From positions 1 to 38,062 of the forward strand of contig QHWJ01000335.1 of the NCBI GenBank assembly GCA_003222535.1: 38,062 nt of DNA, given 5' to 3'. Positions 1 to 38,062 of this stretch are shown piece after piece; within the stretch, counting starts at the first letter, position 1; each line of letters begins with the position of its first letter. The notes beneath the pieces are model-generated. The model searched no databases and was not told the DNA's origin. It was given only the letters and a program-made list of their open reading frames with translations. This DNA comes from Acidobacteriota bacterium (GTDB lineage Bacteria; Acidobacteriota; Vicinamibacteria; Vicinamibacterales; CAVVIG01). The translations under genes and the position numbers were made by a program.

Positions 1-27
1 CGATAGGCCGCTAGCCCCGGCCTATCG
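1..27. repeat. Perfect 9-bp inverted repeat at window edge
   Basis: Positions 1-9 (CGATAGGCC) are the exact reverse complement of 19-27, with a 9-base spacer, so RNA from either strand could form a strong hairpin. No T-tract follows on the plus strand. It may be the end of a terminator or repeat belonging to a gene left of the window; the window edge prevents a decision. Confidence 0.5.
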
Positions 28-133
28 TGTTGCGTTCGCTGTCGCCGACGGATCGAAGGCGCTGTCTCCCGAGCGAATTACCGACGCCTGTCGGCGGAGA
101 CTTTAGTCTGTCGAACCGCCTCCATTAGTCTCC

Positions 134-149
134 CTTTTTTAAAAAAAGT
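134..149. other. A/T palindrome upstream of kelch oxidase gene
   Basis: A run of six T followed by seven A, flanked by C and G, sits about 115 bases before the kelch gene start, in otherwise GC-rich sequence. Such tracts can act as bent DNA or UP-element-like promoter parts, or as a U-tract for upstream transcription. No convincing -35/-10 pair could be placed next to it. The rest of 28-263 shows nothing recognisable except the ribosome binding site at 247-253. Confidence 0.3.
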
Positions 150-263
150 AGACGTTCTCGGCGCAATTACTCGTCTGCCCGCGTGACTTTTGTTCTAACC
201 TCCCTGAACACGTTTCTGAGAGTCGCCCTCGTCGTAACCAGCAGTTGGAAAGGTACGGTCAAC

Positions 264-2636
264 ATGTATGTGCGTGTCAGTCGATCGGTCGCGATCAGGT
301 CAGCTCTGCTCACAAGCGCCTTCCTGGTGCTCACCTACTTCAGCCCGCTCCGAAGTCTTTTCGCGCACGACGAGCCTCCGCCCGGCTCGGGAGGATCTTA
401 CACACCGGATACGTGCGTCCAGGGCCATAACGTGTGCGGCGACTTCGAGCCGCTGACGCCGATGCACGGCGCCGAAGGCGTCCACGCAGGGCTGATCTGG
501 AAAGATCGCGCGGCCATGCCCAAGATGCTGTATTGGGCGCGATTCACGGATTACAAGGGGATTGACGTCGCCGACCCGGCGGTCATTCAAGCGAAGATCA
601 ATGCCGGCGCCCTCACGGACAAGAAGAACGTCAACGATTTCAACGCGGCGATCCGGGGAGGCGACTTTCCCGGAGGAGCGGCCAACAGCTTCAAGGCCCT
701 CGTCTACGGTGGCTTCAACATCATCCAGGGACTCAGCCAGAGCGTGCCGACGCGCATCCTTGGTGAATTGCAGCACGACCGCGCCCAGATTTTCGACATC
801 TCGCATCCCGACGCCTTCAAGAATGCCGACAAATTCGACACCGTTTCGCTGGATGACAGTGACTTCGCCCTCAATGCCGCCGCCTTCAAGGACGCCGGCG
901 AGGCGGCGGGGTTGCACTACAACCTGTACTGTTCGGGACACGCCTCCCTGTCCGACGGCCGCCTCGTGATCGTCGGCGGTCATGACATGAACAGCAACAA
1001 CGGACTCTTCAAGGTCAACATATTTGACCCGCAGACGGAGACGTGGGCGCCACGCGCACAGCCGTGCACCCAGGCGAACTGGCGGCGTGATCCGTTCGGC
1101 GCGAAGCTGTTCGCGAGTAATCCGAGCGCGAAATTTTATCCGGGGTGCAACCCGCTCGACATCAAGAGCACGCAACCAGCGGACCGGTCGGATATGAAAT
1201 ATGCGCGATGGTATCCCACCGCCATTGCGCTCCCCGGCGATCTCGTGCTGGTGCTCGGCGGCACGGACCAGGACGCGACCATCGGGCCGAGCCCGGTGCC
1301 GTTCCCCAATCTGGGACAGAGCGATGCCGCGTTCCGCGCATCGAAGCATCACATCACGGTTCCGGAAATCTACGATCCTCACACGGATCGCACGATCGCC
1401 CTCGAGAATGCGCGCAGGATTTTCCCGATCTATCCCCAGGCGGAAGTCGTACAGACCGGACCGGATCCCAACGACTGGAAAGTCTGCGCCGTCGGGGCAC
1501 CTGCCCGTCCGCTGGCGACCAACGACCCGTTCCTGAAAGGCGAGCCCTTCGCCACGTTCGACGGACCGTACACCGGCGGCACGTTCTGCCTCGACGTGCG
1601 CGGCGCCATGAAGGATCCGAATCGCGATGTGCCTGGTCAAAACCATTGGACCCACGTCGCGGACATCGCGGACGCGGAGGACTATTGCTGCCCAACCGCA
1701 AGTTTGACCGAGCTCGGCTCGAACGGCAAAACGCTTTCCCACAAGGTCGTCATCTTTTCCAGCAAGATCGGTGCGAATGGGAACCTGCCGTCAAAGGCGG
1801 TCCAGATGATCGACTACGCCAATCCCGTCCCGTTGTACGAGCAGCAGGGAGATCTGATCCAGACGGGCAGCTTTTACAAGGCGATCGCGCTGCCGGACGG
1901 CAAGGTGCTCGTGACCTCCGGGAAGGATGGCACGCGGCCCCTGCAAAACTACGAGGAGCGTAACGTGCTGCCGGTGCAGCTGTTCGATCCAAGTACCGGG
2001 ACTGTCACGAAGCTTGCGAAGACGACCGTTTCCCGGGGGCTGCACGGCAACGCGCTGCTGCTCCCCGACGCGACGGTGATGATCATGGGAGACGATCGCA
2101 TCAACCTCGTCCCCCCGGGCGATCGAGCGTACCCACCTGGAGATCCCGATCAGGGAGTGGCCAACGGTCAGATCTTCAGGCCACCCTATCTGTTCAGCGG
2201 ACCGGATCAGGAGGCGGTGCGTCCCCTCATTCTCGACGCCCCAGATGAGATCTCGTATCGCGGTCACTTCGACGTCAGGGTGGACGGACTCGCCAGCCGA
2301 ATCAAATCGGTGTCAATCATTCGGACCGACTTCGACACCCACAGCCTCGAGTCCGGCGAGAAATATGTGAAGCTGTCGTTCCGCGTCAAAGGCAAGGACG
2401 GCGACGGCAAAGGCCACGACGGCGATGGCAAAGGCCACGATCGCGACGGGAAGGGCAGGGACGGCGACGGGAAGGGCAAGGACGGCGGCGGCGTGCTTCG
2501 CATTGATTCGCCCGACCTGCCGGCGCAGGCGCTCCAGGGGCACTACATGCTCTTCGTGCTCGACGAAGCCGGTGTGCCGAGCGTTGCCAAGCACGTCCGT
2601 CTGAAACTCGACAATGAAGGACGGCGCCTCAGATAG
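264..2636 (+). CDS. Secreted kelch-type galactose/glyoxal oxidase-like protein with DUF1929 domain
   Basis: A 790-residue exported protein of the copper-radical-oxidase fold (kelch propeller plus C-terminal early-set/DUF1929 domain). The ATG at 264 is chosen because GGAAAGG lies at 247-253 and a signal peptide follows at once (basic start, hydrophobic stretch, then SLFAHDE); the open frame back to 183 adds an unlikely leader. By comparison with galactose oxidase, Cys223 (NLYCSGH) and Tyr317 (RWYPT) could form the Cys-Tyr cofactor, and His594 and His693 (DTHS) match the copper histidines. The axial Tyr next to the first copper His is Leu593 here (GLHGNALLLPD), so classical oxidase activity is uncertain. 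A Gly/Asp/Lys/His tandem repeat interrupts the C-terminal domain. The gene appears monocistronic and ends before a strong terminator. Substrate unknown. Confidence 0.85.
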   Translation: MYVRVSRSVAIRSALLTSAFLVLTYFSPLRSLFAHDEPPPGSGGSYTPDTCVQGHNVCGDFEPLTPMHGAEGVHAGLIWKDRAAMPKMLYWARFTDYKGIDVADPAVIQAKINAGALTDKKNVNDFNAAIRGGDFPGGAANSFKALVYGGFNIIQGLSQSVPTRILGELQHDRAQIFDISHPDAFKNADKFDTVSLDDSDFALNAAAFKDAGEAAGLHYNLYCSGHASLSDGRLVIVGGHDMNSNNGLFKVNIFDPQTETWAPRAQPCTQANWRRDPFGAKLFASNPSAKFYPGCNPLDIKSTQPADRSDMKYARWYPTAIALPGDLVLVLGGTDQDATIGPSPVPFPNLGQSDAAFRASKHHITVPEIYDPHTDRTIALENARRIFPIYPQAEVVQTGPDPNDWKVCAVGAPARPLATNDPFLKGEPFATFDGPYTGGTFCLDVRGAMKDPNRDVPGQNHWTHVADIADAEDYCCPTASLTELGSNGKTLSHKVVIFSSKIGANGNLPSKAVQMIDYANPVPLYEQQGDLIQTGSFYKAIALPDGKVLVTSGKDGTRPLQNYEERNVLPVQLFDPSTGTVTKLAKTTVSRGLHGNALLLPDATVMIMGDDRINLVPPGDRAYPPGDPDQGVANGQIFRPPYLFSGPDQEAVRPLILDAPDEISYRGHFDVRVDGLASRIKSVSIIRTDFDTHSLESGEKYVKLSFRVKGKDGDGKGHDGDGKGHDRDGKGRDGDGKGKDGGGVLRIDSPDLPAQALQGHYMLFVLDEAGVPSVAKHVRLKLDNEGRRLR
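2394..2492 (+). repeat. 21-bp coding tandem repeat, about 4.7 copies
   Basis: Four 21-bp units (2394-2414, 2415-2435, 2436-2456, 2457-2477) and a partial fifth encode the heptad [K/H/R]-D-[G/R]-D-G-K-G. The units are in frame and lie within the C-terminal DUF1929-type domain of the kelch protein, between the strand carrying the copper His (His693) and the last strands. The Asp spacing resembles Ca-binding DxDG loops, but no function is shown. The count may vary between strains through slippage. Confidence 0.85.
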
Positions 2637-2701
2637 CCAACCGACCGTGTTTCGACGGTATCGCGCTGCACGCTGACACGGAGCAGACCACGCCAGTCGC
2701 A

Positions 2702-2736
2702 AACAGGCCGGTCGTTGATGACCGGCCTGTTGTTTT
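2702..2736 (+). terminator. Rho-independent terminator after kelch oxidase gene
   Basis: A perfect 12-bp stem (2702-2713 with 2720-2731), GC-rich in the middle, with a six-base loop GTTGAT, is followed by GTTTT. It lies 65 bases after the kelch stop codon and before the glgA promoter region, separating the two units. The short T-run makes it strongest on the plus strand. Confidence 0.85.
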
Positions 2737-2843
2737 CAGGATCAGTCGAGGAGGCACCCCAACCTGAACAATTCAGCGAGCTCCCGCCGCGGCCGAAATC
2801 CCATGAGCCGGGTGTAAATCTTCTGTTGTGTGCGAATCTGTTG

Positions 2844-2873
2844 TTGATTTGGAAGCGGGCAGGGATCTACATT
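2844..2873 (+). promoter_or_regulatory. Candidate sigma-70-type promoter for glgA
   Basis: TTGATT (2844-2849) and TACATT (2868-2873) are separated by 18 bases, about 75 bases before the glgA start and after the upstream terminator. Matches are moderate. The rest of 2737-2947 contains nothing else recognisable. Confidence 0.35.
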
Positions 2874-2947
2874 TCGTCGTTGCCGCCCGTCACAGCAGCC
2901 GCCGACTCTACTGACGTCCGGCGTTTCATTTCAGCCGACGCCTCGTT

Positions 2948-4420
2948 ATGTATATCGTGATGGTCGCTCCCGAGTGCGCACCGGTTGCGCACGCCGGCGG
3001 ACTGGGCGACGTGGTGTTCGGGCTCAGCCGCGAACTGGAGATCCGCGGCCACGCCGTGGAGATCATCCTTCCGAAGTACGACTGCCTGCGCTACGAGCAC
3101 ATCTGGGGGCTGACGCTCGATTACCGCGACCTCTGGGTGCCATGGTTCAAGGGAGCCATTCACTGCTCCGTCTGGTTCGGCCATGTGCACGGACGCAAGT
3201 GCTTTTTCATCGAACCGCACTCGCAAGACCGGTTCTTCGAACGCGGCACGCTGTACGGCGCGGCGGACGACACGATGCGCTTCGCGTTCTTCAGCAAGGC
3301 CACGCTCGAGTTCATGCTCAAGGCCAACAAGCGTCCCGATGTGATTCACTGCCACGGCTGGCCCACCGGGCTGGTGCCGGTCCTGCTCTATGAGATCTAC
3401 AAGTTTCACGGGATGCCAAATCAGCGCGTCTGTTACACAATCCACGACTTCAAGCACCAGGGCCTGGACGGGGAGCGCGTGCTGTGGGCCACCAACCTCG
3501 GACGGCCCGAGTACTATTTTCATCACGACCGGCTGCGCGACACCTTCAACCCCCGCGCGCTCAACTTCCTGAAGGCCGGCATCGTGTACTCGAACTTCGT
3601 CACCACGGTGTCGCGCGGGTACGCCTGGGAGGCCAGACATACGGAGCTGGCGTTCGGCCTGGGGCACACGCTCTATCTTCACGACGGCAAGTTCGGTGGT
3701 GTGCGCAACGGCGTCGACTACGACATGTGGAACCCGGAGATCGACCCGCTCATTCCGCACCGCTACAACATCGAGAGTCTCGAACGAAAGTACTGGAACA
3801 AGGAGGCGCTCCGGAACCGTCTCTGGCTGCGCAAGGACTACAAGCCGCTGATTGCGTACGTCGGGCGCCTCGATTCCCAGAAGGGTGTGCATCTGGTCCG
3901 GCACGCGCTGTTCTACGCGCTGGCGAACGGCGCGCAATTCGTCGTGCTCGGCCCGAGCCCGGACCCGTCGATCAACGGAGAATTCTGGCGGCTGAAGCGC
4001 GATATGAATGATCATCCCGACTGTCACCTGGAGTTGCGCTTCGATGCGGAGCTCGCGCATCTGGTGTACGCCGGCGCCGATATGATCGTCGTGCCCAGCA
4101 ACTTCGAGCCCTGCGGCCTGGTCCAGATGGTGGCGCTGAAGTACGGGACCATTCCGATCGTGCGCGCAGTTGGAGGGCTCACCGAGACCGTCTTCGATCG
4201 GGATTTCTCGGAGCGCCCACCCGAGCAGCGCAATGGGTACGTGTTCCATCAGGCAGACGCGGCTGGAATCGACTCGGCCTTGCGGCGGGCGATTGGCCTC
4301 TGGTACGCGTACCCTCAGGACTTCCGAGGTCTGATGCTCAACGGCATGCGGTGTGACTACTCCTGGCACCATCCCGGCCAGGACTACGTGAATGTCTACG
4401 AGTACATTCGCCACAACTAG
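2948..4420 (+). CDS. glgA: Glycogen/starch synthase, GT5 family
   Basis: A 490-residue cytoplasmic glucosyltransferase of the GT-B fold that extends alpha-1,4-glucan from a nucleotide-glucose donor. Recognisable parts are the N-terminal APECAPVAHAGGLGDVV loop, the catalytic-domain motif RLDSQKG, and the C-terminal PSNFEPCGL and VGGLTETVFD motifs, at normal family length. The conserved Lys of KxGGL, which contacts the donor, is His15 here; the other donor motifs look intact. From memory the whole protein resembles a cyanobacterial GlgA type (same start MYIV, KYDCxRYxxIWGL, FFIEPHS), suggesting shared ancestry or transfer. The ATG at 2948 fits homologues but has no clear Shine-Dalgarno. A GH57 gene follows after 49 bases, probably in the same operon. 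Confidence 0.92.
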   Translation: MYIVMVAPECAPVAHAGGLGDVVFGLSRELEIRGHAVEIILPKYDCLRYEHIWGLTLDYRDLWVPWFKGAIHCSVWFGHVHGRKCFFIEPHSQDRFFERGTLYGAADDTMRFAFFSKATLEFMLKANKRPDVIHCHGWPTGLVPVLLYEIYKFHGMPNQRVCYTIHDFKHQGLDGERVLWATNLGRPEYYFHHDRLRDTFNPRALNFLKAGIVYSNFVTTVSRGYAWEARHTELAFGLGHTLYLHDGKFGGVRNGVDYDMWNPEIDPLIPHRYNIESLERKYWNKEALRNRLWLRKDYKPLIAYVGRLDSQKGVHLVRHALFYALANGAQFVVLGPSPDPSINGEFWRLKRDMNDHPDCHLELRFDAELAHLVYAGADMIVVPSNFEPCGLVQMVALKYGTIPIVRAVGGLTETVFDRDFSERPPEQRNGYVFHQADAAGIDSALRRAIGLWYAYPQDFRGLMLNGMRCDYSWHHPGQDYVNVYEYIRHN

Positions 4421-4469
4421 CGGGTCGGATCCCGGTGAAGGCCGCGGTATGGCCGAAGGATACTGAACA

Positions 4470-5936
4470 ATGGCAATGGACACGCTCCAGGCATCTGTCG
4501 ACGGGTTGCCCAATCTTTCGGGATCGGAATCGGTGATCGAGCGGGCGGTATCCGGGGGCCGGGACCGATCCAGGCGCCTGGCAGAAAACCCTCTTGACTT
4601 CGGCCGCATCCGGGCCGCGTCGGCGATCGCGCTCCACATGCACCAGCCGCTGATTCCCGCCGGCGGGAGCGATCTCCGCACGGCCGGCATCATCGGCAAT
4701 CTCCAGCACATGATGGAGAACCAGTCGGTTGGCGACAACCACAACGCGCCGGTGTTTCTCTGGTGCTACAGGCGGATGGGACAGTTGATTCCGGAGCTGA
4801 TCGGGGAGGGCTGCGAGCCACGTGTGATGCTCGACTATTCAGGGACGCTGTTGCATGGCCTGCAACAGATGGGGCTTCCCGACGTGTTCGATGATCTCAA
4901 GCGGATCACGTGTGAGCCTGCATACCGTCGAGCCGTCGAGTGGCTCGGCACGGCGTGGGGCCATGCCGTGGCGCCTTCGACGCCGGTGCAGGACTTTCGT
5001 CTTCACGTCAGCGCCTGGCAGCATCATTTCGCGGCCCTGTTCGGTCAGGAAGCGCTTCGCCGCGTGCATGGATTCTCACCTGCCGAGATGGCGCTTCCCA
5101 ATCATCCCGATGTCGCGTATGAATTCGTCCGAACGTTGAGGGATTGCGGATACGAGTGGGTGCTGGTGCAGGAACATACCGTGGAGCCGCTGGAAGGCGG
5201 CGCTCTCGTGCGCCGGCATCTGCCTCACCGCTTGATCTGCCGGAATTCCCGCGGGGCCGAAGCGAGCATCCTGGCGGTGATTAAGACCCAGGGGAGTGAC
5301 ACGAAGCTGGTCGCCCAGATGCAGCCGTACTACGAGGCCAAGGGACTCTCGCGCTTGGAGGTTGCCGGCCGGCAGGTGCCGCCGCTGGTGACTCAGATCG
5401 CCGATGGCGAGAACGGCGGCGTCATGATGAACGAATTCCCGCCCAAGTACATGCAGGTCGTGCGGGAATCATCCGGCTCCGACACGCCGCTCATGAACGT
5501 GAGCGAGTATCTGGCCCATCTCCACGCGATCGGGATCACGGAGGCCGAGCTGCCGGCGATTCGGCCCGTCTTTCAGAAGCGGATCTGGGACCGGTTCCCG
5601 GATGCCGCGGGACCGGAACAGCTCGAACGGGTCATCGAAGAGCTGCGGCACGAAGATCACCGATTTCACGTCGACGGAGGGAGCTGGACGAACAACATTT
5701 CGTGGGTCAGAGGGTACGATGCCCTGCTCGGCCCGATGGATCGAGTGAGTGCGCTGTTTTTCGAAAAGGTGCTCAAGCCCGGTGTGCGAAGCGACGAGCC
5801 CCGCTACCGCAACGCCCTGTTCCATCTGCTGGTCTCGCAGACGAGTTGCTATCGGTACTGGGGGCAGGGAATCTGGGTCGACTACGGCCGGGAGATCTGT
5901 CGACGGCTCACTGACATCCTGACCTACAACTTCTGA
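4470..5936 (+). CDS. Glycoside hydrolase family 57 protein (glucan-active)
   Basis: A 488-residue protein of the GH57 (beta/alpha)7-barrel family, which includes amylases, 4-alpha-glucanotransferases and branching enzymes acting on alpha-glucans. Visible family regions are region 1 ALHMHQPL near residue 52, DYSGTLLHG near 118, GTAWGHAVAPSTP near 160, FSPAEMALP with Glu206 as likely nucleophile, and IADGENGG with Asp312 as likely acid/base. There is no signal peptide, so it should act in the cytoplasm. The first about 45 residues are poorly conserved, but the ATG at 4470 has GAAGGA at 4455-4460. Position 49 bases after glgA suggests glycogen remodelling with the synthase. Which GH57 activity it has cannot be read from these motifs. 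Confidence 0.88.
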   Translation: MAMDTLQASVDGLPNLSGSESVIERAVSGGRDRSRRLAENPLDFGRIRAASAIALHMHQPLIPAGGSDLRTAGIIGNLQHMMENQSVGDNHNAPVFLWCYRRMGQLIPELIGEGCEPRVMLDYSGTLLHGLQQMGLPDVFDDLKRITCEPAYRRAVEWLGTAWGHAVAPSTPVQDFRLHVSAWQHHFAALFGQEALRRVHGFSPAEMALPNHPDVAYEFVRTLRDCGYEWVLVQEHTVEPLEGGALVRRHLPHRLICRNSRGAEASILAVIKTQGSDTKLVAQMQPYYEAKGLSRLEVAGRQVPPLVTQIADGENGGVMMNEFPPKYMQVVRESSGSDTPLMNVSEYLAHLHAIGITEAELPAIRPVFQKRIWDRFPDAAGPEQLERVIEELRHEDHRFHVDGGSWTNNISWVRGYDALLGPMDRVSALFFEKVLKPGVRSDEPRYRNALFHLLVSQTSCYRYWGQGIWVDYGREICRRLTDILTYNF

Positions 5937-6346
5937 ATCGATTCCGGAACAGGGTGCCGTAGACCAACGCCTTGTTCTGCGCCGCGATTTCGGCGATCGC
6001 CCTGGGGTACGGTGAAGAAGACGTGAACCTGCCCGCACTCGAGTAGGTCCGCGGTCCGGTCTTCGGTCCAATCGACGTCAGCAACCGCCTCAAAGGATCT
6101 TCGCGCAAGTAAGCCGCCAGGGGCATGCCACGCGATGCGGGCGGCGAAGGGCGCCTTACAACTGATGGGAATGGGTGCCCTTTGCCTTTAGCAGCGCCGA
6201 TGGAACCAGTGAGGCAGCCGATCGTCACCGCAGCGCCGCCCGCGCGTGCCGCCTGACACAGAAGACGGTTCCCGACAAATGCGCTACGATTCGCCCCTCG
6301 TCGATCGAACACCGGGCGGACCGTGCGCGCAGTGCGCGGAGGTCTC
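5937..6346. other. Intergenic region without a supportable gene
   Basis: About 410 bases between the GH57 stop and the permease start. Several frames are open, as expected at this GC content. One minus-strand stretch (roughly 6130 to 5940) reads like protein (PRAIAEIAAQNKALVYG) but has no start signal and no family I recognise; it may be a gene relic. No convincing terminator was found. A short run GGAGG at 6338-6342 is the ribosome binding site of the next gene. Confidence 0.4.
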
Positions 6347-8740
6347 ATGCGCGAGCTTCGTTACGCGATTCGGGCCCTTCTTGAAACTCCCGCCTTTACG
6401 GTCGTGGTCGTTCTGACGCTGGCCCTCGGCATCGGTGCCCAGACCTCCATCTTCAGCGTCGTCGACGCCGTGCTGCTGCGACCGTTGCCGTATCCGCAGT
6501 CCGATCGCATCGTCAGCTTCGCCTGGCTTCGTCCGAGTGGTCTGGATCCGGCGAACGTGACCCCCCTGACCTTCCAGTATTGGCACGACCACTCGCAGGC
6601 GTTCGACGGATTCGCCGTCACTTCGGGCGGCAGCTTCAATCTGGTCAGCGGCGCCGTGGCAGAGCGGGTGAAGGCCGCCTCGGGCACGGCGGACCTGTTC
6701 AAAGTGCTCGGCGTCTCTCCGGTGATGGGGCGCGGGTTTCTGCCAGAGGAATGCGTCCCCGGTGGCCCGCAGGTGACGGTCCTCAGCCACGGGATCTGGC
6801 AGCGTGTGCTGGGCGGAGCGGCTGATGCCATTGGAAAGTCCATCACGCTGAGTGACCGTCCGTACGTCGTGGTTGGCGTGATGCCGGCAACCTTCACAGA
6901 CGAGCCCACCGTGGACCTCTGGTACCCGCTTCGGCTGCGCGCCGATCCGCGCGACCGCGGATGGAACTACACGGTGATGGGCCGGCTTCGCCCGGGAGTG
7001 ACACTCGCGCAGGCACAGTCCGACACGGATCGCCTCTTCCAGCAGTTCCAGGCAGACAATCCGCAGCATGTGCCGCGAACGACCCGCGGCATCCGCCTCA
7101 TTCGCTTCCAGGACTTTCTGGTCAGCGATATGCGGACGCTGCTCCTGGTCCTGTTGTTCGCGGTGGGTCTCGTCCTGCTGATCGCGTGCGGCAACGTCGC
7201 GAACCTCCTGCTTTCCCGATCGGCCGCGCGACAACGGGACCTCGCCATTCGCAGCGCACTGGGCGCCAGCACCACGCATCTGGCGCGGCAGGTCGTCACC
7301 GAGAGTCTCCTGCTCTCGGTGATCGGGTGTATCGCGGGAGTCGTCCTCGCGGTGATCGGCGTCCGCACCTTGGTTGCGTTGATTCCGGGGGAGTTGCCGC
7401 GTCTTGCTTCCATCGCGGTCGATGCCCGGGCTCTCGGGTTTGCGGTGCTGATTTCAATGGTCGTCGGACTCGCCTTCGGACTGCTCGGCACGATTCGACT
7501 GCTGAAAGCACGTCCTGGCGACGCCTTGAAAGCGGCAGCCGGAACCGGCATCGACGTGGCGCGGCACCGTCTCTCGAACGCATTGGTCGTCGCGCAGGTC
7601 GCGCTGTCCGTGATCCTCCTGACCGGCGCGGTTCTGTTGGCCGCCACCTTCGTGAAGCTCCGCGGCATTCCTGTCGGCTTCGACACCGACAACATCGTGA
7701 CCGTGCAGCTTTCATTGAGCGCGGCGACGTTCGGTTCGGCGCCGGCGGTCGCGCGCCTCGATCATGATTTGATCGAGCGGATCGGCGCGATTCCCGGAGT
7801 CGCATCCGTGACGACGGCGTCGAGCATCCCGCTGGAACGGGGCCCGAATTTCATCTTCGGCATCGAAGGCGAACCGCCGGAGAAGGTGAACTACGTCGAG
7901 CTGCGGCCGATCGGTCCGGATTATTTTCGGACGTTGGGCATTCCGCTGCGAGCGGGTCGCGGCCTCTCGACAGCCTCCGGCGCGGAGGACTCGCGTCCGG
8001 TGGTTGTCGTCAATGAAGCGCTCGCCAGGCTTTTTGGCGGCTCGGCCGACGCGCTGGGCCGCCGCATCATCATCGGACGAGCCACGCCTGGCGAAGACGT
8101 GCCACGCGAGATTGTCGGCGTCGTCTCGAATGTTGCGGATGGACGGCCCGGCACGCGGCTGTTTCCGACGCTGTACATTCCGCGCGGTCAGTTCCAGGGC
8201 GGAGGCCTGGCGGCCGTGCTGATCCGCACGAACGGAGCGGTGCCGATCGCGCCGGAACTGCGCCGGGTCATCCAGGCGATCGATCCACAACTGCCGGTCA
8301 CGAACATCCGGTCGATGAATGACGTGGCATCGACGGCGGTCGCGCAGCAGCGCTTCAACATGGTGCTGATCGGGATCTTTGCCGCGGTCGCGTTGACGCT
8401 GACCATCGTCGGCCTGTACGGCCTCCTGAGCTATCAGGTCGCACAGCGAACACGCGAGGTCGGGGTGCGGATGGCGCTCGGAGCGAGCCGAACGGACGTA
8501 CTCGGCATCGTCGTGTTCCGCGGAGTCCTGCTGACAGGCGCCGGCATGGCCATCGGCATGGCCGCCTCGCTCGGCCTGACGCGATTCCTGACGACGCTGC
8601 TGTTCGGCGTGAGCGCGACGTCGCCGTGGGTCTTTTTCACTGTCGCTGGCGTGCTCCTCGTGGTTGCGGTCCTGGCGAGCGCCATTCCCGGCCGCCGCGC
8701 GATGAGCGTCGACCCGGTGATCGCCTTGCGATACGAATGA
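6347..8740 (+). CDS. ADOP family duplicated permease (MacB/FtsX-like)
   Basis: A 797-residue inner-membrane protein with the duplicated organisation of acidobacterial ADOP permeases: N-terminal helix (about 18-40), MacB-like periplasmic core, a block of three helices near 260-400, a further helix and second periplasmic core, and a C-terminal FtsX helix block with the signature QRTREVGVRMALGAS, ending DPVIALRYE. The ATG at 6347 gives the family start MRELRYAIRAL and has GGAGG at 6338-6342; the GTG at 6323 is less likely. No ABC ATPase lies nearby, as is usual for this family, so transport would need an ATPase encoded elsewhere. It converges on the next ADOP gene with a 21-base gap. Substrate unknown. 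Confidence 0.9.
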   Translation: MRELRYAIRALLETPAFTVVVVLTLALGIGAQTSIFSVVDAVLLRPLPYPQSDRIVSFAWLRPSGLDPANVTPLTFQYWHDHSQAFDGFAVTSGGSFNLVSGAVAERVKAASGTADLFKVLGVSPVMGRGFLPEECVPGGPQVTVLSHGIWQRVLGGAADAIGKSITLSDRPYVVVGVMPATFTDEPTVDLWYPLRLRADPRDRGWNYTVMGRLRPGVTLAQAQSDTDRLFQQFQADNPQHVPRTTRGIRLIRFQDFLVSDMRTLLLVLLFAVGLVLLIACGNVANLLLSRSAARQRDLAIRSALGASTTHLARQVVTESLLLSVIGCIAGVVLAVIGVRTLVALIPGELPRLASIAVDARALGFAVLISMVVGLAFGLLGTIRLLKARPGDALKAAAGTGIDVARHRLSNALVVAQVALSVILLTGAVLLAATFVKLRGIPVGFDTDNIVTVQLSLSAATFGSAPAVARLDHDLIERIGAIPGVASVTTASSIPLERGPNFIFGIEGEPPEKVNYVELRPIGPDYFRTLGIPLRAGRGLSTASGAEDSRPVVVVNEALARLFGGSADALGRRIIIGRATPGEDVPREIVGVVSNVADGRPGTRLFPTLYIPRGQFQGGGLAAVLIRTNGAVPIAPELRRVIQAIDPQLPVTNIRSMNDVASTAVAQQRFNMVLIGIFAAVALTLTIVGLYGLLSYQVAQRTREVGVRMALGASRTDVLGIVVFRGVLLTGAGMAIGMAASLGLTRFLTTLLFGVSATSPWVFFTVAGVLLVVAVLASAIPGRRAMSVDPVIALRYE

Positions 8741-8761
8741 CGTGTCGCTGAATAGCCCCGG

Positions 8762-11299
8762 CTACTCGCACCGAAGCGCCGCCATCGGGTCGATTCCCGA
8801 TGCGCGTTTGGCCGGCAGATAGCCCGCGACGGCCGAGACCAGCAGCATGACCGCGATCGCGCCCGCGATGGTCATCGGATCGGTGGGCGCGAGGCCGAAG
8901 AGCAGCGTCGCGATGAACCGGCTGGCGGCGGCCGCGGCGGCGAGGCCGATCGCGACGCCGGCGGCCACGAGGATCATCGATTCGCGCATCACCAGCCGCA
9001 GCACGTCGCGGCGCGCGGCGCCGAGGGCCATGCGGATGCCGATCTCGTTGGTCCGGCGCGCGATGCTGTACGACATCAGGCCGAACAGACCGACCGACGC
9101 CACAAGGAGCGCGAGGCCGCCGAACAGGGCGTATGCCTGCGCGAAGACCTTTTCCTGCAGGAAGCGGCGCTCGACCTGCTCCGCCTGCGTCGTCACGTCG
9201 ATGAGCGGCAGGTCTGGATCGATCTGACGGACGGCTTCGCGGATGCTGCCGATGGCGGCAAGCGGATCACCCGCCGTGCGCACCTCGAACGTCGCGCTGC
9301 CTTGAGGGCTCTGCAGATACGGCGCGTATCTGGTCGGCGCCGCTCGGTCGCGGACGCTGTTGTATTTGGCGTCCCGCAAGATGCCGACGATTTCCTGCCG
9401 GCCGCTGCCCTCGAGCGTCGATCCGATACGGCGGCCGATCGGGTTCTCGTTCGGGAAGTACTGGCGGGCAGCCGCTTCGTTGATGACGACGACGCGGGGC
9501 GCCGCATTGTCATCGCGCTCCGTGAAGCCGCGACCGGCGACAAGTGGAATCTCCATCGTCTCGAAGAACGTCGGCGAGACAGTCATCCCGGATATCGTCT
9601 CCCGTTGTCCCGGCGCATAGGAGCGGCCCTGGACGAACATGCCACCCGAAAACCGGCGGGTCGTCATCAGCGAGGGGTTCGACCAGGAGACCGAACGCAC
9701 ACCAGCGATCGCCCGAAGGCGCTCGCCGATCCGATCGTAGAGAGGATTCTGCTTTTCGGGTTCGTAACGGTTCAGGGCGGGGCTGACCTGGAAGAGCACC
9801 ACGTTCCGGGGATTGAAGCCGAAGTCCACGTGCCTGAGGTTCTGCAGCGTGCGGAGGAACAGTCCCGCGCCGATGAGCAGCACCAGCGAGATCGCCACCT
9901 GCGTCACAACCAGCGACTTTCCGAACAGGCTCCGTGAGCTGGCGACGCTCCGGCTGTTCTCCTTGAGCGCGACGGTGACGTCGGCCAGCGATGTCACGCG
10001 CAATGCCGGCGCCGTGCCGAACACGATGCCGGTCAGCGTGGTGACCGTGATGACGAACGCCAGGAGGTGCCAGTCGAGCGGGGAGGCCTGCCCTGGCGCC
10101 CCTGGCAGCTGCCGTTGTCCCCACGTCCCGACGAAGACGCCGAGCGTGCCGCCGACGGCAGCGAGCAGAAGGCTCTCCGTTAGAAGCTGCCGGACCAGTC
10201 TCGCGCGCGTGGCGCCGAGCGCCAGGCGTACGGAGAGCTCCCGCTGCCGCGCGGCCGCGCGCGAGAGCAGCAGGTTGGCGACATTGGCGCACACGATCAG
10301 GAGCACGAGGACCACGACGGCGCTCAGCACCGTGACGGCGCGGATGTCCGTCGCGCTCGCGTCGTAGACGCCGCGGCTGCCGGAGTCCACCAGCAGGTCC
10401 GGGACCTGCGAACGGTCCTGCGACGACGACCGCGCCCGCTCCTCCGGCGGCAGCGACAATAGATAGGATGCAAACCCTTCCCGCGCGGTGTGCTGAAAGA
10501 CGCCAGCCAGGTTGCCCTGCACCTGCGCCGCGGTGGCGCCCGGCTTGAGGCGACCCATCACGAGAAGCCACCAGAAGGTCGGGCGCGTCACGAGCGATGG
10601 CGGCGTCGTCAGCCCGGGATTGAGCTGCGGCTCGAGCGCGAGCGGCAGCGAGACATCGGGCGTGTCGCCGACCGCCTGCTCGAAGCCGGCGACGTCCGGC
10701 GGGAGCACGCCGACGATCGTGATCGGTACGTTGTTGACGTGGACGGACGTGCCGACAGCGCCTGGACTGCCGCCGAATCTCGACATCCAGTACCTGTGAC
10801 TGATCACACCCACCGGCGGAGCCGACGGCACGTCGTCGTCCGGCGCGATGGTCCGGCCGATCCGCGCAGCGACTCCGAGCGCCTGGTAGTAGTTGCCGGA
10901 CGAGATGAAGGCCGACGCGACTTCGGCCCGACCGTTGACGACCAGGTTCACGCGACCGAACGGCGCGCCCGCAAACACGTCCGACATCGTGCGGTTGTCG
11001 GCGACAAACTGCCGGTACATGGGGTACGAGAAGACCGGCTCGACCGGGCGTCCGCGGTCGTCCGGCGCCATGAAGCCGTAGGAGAGGACATCGGTTCTCA
11101 CCTGGTTGGGGCCCGCATAGCGGAGCCGGACGAGCGAGTCCGGATCGCGCACCGGCAGCTTCCTCAGTAGCAGCCCATTGATCGCGCCGAAGAGCGCGGT
11201 GTTCGCGCCGATCCCGAGGGCGAGGCAGACCAGGACGACCGCGGTCCAGCCTTTGGCCTGGAGCAGCATGCGCGCGGCGAGCCGGAGATCTCTCAACAT
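8762..11299 (-). CDS. ADOP family duplicated permease (MacB/FtsX-like)
   Basis: An 845-residue inner-membrane protein, second complete ADOP member. It has the N-terminal helix with ALGIGANTALFGAING, a periplasmic core, a first helix block near 325-440 including CANVANLLLSRAAARQRELSVRLALGA, a second core, and the C-terminal block with ARRTNEIGIRMALGAARRDVLRL, ending DPMAALRCE. The start MLRDLRLAARML matches the family, but the bases before the ATG (TTCCTCC) contain no Shine-Dalgarno, so initiation may be leaderless or start elsewhere. A dyad at 11309-11328 lies just upstream. Too different from the 6347 gene for a recent tandem duplication. Substrate unknown. Confidence 0.9.
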   Translation of the reverse strand: MLRDLRLAARMLLQAKGWTAVVLVCLALGIGANTALFGAINGLLLRKLPVRDPDSLVRLRYAGPNQVRTDVLSYGFMAPDDRGRPVEPVFSYPMYRQFVADNRTMSDVFAGAPFGRVNLVVNGRAEVASAFISSGNYYQALGVAARIGRTIAPDDDVPSAPPVGVISHRYWMSRFGGSPGAVGTSVHVNNVPITIVGVLPPDVAGFEQAVGDTPDVSLPLALEPQLNPGLTTPPSLVTRPTFWWLLVMGRLKPGATAAQVQGNLAGVFQHTAREGFASYLLSLPPEERARSSSQDRSQVPDLLVDSGSRGVYDASATDIRAVTVLSAVVVLVLLIVCANVANLLLSRAAARQRELSVRLALGATRARLVRQLLTESLLLAAVGGTLGVFVGTWGQRQLPGAPGQASPLDWHLLAFVITVTTLTGIVFGTAPALRVTSLADVTVALKENSRSVASSRSLFGKSLVVTQVAISLVLLIGAGLFLRTLQNLRHVDFGFNPRNVVLFQVSPALNRYEPEKQNPLYDRIGERLRAIAGVRSVSWSNPSLMTTRRFSGGMFVQGRSYAPGQRETISGMTVSPTFFETMEIPLVAGRGFTERDDNAAPRVVVINEAAARQYFPNENPIGRRIGSTLEGSGRQEIVGILRDAKYNSVRDRAAPTRYAPYLQSPQGSATFEVRTAGDPLAAIGSIREAVRQIDPDLPLIDVTTQAEQVERRFLQEKVFAQAYALFGGLALLVASVGLFGLMSYSIARRTNEIGIRMALGAARRDVLRLVMRESMILVAAGVAIGLAAAAAASRFIATLLFGLAPTDPMTIAGAIAVMLLVSAVAGYLPAKRASGIDPMAALRCE

Positions 11300-11308
11300 G
11301 GAGGAACT

Positions 11309-11328
11309 TGTATCACAGACGTGCTATA
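11309..11328 (-). promoter_or_regulatory. Imperfect dyad, candidate operator of ADOP gene
   Basis: On the minus strand TATAGCAC, four bases, then GTGATACA form a dyad with 6 of 8 paired positions, ending 9 bases before the ADOP start codon. Its place next to the start, in an AT-richer patch, suits a repressor site; PadR regulators often control ADOP genes, but none is encoded in this window. The remaining intergenic sequence to 11516 shows no gene. Confidence 0.3.
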
Positions 11329-11516
11329 AAACTAACACGCTGATCCGTGGTGCTCGGACCGCCTGTTCTGGACGCCCGACATGATGTGCAGGAACGCCAC
11401 CGATCGGCTGGGCTCGCCGGCCGTTCACGCCGTCTTCCACCGAGCTCCAGCCGCTGAATCGCGCTCCGGCGAGGATGCGGAAGAAGTGTAATGGCTTTCC
11501 AGGAGCAAAGCACCTG

Positions 11517-12296
11517 TCACGAGTTCGCCAGCGCGCCCGGCGGGTACTGTTCGAGGTCGAGGATGCTGCCGGTGACGCACTCGCTCGCGCTCGACGCGAA
11601 GTACTCCGCCGCGCGCGCGATATCGAGCGGGGCGAGCAGCCGGCCAAAGGGTCGTGTCGCGATCGCCTCCGCGATCCACTCGTCGCCCTTGCCTTCCTGC
11701 TCGCGTTTGACGCGGCGCTCACCTTCGGTGAGCGTCCACCCGACGTTGATCTGGTTGACGCGAATCCGGTCGCGGTTGAGCAGGGACGCGGCGTTTTTCG
11801 TCAGCGTCATCAGACCGCCCTTGGACACCGAATAGGCGCCGAGCTTCGGCTCGCCGGTGTAGGCGAGAACGGACCCGATGTTGATGACGGATCCGCCGCC
11901 GCGCGCCCTCATCGGCGCGATCGACTCCTGCAGCAGGATGAACGGCGCCCGCAGGTTTACGGTCATGATCGCGTCCCAGCGCGCGACCGCGATGTGCTCC
12001 AGGTCGCCGCGGCCGGTGTCGGCGGCGTTGTTGACGAGGATGTCCAGGCCGCCGAACCGCTCCACCGCGAAGCGAATCAGCGCGCGGCAGACCTTCTCGT
12101 CGGCGAGGTCGCCGTCGACGTACTCCGCGTCGCGGCCGGCCGCCTTGACGCGGCGGACGGTTTCGAGGCCGTCGGCGCGATCGCGCCCGTGCACCACGAC
12201 GTCGGATCCGAGCCGGGCGAAGTGCTCGGCGATGCCGCGGCCGATTCCGGAGGTCGATCCGGTGACGACCGACACTTTGTCCGCGAGCACGTTCAC
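11517..12296 (-). CDS. Short-chain dehydrogenase/reductase (SDR) oxidoreductase
   Basis: A 259-residue cytoplasmic NAD(P)-dependent oxidoreductase of the classical SDR family. It shows the nucleotide motif TGSTSGIG (residues 12-19), NNAAD, a serine in INIGSV, the catalytic pair YSVSK, and a C-terminus ending in the usual cofactor/substrate lid. The GTG at 12296 is chosen because the Rossmann strand starts directly after it; an ATG upstream would lie inside the previous gene. It begins 4 bases after the stop of the tannase-like gene, so translational coupling is likely. Substrate is unknown; in this operon it may handle an alcohol or ketone released or formed by the upstream secreted enzymes. 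Confidence 0.88.
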   Translation of the reverse strand: MNVLADKVSVVTGSTSGIGRGIAEHFARLGSDVVVHGRDRADGLETVRRVKAAGRDAEYVDGDLADEKVCRALIRFAVERFGGLDILVNNAADTGRGDLEHIAVARWDAIMTVNLRAPFILLQESIAPMRARGGGSVINIGSVLAYTGEPKLGAYSVSKGGLMTLTKNAASLLNRDRIRVNQINVGWTLTEGERRVKREQEGKGDEWIAEAIATRPFGRLLAPLDIARAAEYFASSASECVTGSILDLEQYPPGALANS

Positions 12297-12300
12297 GGTA

Positions 12301-13935
12301 CTAAGGGTCAGGCATCGGACGGACACACTCGAAATTTGCCGCGTCGTCCATGCTGCCGGATCCTTTGTACTTCGCCACGTCGGGGTACGCGCACAGCGGC
12401 CGTGTGCGCACAGTCCGGCCGTCAACGATTTTCGAGCCGACGATCGAGTGAGGGGCGACGCCTTTCTCTACCCATTCGACCAGCGGCGTGAAGGCGTCGA
12501 ACGTGCTGGCGCCGATGCCGCCCCTGCAGTGGAACATGCCCGGGACCATGAACAGGCGATAGAACCCGGCTGTCGCGGGCCCGAGCCGCTCGGTGACGCT
12601 CTCGTAATAACGGACTCCCATCATCGGGTTCAGGGCGGGGTCGGCCCAGCCAAAGTAGCTGACGATCTTCCCCCCACGCGCTTTGAATCGCGATAAATCG
12701 GGATCCGTCGCGTCGAGCGCCGCACGCGCCGTCTGCAGCTTGTCGAGATCGGCGTCGACATTGAACGTGGTCCAGTCGTAGTCGAGCACCGGCCGGCCGA
12801 ACGCCATGTTCCTGAAGAACGTCTCGCCGAAGCTCGCTTGAATCGGACGAGCGTTCGGCGCGGTCACGAACCAGGGAATCCAGGCGCTCGTGACCGCGCC
12901 GCCCGGCCCCGGCGCGGCGATCTCGGCGCCGACGGGCCAACCCGGAAAGGCCGGTTCGCCGCGACGGCTCGTGCCGCCGTAAATCGTCTCGAGCGTGCGG
13001 ATCTGCGCCGCCGTGAAACAGGCGGGACCGTCGACGTCACGCGCGCAGCGGGGCAAATCTGTCGACGCCCTGAACGGACATCGGCGCGGATCGTCGATCA
13101 GGCCGTCGCTCAGGCCGTCTGCCGCGTCGCACTTCGCGTACACGGCGTCACCGAGGACTTTCAGCTTCTCCACTGGAATCGATGCGGCCGCGAGCGCACG
13201 CTGGATGGTTGCGTAGCCGATCATGGTCCCGGAGAAATTCAGCACCGGCGCGCCGACCACGATGCCGTCGAAGTCCTCCGGGAAGCGCTGCGCCGAGATC
13301 AGACCCTGACGGCCGCCGGTCGAGCAGCCGTCGAAGTACGAGTGGCGCGGCGGGCCATCGTAGTACGCCTGCAGAATCCGCTTCGCCGTGAGCGCGGTCA
13401 CGTGCACACTCCGGAACGCGTAGTCGAGAAACTTCTGCGGGCTGGCGGCGAAGGTCCCGAGAGGCTCCGCCGCCGCATCGTGCCCGGTGTTCGTCTGGGC
13501 GACGGCAAAGCCCCGCGACAGCGCGCTGCGCGCGGTCGCGACCCGTCCAGGCGCGTCGAGCGCTTCGCCGGCATACCCGCCATTGCCGAACATGTAGAGC
13601 CGGCCGTTCCATTCAGCTGGCAGGCTCACCTCGAAGCGCACCTCGGGCTGAATCTGCCCCGAGACGCGGCAGTGCTCGGGCGCGTCGGCCGACGCCGGAA
13701 CCATCGCCGCCCCGGTCACGGAGAGCTCGTAGCCGGTCAGCGCTATGAGCGATGCACAGGGGGCGCGGGGCCTCATGTGTGCGGCGTCGCCAAGCGCCGC
13801 CGTCTTCCAGTCCTTGAACTGCGACCCGTTCTGCGCCGTCAGCGTCGCACCGGCGGATGCGAGAACGACCGCCACCAGACCTCCGAGACGGGAGGGCGAG
13901 CCTTTCAGGCGAGCCAGTCGACACGACTTCCGCAT
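12301..13935 (-). CDS. Secreted tannase/feruloyl esterase family protein
   Basis: A 544-residue exported alpha/beta-hydrolase of the tannase/feruloyl esterase family, which cleaves ester bonds to aromatic acids such as gallate or ferulate. The ATG at 13935 has GGGAGG at 13941-13946 and opens a signal peptide (MRKSCRLARL, hydrophobic stretch, then LTAQ). The nucleophile is Ser205 in DGCSTGGRQG; Asp432 (GWADP) and His469 (MFHCRGG) complete the triad, and the Cys residues next to Ser205 and His469 fit the family's CS-HC disulfide. Length is normal. It sits 61 bases after the PDLSG-W gene and 4 bases before the SDR gene. The exact ester substrate cannot be told from sequence. Confidence 0.9.
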   Translation of the reverse strand: MRKSCRLARLKGSPSRLGGLVAVVLASAGATLTAQNGSQFKDWKTAALGDAAHMRPRAPCASLIALTGYELSVTGAAMVPASADAPEHCRVSGQIQPEVRFEVSLPAEWNGRLYMFGNGGYAGEALDAPGRVATARSALSRGFAVAQTNTGHDAAAEPLGTFAASPQKFLDYAFRSVHVTALTAKRILQAYYDGPPRHSYFDGCSTGGRQGLISAQRFPEDFDGIVVGAPVLNFSGTMIGYATIQRALAAASIPVEKLKVLGDAVYAKCDAADGLSDGLIDDPRRCPFRASTDLPRCARDVDGPACFTAAQIRTLETIYGGTSRRGEPAFPGWPVGAEIAAPGPGGAVTSAWIPWFVTAPNARPIQASFGETFFRNMAFGRPVLDYDWTTFNVDADLDKLQTARAALDATDPDLSRFKARGGKIVSYFGWADPALNPMMGVRYYESVTERLGPATAGFYRLFMVPGMFHCRGGIGASTFDAFTPLVEWVEKGVAPHSIVGSKIVDGRTVRTRPLCAYPDVAKYKGSGSMDDAANFECVRPMPDP

Positions 13936-13996
13936 ACGAACCTCCCAGACAGTCGACGCCGGCTGCGCGAGCGCTCCCGGATTCATCCCGCCGCCG

Positions 13997-14824
13997 CTAC
14001 CTGCCGACACGCGAAAAGTATTTCTCGTTCTCGCAGATGTCTTCAATCAGCTCGGTGTCAGGCAGAAGGTCGAAGCCTATGTTCACCGACCATGGCTTCG
14101 TGTAGGCCTTCGGGTCCTCCACGGTGAGCTGGAGATCGAGATGCCCGAAGTCGCGGCGCCGGAAGCGCTCTGTCGTGCGCAGTGCGTCGGTGTGAGGCAA
14201 GCCGCTGTCGTCCATCCAGGTCTGGTCGTTGAACCCCATGGAATCGACGACGAACGAATCTCCATCCCACCTGCCCACGGAGTATCCGAACCACGTGGGC
14301 TGTGGATCCTGAGGAAAAGCCCGGCCGTCGGTGAAGAGCTGCCGATAATGGTTGAACTCTTCAAACAGGATCATCGTCAACCGCCGGTTCTGAACGATTT
14401 TCATGGGACCGCCGTACAACATCGCATCGGGAATCCCGTGAGGCAGGCATCGCTCCGAAGGCCTCCCCTTCCCCAGGTTCGCCGATCGCTGCGCGTAGAG
14501 CGCCGCGGCCTCCGGCCGCAAGGGAATCTCGGTACCTTCAGGCATGTAATGGTCTATGCGTCCGGGCAGGCCAGCGGGATTTCCACGTGGACTGTTGAGA
14601 CCCCTCTGACGGCGCCAGATTCCCGACAGATCCGGCTTTCCGTCGTCGGCTTTTGGAACCGGCGCGGCGAGATTCGGTTTACCGTCCGCGGTGCGCGGCG
14701 TATCGGGCAGCGTGATCCTGATCCACTGTGCGGAAGGTGACTCCCGCGAGCCAAAGAGCATGACCAGTGCAACGACGCCGGCGACGCGCAGTCGGTTTCC
14801 CGCACGTGAATTACGGCTCGTCAT
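13997..14824 (-). CDS. Secreted PDLSG-W family protein of unknown function
   Basis: A 275-residue exported protein with a signal peptide ending near SPSAQ. It belongs to an uncharacterised family common, as far as I recall, in Acidobacteria: PDLSGIW near residue 65, then GYSVGRWDGD, GFNDQTW, TERFRRRD and LTVEDPKAYTKPW, a beta-rich pattern like a lipocalin-type or hydroxyneurosporene-synthase-like barrel (inference). A paralogue lies at 34156-34974. The start has GGGAGGA about five bases upstream. It lies 54 bases after the PQQ dehydrogenase gene and before the tannase-like gene, so it may be a periplasmic binding or accessory partner of these enzymes. No catalytic residues are recognised. Confidence 0.8.
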   Translation of the reverse strand: MTSRNSRAGNRLRVAGVVALVMLFGSRESPSAQWIRITLPDTPRTADGKPNLAAPVPKADDGKPDLSGIWRRQRGLNSPRGNPAGLPGRIDHYMPEGTEIPLRPEAAALYAQRSANLGKGRPSERCLPHGIPDAMLYGGPMKIVQNRRLTMILFEEFNHYRQLFTDGRAFPQDPQPTWFGYSVGRWDGDSFVVDSMGFNDQTWMDDSGLPHTDALRTTERFRRRDFGHLDLQLTVEDPKAYTKPWSVNIGFDLLPDTELIEDICENEKYFSRVGR

Positions 14825-14878
14825 CCAGTCCTCCCTAGTGTCCCGCAGCGGACCACGGGCTGCGCTACTTCATGTTCT

Positions 14879-16993
14879 TTATCCGGGCAACCTGAACGCG
14901 ACGAGCTCCGCGGTGTAATTCGCGCCCGCAATCGACACGACGACATACTGCTTACCACCCAGCATGTAGGTCATCGGCCCACCCGTTTGCGGGGCCGGCA
15001 TATACACCGCGCCCGCGTCCGCGCCGGTCATCTTGTCGTAGGCGCGAAGCATCGCGCCACGCTGACCGTTCGGCGTCGTAAAGAATCCTCCCTCGCCACA
15101 GATCACCAGCGTCTTGGTGATGAGCGTCCCGTTGCGCCCGGGTCGCCCGGTCCGCGGGATGGTCACGCCTTTGAGCGCGGGGTGATTCCTGATGTTGTCG
15201 GGCGTCTCACCGTGCGCAACCGACCACAGAATCTCGCCCTTGTTGAGATCGATGGCGGTGATGCGTGCGTACGGCGGCTTCGCGAGCGGCAGACCTCGAA
15301 CCGTCAGACCCCCGCCGCCGCCCTCACCGGCCGGCGCGGCATTGGCCGGCGCCGGGCCTTCGGCAGTCGCCGCACCGGCGCCACCGCGTCCTTGTCCTGC
15401 CGCGGCCGCTCCACCACCAGCGCCACGGCCCCGCCCCGCTGATGTATCGGCTGGCGCATTGGGATCGCGGGCCGTACCGGCAATGTAGTCCATGTCGGAA
15501 CGCTTGCCATCCGACTTCACCAATCCGAGTGACGACACCGTCGTCGTCGAATGGAGGTACGCGATCTTGGTTTCCGGATCGAACGAGCCGCCTTCCCAGT
15601 TGGATCCCCCTGCCGCCGTGGCCGGCAGCAGCGTCGCCAGCGGGCCCGGCCAGGTGCTGACGACCGGCGGCGTGAAGATGGGTCCGAGCTTGTAACGCGA
15701 CACCAACCTGACGGCTTCGGCCCTGAGCTCCGGCGTGAAGTCGATCAGATCGTCGACCGAAAACCCCTGCAGATCGTACGCGGGCGGTTTGGTCGGAAAC
15801 GGCTGAGTGGGCGCGTACCACTCTCCGGGCACGTCACCTTTTGGAACCGGTCGCTCCTCGATCGGCCACACCGGCTGACCGGTGACGCGATCGAAGACGT
15901 ACAGCCAGGCCTGCTTGGTCGGTTGTGCGACGGCCTTGATGGGCTTTCCGTTGACGACAATGTCGGCGAGAATCGGGGGCGCCGGGATATCGTTGTCCCA
16001 GATCCCGTGATGCACGAGCTGGTAATGCCACTTGCGCTTGCCGGTTTTGAGATCGAGCGCGACCAGCGTCTCGCCGAACAATCCCGCCCCGGGACGATGG
16101 CCGCCGTAGTAATCACCGGTCGGCAACTCCACGGGAAGGTAGACGGTATCGAGCTCTTCGTCGACCGTGATCTGTCCCCACACGCCGGCGTTCCCCGTGT
16201 ATGACCACGAGTCCTTTTCCCAGGTATTGTTGCCAAATTCGCCCGCCTGCGGAATCGTGTGGAAGATCCACAGGCGCTTGCCGGTGCGGACGTCGAACGC
16301 ACGCACATAGCCTTTCTCGTTTCTCCTGCTCTTCGGCACGCCGCCGGGCAGATGCGCGGCGCCGACGATAATCATGTCTTTGGCGACGGTCGGGGCGGCG
16401 TGCAGACCAACCTCACCGGTGACCAGGTCCATGTCCTGATCGTCGTCCAGCTTCAAATCGACGATGCCGCTCTTGCCGAAGCCGGGCACGGGAATTCCTG
16501 TCCTGGCGTCGAGCGCGACAAGACGATATCCCGGCGTCACGTAGATCACCCGCGCCTCTCTGGCGTCGGACCAGTAAGCCAGCCCGCGACCGGAGAGTCT
16601 GCGCGGGGCCGCATCGCCGCGCGCCCCCTCGTCTTCGCGGTGCATCCACAGCAATTCGCCGGTTGCGGCGTCGAGCGCCACGACCGATCGCCTCGTGCCC
16701 GCCGTCGCATAGACAACGCCGTTCGCCATCAAGGGCGTCGTTTCATAATTGAATTCCGGACGGGGGCCCAGCGCATCGGTCTTGAAGCGCCACGCCACCT
16801 CCAGCTTGTTGAAGTTGTCCTTGTTGATCTGGTCGAGCGGCGAGTACTTGGTGTTGGCGAGCTCGCCGCCCCAGGTCCGCCACTCGCGTGCTGGCGCGCC
16901 TGTTTGCCCGGACAGCCGGCCGTTCGTCACGGCGAACACGGCGACGAGGATCGCGAGAGACACGCCGAGCAGTCGAATCCGTCGCGGCATCAT
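14879..16993 (-). CDS. PQQ-dependent dehydrogenase (quinoprotein, periplasmic)
   Basis: A 704-residue eight-bladed quinoprotein of the alcohol/glucose dehydrogenase superfamily, which oxidises alcohols or sugars in the periplasm with PQQ. It starts with a signal peptide (RRIRLLGVSLAILVAVFAV) followed directly by EWRTWGGELANTKYSPLDQI, the propeller entry motif. Blades carry A-x-D-x-x-T-G-x-x-W docking motifs (LDAATGELLW, FDVRTGKRLW, LDLKTGKRKW). The WDNDIPAPPILADI segment resembles membrane-type glucose dehydrogenases, but no CXXCH haem motif or five-helix anchor is present. A Gly/Ala-rich insert occupies about residues 518-563. ATGs at 16993 and 16990 are both possible; the GAGAGG site suits the second slightly better. 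First gene of a four-gene minus-strand operon. Confidence 0.9.
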   Translation of the reverse strand: MMPRRIRLLGVSLAILVAVFAVTNGRLSGQTGAPAREWRTWGGELANTKYSPLDQINKDNFNKLEVAWRFKTDALGPRPEFNYETTPLMANGVVYATAGTRRSVVALDAATGELLWMHREDEGARGDAAPRRLSGRGLAYWSDAREARVIYVTPGYRLVALDARTGIPVPGFGKSGIVDLKLDDDQDMDLVTGEVGLHAAPTVAKDMIIVGAAHLPGGVPKSRRNEKGYVRAFDVRTGKRLWIFHTIPQAGEFGNNTWEKDSWSYTGNAGVWGQITVDEELDTVYLPVELPTGDYYGGHRPGAGLFGETLVALDLKTGKRKWHYQLVHHGIWDNDIPAPPILADIVVNGKPIKAVAQPTKQAWLYVFDRVTGQPVWPIEERPVPKGDVPGEWYAPTQPFPTKPPAYDLQGFSVDDLIDFTPELRAEAVRLVSRYKLGPIFTPPVVSTWPGPLATLLPATAAGGSNWEGGSFDPETKIAYLHSTTTVSSLGLVKSDGKRSDMDYIAGTARDPNAPADTSAGRGRGAGGGAAAAGQGRGGAGAATAEGPAPANAAPAGEGGGGGLTVRGLPLAKPPYARITAIDLNKGEILWSVAHGETPDNIRNHPALKGVTIPRTGRPGRNGTLITKTLVICGEGGFFTTPNGQRGAMLRAYDKMTGADAGAVYMPAPQTGGPMTYMLGGKQYVVVSIAGANYTAELVAFRLPG

Positions 16994-17268
16994 GGAGCCT
17001 CTCTCTAATACCTCATTGGAGGATCAATCGGGGAAACGCGGTCATGATGCGCCCCGTTCGCGAACGCGTCAAGGGGCAGGACCGCAGACCGGAACAGGTC
17101 GCGCTATTGAGGCCCTGCTGGACCGCGGGGGCCGCGGCAGACAGCTCGAGCGCGGGTTTCGCAGAGTTGATCTGACAAGTTCCTGACTTCTCTGTCAGCG
17201 TCGGTCTTTGTGTATCTGAACCAACGTCAGGAGAATGTCACGCATACTATCGGAGTAGGAGGCACACG

Positions 17269-18000
17269 ATGCGGGTTGCTGCGCTTTATGACATTCACGG
17301 GAACCTCCCGGCACTCGAGGCCGTACTGCAAGACATACGTCAAGCAGCCGTAGACGCGATCGTCGTCGGAGGCGATGTCGTAGTGGGCCCGATGTCACGT
17401 GAAACAGTCAGCTGTTTGTTGGATGTCGGATTTCCCGTCCACTTTATTCATGGGAACGCCGAGGTTGCCGTGCTGGATCAGATGGCGGGCAGGAATCCAG
17501 CCGCCGTCCCGGAACAGTATTGGCCCATCCTGCGGTGGACTGCGCAGGAGCTCACTGAATACGAGCCGTTGTTGGCGAGCTGGCCAAAAACACGTCGTCT
17601 CGACATTGCCGGGCTGGGCGATGTGCTGTTTTGCCACGGGACACCACGAGACGACAACGAAGTATTTACCCGCTTGACGCCGGAGGAGCGCCTTCTCCCC
17701 GTGTTTGAAGGACTCAATGTGGTCGTGTGCGGGCATACCCACATGCAGTTTGACCGGATGATCGGAACAACTCGCGTTGTGAATGCCGGCAGCGTGGGAG
17801 CTCCGTTTGGCGAACCAGGAGCCGATTGGCTCCTGCTCGGACCTGAGGTTGGATTCCGGCACACGTCGTACGATTTCGCGAACGCTGCGGAGCGCATGCG
17901 GGCCACGAATTATCCGGAGGATTTCGCAGCACGCTACGTGCTTGCAACTCCGTCGGCGGCCGAAATGCTCGAAATGTTCACCGCTGCCTCGTTGCGATAG
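17269..18000 (+). CDS. Metallophosphoesterase, YfcE/MJ0936-like
   Basis: A 243-residue cytoplasmic calcineurin-like phosphoesterase that would hydrolyse phosphomono- or phosphodiesters at a two-metal centre. Metal-binding motifs are in order: DIHGN with Asp8 and His10, GGDVVVG near residue 40, HGNAE near 64, CGHTHMQF near 155, and NAGSVGAP near 170. It starts after a strong site TAGGAGG (17256-17262). It is divergent from the PQQ operon and seems monocistronic. The natural substrate cannot be inferred from context. The sequence 18001-18237 that follows shows no gene beyond a possible ribosome binding site for the next one. Confidence 0.9.
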   Translation: MRVAALYDIHGNLPALEAVLQDIRQAAVDAIVVGGDVVVGPMSRETVSCLLDVGFPVHFIHGNAEVAVLDQMAGRNPAAVPEQYWPILRWTAQELTEYEPLLASWPKTRRLDIAGLGDVLFCHGTPRDDNEVFTRLTPEERLLPVFEGLNVVVCGHTHMQFDRMIGTTRVVNAGSVGAPFGEPGADWLLLGPEVGFRHTSYDFANAAERMRATNYPEDFAARYVLATPSAAEMLEMFTAASLR

Positions 18001-18237
18001 GGCTCTGCTGCGAGCAGACACCCTGCGAAGTTTCTCTCGCAACTGCGATCCTTGTCCAGAGCGTCCGCCACGTTGCGCAGCAGTCGGAGCGTCTCGCCCA
18101 ATTCCACGTCGGAACTTGGGGGTTCCATGGTGCGCCACCGAAGCGACAAGAATTTCGTTCCAAGCGCCGTGCGCCAGATGTAGTATCCCGCCGGACTCGG
18201 ACGCCCAAACGGAAATTCCGGTCAACTGGAGGAAGCC

Positions 18238-19266
18238 ATGACAAGGCATGCGCGGTGGTCCGTGGCGGTGCTGGGGTGCGTTTTCTGGAGTGTCCACGCG
18301 GCCGGAGCACAGACGGTCAAGGTCACGCCGCTCGGAGCCGCCGCGGGCGAATTCTCGAGTCTCGACCGCGCGCTTCTGTTCGAGGATCCCACTGGCGCCC
18401 GCATTCTCTACGATCCTGGTTTGACAGTGTCGCCGACCGATTCCAGGCTCGGCGTGGTCCACGCCATTCTCGTGAGCCACGGGCACGGCGACCACCTGGG
18501 GTCGACGCCGGCGATTGCGGCCGCGAAGAGCGCGGCGGTCATCGCGGCGCCCAATCTCGCGAATTTCATCGGGAAGAAAGTCCAGGCGATCACCGGAGTG
18601 CCGACGCCTTCGTGCCCGCCGAGCCCCCCGGGCTTCGGCTTCAATGAGATGACCGTTCCACGGCCCGGGCCGTGCGTGGCACTCCTCGGTATCAGCGGCT
18701 CCAGAGTCGTGACGATGGGCGGGTCGGGCGTGGAGATCGCCACGGTACCGGCCAACCACGACAGCAGCGCTGCGGCTGCCGCGGTGTCGGATCCGCTGAA
18801 GAGCGAGCTGACGAGCGAAGGTCTGTCCGCGTACCTGGATCCGGCGAATGGGTTCGTCCTGAAGTTCACCGGCGGCCTGTCGGTGTACCTCACCGGCGAC
18901 ACCGGGCTCACGGCCGAGATGGACACGATTGTTCGCGACTTCTATCAGCCGTCCTTGATGGTCATCAACATTGGTGATCTGTTCACGACGGGACCCGAGG
19001 CGGCGGCGTTCGCGACGACGCGACTGGTCAGGCCGCGTTCCGTCATCCCGTCTCATGCCAACGAGGCTGCGACAGCAGGTGGCAGCGTCGTTCCCGGATC
19101 GCGAACCGCCCGGTTCATCGCCGCCGTCGAAGGCGGGCACCGCGACGACCACGGCGACGACCACGGCCACGGCGACGATCACCGGCGCATCCGCGTCCAC
19201 GTACCGAAGAGCGGCATCACGATGGAGTTCGACGCTCGCGGCACGTGCGTGAACGGCTGCTCGTAA
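18238..19266 (+). CDS. Secreted metallo-beta-lactamase-fold hydrolase
   Basis: A 342-residue exported MBL-fold protein, closest in style to UlaG-like hydrolases. The signal peptide ends near HAAGAQ, and GGAGGA precedes the ATG. The metal site shows His81-x-His83-x-Asp85-His86 (SHGHGDH), PANHDSS, TGDTG and a late His (IPSHAN). Near residues 299-318 a His/Asp/Gly-rich run (RDDHGDDHGHGDD) is inserted before the last strands; this could bind metal ions such as zinc but is not part of the usual core. The gene ends 4 bases before the stop of the convergent gene at 19271. Substrate unknown; class B beta-lactamase activity should not be assumed. Confidence 0.87.
   Translation: MTRHARWSVAVLGCVFWSVHAAGAQTVKVTPLGAAAGEFSSLDRALLFEDPTGARILYDPGLTVSPTDSRLGVVHAILVSHGHGDHLGSTPAIAAAKSAAVIAAPNLANFIGKKVQAITGVPTPSCPPSPPGFGFNEMTVPRPGPCVALLGISGSRVVTMGGSGVEIATVPANHDSSAAAAAVSDPLKSELTSEGLSAYLDPANGFVLKFTGGLSVYLTGDTGLTAEMDTIVRDFYQPSLMVINIGDLFTTGPEAAAFATTRLVRPRSVIPSHANEAATAGGSVVPGSRTARFIAAVEGGHRDDHGDDHGHGDDHRRIRVHVPKSGITMEFDARGTCVNGCS
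19137..19188 (+). repeat. His/Asp/Gly-rich coding repeat in MBL-fold gene
   Basis: GAC-GAC-CAC-GGC type triplets repeat in frame and encode alternating Asp, His and Gly. The repeat is imperfect and lies close to the C-terminal strands of the MBL-fold protein. It resembles zinc-binding histidine loops in composition only. Confidence 0.6.
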
Positions 19267-19270
19267 ACGT

Positions 19271-20002
19271 CTATCGCGCTCTGATCATCGCCTCGATGAT
19301 CCGATTCGAGACGCCAGCTTGCCTGAGCCGCAGGACGTCGTCGGAGTCGAGACGAAACGCCGGGCGCGCGCTTGCGATCCGCGCGAGGACGGTCGCCTCA
19401 TCGGTCCCCGCCGACACGAGCCGCACGATGTCTTCGTTGCTGAGCGCGGCCCTCGGCTGGCTGAGCTCTGACAGGGAGAATCGGATCGGCGGCGACGCAT
19501 GGACGCCTGGCAGGCGGCTCGTGGCGGGCGCTTGCCGGGCGACGCTCTGGTCGCCGTCCACGAAGGCGTCGAAAGGTGTCCCCTCCGCGGCCCAGAGTAA
19601 GAGAGCGTTGCGCGCGGCGCTCGCGATGACGATGCCGGTCCCGACGCCGGCCGTGCGCGACCATCGCAGCCGCAGTGGCTGCCCGGCGACTGACATCGTC
19701 TCGTCGATGCGAAAGACGAGGCGAGCCGGATGCCGGCGCCACCGGCTCGGGACTGCTTCAACGACGGTGCCCACCACGGGAGTGCCGTGCGTGACGACGA
19801 CGTCGTCGTTGACGGCGAGGTCGTGGACGACTTCGAGCCTGACCACGTCCCCCGGTTTCGAGGTTTCGGAGGAGATCACCTGCGCGAGCCGCACGCCGAT
19901 CCGCGTGCCGTCGACCAGCCGCACGCTGCTGGAGCTTTGCGCGCGCGCCGGGGCCGCCACTACGAGCGCTGCCGCGGCGGCGAGGGCGAACCGCGAGATC
20001 AT
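19271..20002 (-). CDS. Secreted protein with C-terminal acidobacterial helical motif, function unknown
   Basis: A 243-residue exported protein. The ATG at 20002 is preceded by GGAGGTG (20007-20013 on the plus strand) and opens a clear signal peptide (MISRFALAAAAALVVAAPARAQ). The middle is beta-rich and begins VRLVDGTRIGVRL and GDVVRLEVVHDLAV, like small barrel domains for exported binding proteins. The last about 55 residues match a recurring pattern of paired helices (LSNEDIVRLVSAGTDEATV then DVLRLRQAGVSNRIIEAMI) that I recall from many Acidobacteria secreted proteins. No enzyme motif is seen. It is convergent with the MBL gene and divergent from the Uma2 gene. Confidence 0.8.
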   Translation of the reverse strand: MISRFALAAAAALVVAAPARAQSSSSVRLVDGTRIGVRLAQVISSETSKPGDVVRLEVVHDLAVNDDVVVTHGTPVVGTVVEAVPSRWRRHPARLVFRIDETMSVAGQPLRLRWSRTAGVGTGIVIASAARNALLLWAAEGTPFDAFVDGDQSVARQAPATSRLPGVHASPPIRFSLSELSQPRAALSNEDIVRLVSAGTDEATVLARIASARPAFRLDSDDVLRLRQAGVSNRIIEAMIRAR

Positions 20003-20210
20003 CGGGCACCTCCACGACTTGATCAAAAGAGACAGCATACACCTGGCTTGAAAAGGAAGAACACCCGTCACGGGCGCGCGGCCGGCCATCATGGGCCGGA
20101 TCCTCAATCGCTCCCACGGCGATCGATCGCTCGACATGCCGCCGCCCAGGAAGATCCAGGACAGCGGCATCATCTGGGGGCTGCACACCGGATCAGACGG
20201 CGTTCCGCGC

Positions 20211-20216
20211 TACACT
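20211..20216 (+). promoter_or_regulatory. Candidate -10 element for leaderless Uma2 transcript
   Basis: TACACT lies exactly 7 bases before the ATG at 20224, and no Shine-Dalgarno is present in between. This spacing would start transcription at the A of the start codon. No -35 match was found 17 bases upstream. Confidence 0.35.
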
Positions 20217-20223
20217 CTGACTC

Positions 20224-20802
20224 ATGAGCCGTCTGGTTCCGGCTAGGCGTCCCGCCACCTACGACGATCTGCTGAGCGTGCCCGATCACCTCGTGGCGGA
20301 GATCCTTGACGGCGATCTGCACGCCTCTCCCAGGCCGTCGGTTGCTCACACAATCGCGACGACGAGCCTGAGCGCTTTTGTTGTTGGCCCATTCGATCAT
20401 GGCCGCGGCGGACCCGGCGGCTGGTGGATTCTTGGCGAGCCCGAGTTGCACCTCGGCGACGATGTCGTCGTGCCGGACCTGGCCGGCTGGCGACGAGCGC
20501 GACTGACGGAAATGCCACGCGGCGCGTTTCTGAGCGTCGCGCCCGACTGGGTGTGCGAAACGGTGTCGCCCTCGACCGAGCGCATCGATCGTGGACAGAA
20601 GCTGGCGATCTACGCACGCGAGAGCGTGTCATCCATCTGGCTGGTCAATCCGCTTTCCGAAACGCTCGAGGCCTACCGTCTGGAGCAGGGTCGCTGGCTG
20701 CTCCTCAATACGCATGCGGGCGACGTGTCGGCGCGCATCGAGCCGTTCGACGCGATCGAGCTGGAGCTCTGGCGGCTCTGGGGCCGATCCGAGCCGCGTT
20801 GA
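20224..20802 (+). CDS. Uma2 family endonuclease (DUF820), PD-(D/E)XK fold
   Basis: A 192-residue cytoplasmic protein of the Uma2/DUF820 family, a restriction-endonuclease-like fold of uncertain biological role, abundant in cyanobacteria and some other phyla. Visible elements are the N-terminal TYDDLLSVPDHLVAEILDG, VVVPDLAGWRR with the metal-binding Asp, PDWVCETVSPST with the Glu, the later Lys in DRGQKLAIYA, and the closing SSIWLVNP strand, all in the expected order. The ATG has no ribosome binding site and may start a leaderless mRNA. It is a lone gene, divergent from the 20002 gene. Such genes often move between genomes, but no repeats flank it. Confidence 0.9.
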   Translation: MSRLVPARRPATYDDLLSVPDHLVAEILDGDLHASPRPSVAHTIATTSLSAFVVGPFDHGRGGPGGWWILGEPELHLGDDVVVPDLAGWRRARLTEMPRGAFLSVAPDWVCETVSPSTERIDRGQKLAIYARESVSSIWLVNPLSETLEAYRLEQGRWLLLNTHAGDVSARIEPFDAIELELWRLWGRSEPR

Positions 20803-20869
20803 ACGCCGCCCATTCTCATCTGATGACCTTCCTCGAGGATGTCGGCGCCGGGTCAAGTATTCCAGGAGG

Positions 20870-20875
20870 TATACT
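20870..20875 (+). promoter_or_regulatory. Candidate -10 box upstream of glucan synthase leader
   Basis: TATACT matches the -10 consensus at five of six positions, 74 bases before the leader ORF. The expected -35 position has no TTG-like sequence, so it may depend on an activator or alternative sigma factor. The sequence between it and the leader includes short GGCC-rich palindromes. Confidence 0.35.
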
Positions 20876-20949
20876 AGCGCTTTCGCTTTCCTGAGCCCAG
20901 CGGCCCAGCTGGCCCTCAGCCCTCACCAAAAACATCCCTTGGAGGGCCC

Positions 20950-21009
20950 ATGTCGCAGACTGCATTGATCGGTACAGCTCCGGCCGGCAATCTCGCGCTG
21001 ATCCGATGA
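20950..21009 (+). CDS. 19-residue leader ORF overlapping glucan synthase start
   Basis: ATG at 20950 follows GGAGGG (20941-20946) with a short spacer, and the frame runs 19 codons to a TGA that overlaps the glucan synthase ATG as ATGA (21006-21009). The synthase itself has no Shine-Dalgarno, so reading of this leader probably feeds ribosomes to it. The peptide [19 protein letters not shown] is strikingly like the N-terminus of 6-phosphogluconate dehydrogenases (pattern LIGLAVMGQNLALN), lacking one or two residues. It may be a remnant of a gnd gene replaced by the synthase, kept for coupling. Resemblance is by eye only. Confidence 0.55.
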
Positions 21010-24000
21010 GACAATTCTTCCGGCTGCTGTCGCACACCAGGGCGCCGGCGTCTGAGAAACCGTTTCGCGACGAGCTGCTCAGCATCGAGCGGCTGGAAGA
21101 ACGCGCGCTGGCCCTCGCGGCGAGCTTCACCATCGACCCGAGCCCATGGCGCCGCGCCCGTAACATCTTTCCCCGGTTCGACGACAACGCCCGCGTGCTG
21201 CGCGACGCGTACCTCACCTTGGCGGACGATGTCCGGACGGGGCAGGTGGTCACCGCCGCGGCTGAATGGCTGCTCGATAACTTCCACCTCGTCACGTCAG
21301 AGATCCGAAACATCCACCAGCATCTGCCCGGCACCTACTACCGGCAGCTGCCCACGCTGGCATCCCGCGAGCAGGCGGGTCACCCGCGGATCTACGCCAT
21401 GGCCGTCGAGCTGGTGCGGCACAGCGACAGCCGGATCGACCGCCAGCAGCTCGCCGTGTTCATCAACAGCTACCAGCGCGTCGCTCCGTTGACGATCGGC
21501 GAGCTCTGGGCGTGGCCCAGCATGCTGAAGCTTGCGCTCATCGAAAACCTGAGACGTCTGGCCGCCGAGACGCTGGCGTCGCGCCGCGCGCGCCTGGCCG
21601 CCGACGCGTACGTGGCCCGGATCGGACGCGAAGCCGGAGACGCCGCACCCTTGCCGCCAGCCCTCGACATCGCCTACCTCGTCCAGCTCCTGCATCGGCT
21701 CCGCGAGTATGGTCTCCGGCTGTCGTCGATCCGGACGGCGGTCGAGGAGCACCTCGCGTCGCAGGAGACGACCGCCGAAGCGGCGATTCGCGGCGAGCAT
21801 CAACGGCAGGCGGCCGACCAGGTCTCGGTGGCCAATGCCATTACCAGCCTGCGCCTGTGCTCCACCCTCGATTGGCGCCAATATGTCGAGTCCGTGAGTC
21901 TGGTCGAGCACGCACTGCAGCGCGATCCCGCCGGTGCGTACGGACGGATGGACTTCCTCAGTCGAGATCGACAGCGCCAGGCGGTTGAGGAGCTCGCGGC
22001 GCCGAGCGGAGACGCGCAGGTGAGGGTCGCTTTGAGGGCAGTCGAAAGCGCCCGCCAGGCGGCCGCCAGCGGATCGCCCGCCGATCGGGCCGCCCACGTC
22101 GGGTACCACCTCATCGATCAGGGGCGTCGCGACCTCGAAGCCGACCTTGCCTATCGGCCTCCGCTCGCGAAACGGATACGGCGTCTGGTGTTCGCGCATA
22201 CGACGCTCGTCTATCTGGTCCCGATCGCGATCATGACGGCGCTCTTGCTGGCCGCGAGCTCTGCGTATCTCCGGCGTGAGGGCGGATCCACACGCGCCGT
22301 GGCCGTCACGCTGCTGCTTCTGCTGATCCCGGCCGCCGACATCGCGATCGCATTTGTCCAGCGCGTGATCGCCTGGGCGATCCCGCCTCGCCGCCTGTCT
22401 CGTCTCGACTTCACCGATGGCGTTCAGCGCATCCCGGACGATGCCCGCACGATGGTGGTGGTGCCCACCCTGCTGACGAGCGCCGAGTCCGTGGCGGCGT
22501 TGTTGGAGCACATGGAGGTGCTCGCGCTCGGCAACCTCGATCCGTGCATCCATTTCGCCATCCTCAGCGACTTCGCCGATGCTGAATCAGAAGACTTGCC
22601 GGAGGACGCGGCCATCCTGTCGGCCGCGCGCGCAGGAGTGGAGGATCTCAATCGACGGTTCGGCCCCGAGCACGCCGATCGCTTCTTTCTGTGCCATCGC
22701 GCCCGGCGCTGGAACCCGCGGGAACAGGCGTGGATGGGGTGGGAGCGTAAACGGGGCAAGCTCGAGGAATTCAACCGTCTGATCAGAGGGGCCACGGACA
22801 CGAGCTTCACGGTCCATGTCGGCGAGTCGAGCGTGCTCCCGGCAGTGCGCTACTGCATCACGCTCGACTCCGACACCCGCCTGCCGCGCAACGCCGCGAA
22901 ACAGCTGATCGGCATCATCGCCCATCCGTTGAACCGTCCGCACTTCGACGCGCAGGTCGGCCGCGTCACCAGGGGCTACGGCATCGTGCAGCCGCGAGTC
23001 AGCGTCACGATGGCGAGCGCGGCGGGGTCTCTCTTCGCTCGCACGTACGCCGGCCACACCGGCGTGGACCCGTATACGACCGCCGTTTCCGATCTGTACC
23101 AGGATCTCTTCAACGAAGGCATTTTTACGGGGAAGGGCCTGTACGACGTCGACGCGTTCGCCGCGTCGCTCGAGGGTCGTGTGCCGGAGAACGCGCTGCT
23201 GTCGCACGATCTCTTCGAGGGCCTCTATGCGCGAACGGCCCTCGTCACGGACATCGAGGTCGTCGACGACTATCCGTCGAGCGTCCTCGCGCACGCGAGA
23301 CGCCAGCACCGATGGGTACGCGGCGACTGGCAGATCCTGTCGTGGCTCTTTCCTTTCGTGCCGTCCCCTGCGGGTCTGCAGCGCAATCGCCTGCCGCTCG
23401 TGTCGCGCTGGAAGATCCTCGATAATCTGCGGCGCAGCCTGATGGCGCCGGTCACGGTTGCCGTGCTCCTCCTCGGCTGGATCGTCCTGCCGGGTACTCC
23501 GGTCGCATGGACGGCGATCGGTCTCGCCCCGGTCGTTTTTCCGGTGTGTCTGCGATTGCTCCAGCTGCTCGGTGGGCCGACACGGTTGGAATCAGGACGT
23601 GCCTTCCTGCGAACCTCCATTGAAGATCTCGAGACGGACGCCGTACGCGTCGGGTTGCAGCTGACGTTCCTCGCGAATCAGGCAAACGAGATGTTGCACG
23701 CGATCACCGTGACGCTCGTGCGTCTCGGGATCACGAAGCACCGACTGCTCGAGTGGGAGACGGCCGCGGCCAGCGCCGATCGTGGCGGGCCGCCGCGCCT
23801 GAGCGTGTTCGTGCAGGACATGATCGCGAGCCCGCTCGTCGCGCTCGGCGGCCTGGCCCTTGTCATCCTGGTGCGTCCGCACGCACTGCCAGCGTCGGTA
23901 CCAGTCCTCGCGCTGTGGGCGGCGGCGCCCCTGATTGCGTACGCGCTCAGCCGCCCCGTGCCGACCCGCCGCGCGGTGCTCGGCCCGGAGGACTGCGAGT

Positions 24001-27000
24001 TTCTCCAGTCGGTGGCGCAGAAGACGTGGCGGTACTTCGAGACGTTCGTCGGATCCGAGGATCACGCGCTGCCGCCTGACAACGTCCAGCTCGTCCCGGC
24101 ATTGACCGTCGCGCACCGCACGTCGCCGACGAACATCGGGATGACGCTGCTCGCGACGCTCGCGGCCCACGACTTTGGTTTCATCAGCACCGATGAATTG
24201 GCTGACAGGACCGACGCCACGCTCACGACCGTCGAGAGCCTGGAACGCTTCGAGGGTCACCTGCTGAACTGGTACGACACCCTCACTCTGGCACCGCTTC
24301 CGCCCGCCTATGTCTCTACCGTCGACAGCGGAAACCTCGCCGGCGCACTCGTGACGCTGTCGGCGGCGTTGCAGCGGCTGGCGGCTGGCAGCACGACCGA
24401 CGGCGCCGCCGCAGCGCGGGCGGAACGTCTCGACCATCTGGCCAGTCGAGCCGTCGCCTTGTTCGATGGCATGAACTTCAGATTCCTTTACGACCCGGAG
24501 CGGCAGCTCTTCACGATTGGCTATCGTCTCGCAGACGAGGAGGGGCCGGGTCGTCGTGATCCGTCGTACTACGACCTGTTGGCCTCCGAAGCGCGGTTGG
24601 CCAGCTTTCTGGCGATCGCCAAGGGCGACGTCTCTGAATCCCACTGGTTCCATCTGGGACGAGCCGTGACCAGTGTCCGTGGGGCGCCGGTACTGCTGTC
24701 GTGGAGCGGCACGATGTTCGAGTATCTGATGCCGCTGCTCGTGATGCGAAGCTATCCGGACACGCTCCTCGATGAATCGTGTCGAAGGGTCGTGCGCCGC
24801 CAGGTGGAGTACGCCACCGCTCGCGGAGTGCCCTGGGGCCTCTCGGAATCCGCGTACAACGTCGTCGACCGGCACGACACCTTTCAGTACAAGGCCTTCG
24901 GCGTCCCGGGGCTCGGTCTGAAGCGCGGGCTTGGCGACGAGCTGGTGGTGGCTCCCTACGCCACGGCGCTCGCCGCGATGATCGCTCCCCCGCAGAGCGC
25001 GGCTAACCTGCGACGGTTGACCCGTGCGGGCCTCGAGGGCGACTACGGGTTTTTCGACGCCGTCGACTACACCACGCGCGCCGACCATCACGACGCACCG
25101 CCGGCTGAAGCGGACAGCCCCGCCGCCGGCACTGTGGTGCGCACGTACTTCGCTCATCACGCCGGTATGACCCTGGTCGCGCTGGCGAACGCGCTGCTCG
25201 GCGATCCGATGGTGAAGCGCTTTCACGCCGACCCACGAGTGCAGGCCACCGAGCTGTTGCTGCAGGAGCGCGTGCCGCGTCACACACCGACGATTCAACC
25301 ACGACCCCTGGATGAAATGCGTGTCGTCGCGCCGCCGCCAGCCATGCCGGTGCGGCGGTATCGATCGCCACACACGGTCGTTCCGCACGCGCAATTTCTG
25401 TCGAATGGCAATTACGTGACGATCGTGACAAACGCCGGCGGGGGCAGCAGCTTCTGCCGCGGCCTCGCGGTGACGAAGTCGCGACGCGACCCTACGCGCG
25501 ATCCAGGCAGCCAGTTTGTCTACTTGCGCGATGTGCGGAGCGGGTTCGTATGGTCGGCAACCTATCAGCCTACGGCCGTGGAGCCGGACGACTACGTGGT
25601 CGAGTTCCGCACGGACAGGGCGACGTTCCGCCGACACGACGACGAGGTCTCCACGCAGCTCGACGTCGCCGTGTCCACCGAAGACGATGTGGAAGTCCGT
25701 CGGGTGACGGTGGTCAATCAGAGCACGCGGATCCGCGAAATCGATGTCACCAGTTACGCGGAGATCGTCCTGGCGCCCCCAGCCGATGATCTCGCGCACC
25801 CGGCCTTTGGCAAACTGTTTCTCGAAACAGAATACCTGGCCGACAGCAAGGCCCTGCTCTGCCATCGACGCCCTCGGGATCCTCGGGAGCCGGCCGTGTG
25901 GGTGGTGCACGTCTTGAGTCTCGAAGGTCGGCCGCAGGGGCCCGTCGAGTGGGAGACCGATCGCGCACGATTTATCGGTCGCGGTCGGGACACTGACGGC
26001 CCGTCCGCGCTCGACGGGTCCGCGTTATCGGGCACGACGGGCGTGGTCCTCGACCCCATCCTCAGCCTTCGCCAGCGGATCAGGCTGGTCCCGGGGGCGT
26101 CGGTGCGCCTCTGTTTCGCAACAGGCATTGCATCGGATCGAGAGACGGCCGAAGCGCTCGCCCACAAGTACCGCGACCCGAGCGCCGCCTCACGCACGTT
26201 CGCGTTCGCCTTCACGCACGCGCAGAGCGGTCTGCGTCATCTGGGTATTTCGAACGACGACGCGGTGCTGTTCGAACGTCTTGCGTCGAGGGTGCTCTTC
26301 GCCGACGGCTCGCTGCGGGCCCATCCGGAGACGATTCTGTCGAACGAGCTCGGTCAAGCCGGTCTGTGGCCGCACGGCATTTCCGGCGACCTGCCCATTT
26401 TGCTCGTGCGTGTCATCGGCGACGACGATGTGGGGCTCGTCCGTCAGGTCCTTGAGGCGCAGGAGTACTGGCGCCTGAAGGGGCTGAGCGCCGATGTCGT
26501 CATCCTGAACGAGGATCCATCCAGCTATCTCGACGAGATACACGCACAGCTCACGGCCCTCCTCGATACCGGGCCCTGGCGGATGTGGAAGCACCGATCC
26601 GGCGGTGCGTACCTCCTGCGGGGAGATCTGATCGGCAAAATGGACCGTACGTTGATCGAGGCCGTCGCGCGGGCGGTCCTCGGTGGGGACCGGGGCGACC
26701 TCCGCGCCCAGCTCGACAAACCGCATCCTGTCCAGAGCACACGGCGTCCGGTGTTCGCGGCCGCTCCTTCGCCGGAGTCGACCGTCTTACCGCTCATCGA
26801 CCAGGCCGTCGCGCCGCCGTCGACGACGTTGACGACCGGCCTCGGCGGGTTCACGGACGAGGGGCGGGCCTACGCGATCGTCCTGGAGGGCGACCGGGAG
26901 ACTCCATTGCCATGGGCGAACGTCATCGCGAACGCCCACTTTGGAACGGTGGTCACGGCGTCGGGTTCGGCGCACACCTGGTCGGAGAACAGCAGGGAAA

Positions 27001-29285
27001 ACCGATTGACGTCGTTCGCCAACGATCCCGTCGTCGACCCGACGTCCGAAGCGCTGTTCATCCGCGACGACGACTCGGGAGACGCGTGGTCGCCCACCCC
27101 GGGACCGATGACACGGCACGCGATGAGCGGGCAGTTCGTCGTCCATCACTCGGCCGGAGTCACGCGTTTCTCGCGCGCGACGCGAGGCGTTCGGCACGAG
27201 CTCGAGGTGTTCGTGGACGCCGACGATCCCGTGAAGTTCTCGCTGCTCACCCTGACAAACGACGGCGGGGATACGCGGAGGCTGAGCCTCTTTGCCTATA
27301 ACGATTGGGTGCTCGGCCCGCCAAGGGAAAGCCAGACCGGGCAGGTCACCACGACGTACGACGTGAAGAGCGGGACGATCTTCGCGCGAAATGCCTACAG
27401 CGACGAGTTCGCGCGGCGCGTCGCGTTCTCGCATGCGAGCGAGACGCCACGTTCCGCGACGGGCGACCGGCTCTCGTTCATCGGCCGCAACGGTTCGATG
27501 CACCGGCCGGCAGCCCTGGGCCATATGACGCTCGATCCGCAATTTGGCGCGGGGCTGGATCCCTGCGCGGCGCTGCAGGTGCAGGTCGTCCTGAATCCAG
27601 GAGAGCGGCGCCGAATCCTCTTTCTGTTGGGCCAGGGCACGGACACGGATCACGTCGAGCGCCTGATCGCGCGTCACCGAACGGTCGAGGACGCGGTGAT
27701 CGCGCTGCAAAAGGTACAGGCATCCTGGGACGCGACCCTCGAGACGATCCAGGTCCGCACGCCGGACGATTCATTTGACGTGTTGATCAACCGGTGGCTC
27801 GTCTATCAGGACGTGAGCTGCCGTCTCTGGACGCGCGCGGGCTACTACCAGCCGGGCGGCGCCTTCGGCTTTCGCGATCAATTGCAGGACGTGATGGCGT
27901 TGATGCTGGCGCGGCCCGACCTCGCCAGAGCGCATCTCGTCCGGGCCGCCGGCCGGCAGTTCGTCGAAGGCGACGTCCAGCACTGGTGGCATGAGCCGAG
28001 CGGCCGCGGCCTGCGGTCACGGTGCTCGGACGATCTGCTGTGGCTCCCTTACGTGGCGGCCGAATTTGTCCGCACGACAGGCGACGTCGGCGTGCTGGAC
28101 GAGCGCGTGCCGTTCCTGGAGGCACCGCTTCTTGCGCCGGACGCGCACGAGGCGTACGGTCTCCCGCGCGTGTCCTCCGAGGACGGGACCCTCTTCGAAC
28201 ACTGTGTTCGGGCGATCGACAAGGGCCTCACGGCCGGCGCCCACGGTCTCCCGCTCATCGGCAGCTGCGATTGGAACGACGGCATGAACCGCGTGGGACC
28301 GGCAGGACGAGGCGAGAGCACGTGGCTTGGCTTCTTCCTTCATACCGTCCTCAGCGATTTTGTGCCGCTCTGCCGCGGGCGGAAGGATGGCGTCCGGGCG
28401 GACCGGTACCTGAACGAAGCGCGGCGGCTCGCGACGAGGCTCGAACAGTCATGGGACGGAGAGTGGTACAGACGCGGGTACTACGATGACGGCGCGCCGC
28501 TGGGATCGGCGCAAAATGATGAGTGCAGCATCGACTCCATCTCGCAGTCGTGGGCGGTTCTCTCGGGCGCCGTCCCGATCCGCTTTGCGGAGCGCGCCAT
28601 GGATGCGGTTCGCACGTTTCTCGTCGCGCGCGGATCGCAGACGCTGCTGCTCCTCCATCCGCCCTTCGATCGGTCGGCGCAGGACCCGGGCTATATCAAG
28701 GGGTACCCACCCGGCGTCCGGGAGAACGGCGGTCAGTACACGCACGCGGCCGTCTGGATCGTGATGGCCCTGGCCCGCCTGGGCAGCGGTGATGAGGCCG
28801 CGGAATTCTTCCACATGCTGAACCCGATCAACCATGGCCGCACGGCGGCGGACGTGGCTCGCTACAAAACGGAGCCGTACGTGATGGCCGGCGACGTCTA
28901 CGCCCGGTCGCCGCACGCCGGGCGCGGCGGGTGGAGTTGGTACACCGGATCGGCCGGCTGGATGTATCGCGCCGGCCTCGAGAGCATTCTCGGTCTGCGG
29001 CGGCGGGGCAGGACGTTCGTCCTCGACCCGTGCATTCCCTCGTCGTGGCCCGAGTATCGGATTGCCTGGCGCTTCCTCGACAGCCGCTACGAGATTTCGG
29101 TGTCCAACCCCACGCGCCGGTGCCGCGGTGTCGGGGCGGCCACGCTGGACGGCGCGCCTGTCGATGCCGCGGCGATTCCACTTCTCAACGATGGCCGGAC
29201 CCACGAGGTGCAGATCGTGCTTGGAGACCCGCCGCAACGCCAGCTCGAGGCCCAGCGCTTGACTGTGGCGTCCGAACGCGGATGA
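21006..29285 (+). CDS. ndvB: Cyclic beta-1,2-glucan synthase (NdvB/ChvB type)
   Basis: A 2759-residue inner-membrane enzyme, near full length for the family (about 2830-2870 in rhizobia and Brucella). It makes cyclic beta-1,2-glucan from UDP-glucose for the periplasm. Order: N-terminal helical region; transmembrane pair near 395-460; GT84 domain about 470-800 with LDSDTRLPR near 620, HDLFEG near 733 and QHRWVRGDW near 766; more membrane helices near 815-860 and 940-990; glycoamylase-like domain about 1000-1420; beta-sandwich segments near 1460-1740 and 1960-2215; C-terminal GH94 phosphorylase barrel about 2265-2700 with DWNDGM near 2420. In studied homologues the last module trims chain length. 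The start at 21006 overlaps the leader stop; the stop overlaps the next start (ATGA). Confidence 0.93.
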
Positions 29286-29685
29286 CCGCTGCGACGCAGA
29301 GCGACCATATCACTCAAGTCACTGCCGCGGTTCGGAACCCGGCTCGTCCCAAGAAGCTCTGGGAGGGGCTGTTTCTCGTGGACACGGGCGCAGTGGACTG
29401 CATGGTTCCCGGCAAGCACCTCAGAGCGCTCGGGCTCAAGCCGCGCGGAAAGAGGATCTATGAGCTCGCCGATGGCTCAGAGGTCACGCTGAATGTGACC
29501 GTCGCCGAGATTGAGTTCATGGGTGAGAAGGTTGGCGCCACCGTGATCTACGGACCGGACATGCCGAGCCGATTCTTGGCGTGACGGCGCTCGAATCGGT
29601 GGGAATCGAGGTCGATCCGCGATCCCAGCGGCTGAAGCGGTTGCCGGCAGTGCGGCTCAAAGGACGAGCCCCGCAGCGTGGCTGA
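29282..29685 (+). pseudogene. Clan AA aspartic protease-like gene, frameshifted
   Basis: The ATG at 29282 overlaps the glucan synthase stop. The first frame encodes 100 residues with the retropepsin-like core FLVDTGAVDCMVP and YELADGSEV, then IEFMGEKVGA, and stops at 29584. In the +1-shifted frame from about 29570 the expected C-terminus continues: ILGVTALESVGIEVDP, then RLKRLPAVRL, ending at 29685. The family (single-domain clan AA proteases, TIGR03698-like) normally has both parts in one frame, so one or two bases were gained or lost near 29555-29575. The active-site DTG is intact; the truncated product lacks the second half of the fold. A sequencing error is the main alternative. Confidence 0.75.
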
Positions 29686-29698
29686 ACCCGATGTGGCT

Positions 29699-30180
29699 CT
29701 ACTCCGCTCGCGGCGCCGTCACCGGGTTCACCATCGTCGCGCGCAACGCCGGCACGTAGCTCGCCAGCACCGCTGCGGCAACCAGGCTCAGACACACGGC
29801 GACGTACGTCAGCGAGTCGATCGGACTCACCTCGAAGAGCAGCGACCCCATCATCCGCGTCAGCGCGATTGCCGCAGCGAGCCCGCGCAATCCCGATCGC
29901 CGCGAGGCCGAGGCCGTAGCGCACGAACATGCGGGTCACTTCCTGCCGCTCGGCGCCGGGCGCCATGCGGATGCCGATCTCGCGCGTGCGCTGGGAAACG
30001 GAGTACGAAATCACGCCGTAAATCCCCGCCACACCGAGCAGCAGCGCCATCGCCCCCGCGATCGCCAGGATCACCAGCGTGAACGACGTCCGCGCCGTCG
30101 ACGCGCTCACGACCGCTTCGAGGGTGCGCACGCTCGCCAGCGGCAGGCTCGGATTCACCGACCACACCGCGCGGCTCACC
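29699..30180 (-). pseudogene. 3' remnant of an ADOP/FtsX permease gene
   Basis: Only the last about 160 codons of an ADOP permease remain. Reading from about 30180 leftwards gives RAVWSVNPSLPLASVRTLE, then a transmembrane stretch and the FtsX signature QRTREIGIRMAPGAERQEV. Near 29888 the frame shifts, and the rest continues in another frame as GLAAAIALTRMMGSLLFEVSP and ASYVPALRATMVNPV to the stop at 29699. The terminal motif usually reads ALRAE and is APRAE here. The N-terminal three quarters is missing, with the break only a few bases from the stop codon of the cytochrome gene at 30190. No start signal; clearly inactive. Confidence 0.85.
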
Positions 30181-30189
30181 TCCGTCGCC

Positions 30190-31452
30190 TCAAAGCGATT
30201 TCAGGTATTCAACGAGATCGGCCTTCTGTGCGGCTGTAAGATTCAGCGCAAACAGCCGGTTGTAGTGATTCACCACTGCGAGGAGGTCAGGCGCACTTCC
30301 ATCGTGAAAATACGGCGCATGCTGCCACAGTCCGCGTAACGGCGTCGTCCGATATTTCCCTGTCGCTGTCCTGGCGGCATACGCCGGATCCATGCCGACC
30401 TCCGCCGGATTGTGCAGGAACGGCACCGTTTCCGCAGGACCGTTCAGGACGTCCGTGAAGTTCGGCGACTGATGGCAGCTCGCGCAGCCGGCTTCTCTGC
30501 GGAACAAGTGCCTGCCGCGCTTTGCGGCTTCCTTGTCAAAGCTTCCTCGCGGCGGATCCGGAACGCGCAAACTCAATTGATAGTCCAGCAGCGCGGCGAG
30601 CTTCGGCGTCACGAGATCCGGAGTCTGCGTAATCGCCAGGCCGATGCGCGGATCGCTGAAGGTCCCATGGCCGCCCATCTGCCCCACCCCCACGTAGCTG
30701 TTCCAATACGAGATGGGCCCATCGGCCGTGAACGTCTCGAAGCCGACGCCCTTCAGTCCGTAAATGGAAGGGATCACAATCGGTAGCGATGGACTATTCA
30801 GCGAAATCAGGTTCGTGCCGTCGAACGCATGGTGTCGGGGATCATATTTCCCTGGACCCCACGTTCTGAGCTCCGCCTTGAGGGCATCGTCCAGCACCGG
30901 CGACAAGGCAACGATCGCGCCGACATTCAAGTCATGATTCGCCCATCCATCCAGCCGCTCGCCGATGCCGGGCGCGAACGAGTTATCGACGGTCGAGTGG
31001 CAGAGGGCGCACGTGATGCCGACACGGACCAGCCGGCCCGTCTCGTTCACCGTGCCCTTCACGCCGACGACCGCATTGAGCCGTAACAATGCGGTGGTGA
31101 CGGCGGGGTCTGTCAGATCGATCCGTCCAGACCGAAGCGACTTGATGACCGCCGTTGGCAACGCCTCCACATCGACCTTGAGGCCGACCGCCAGCGCGGT
31201 CGCCGGATCGACCGTCGCAATGGCCTCGTGCATCTGCAGGACATTTGTCCACAACTGTTCGTCGCCGAAGGTGTCGAAACGGAAGATCGCCTGGCCGTCG
31301 CGATGTCTCCGCTCGCCCTCGTCCTGGTGCCGCCGATCGCCATCGCCTCCGGGCCGGCCGTCACGCTCTGCGGTCGTTGCCTGGCCGAACCCCGAGATGA
31401 CGAACGTCAGCACGAGAGTGAACACGGTTGACGCTACACCCATGAGTCGCAT
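30190..31452 (-). CDS. Exported di-haem cytochrome c (peroxidase/MauG-like)
   Basis: A 420-residue exported protein with two haem c sites, Cys148-x-x-Cys151-His152 (CALCH) and Cys323-x-x-Cys326-His327 (CASCH), and the family's C-terminal FHDGSAPDLLAVVNHYN. This arrangement fits the bacterial di-haem cytochrome c peroxidase/MauG superfamily; whether it reduces peroxide or oxidises a partner protein is unknown. The ATG at 31452 follows AAGGGAG and starts a signal peptide (MRLMGVASTVFTLVLTFVISGFGQ). A charged insert of Asp, Arg, Gly and His (residues 30-53) follows the cleavage region. It is divergent from the sigma factor gene and ends next to the ADOP remnant. Confidence 0.88.
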   Translation of the reverse strand: MRLMGVASTVFTLVLTFVISGFGQATTAERDGRPGGDGDRRHQDEGERRHRDGQAIFRFDTFGDEQLWTNVLQMHEAIATVDPATALAVGLKVDVEALPTAVIKSLRSGRIDLTDPAVTTALLRLNAVVGVKGTVNETGRLVRVGITCALCHSTVDNSFAPGIGERLDGWANHDLNVGAIVALSPVLDDALKAELRTWGPGKYDPRHHAFDGTNLISLNSPSLPIVIPSIYGLKGVGFETFTADGPISYWNSYVGVGQMGGHGTFSDPRIGLAITQTPDLVTPKLAALLDYQLSLRVPDPPRGSFDKEAAKRGRHLFRREAGCASCHQSPNFTDVLNGPAETVPFLHNPAEVGMDPAYAARTATGKYRTTPLRGLWQHAPYFHDGSAPDLLAVVNHYNRLFALNLTAAQKADLVEYLKSL

Positions 31453-31541
31453 CGCTGCTCCCTTCTGGAATGACCCGGAGACCGAGTTTGAACATTCGCT
31501 TCCTTCCAATGAGAGCGGTCGAAGCCGGAAAAGGTGACACG

Positions 31542-31570
31542 CCGCCTGTTTGCAACGAAACAAGAGGCGG
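31542..31570 (+). promoter_or_regulatory. Hairpin in sigma factor 5' leader
   Basis: CCGCCTGTTT (31542-31551) pairs with AAAC (31558-31561) and AGGCGG (31565-31570), with a three-base bulge and a six-base loop. Its 3' arm overlaps GGAGG at 31569-31573, the nearest purine-rich site to the ATG at 31588. It could mask ribosome binding, but the GGAGG is rather far (14 bases) from the start. Confidence 0.3.
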
Positions 31571-31587
31571 AGGACTCTAATAGGGTT

Positions 31588-32319
31588 ATGGAGACTCTCG
31601 CATCGGGTGTTTCGTCGCCGGCTCCCGCGGCGCTGCCGGATACGGAAATCGTCAGGCGGGTGCGCGCGGGCGACAGTGCACTGTTCGAGATCCTGATGCG
31701 CCGGCACAATCAGCGGGTGTACCGCGTGGTCCGGGCCGTCGTGAAGGACGAGGCCGAGGTGGAAGACGTGATGCAGCAGGCTTACATCAACGTGTTCACG
31801 CACCTCCACCAATTCGAGGAGCGGTCGCAGTTCTCCACCTGGCTGATCCGAATCGCGCTCCACGAGGCCTTCGGCCGGCGGCGGAAGATGCGGCAGTCTG
31901 AATCAATGGCGGGGATCCAACTCGACTTCGACGAGAATCGCGAAGAATTCATGGAAACGCTCACATCACCCCAAGCCGACCCTGAGCGTCAGGCCTATGC
32001 ACAAGAGCTCCATCGCGTGCTCGAGGCGGCGGTCGACACGCTCCCGGAAACTTATCGAACCGTGTTCATGATGCGCGACATCGAAGGCCTGACGACCAGC
32101 GAGACCGGAGAAGGTCTCGGGCTGGGCGAAGAAGCGGTGAAGACCCGTCTGCATCGCGCCCGCGCCATGATCCGCCGTGCCGTGACCGCTCGCATCGGTC
32201 AGGTGGCGACTGGCGCCTTCCAGTTCCACGCGCCGCGCTGCGATCGCGTCGTGGCGGCGGTACTGGCCAGGGTCGCTCAGTGCCGGTTGCGGCTCCCGGA
32301 TACGCTCACTCAGCCTTGA
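31588..32319 (+). CDS. RNA polymerase sigma-70 family (ECF-type) sigma factor
   Basis: A 243-residue protein with sigma region 2 (residues about 20-95: FEILMRRHNQRVYRVVRAV, AEVEDVMQQAYINVF, QFSTWLIRIALHEA) and region 4 (about 150-205: LPETYRTVFMMRDIEGLTTSE, then VKTRLHRARAMIRRAV). There is no region 3, as in ECF factors. A C-terminal tail of about 40 residues (FHAPRCDRVVAAVLARV) is longer than the minimal ECF form; I recall it from related acidobacterial factors. The ATG at 31588 is preferred over the GTG at 31534, which has no usable spacing. No anti-sigma gene is adjacent, so control may lie elsewhere. Its divergent neighbour is the di-haem cytochrome, a possible target. Confidence 0.88.
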   Translation: METLASGVSSPAPAALPDTEIVRRVRAGDSALFEILMRRHNQRVYRVVRAVVKDEAEVEDVMQQAYINVFTHLHQFEERSQFSTWLIRIALHEAFGRRRKMRQSESMAGIQLDFDENREEFMETLTSPQADPERQAYAQELHRVLEAAVDTLPETYRTVFMMRDIEGLTTSETGEGLGLGEEAVKTRLHRARAMIRRAVTARIGQVATGAFQFHAPRCDRVVAAVLARVAQCRLRLPDTLTQP

Positions 32320-32327
32320 GTCACTAA

Positions 32328-32440
32328 CAGGCTGCTGAAAAAAGCCAGCCTGAGGGCAAAGGGCTGATGGCTGAAATGCGCCTGTTTTAGCCATGAGCCC
32401 TCAGCGCTTAGCCCTGAAGGATGCGTTTTTCAGCATCCTG
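32328..32440. mobile_element. 113-bp inverted-repeat element, MITE-like, between convergent genes
   Basis: The left end (CAGGCTGCTGAAAAA, 32328 onward) and the reverse complement of the right end (CAGGATGCTGAAAAA, ending at 32440) match closely, and similarity continues inward through GAGGGC/CAGGGC and GGGCT-ATGGCT for most of each arm. Together they form one long imperfect hairpin with no room for a transposase. CTGCTGAAAAA ends recur, from memory, in repeats of other GC-rich bacteria, which suggests a MITE. No clear target duplication is visible. It also sits where a bidirectional terminator is expected, between the sigma gene (plus) and a membrane gene (minus), and contains a smaller perfect hairpin, GGATGC with GCATCC. 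Confidence 0.65.
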
Positions 32441-32455
32441 CTGCAGGAGACATTC

Positions 32456-32944
32456 TCAGAAGGCATTGCCGATGAACGGCAGCATGCGGCCCCAGTAGAG
32501 AACGCCCAGCCACGAAGCGAGCGACACGGCGCCGGCGATTTTCGCGGAGCGCGGCGCGTCGTCACCCGCACCGAGGTTCATGGTGCGCGCGCCGACGCCC
32601 GTCTCGAAGAACATCGCGTTGAGCCCGGCGAGGACGAGACAGAACACCTTCGCCCACCAGGCGACGTTGCCCACGTACTGGTGCGGAGTGCCGATGAAGA
32701 ATGTCGCGCCGGTCGTCAGGTTCATGAGGAACCCGGCCATCGCCAGCGGCATCAGGTCCCTGGCCGCGGACACGGGGACCCGCTTCATGAACCCCATGAG
32801 CCGCAGGTCGAAGAAGCCGGCGATCCCGATTACCAGCGTCAGGCCGAAAAAATGAATGATTTCGCAGACCGGCCAGATCCATCGGTAGTGGACGATGCCC
32901 CGTGAGAGCGCCGTGCTTTCCAGCCAGGCGACAAACCCGCCCAT
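32456..32944 (-). CDS. DUF6644-like four-helix membrane protein
   Basis: A 162-residue integral membrane protein with four predicted helices, about 22-46, 62-85, 92-110 and 135-155. The first contains CEIIHFFGLTLVIGI with a membrane His followed by DLRLMGF, a pattern shared with the neighbour at 32957-33436. It resembles DUF6644 and, loosely, CopD-like or cytochrome-b-like bundles, but one conserved His is too little to claim haem. It begins 12 bases after the stop of the upstream gene with only a weak ribosome binding site, so co-translation is likely. Function unknown; the two proteins may form a heterodimer in the inner membrane. Confidence 0.78.
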   Translation of the reverse strand: MGGFVAWLESTALSRGIVHYRWIWPVCEIIHFFGLTLVIGIAGFFDLRLMGFMKRVPVSAARDLMPLAMAGFLMNLTTGATFFIGTPHQYVGNVAWWAKVFCLVLAGLNAMFFETGVGARTMNLGAGDDAPRSAKIAGAVSLASWLGVLYWGRMLPFIGNAF

Positions 32945-32956
32945 GGTGCCGGTCGC

Positions 32957-33436
32957 TCAGAGATACGCCATCAGACGCCCCGCGGTGACCGCTCCGGCCC
33001 ACAACACCAGCGACAGTGCCGCCAGGCGTCCGCATGGCCCCGGTCCGGCGTCCGCTTCGCGGAGCGCGGGCCCGCGCTCCAGCGTCCTTCGGATCACCGC
33101 GGTGACAACCAGCGCCAGTGCGATGAGCGTCAGCTTGATGTAGAAGACCGGCTGTCCGGCCTTCGTCGTCGCATCACTGGCGAAGAGCATGGCGCCGGTC
33201 ACGGCATTGATGACGAAGCCGGCCCACATGAAACGGTACAGGGGAGCCAGCGACGGAATGGGCAGACGCGGCGCGAACCCGAGCAGCCTGAAGTCAATCA
33301 CGGCGTTCGCGCCGACGAGCACTCCGAAGCCCACGGTGTGCAGCGTCAGAACGGTCGGATAGGCCCAGATGGAGGGCGACTCGCGCGTCCACACGCCCAC
33401 CGCCGAGCCCTGCAGCCACGTTGTAAAGCCCGTCAC
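32957..33436 (-). CDS. DUF6644-like membrane protein, paralogue of neighbour
   Basis: A 159-residue integral membrane protein. It aligns with the 32456-32944 product: GFTTWLQGSAVGVW at the start, helix one with LTLHTVGFGVLV, then IDFRLLGF, FMWAGFVINAVTGAMLF and a basic connector RRTLERG. The GTG at 33436 is chosen because homology starts there; the frame stays open upstream, but that part is the MITE-like element at 33494-33657, not coding sequence. No Shine-Dalgarno is visible before the GTG, so the true start remains uncertain. It should be expressed with the DUF6152 gene unless the element blocks transcription. Confidence 0.72.
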   Translation of the reverse strand: MTGFTTWLQGSAVGVWTRESPSIWAYPTVLTLHTVGFGVLVGANAVIDFRLLGFAPRLPIPSLAPLYRFMWAGFVINAVTGAMLFASDATTKAGQPVFYIKLTLIALALVVTAVIRRTLERGPALREADAGPGPCGRLAALSLVLWAGAVTAGRLMAYL

Positions 33437-33493
33437 TGCCGAATCAGGAGCCGCGAAGCAGTACCGCCGGTTCACATTTCTGGGACACGCTCG

Positions 33494-33657
33494 TAGTGTC
33501 CCGTAACAGTGATTCGTTGCATAAGTCCCGGAGCGCGGCGCCCGGATGGCAAGGCGCGAGGAGCGCGCATACCGGGAGTATGTAAGCGACGAGCAACGCA
33601 GCCAGCCGGGATGCCCCGCCCGGGAATTATGTGACGAATCACTGTTACGGGACACTA
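33494..33657. mobile_element. 164-bp MITE-like element with 24-bp perfect terminal inverted repeats
   Basis: The first 24 bases (TAGTGTCCCGTAACAGTGATTC and two more) equal the reverse complement of the last 24, ending at 33657; similarity continues inward for about 15 more bases (CATAA and TCCCGG). Both ends begin with TA, which would fit a TA target as used by IS630/mariner-type elements. The interior is GC-rich with nested palindromes and has no transposase. Its right repeat supplies the stop codon (TAG on minus, 33655-33657) of the DUF6152 gene, and the body separates that gene from the DUF6644 pair. A nearby GGGACAC at 33482-33488 could also pair with the left end. Confidence 0.85.
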
Positions 33658-34062
33658 GCGCGGAGTGTATTCACCTCGCCCCCCGCGAGGTCCGACAGGA
33701 GTCCCGTCCGCCTTCGTAAACGTCGCGCCTGTGATGCCGTGCGAGCCTGGGGCTCGAGACGGATTTCCCGCGACCTTGACCGCCGCGCCAATCGGGAGCG
33801 CGTCTTTCGCCCATGCCATCGACGGCACACCGCCCATTTCGATCTGCCACTCAATCTTCTGACCTTTGTCGTCGGCCGATTCGAGGAACACCCACGAATG
33901 CGGGTTCCTCACGAGGACTTTCGTGACGGTCCCCTGAGCCTCCACACGCTTGGTCTCGTCGTACGCCGCCGCGGCCGAATGATGGGCCACGACGGGCGTC
34001 GCGCGCGCCAGGAAGCCGGCGGTCAGCACCGATGCGAACAGAATCCGCGATCCAACTTTCAT
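33655..34062 (-). CDS. DUF6152 family exported protein
   Basis: A 135-residue exported small protein. The ATG at 34062 follows GGGAGG with an 8-base spacer and starts a signal peptide (MKVGSRILFASVLTAGFLA) that ends just before the hallmark HHSAAAAYD (His27-His28). The family pattern continues: RVEAQGTVTKVLVRNPHSW, then IEWQIEMGGVP, AVKVAGNPSR and a C-terminal glycine-rich end. The stop codon is the TAG inside the right inverted repeat of the MITE-like element, so the last residues may differ from the ancestral end. The N-terminal His pair could bind a metal (inference). It follows the PDLSG-W gene by 93 bases in the same direction. Function unknown. Confidence 0.85.
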   Translation of the reverse strand: MKVGSRILFASVLTAGFLARATPVVAHHSAAAAYDETKRVEAQGTVTKVLVRNPHSWVFLESADDKGQKIEWQIEMGGVPSMAWAKDALPIGAAVKVAGNPSRAPGSHGITGATFTKADGTPVGPRGGRGEYTPR

Positions 34063-34155
34063 CAGGAAATCCTCCCTACCGTTCTTCATTCTTTTTTCTT
34101 CCCAACCGTGCGTTCTCGAGTGCTTCGCGCTCGATCCTCTTCATTGTCGACTGTC

Positions 34156-34974
34156 TCATTTGTACCTTGGCGGAATGAACTGCACCGACAGCCGTGCCGC
34201 TTCGGGATCGCAGTCAAATGCTTTCAGCTTGTATCCTTTCGGCGCAGGCAGCCATCGCATCGTGTATGACGTCGGCTTTCTCAGGAACATCGGATCTTCA
34301 ACCGTGACCGTGGCCTTCAACTGGTCCCCGTCGCGCCAGTAGCGCTCCGTCACCTTTTTCTGCTGGGACGATGGTATCCCGTTGTAGTCGTCGAATCCGG
34401 TTATGTCGAACACGTAGTGGGTGGTTTCCACGAGGAGCGCGTTCGATTCGTAGCGACCCACCGAGAATCCCTGAACTCCATAATCGCGGGACGTGGGCTG
34501 TCGCCCGTCGAGCCACACCGTTCGGAGCTGATCGTCTTTCTCGTAGCGAAGCAGGACCCGATCCGGCCACTGTACGACCTCCATGTTGAACGGATCGAAC
34601 TCGAGCGCCGGCGGCGTGGACGGCTGGCAGTCGTATTTCGGTGAGAGCGGCTCATCGAAGATCTTCTGGAAGGCCAGGGCTCTCTCGTTCAGCACCGGAA
34701 AATTCGACACGTAGTTCCTGTCGGCTGCCGTGCCGTCGGGAAGGATCGTCCCCTCCGGCACGGTCCGGGCCCAGGGAACAGTGGGACCGTTTATCGGATG
34801 CGATCGGCGTGTCCCGTCCCATACGCCCGAGAGGTCCGGAACGGCGGCCGCCGTTGAAGCTGACTGCGCCTTCAACACGGGGAGCGCGTCGCCATTCATG
34901 GCCATCACCAACGCCACGCAGGCAACTATCCCGAAGCCGCGTTTCGGAGATGACCCTCTGATCGTGCTTCTCAT
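34156..34974 (-). CDS. Secreted PDLSG-W family protein, second copy
   Basis: A 272-residue exported protein. The ATG at 34974 has GAGGA about seven bases upstream and starts a signal peptide (basic MRSTIRGSSPKRGF, then a hydrophobic stretch, ending near LKAQ). It shares the order of motifs of the 13997-14824 product: PDLSGVW, GFSVGRYESN, VFDITGFDDYNG, TERYWRDGD and VTVEDPMFLRKP, followed by a longer C-terminus with a lone Cys (FDCDPEA). The likely fold is a beta barrel (inference). First gene of a minus-strand group with DUF6152 and two DUF6644-like genes. No catalytic motif is recognised. Confidence 0.82.
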   Translation of the reverse strand: MRSTIRGSSPKRGFGIVACVALVMAMNGDALPVLKAQSASTAAAVPDLSGVWDGTRRSHPINGPTVPWARTVPEGTILPDGTAADRNYVSNFPVLNERALAFQKIFDEPLSPKYDCQPSTPPALEFDPFNMEVVQWPDRVLLRYEKDDQLRTVWLDGRQPTSRDYGVQGFSVGRYESNALLVETTHYVFDITGFDDYNGIPSSQQKKVTERYWRDGDQLKATVTVEDPMFLRKPTSYTMRWLPAPKGYKLKAFDCDPEAARLSVQFIPPRYK

Positions 34975-35445
34975 GATTGTTCCTCGTTGAGGTCGGGTGC
35001 GCAACGTTTTCCCCGGACCGCACTGGATGGTTGGCCAGCGGAAATCGAGTGAACTTTAGCACACAGGTCCTACACGAAATCGCGGATGCGGCGTCGCCCG
35101 GGGGCGCGCGGCCGGGGCGGGTCCCGGATCACATACCGCCGCTCTTCATGATGATGAGCGACATGCAGCGGCGGTCAACGGACCTCAAACTGGCTGAATG
35201 TCCGGGGCAGCGGTTTCGTCCAGCGCGTTTTTAGCCAGCCGCTCGGCGCGAAACCCTGAAAAACCGCCACGATCCCACGCGACAGGCCCGCGAAAGAACT
35301 CATCAATTAAGTGTAAGGAAAGCCGAAAAGCGTTTGACAAGCGTCTTCGGCGGCGAGTACAAGGGGGCGTCCCAAGCTCAGCAGTTCATTTCGTGTCCGT
35401 GGGTGGCGAGCCATCGGTAATCGTCAGCGGTAAAGGAGCAACTAC
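34975..35445. other. Intergenic region between divergent genes
   Basis: About 470 bases with no supportable gene. It holds the ribosome binding site of the minus-strand gene at its left, GC-rich sequence near 35090-35130, an AT-richer patch near 35300-35340 with a candidate promoter, and the AAGGAG site of the cupredoxin gene at 35433-35438. No riboswitch class was recognised in the long leader. Confidence 0.5.
35334..35363 (+). promoter_or_regulatory. Candidate sigma-70-type promoter for cupredoxin gene
   Basis: TTGACA (35334-35339) matches the -35 consensus completely; TACAAG (35358-35363) follows after 18 bases as a weaker -10. The resulting leader would be about 75 bases, ending in AAGGAG and ATG at 35446. 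Confidence 0.45.
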
Positions 35446-36267
35446 ATGAACAGTCGACGGTCGAGCATCGTTGTCGGCGCATCCCTCGCCCTCGCCGTAG
35501 CGTTCCCGACAACCGGGAGAGCGGACGACAAGGACAAAGACAAGAAAACAGTCCTTCACGATGCGGTCGTCCATTTCGCCCAGCCGCAGCCTCAAACCCC
35601 TGACCCAGCCCCCGTCGGCGCCGCCGTCACCCATTTCCTGTTGCCGGATGACGTGACCATCAGAAAAGGCGGGACGGTCACGTTCGTCGTGAACGGCGGT
35701 GGTCACGGTATCGCGATTCATCCGGTCAGCAAGAAAACCACTCGGGACGATATCGCTGCGGATCTTTGCCAGGGCGGTGCAAATGACGCCGACCGACGTG
35801 GTCGAGCTGCGGTGTGCAATGGCACCCGTACGACGACGGTGACGATTAACGGCACGCCTGTTGTAGTCACCGGAACGCAGAACCTGGACTACAACATCAC
35901 TGACGCGAAGGACGATCTCATCATCCACACGGGTTTCAACATCGCTGCTCCTAACGTCGTCGTCATTACAAACCCGCGTGTCGACGATACGGAACATACC
36001 CACAGACTTCTGGCGACGTCCGGAGGAGTGACCACATCGGCCGCCGGCGTGCCGTCGGGTGACGCCAGCGCGCCCGGTGCCAATCCGGCCGGTGCCCTCC
36101 TCACAGGATCGGCAGCCCCGGCAACCCCGGGTAATCGGATACAGGTTCAGTTCTTGAAGAACGGCCGCTACCTGGTAGTTTGCATGAACCGTGGGCATTT
36201 CTTGAACGACCACATGTTCGGCTTCGTCTCGGTTGTCGGCGACGGCGACGACGACGACGATAAGTAG
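35446..36267 (+). CDS. Secreted cupredoxin-like (type 1 copper) protein
   Basis: A 273-residue exported protein with a signal peptide ending near TGRADD. The N-terminal part has a cupredoxin strand pattern (VTIRKGGTVTFVVNGGGHG) with His87 and His92, and the C-terminal part ends with VVCMNRGHFLNDHMFGFV, giving Cys246, His251, His256 and Met257. Together these resemble the His-Cys-His-Met ligands of blue copper proteins, where Cys, His and Met lie in one loop near the C-terminus. About 110 residues between the halves form an insert rich in Thr, Val and Asn, longer than in plastocyanin-like domains. Asp/Lys-rich runs flank the mature protein (DDKDKDKK and DGDDDDDK). It may carry electrons or bind copper; partner unknown. 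A strong AAGGAG site precedes the ATG. Confidence 0.72.
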   Translation: MNSRRSSIVVGASLALAVAFPTTGRADDKDKDKKTVLHDAVVHFAQPQPQTPDPAPVGAAVTHFLLPDDVTIRKGGTVTFVVNGGGHGIAIHPVSKKTTRDDIAADLCQGGANDADRRGRAAVCNGTRTTTVTINGTPVVVTGTQNLDYNITDAKDDLIIHTGFNIAAPNVVVITNPRVDDTEHTHRLLATSGGVTTSAAGVPSGDASAPGANPAGALLTGSAAPATPGNRIQVQFLKNGRYLVVCMNRGHFLNDHMFGFVSVVGDGDDDDDK

Positions 36268-36456
36268 AGAACGTCCGCCGCACGCCGCCGGACCATCCTC
36301 ATGGCGATGGAACCGGCGGCGGCGCGGCGTCTCCTTCCCAATCGCCCCCGCGGCAGCGGCCGGAGCCCTTCCCGGTGCGACGCCAGACGTTCACCACAGG
36401 CTGTTAACCATTCCACGCGCCAACCGTTGTTCTCCTCGCAGACAGGAGAAACCAAC

Positions 36457-36936
36457 ATGGGCAGCGAGGTCGTCATCGTTCCGAGCGTCTTCGGCACGAT
36501 TGCTTTTATCGTGTGGACCGTCGTCAACGGGTGGCTGCGGCGACAGCACGTGAAGTCGATCATGGAGTTCAACACGCGGCTGGTCGAACGGATCGGCTCC
36601 GTGAAGGACTTCAGCGACTTTCTGCAGACCGACGGCGGGGCGAAGTTCTTCGACAGCCTCGCCGTCGAGCGCGGCTCGATCGGCGCCCACGAACGAATCC
36701 TCCGCGGCGCGGCGATCGGGATCGTCTTCATGGTGCTCGGTCTTGGACTCGTTTTCCTCGGCTGGCTCTTCAGGGCAGACTGGAACCACGAATCGTTCAC
36801 GGTCATCGGAGTGATCGCGCTGTCGCTCGGGGTCGGCGGCGTGCTCTCTTCCGGCCTCTCGTACCGTCTGGCCCGGGTGCTCGGTCTGCTCGGCGCCCAG
36901 GACCGCGGCGACAGCGTCCATCCCGCGTCGCGGTGA
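36457..36936 (+). CDS. Small membrane protein of unknown function upstream of sigma factor
   Basis: A 159-residue membrane protein. The ATG at 36457 has AGGAG about nine bases upstream; the longer open frame from 36301 has no such site and reads like non-coding sequence. Helices are predicted near residues 7-25, 90-110 and 118-138. Between the first and second lies a soluble charged segment (MEFNTRLVERIGSVKDFSDFL, then FFDSLAVE). It loosely resembles the DUF6249-type proteins often found beside ECF sigma genes, but identity is not secure. Its stop is 3 bases before the sigma factor start, so the genes are likely coupled and the protein may take part in signal transduction at the membrane. Confidence 0.75.
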   Translation: MGSEVVIVPSVFGTIAFIVWTVVNGWLRRQHVKSIMEFNTRLVERIGSVKDFSDFLQTDGGAKFFDSLAVERGSIGAHERILRGAAIGIVFMVLGLGLVFLGWLFRADWNHESFTVIGVIALSLGVGGVLSSGLSYRLARVLGLLGAQDRGDSVHPASR

Positions 36937-36939
36937 GGC

Positions 36940-37503
36940 ATGCCGGTGCACTCGTTGACCGGGGCGGCGCCGCGGGCGCGCCCGTCGACGTTCGAGGAAG
37001 CGGACACACAGGCGTCAGCTCACGAGATGATGGACGAGCCGTCCTTCGAGGCGTTCTATCGTCGGACGGCCGGTCACGTGCGCGCGTACGTCGTGCGGGT
37101 CGTCGGCAACCCGGCGACCGCGGACGACATCGTGCAGGAAGCGTATCTGCGGCTCCTGCGCTCGCTGCCGGCGACCCGGGACGAGCAGGAGTTGCGAGCC
37201 TATCTGTTTCGCATCACGAGCAACCTGATGGCCGACGACTGGCGCCGGCACAAGCGGGAACCCCTGCTGAGCGATGAACACGTGCCTGAGCGCGGGATCG
37301 ATGGTCCGGACATTGCGCTCCGTGTCGACATGATTCGCACGTTCGAGCGGCTGCCCCTGCAGCAGCGTCAACTGCTCTGGCTGGCGTATGTCGAGGGCGT
37401 GAAGCACCGTGACATCGCGACGGCACTGGGTCTTCGCGAGCAAAGCGTGAGAGTGCTGCTTCACCGCGCGAAACGCAAGCTGGCGCGTCTGCTGGGTTTG
37501 TAG
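36940..37503 (+). CDS. ECF RNA polymerase sigma factor
   Basis: A 187-residue sigma factor with region 2 (FEAFYRRTAGHVRAYVVRVV, then ADDIVQEAYLRLLRSL and ELRAYLFRITSNLMADDWRR) and region 4 (FERLPLQQRQLLWLAYVEG, DIATALGLREQSVRVLLHRA). The ATG at 36940 is kept because it joins the upstream gene closely, with GAGG overlapping that gene's stop; the ATGs at 37027 and 37030 directly before region 2 are real alternatives, since the first 29 residues look disordered. The next gene encodes a zinc-finger anti-sigma factor, the usual partner. Targets unknown; such loci often control their own operon. Confidence 0.9.
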   Translation: MPVHSLTGAAPRARPSTFEEADTQASAHEMMDEPSFEAFYRRTAGHVRAYVVRVVGNPATADDIVQEAYLRLLRSLPATRDEQELRAYLFRITSNLMADDWRRHKREPLLSDEHVPERGIDGPDIALRVDMIRTFERLPLQQRQLLWLAYVEGVKHRDIATALGLREQSVRVLLHRAKRKLARLLGL

Positions 37504-37513
37504 GAGAACGACG

Positions 37514-38020
37514 ATGTGGGGACGTCCATCGGCCTGTCCGCATGAAGCAGAGACCGTAAAAGCGGCGCGATCGAAAGCCGAGGCGGCCGCCGTGAGCGGG
37601 CACGCGGCCACGTGCGCCGTGTGTCGCGAGACGCTTGCCGTCGCCACGTGGATGCACGAGCTGGCGTCCGTGCCGGTGGACGCGCCTCCCCAGCTGAATG
37701 CATCCAGCCTGTGGTTCAAGGCTCAGCTGCTGAGGCGATGGGATGTCGAACGGCAGGTGCTGCGGTCCATTGATGTCGGTGAGCACGTCCAGGCGGGCGT
37801 CGGTCTGGCCGGCGCCGCGATCATGCTCGTGTGGCTCTGGACCCAGATGCGGCCGGCCGGCGTCTCGCCGATGGTGACGGCGGCCCTGCTCGCGAGCGCC
37901 GCGCTGCTGGTGGCGACCGCTCTGTTCGTCGCGCGCGAGCTCGTGTCTTCGAGCACGACGGACGTGTCCCAGGGCTTCAGCCCTGAGGCGGGTGGAGGCC
38001 GTGGACACTCTGCTTCGTGA
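37514..38020 (+). CDS. Zinc-finger (ZAS) anti-sigma factor, membrane-bound
   Basis: A 168-residue protein with the ZAS zinc motif His30-x3-Cys34-x2-Cys37 (HAATCAVC), preceded by Cys8 and His10 at suitable distance for the fourth ligand. Two hydrophobic segments near residues 97-113 and 122-140 should place it in the inner membrane, with the N-terminal domain holding the sigma factor in the cytoplasm. The ATG follows TAGGAG, 10 bases after the sigma gene stop. Its last codons overlap the start of the next gene, which supports an operon. The signal that releases the sigma factor is unknown. Confidence 0.85.
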   Translation: MWGRPSACPHEAETVKAARSKAEAAAVSGHAATCAVCRETLAVATWMHELASVPVDAPPQLNASSLWFKAQLLRRWDVERQVLRSIDVGEHVQAGVGLAGAAIMLVWLWTQMRPAGVSPMVTAALLASAALLVATALFVARELVSSSTTDVSQGFSPEAGGGRGHSAS

Positions 38021-38062
38021 TTTCCGTCACGGTCTCAACACATACTCGGGGGCGGTGCTGTT
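38001..38062 (+). CDS. Start of a gene, possibly another ADOP permease (partial)
   Basis: From GTG at 38001, with GGAGG at 37994-37998 just before, the frame reads VDTLLRDFRHGLNTYSG and stays open to the window end. The opening resembles ADOP permease starts such as LLRDLRxGLRxL, and these often follow regulators. It overlaps the anti-sigma gene by 20 bases. Only about 20 codons are visible, and the expected hydrophobic helix is not yet reached, so the call is tentative. Confidence 0.45.
   Translation, partial: MDTLLRDFRHGLNTYSGAVL

Follow-up and report, generated by a model that had tools for sequence, protein, structure and literature searches.

An IS630-like miniature transposon at a DUF6152 stop codon contains a conserved structured core common to elements with different ends

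The stretch of Acidobacteriota DNA analyzed here (the window, 38,062 nucleotides) contains a short inverted-repeat element whose right end includes the stop codon of a DUF6152 gene, raising the questions of what kind of element this is, what lies between its ends, and whether its arrival shaped the end of the gene. The first-pass annotation had taken it to be a miniature transposon (MITE) that supplied the stop codon and split a likely operon. The features at issue are the following.

33494–33657, plus strand: MITE including both copies of the TA target, 164 bp; 33496–33655 is the mobile part
33494–33517, plus strand: left terminal inverted repeat, 24 bp, perfect, TA included
33634–33657, minus strand: right terminal inverted repeat; the minus strand reads TAGTGTCCCGTAACAGTGATTCGT
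33655–33658, no strand: CTAG junction; C33655 is the last element base and T33656-A33657 the target copy
33655–34089, minus strand: DUF6152 gene, 144 aa (PF19649, E 1.2e-20), stop TAG at 33657–33655
32957–33436, minus strand: downstream gene; orthologues point to a GTG start at 33436

Both the perfect 24-bp arms (33494–33517 and 33634–33657) and the MITE assignment held up on analysis: the element has IS630-family ends, a TA target duplication, and multiple copies. The perfect arms extend imperfectly to 57-nt arms with 81% identity, and the 164-bp element, folded as single-stranded DNA, reached −67.2 kcal/mol (z −12.5), which was equaled by 0 of 200 dinucleotide shuffles. Within the window, the 16-bp end gave 3 matches at ≤3 mismatches, 2 of them exact and corresponding to the element's own ends, compared to a chance expectation of 0.10; none of 100 dinucleotide shuffles reached 3 matches. 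A search of the genome for end pairs returned 36 end matches at ≤2 mismatches, compared to 3 for the reversed pattern, and the genome-wide search identified five identical 164-bp copies and two near-identical ones. Beside the five identical copies, the genome holds 10 more that are paired, fragmentary, or longer, and there is a longer 203/212-bp class with an extra GC-rich palindrome inside. The 164-bp copies are without a transposase gene. The window repeat is a genuine, recently active miniature transposon.

CTAG was present at both flanks in 9 of 12 paired copies and TA at both flanks in 11 of 12; the paired copies that depart from CTAG are the window copy (GTAG on the left, 33493–33496), C248 (GTAG on the left and a right flank lacking TA), and C362 (CTAA on the left). 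The GTAG junction of the window copy probably reflects the loss of one base. Flanks alone do not separate a 4-bp CTAG duplication from TA duplication within CTAG, and we adopted TA duplication because of the biology of IS630 and of ISY100, for which passages of PMC2170065 describe a TA duplication. Several contigs of the assembly, a MAG, stop inside or just past these repeats. The exact end pattern was found in 2 contigs of GTDB r220, both from Acidobacteria/Vicinamibacteria MAGs; searches of plasmids with the whole element and two cores, and of IMG/VR with the end pattern and two core patterns, gave no matches.

Reduced and compound forms were also observed. At three loci (G000:C39:57941–57955, L043; G019:C302:2745, L092; G160:C34:16439, L097), two CTAG sequences enclose just 10–12 bases of one end (TGTCCCGTAA or TGTCCCGTAACA); these look like remnants, as though an element had departed without the tip of one end. 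At G000:C186:1109–1124 (L045), two end tips facing each other have fused to form a palindrome of 24 bp with TA on either side (TA-GTGTCCCGTAACATTACGCGACAC-TA); this is in effect a minimal element joined end to end. The palindrome CCCCAACGCGGC(A/T)GCCGCGTTGGGG, itself dispersed, is inserted within several MITEs, for example the 203-bp copy at G000:C296:74844–75046, as well as within other repeats containing the core described below (L028, L035, and L036), and the resulting compound occurs at several places. The 203-bp copy at G000:C308:18183–18385 (L150) sits at a CTAG located one base away from where an unrelated IS630-type element ends. At G000:C55:7765–8067 (L039), a single MITE-type end directly follows the TAG stop of a gene and precedes a 15-codon transposase fragment, RANAYCERLIGTIRR, which we take to be rve-like; this locus is possibly a chimeric relic.

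In related genomes, IS630-family elements share the ends of the MITE, GTGTCCCGTAAC, and its target, TA in CTAG. One of these IS elements, on contig C15 of G078, is 1191 bp long, lies in CTAG (CTA-GTGTCCCGTAAC..-TAG), and encodes a 374-aa transposase with DDE_3 (3e-23), HTH_32, and HTH_29 domains; these DDE_3 and HTH domains place it in the IS630 family, and the kinship of its transposase with the Shigella sonnei IS630 is judged from Pfam domains. An IS481-type element, our first guess from TGT..ACA and CTAG, was rejected because the IS with these ends carries a DDE_3 transposase. TGT..ACA within CTAG is a hallmark of IS481; an rve transposase occurs complete only once in the genome, in C174, at a locus with no TGTCCCGTAA-type end.

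The IS end closest to the MITE ends was in G040, where both MITE ends matched the end on the C-terminal side of the transposase at 24 of 28 positions (0/200 shuffles). Compared to the complete IS elements of L154 and G078, both MITE ends matched the C-terminal-side end at 24–25 of 32 positions but the other end at only 17–19 of 32. Because both of its ends resemble a single IS end, the MITE did not arise from such an IS simply by internal deletion. Nearly all IS630 copies with placeable ends lie in C[TA]G. An IS with the same ends, the counterpart for which the first-pass annotation advised a search, is present in related genomes, but the search of the window's own assembly yielded no complete parent IS with these ends, only two IS630-type matches. 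Judged by its ends and target, the element is a Tc1/mariner-type (IS630-family) MITE, and a MITE with IS630 ends and CTAG targeting is of a known kind.

Between the ends lies a core with a structure of its own, comprising the following parts.

33537–33611, plus strand: conserved structured core, 75 nt, common to MITEs with other ends
33557–33593, plus strand: GA hairpin, three tandem G.A modules and an apical stem
33558–33559 with 33591–33592, plus strand: G.A module 1
33561–33562 with 33588–33589, plus strand: G.A module 2
33565–33566 with 33584–33585, plus strand: module 3, G.A plus C.A in the window copy
33568–33572 with 33578–33582, plus strand: apical stem

Among 40 cores of the window's own genome, 90.6% of pairs were standard and covariation was 0.314, compared to 0.096 for shuffled alignments (0/500) and ≤0.092 for slid controls; 9 pairs changed on both sides and 17 further pair types were seen, values that 221 and 401, respectively, of 500 shuffles reached. 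In a MAFFT alignment of 30 cores from 27 genomes, 93.3% were paired and covariation was 0.400, compared to 0.130 for shuffled and ≤0.095 for slid controls, with 13 pairs changed on both sides (0/500 shuffles) and 29 further pair types (6/500). RNAalifold, unaided, returned a nearly identical fold. At the six module positions, G.A or A.G occurred in 26, 26, 29, 28, 30, and 24 of the 30 rows; four of the exceptions belong to a single family of genomes (L265, L266, L267, and L269), in which the first module consists of U-A and C-G pairs. Rfam gave a single match in the window, RF04104 MIR918 at 45.5 bits compared to a gathering score of 268, which we judged to be chance, and none at E ≤ 1 for nine other core loci.

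A 28-base core pattern at ≤3 mismatches found 67 copies in the window's genome and 0 for the reversed control. With model R1, the core was present in 63 of 396 Acidobacteriota genomes and 44 of 211 genera (E ≤ 0.001), and in 47 of 338 good assemblies; copy numbers for each genome are to be read as "at least", with up to 12 candidates scored per genome. The same model on a 400-kb control gave three clear matches (two full, one cut), followed by noise from E 0.076. No core was found in 30 loci of autonomous IS630s (L151–L180) at E ≤ 0.01, with one weak match at 0.028.

The elements around the core are ~165 bp long and have at least six end types: TAGTGTCCCGTAACAG (the window element), TARCAGCCCGTGGTGAAAGTC (most copies), TAAGTGGTCCGTCGCG, TAAGGGYCCGT.., CTAGTGGCCTGTGTCGG, and CTAGTGTTCCGAGTGCG. 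By script, 9 of the 67 copies had no second end, some being cut by contig ends or shortened, and long terminal inverted repeats were present in 24 of 28 loci outside the window's genome (all but L263, L265, L267, and L269). For 16 representatives of different end types, a set that does not count the T3 representative L248, core identity averaged 81% (67–96%), whereas identity at end positions 9–38 was 53%, compared to 45% for shuffled sequences; in 55 of 120 pairs the ends were ≤50% alike and the core was still 80% identical. Several of these ends match different IS elements: those of L254 match L159/L160 (up to 22/28), those of L257 and L270 match L167 (24/28 and 22/28, respectively), and those of L023 match L154 (up to 24/28). 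The ends of L261 gave only a weak IS630 match, and in the set used no clear IS630 end match was found for TARCAGCCCGTGG (TARCAGCCC, the most abundant type), L024, L025, L026, L256, or L258. The TARCAGCCCGTGGTGAAAGTC end occurs 136 times at ≤2 mismatches in G000, on many contigs (e.g. C34:11689–11773), and thus more often than the core copies that bear it; this end type therefore exists with other interiors too.

Shared ancestry alone might account for a core common to such different ends, if an old MITE diversified, its ends tracked diverging IS630 transposases, and a functionless core merely lagged behind. Consistent with such descent, the position of the core (~42–46 bp from each end) and the total length (~160–170 bp, bar copies with an inserted palindrome) vary little between end types. 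We nevertheless regard this explanation as unlikely, as in neutral DNA the G.A modules would not be retained (24–30 of 30 rows per position) while the pairs between them swap among C-G, G-C, and U-A. The comparison with G161, a genome of another family with the same end type, also argues against it: only 10 of 164 positions differ from the window copy, 8 of these fall in the hairpin, and the left 52 bp are identical. The changes include a C-G to G-C swap (core columns 28–51), a C.A to A.G replacement (30–49), and the loss of one pair (32–47), and the difference looks as if either the tip of the hairpin had been exchanged or compensatory change had occurred. A more far-reaching reading, to which we give slightly less than even odds, is that the core is a previously undescribed, phylum-wide structured motif of three tandem G.A modules, RNA or single-stranded DNA, that spreads between the ends of several IS630 lineages, exchanging its ends and keeping a fold needed for propagation.

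A fold of this kind uses one strand, because a G.A module becomes C.T on the complementary strand. RNA folding of four copies gave z-scores of −3.45, −2.38, −1.31, and −3.58 for the G.A strand, compared to −1.90, −1.46, −1.42, and −2.09 for the opposite strand. DNA parameters, applied to one copy, gave z-scores of −0.21 and −0.97 and did not predict the core fold; these parameters may give G.A pairs no credit, and RNA is therefore favored only weakly. None of the 67 core copies lies within a called gene, and gene 3′ ends face the core in sense and antisense orientation at nearly equal frequency (24 vs 25). A role in cis on neighboring genes was rejected, given this absence of orientation bias and the finding of no promoter or terminator in 33380–33760. 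A strand-specific fold without orientation bias suggests a single-strand role in propagation, and the core therefore probably serves the element itself, as RNA or as single-stranded DNA.

The same combination of a one-strand fold and no gene-orientation bias would also be expected if HUH/Y1 tyrosine transposases of the TIRYT/RAYT kind moved these elements, or at least the TARCAGCCC type, with the core acting as a single-stranded DNA hairpin signal, since such enzymes recognize hairpins in a single DNA strand; sections of PMC3733652 describe tyrosine transposases flanked by long terminal inverted repeats, with a distinct Acidobacteria group. The TA duplications, the CTAG target, and the close IS630 end matches of several types, the window's included, make this explanation quite improbable, and we retain IS630 transposases as the likely agents.

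We next consider the gene. The TAG stop of DUF6152 does lie in the right end of the element (33657–33655), as first annotated, and T33656-A33657, the target copy, provides its T and A. The further claim that the element supplies the stop and shapes the gene end mostly failed: the four closest element-free orthologues, in G022, G009, G018, and G020 (88, 84, 82, and 78% identity, respectively), end at the same last residue as the window gene, with C-termini ..GEYTPR or ..REYTPQ and stops TGA (G022), TAG (G018), TAG (G009), and TAA (G020). Relatives with the same DUF6152 end and no inverted repeat, which the first-pass annotation had named as a refuting observation, thus speak against gene shaping, not against the MITE, and the end of the DUF6152 protein is therefore older than the element. 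The G009 sequence is CAA TAG CGAG, and the window sequence minus the element is CGC TA(-) CGAG; with the ancestral CTAG deduced from the orthologues, the simplest account would be insertion at the TA of CGC TAG CGAG followed by loss of one base at the far junction. In the present TAG, the T and A come from the target and the G is the first base of the element, such that a stop base was replaced by the same base; what survives of the claimed stop supply is this G, the T, the A, and the protein end having been there already. That the element instead gave DUF6152 a new stop and shortened it is very improbable, for although an empty site with a GTAG rather than a CTAG target would read on for several codons, in all four close orthologues, which have no element, translation terminates after that residue, at TAG in two of them, and the CGAG after the TAG of one matches the window flank, given one lost base.

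The proposed splitting of an operon stands in part, as the gene that closely follows DUF6152 in relatives starts similarly (..F..WL..), and by counting the gap to the downstream gene grew from ~58 to ~218 bp with the element. A 232-aa ORF running across the MITE was rejected as the downstream gene, because orthologues place its GTG start at 33436.

CTAG is rare for the composition in 400 kb of G000 control stretches (L181–L200), with only 75 occurrences. By location, these 75 control sites comprise 20 at TAG stops of genes, 42 intergenic, and 13 within genes. Of 17 insertions in the genome, 9 coincide with the TAG stop of a gene, with gene calls from a codon-usage script; the count leaves out remnants (C39 and C186), diverged copies (C325 and C398), and degenerate single ends (C45, C209, C313, C340, and C412:10963), and the nine include the single-ended sites C55, C187, and C221, which have one flank available. 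By Fisher's test, 9/17 differed from 20/75 with p = 0.046 and from 20/62 non-genic sites with p = 0.16. A special preference for stop codons was rejected, as the CTAG target and the loss of gene-breaking insertions suffice. A CTAG-targeting element that starts with G can occupy TAG stop codons and leave the protein unaltered.

These results fit the following model. An IS630 transposase acting in trans, as the ends suggest, would recognize the ends, excise the element, and insert it at TA, preferably within CTAG, with duplication of the TA. The window element would have entered the TA of an existing DUF6152 TAG, where the target TA and its own first G would remake TAG and leave the protein the same. 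Between the ends, the predicted core of three tandem G.A modules, parted by co-varying Watson–Crick pairs, would function in single-stranded, folded form in the propagation of the element itself. As a whole, the account of a non-autonomous IS630 MITE that inserts at the TA of CTAG, rebuilt the DUF6152 TAG, and contains a shared folded core for propagation is one in which we have good confidence.

MITEs are usually viewed as two ends with filler between them. In these elements the supposed filler is conserved better than the ends and shows compensatory changes across the phylum, whereas the end sequences are different, several of them matching distinct IS630 lineages; whether a MITE needs a folded internal strand, and whether such a fold passes between transposases, are testable questions that follow. 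A conserved structured core common to different ends is apparently new, as no match in Rfam and no description in the open-licence PMC literature was found. The IS630 of Shigella sonnei, studied by Tenzen and Ohtsubo in 1991, reportedly prefers TA in CTAG, and thus has the same target as the window MITE, but is an autonomous IS. The TA duplication is as for ISY100, in the passages cited above (PMC2170065).

MITEPsy1 of Pseudomonas syringae, a 100-nt MITE with CTAG or YTAA as its target, shares CTAG insertion with the window MITE but has a 4-nt duplication and a probable ISPsy2 origin and is listed under IS5 with a question mark; the passages of PMC3189936 that describe it report no shared structured core. 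The CIR repeats of Caulobacter and relatives are likewise short repeats (~110 bp) and have a phylogenetically conserved proposed RNA secondary structure, but differ in their GANTC motif, two-arm fold, and partial MITE character, as far as the relevant part of PMC2229807 describes them. The TIRYT/RAYT repeats also form inverted-repeat families, some of them self-complementary, and occur in Acidobacteria among other groups, but depend on an HUH rather than an IS630 transposase, and TA duplication is not described for them in the corresponding sections of PMC3733652. A further close parallel is RUP of Streptococcus pneumoniae, which is linked with IS630-Spn1: like the window MITE, it is short, has no gene, carries TA at both ends and IS630-like ends, is multi-copy, and is thought to be moved in trans (PMC2229807). 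The passages of PMC2229807 on RUP give it no other signature of structure or function, whereas the window MITE has a conserved folded core common to MITEs with different ends.
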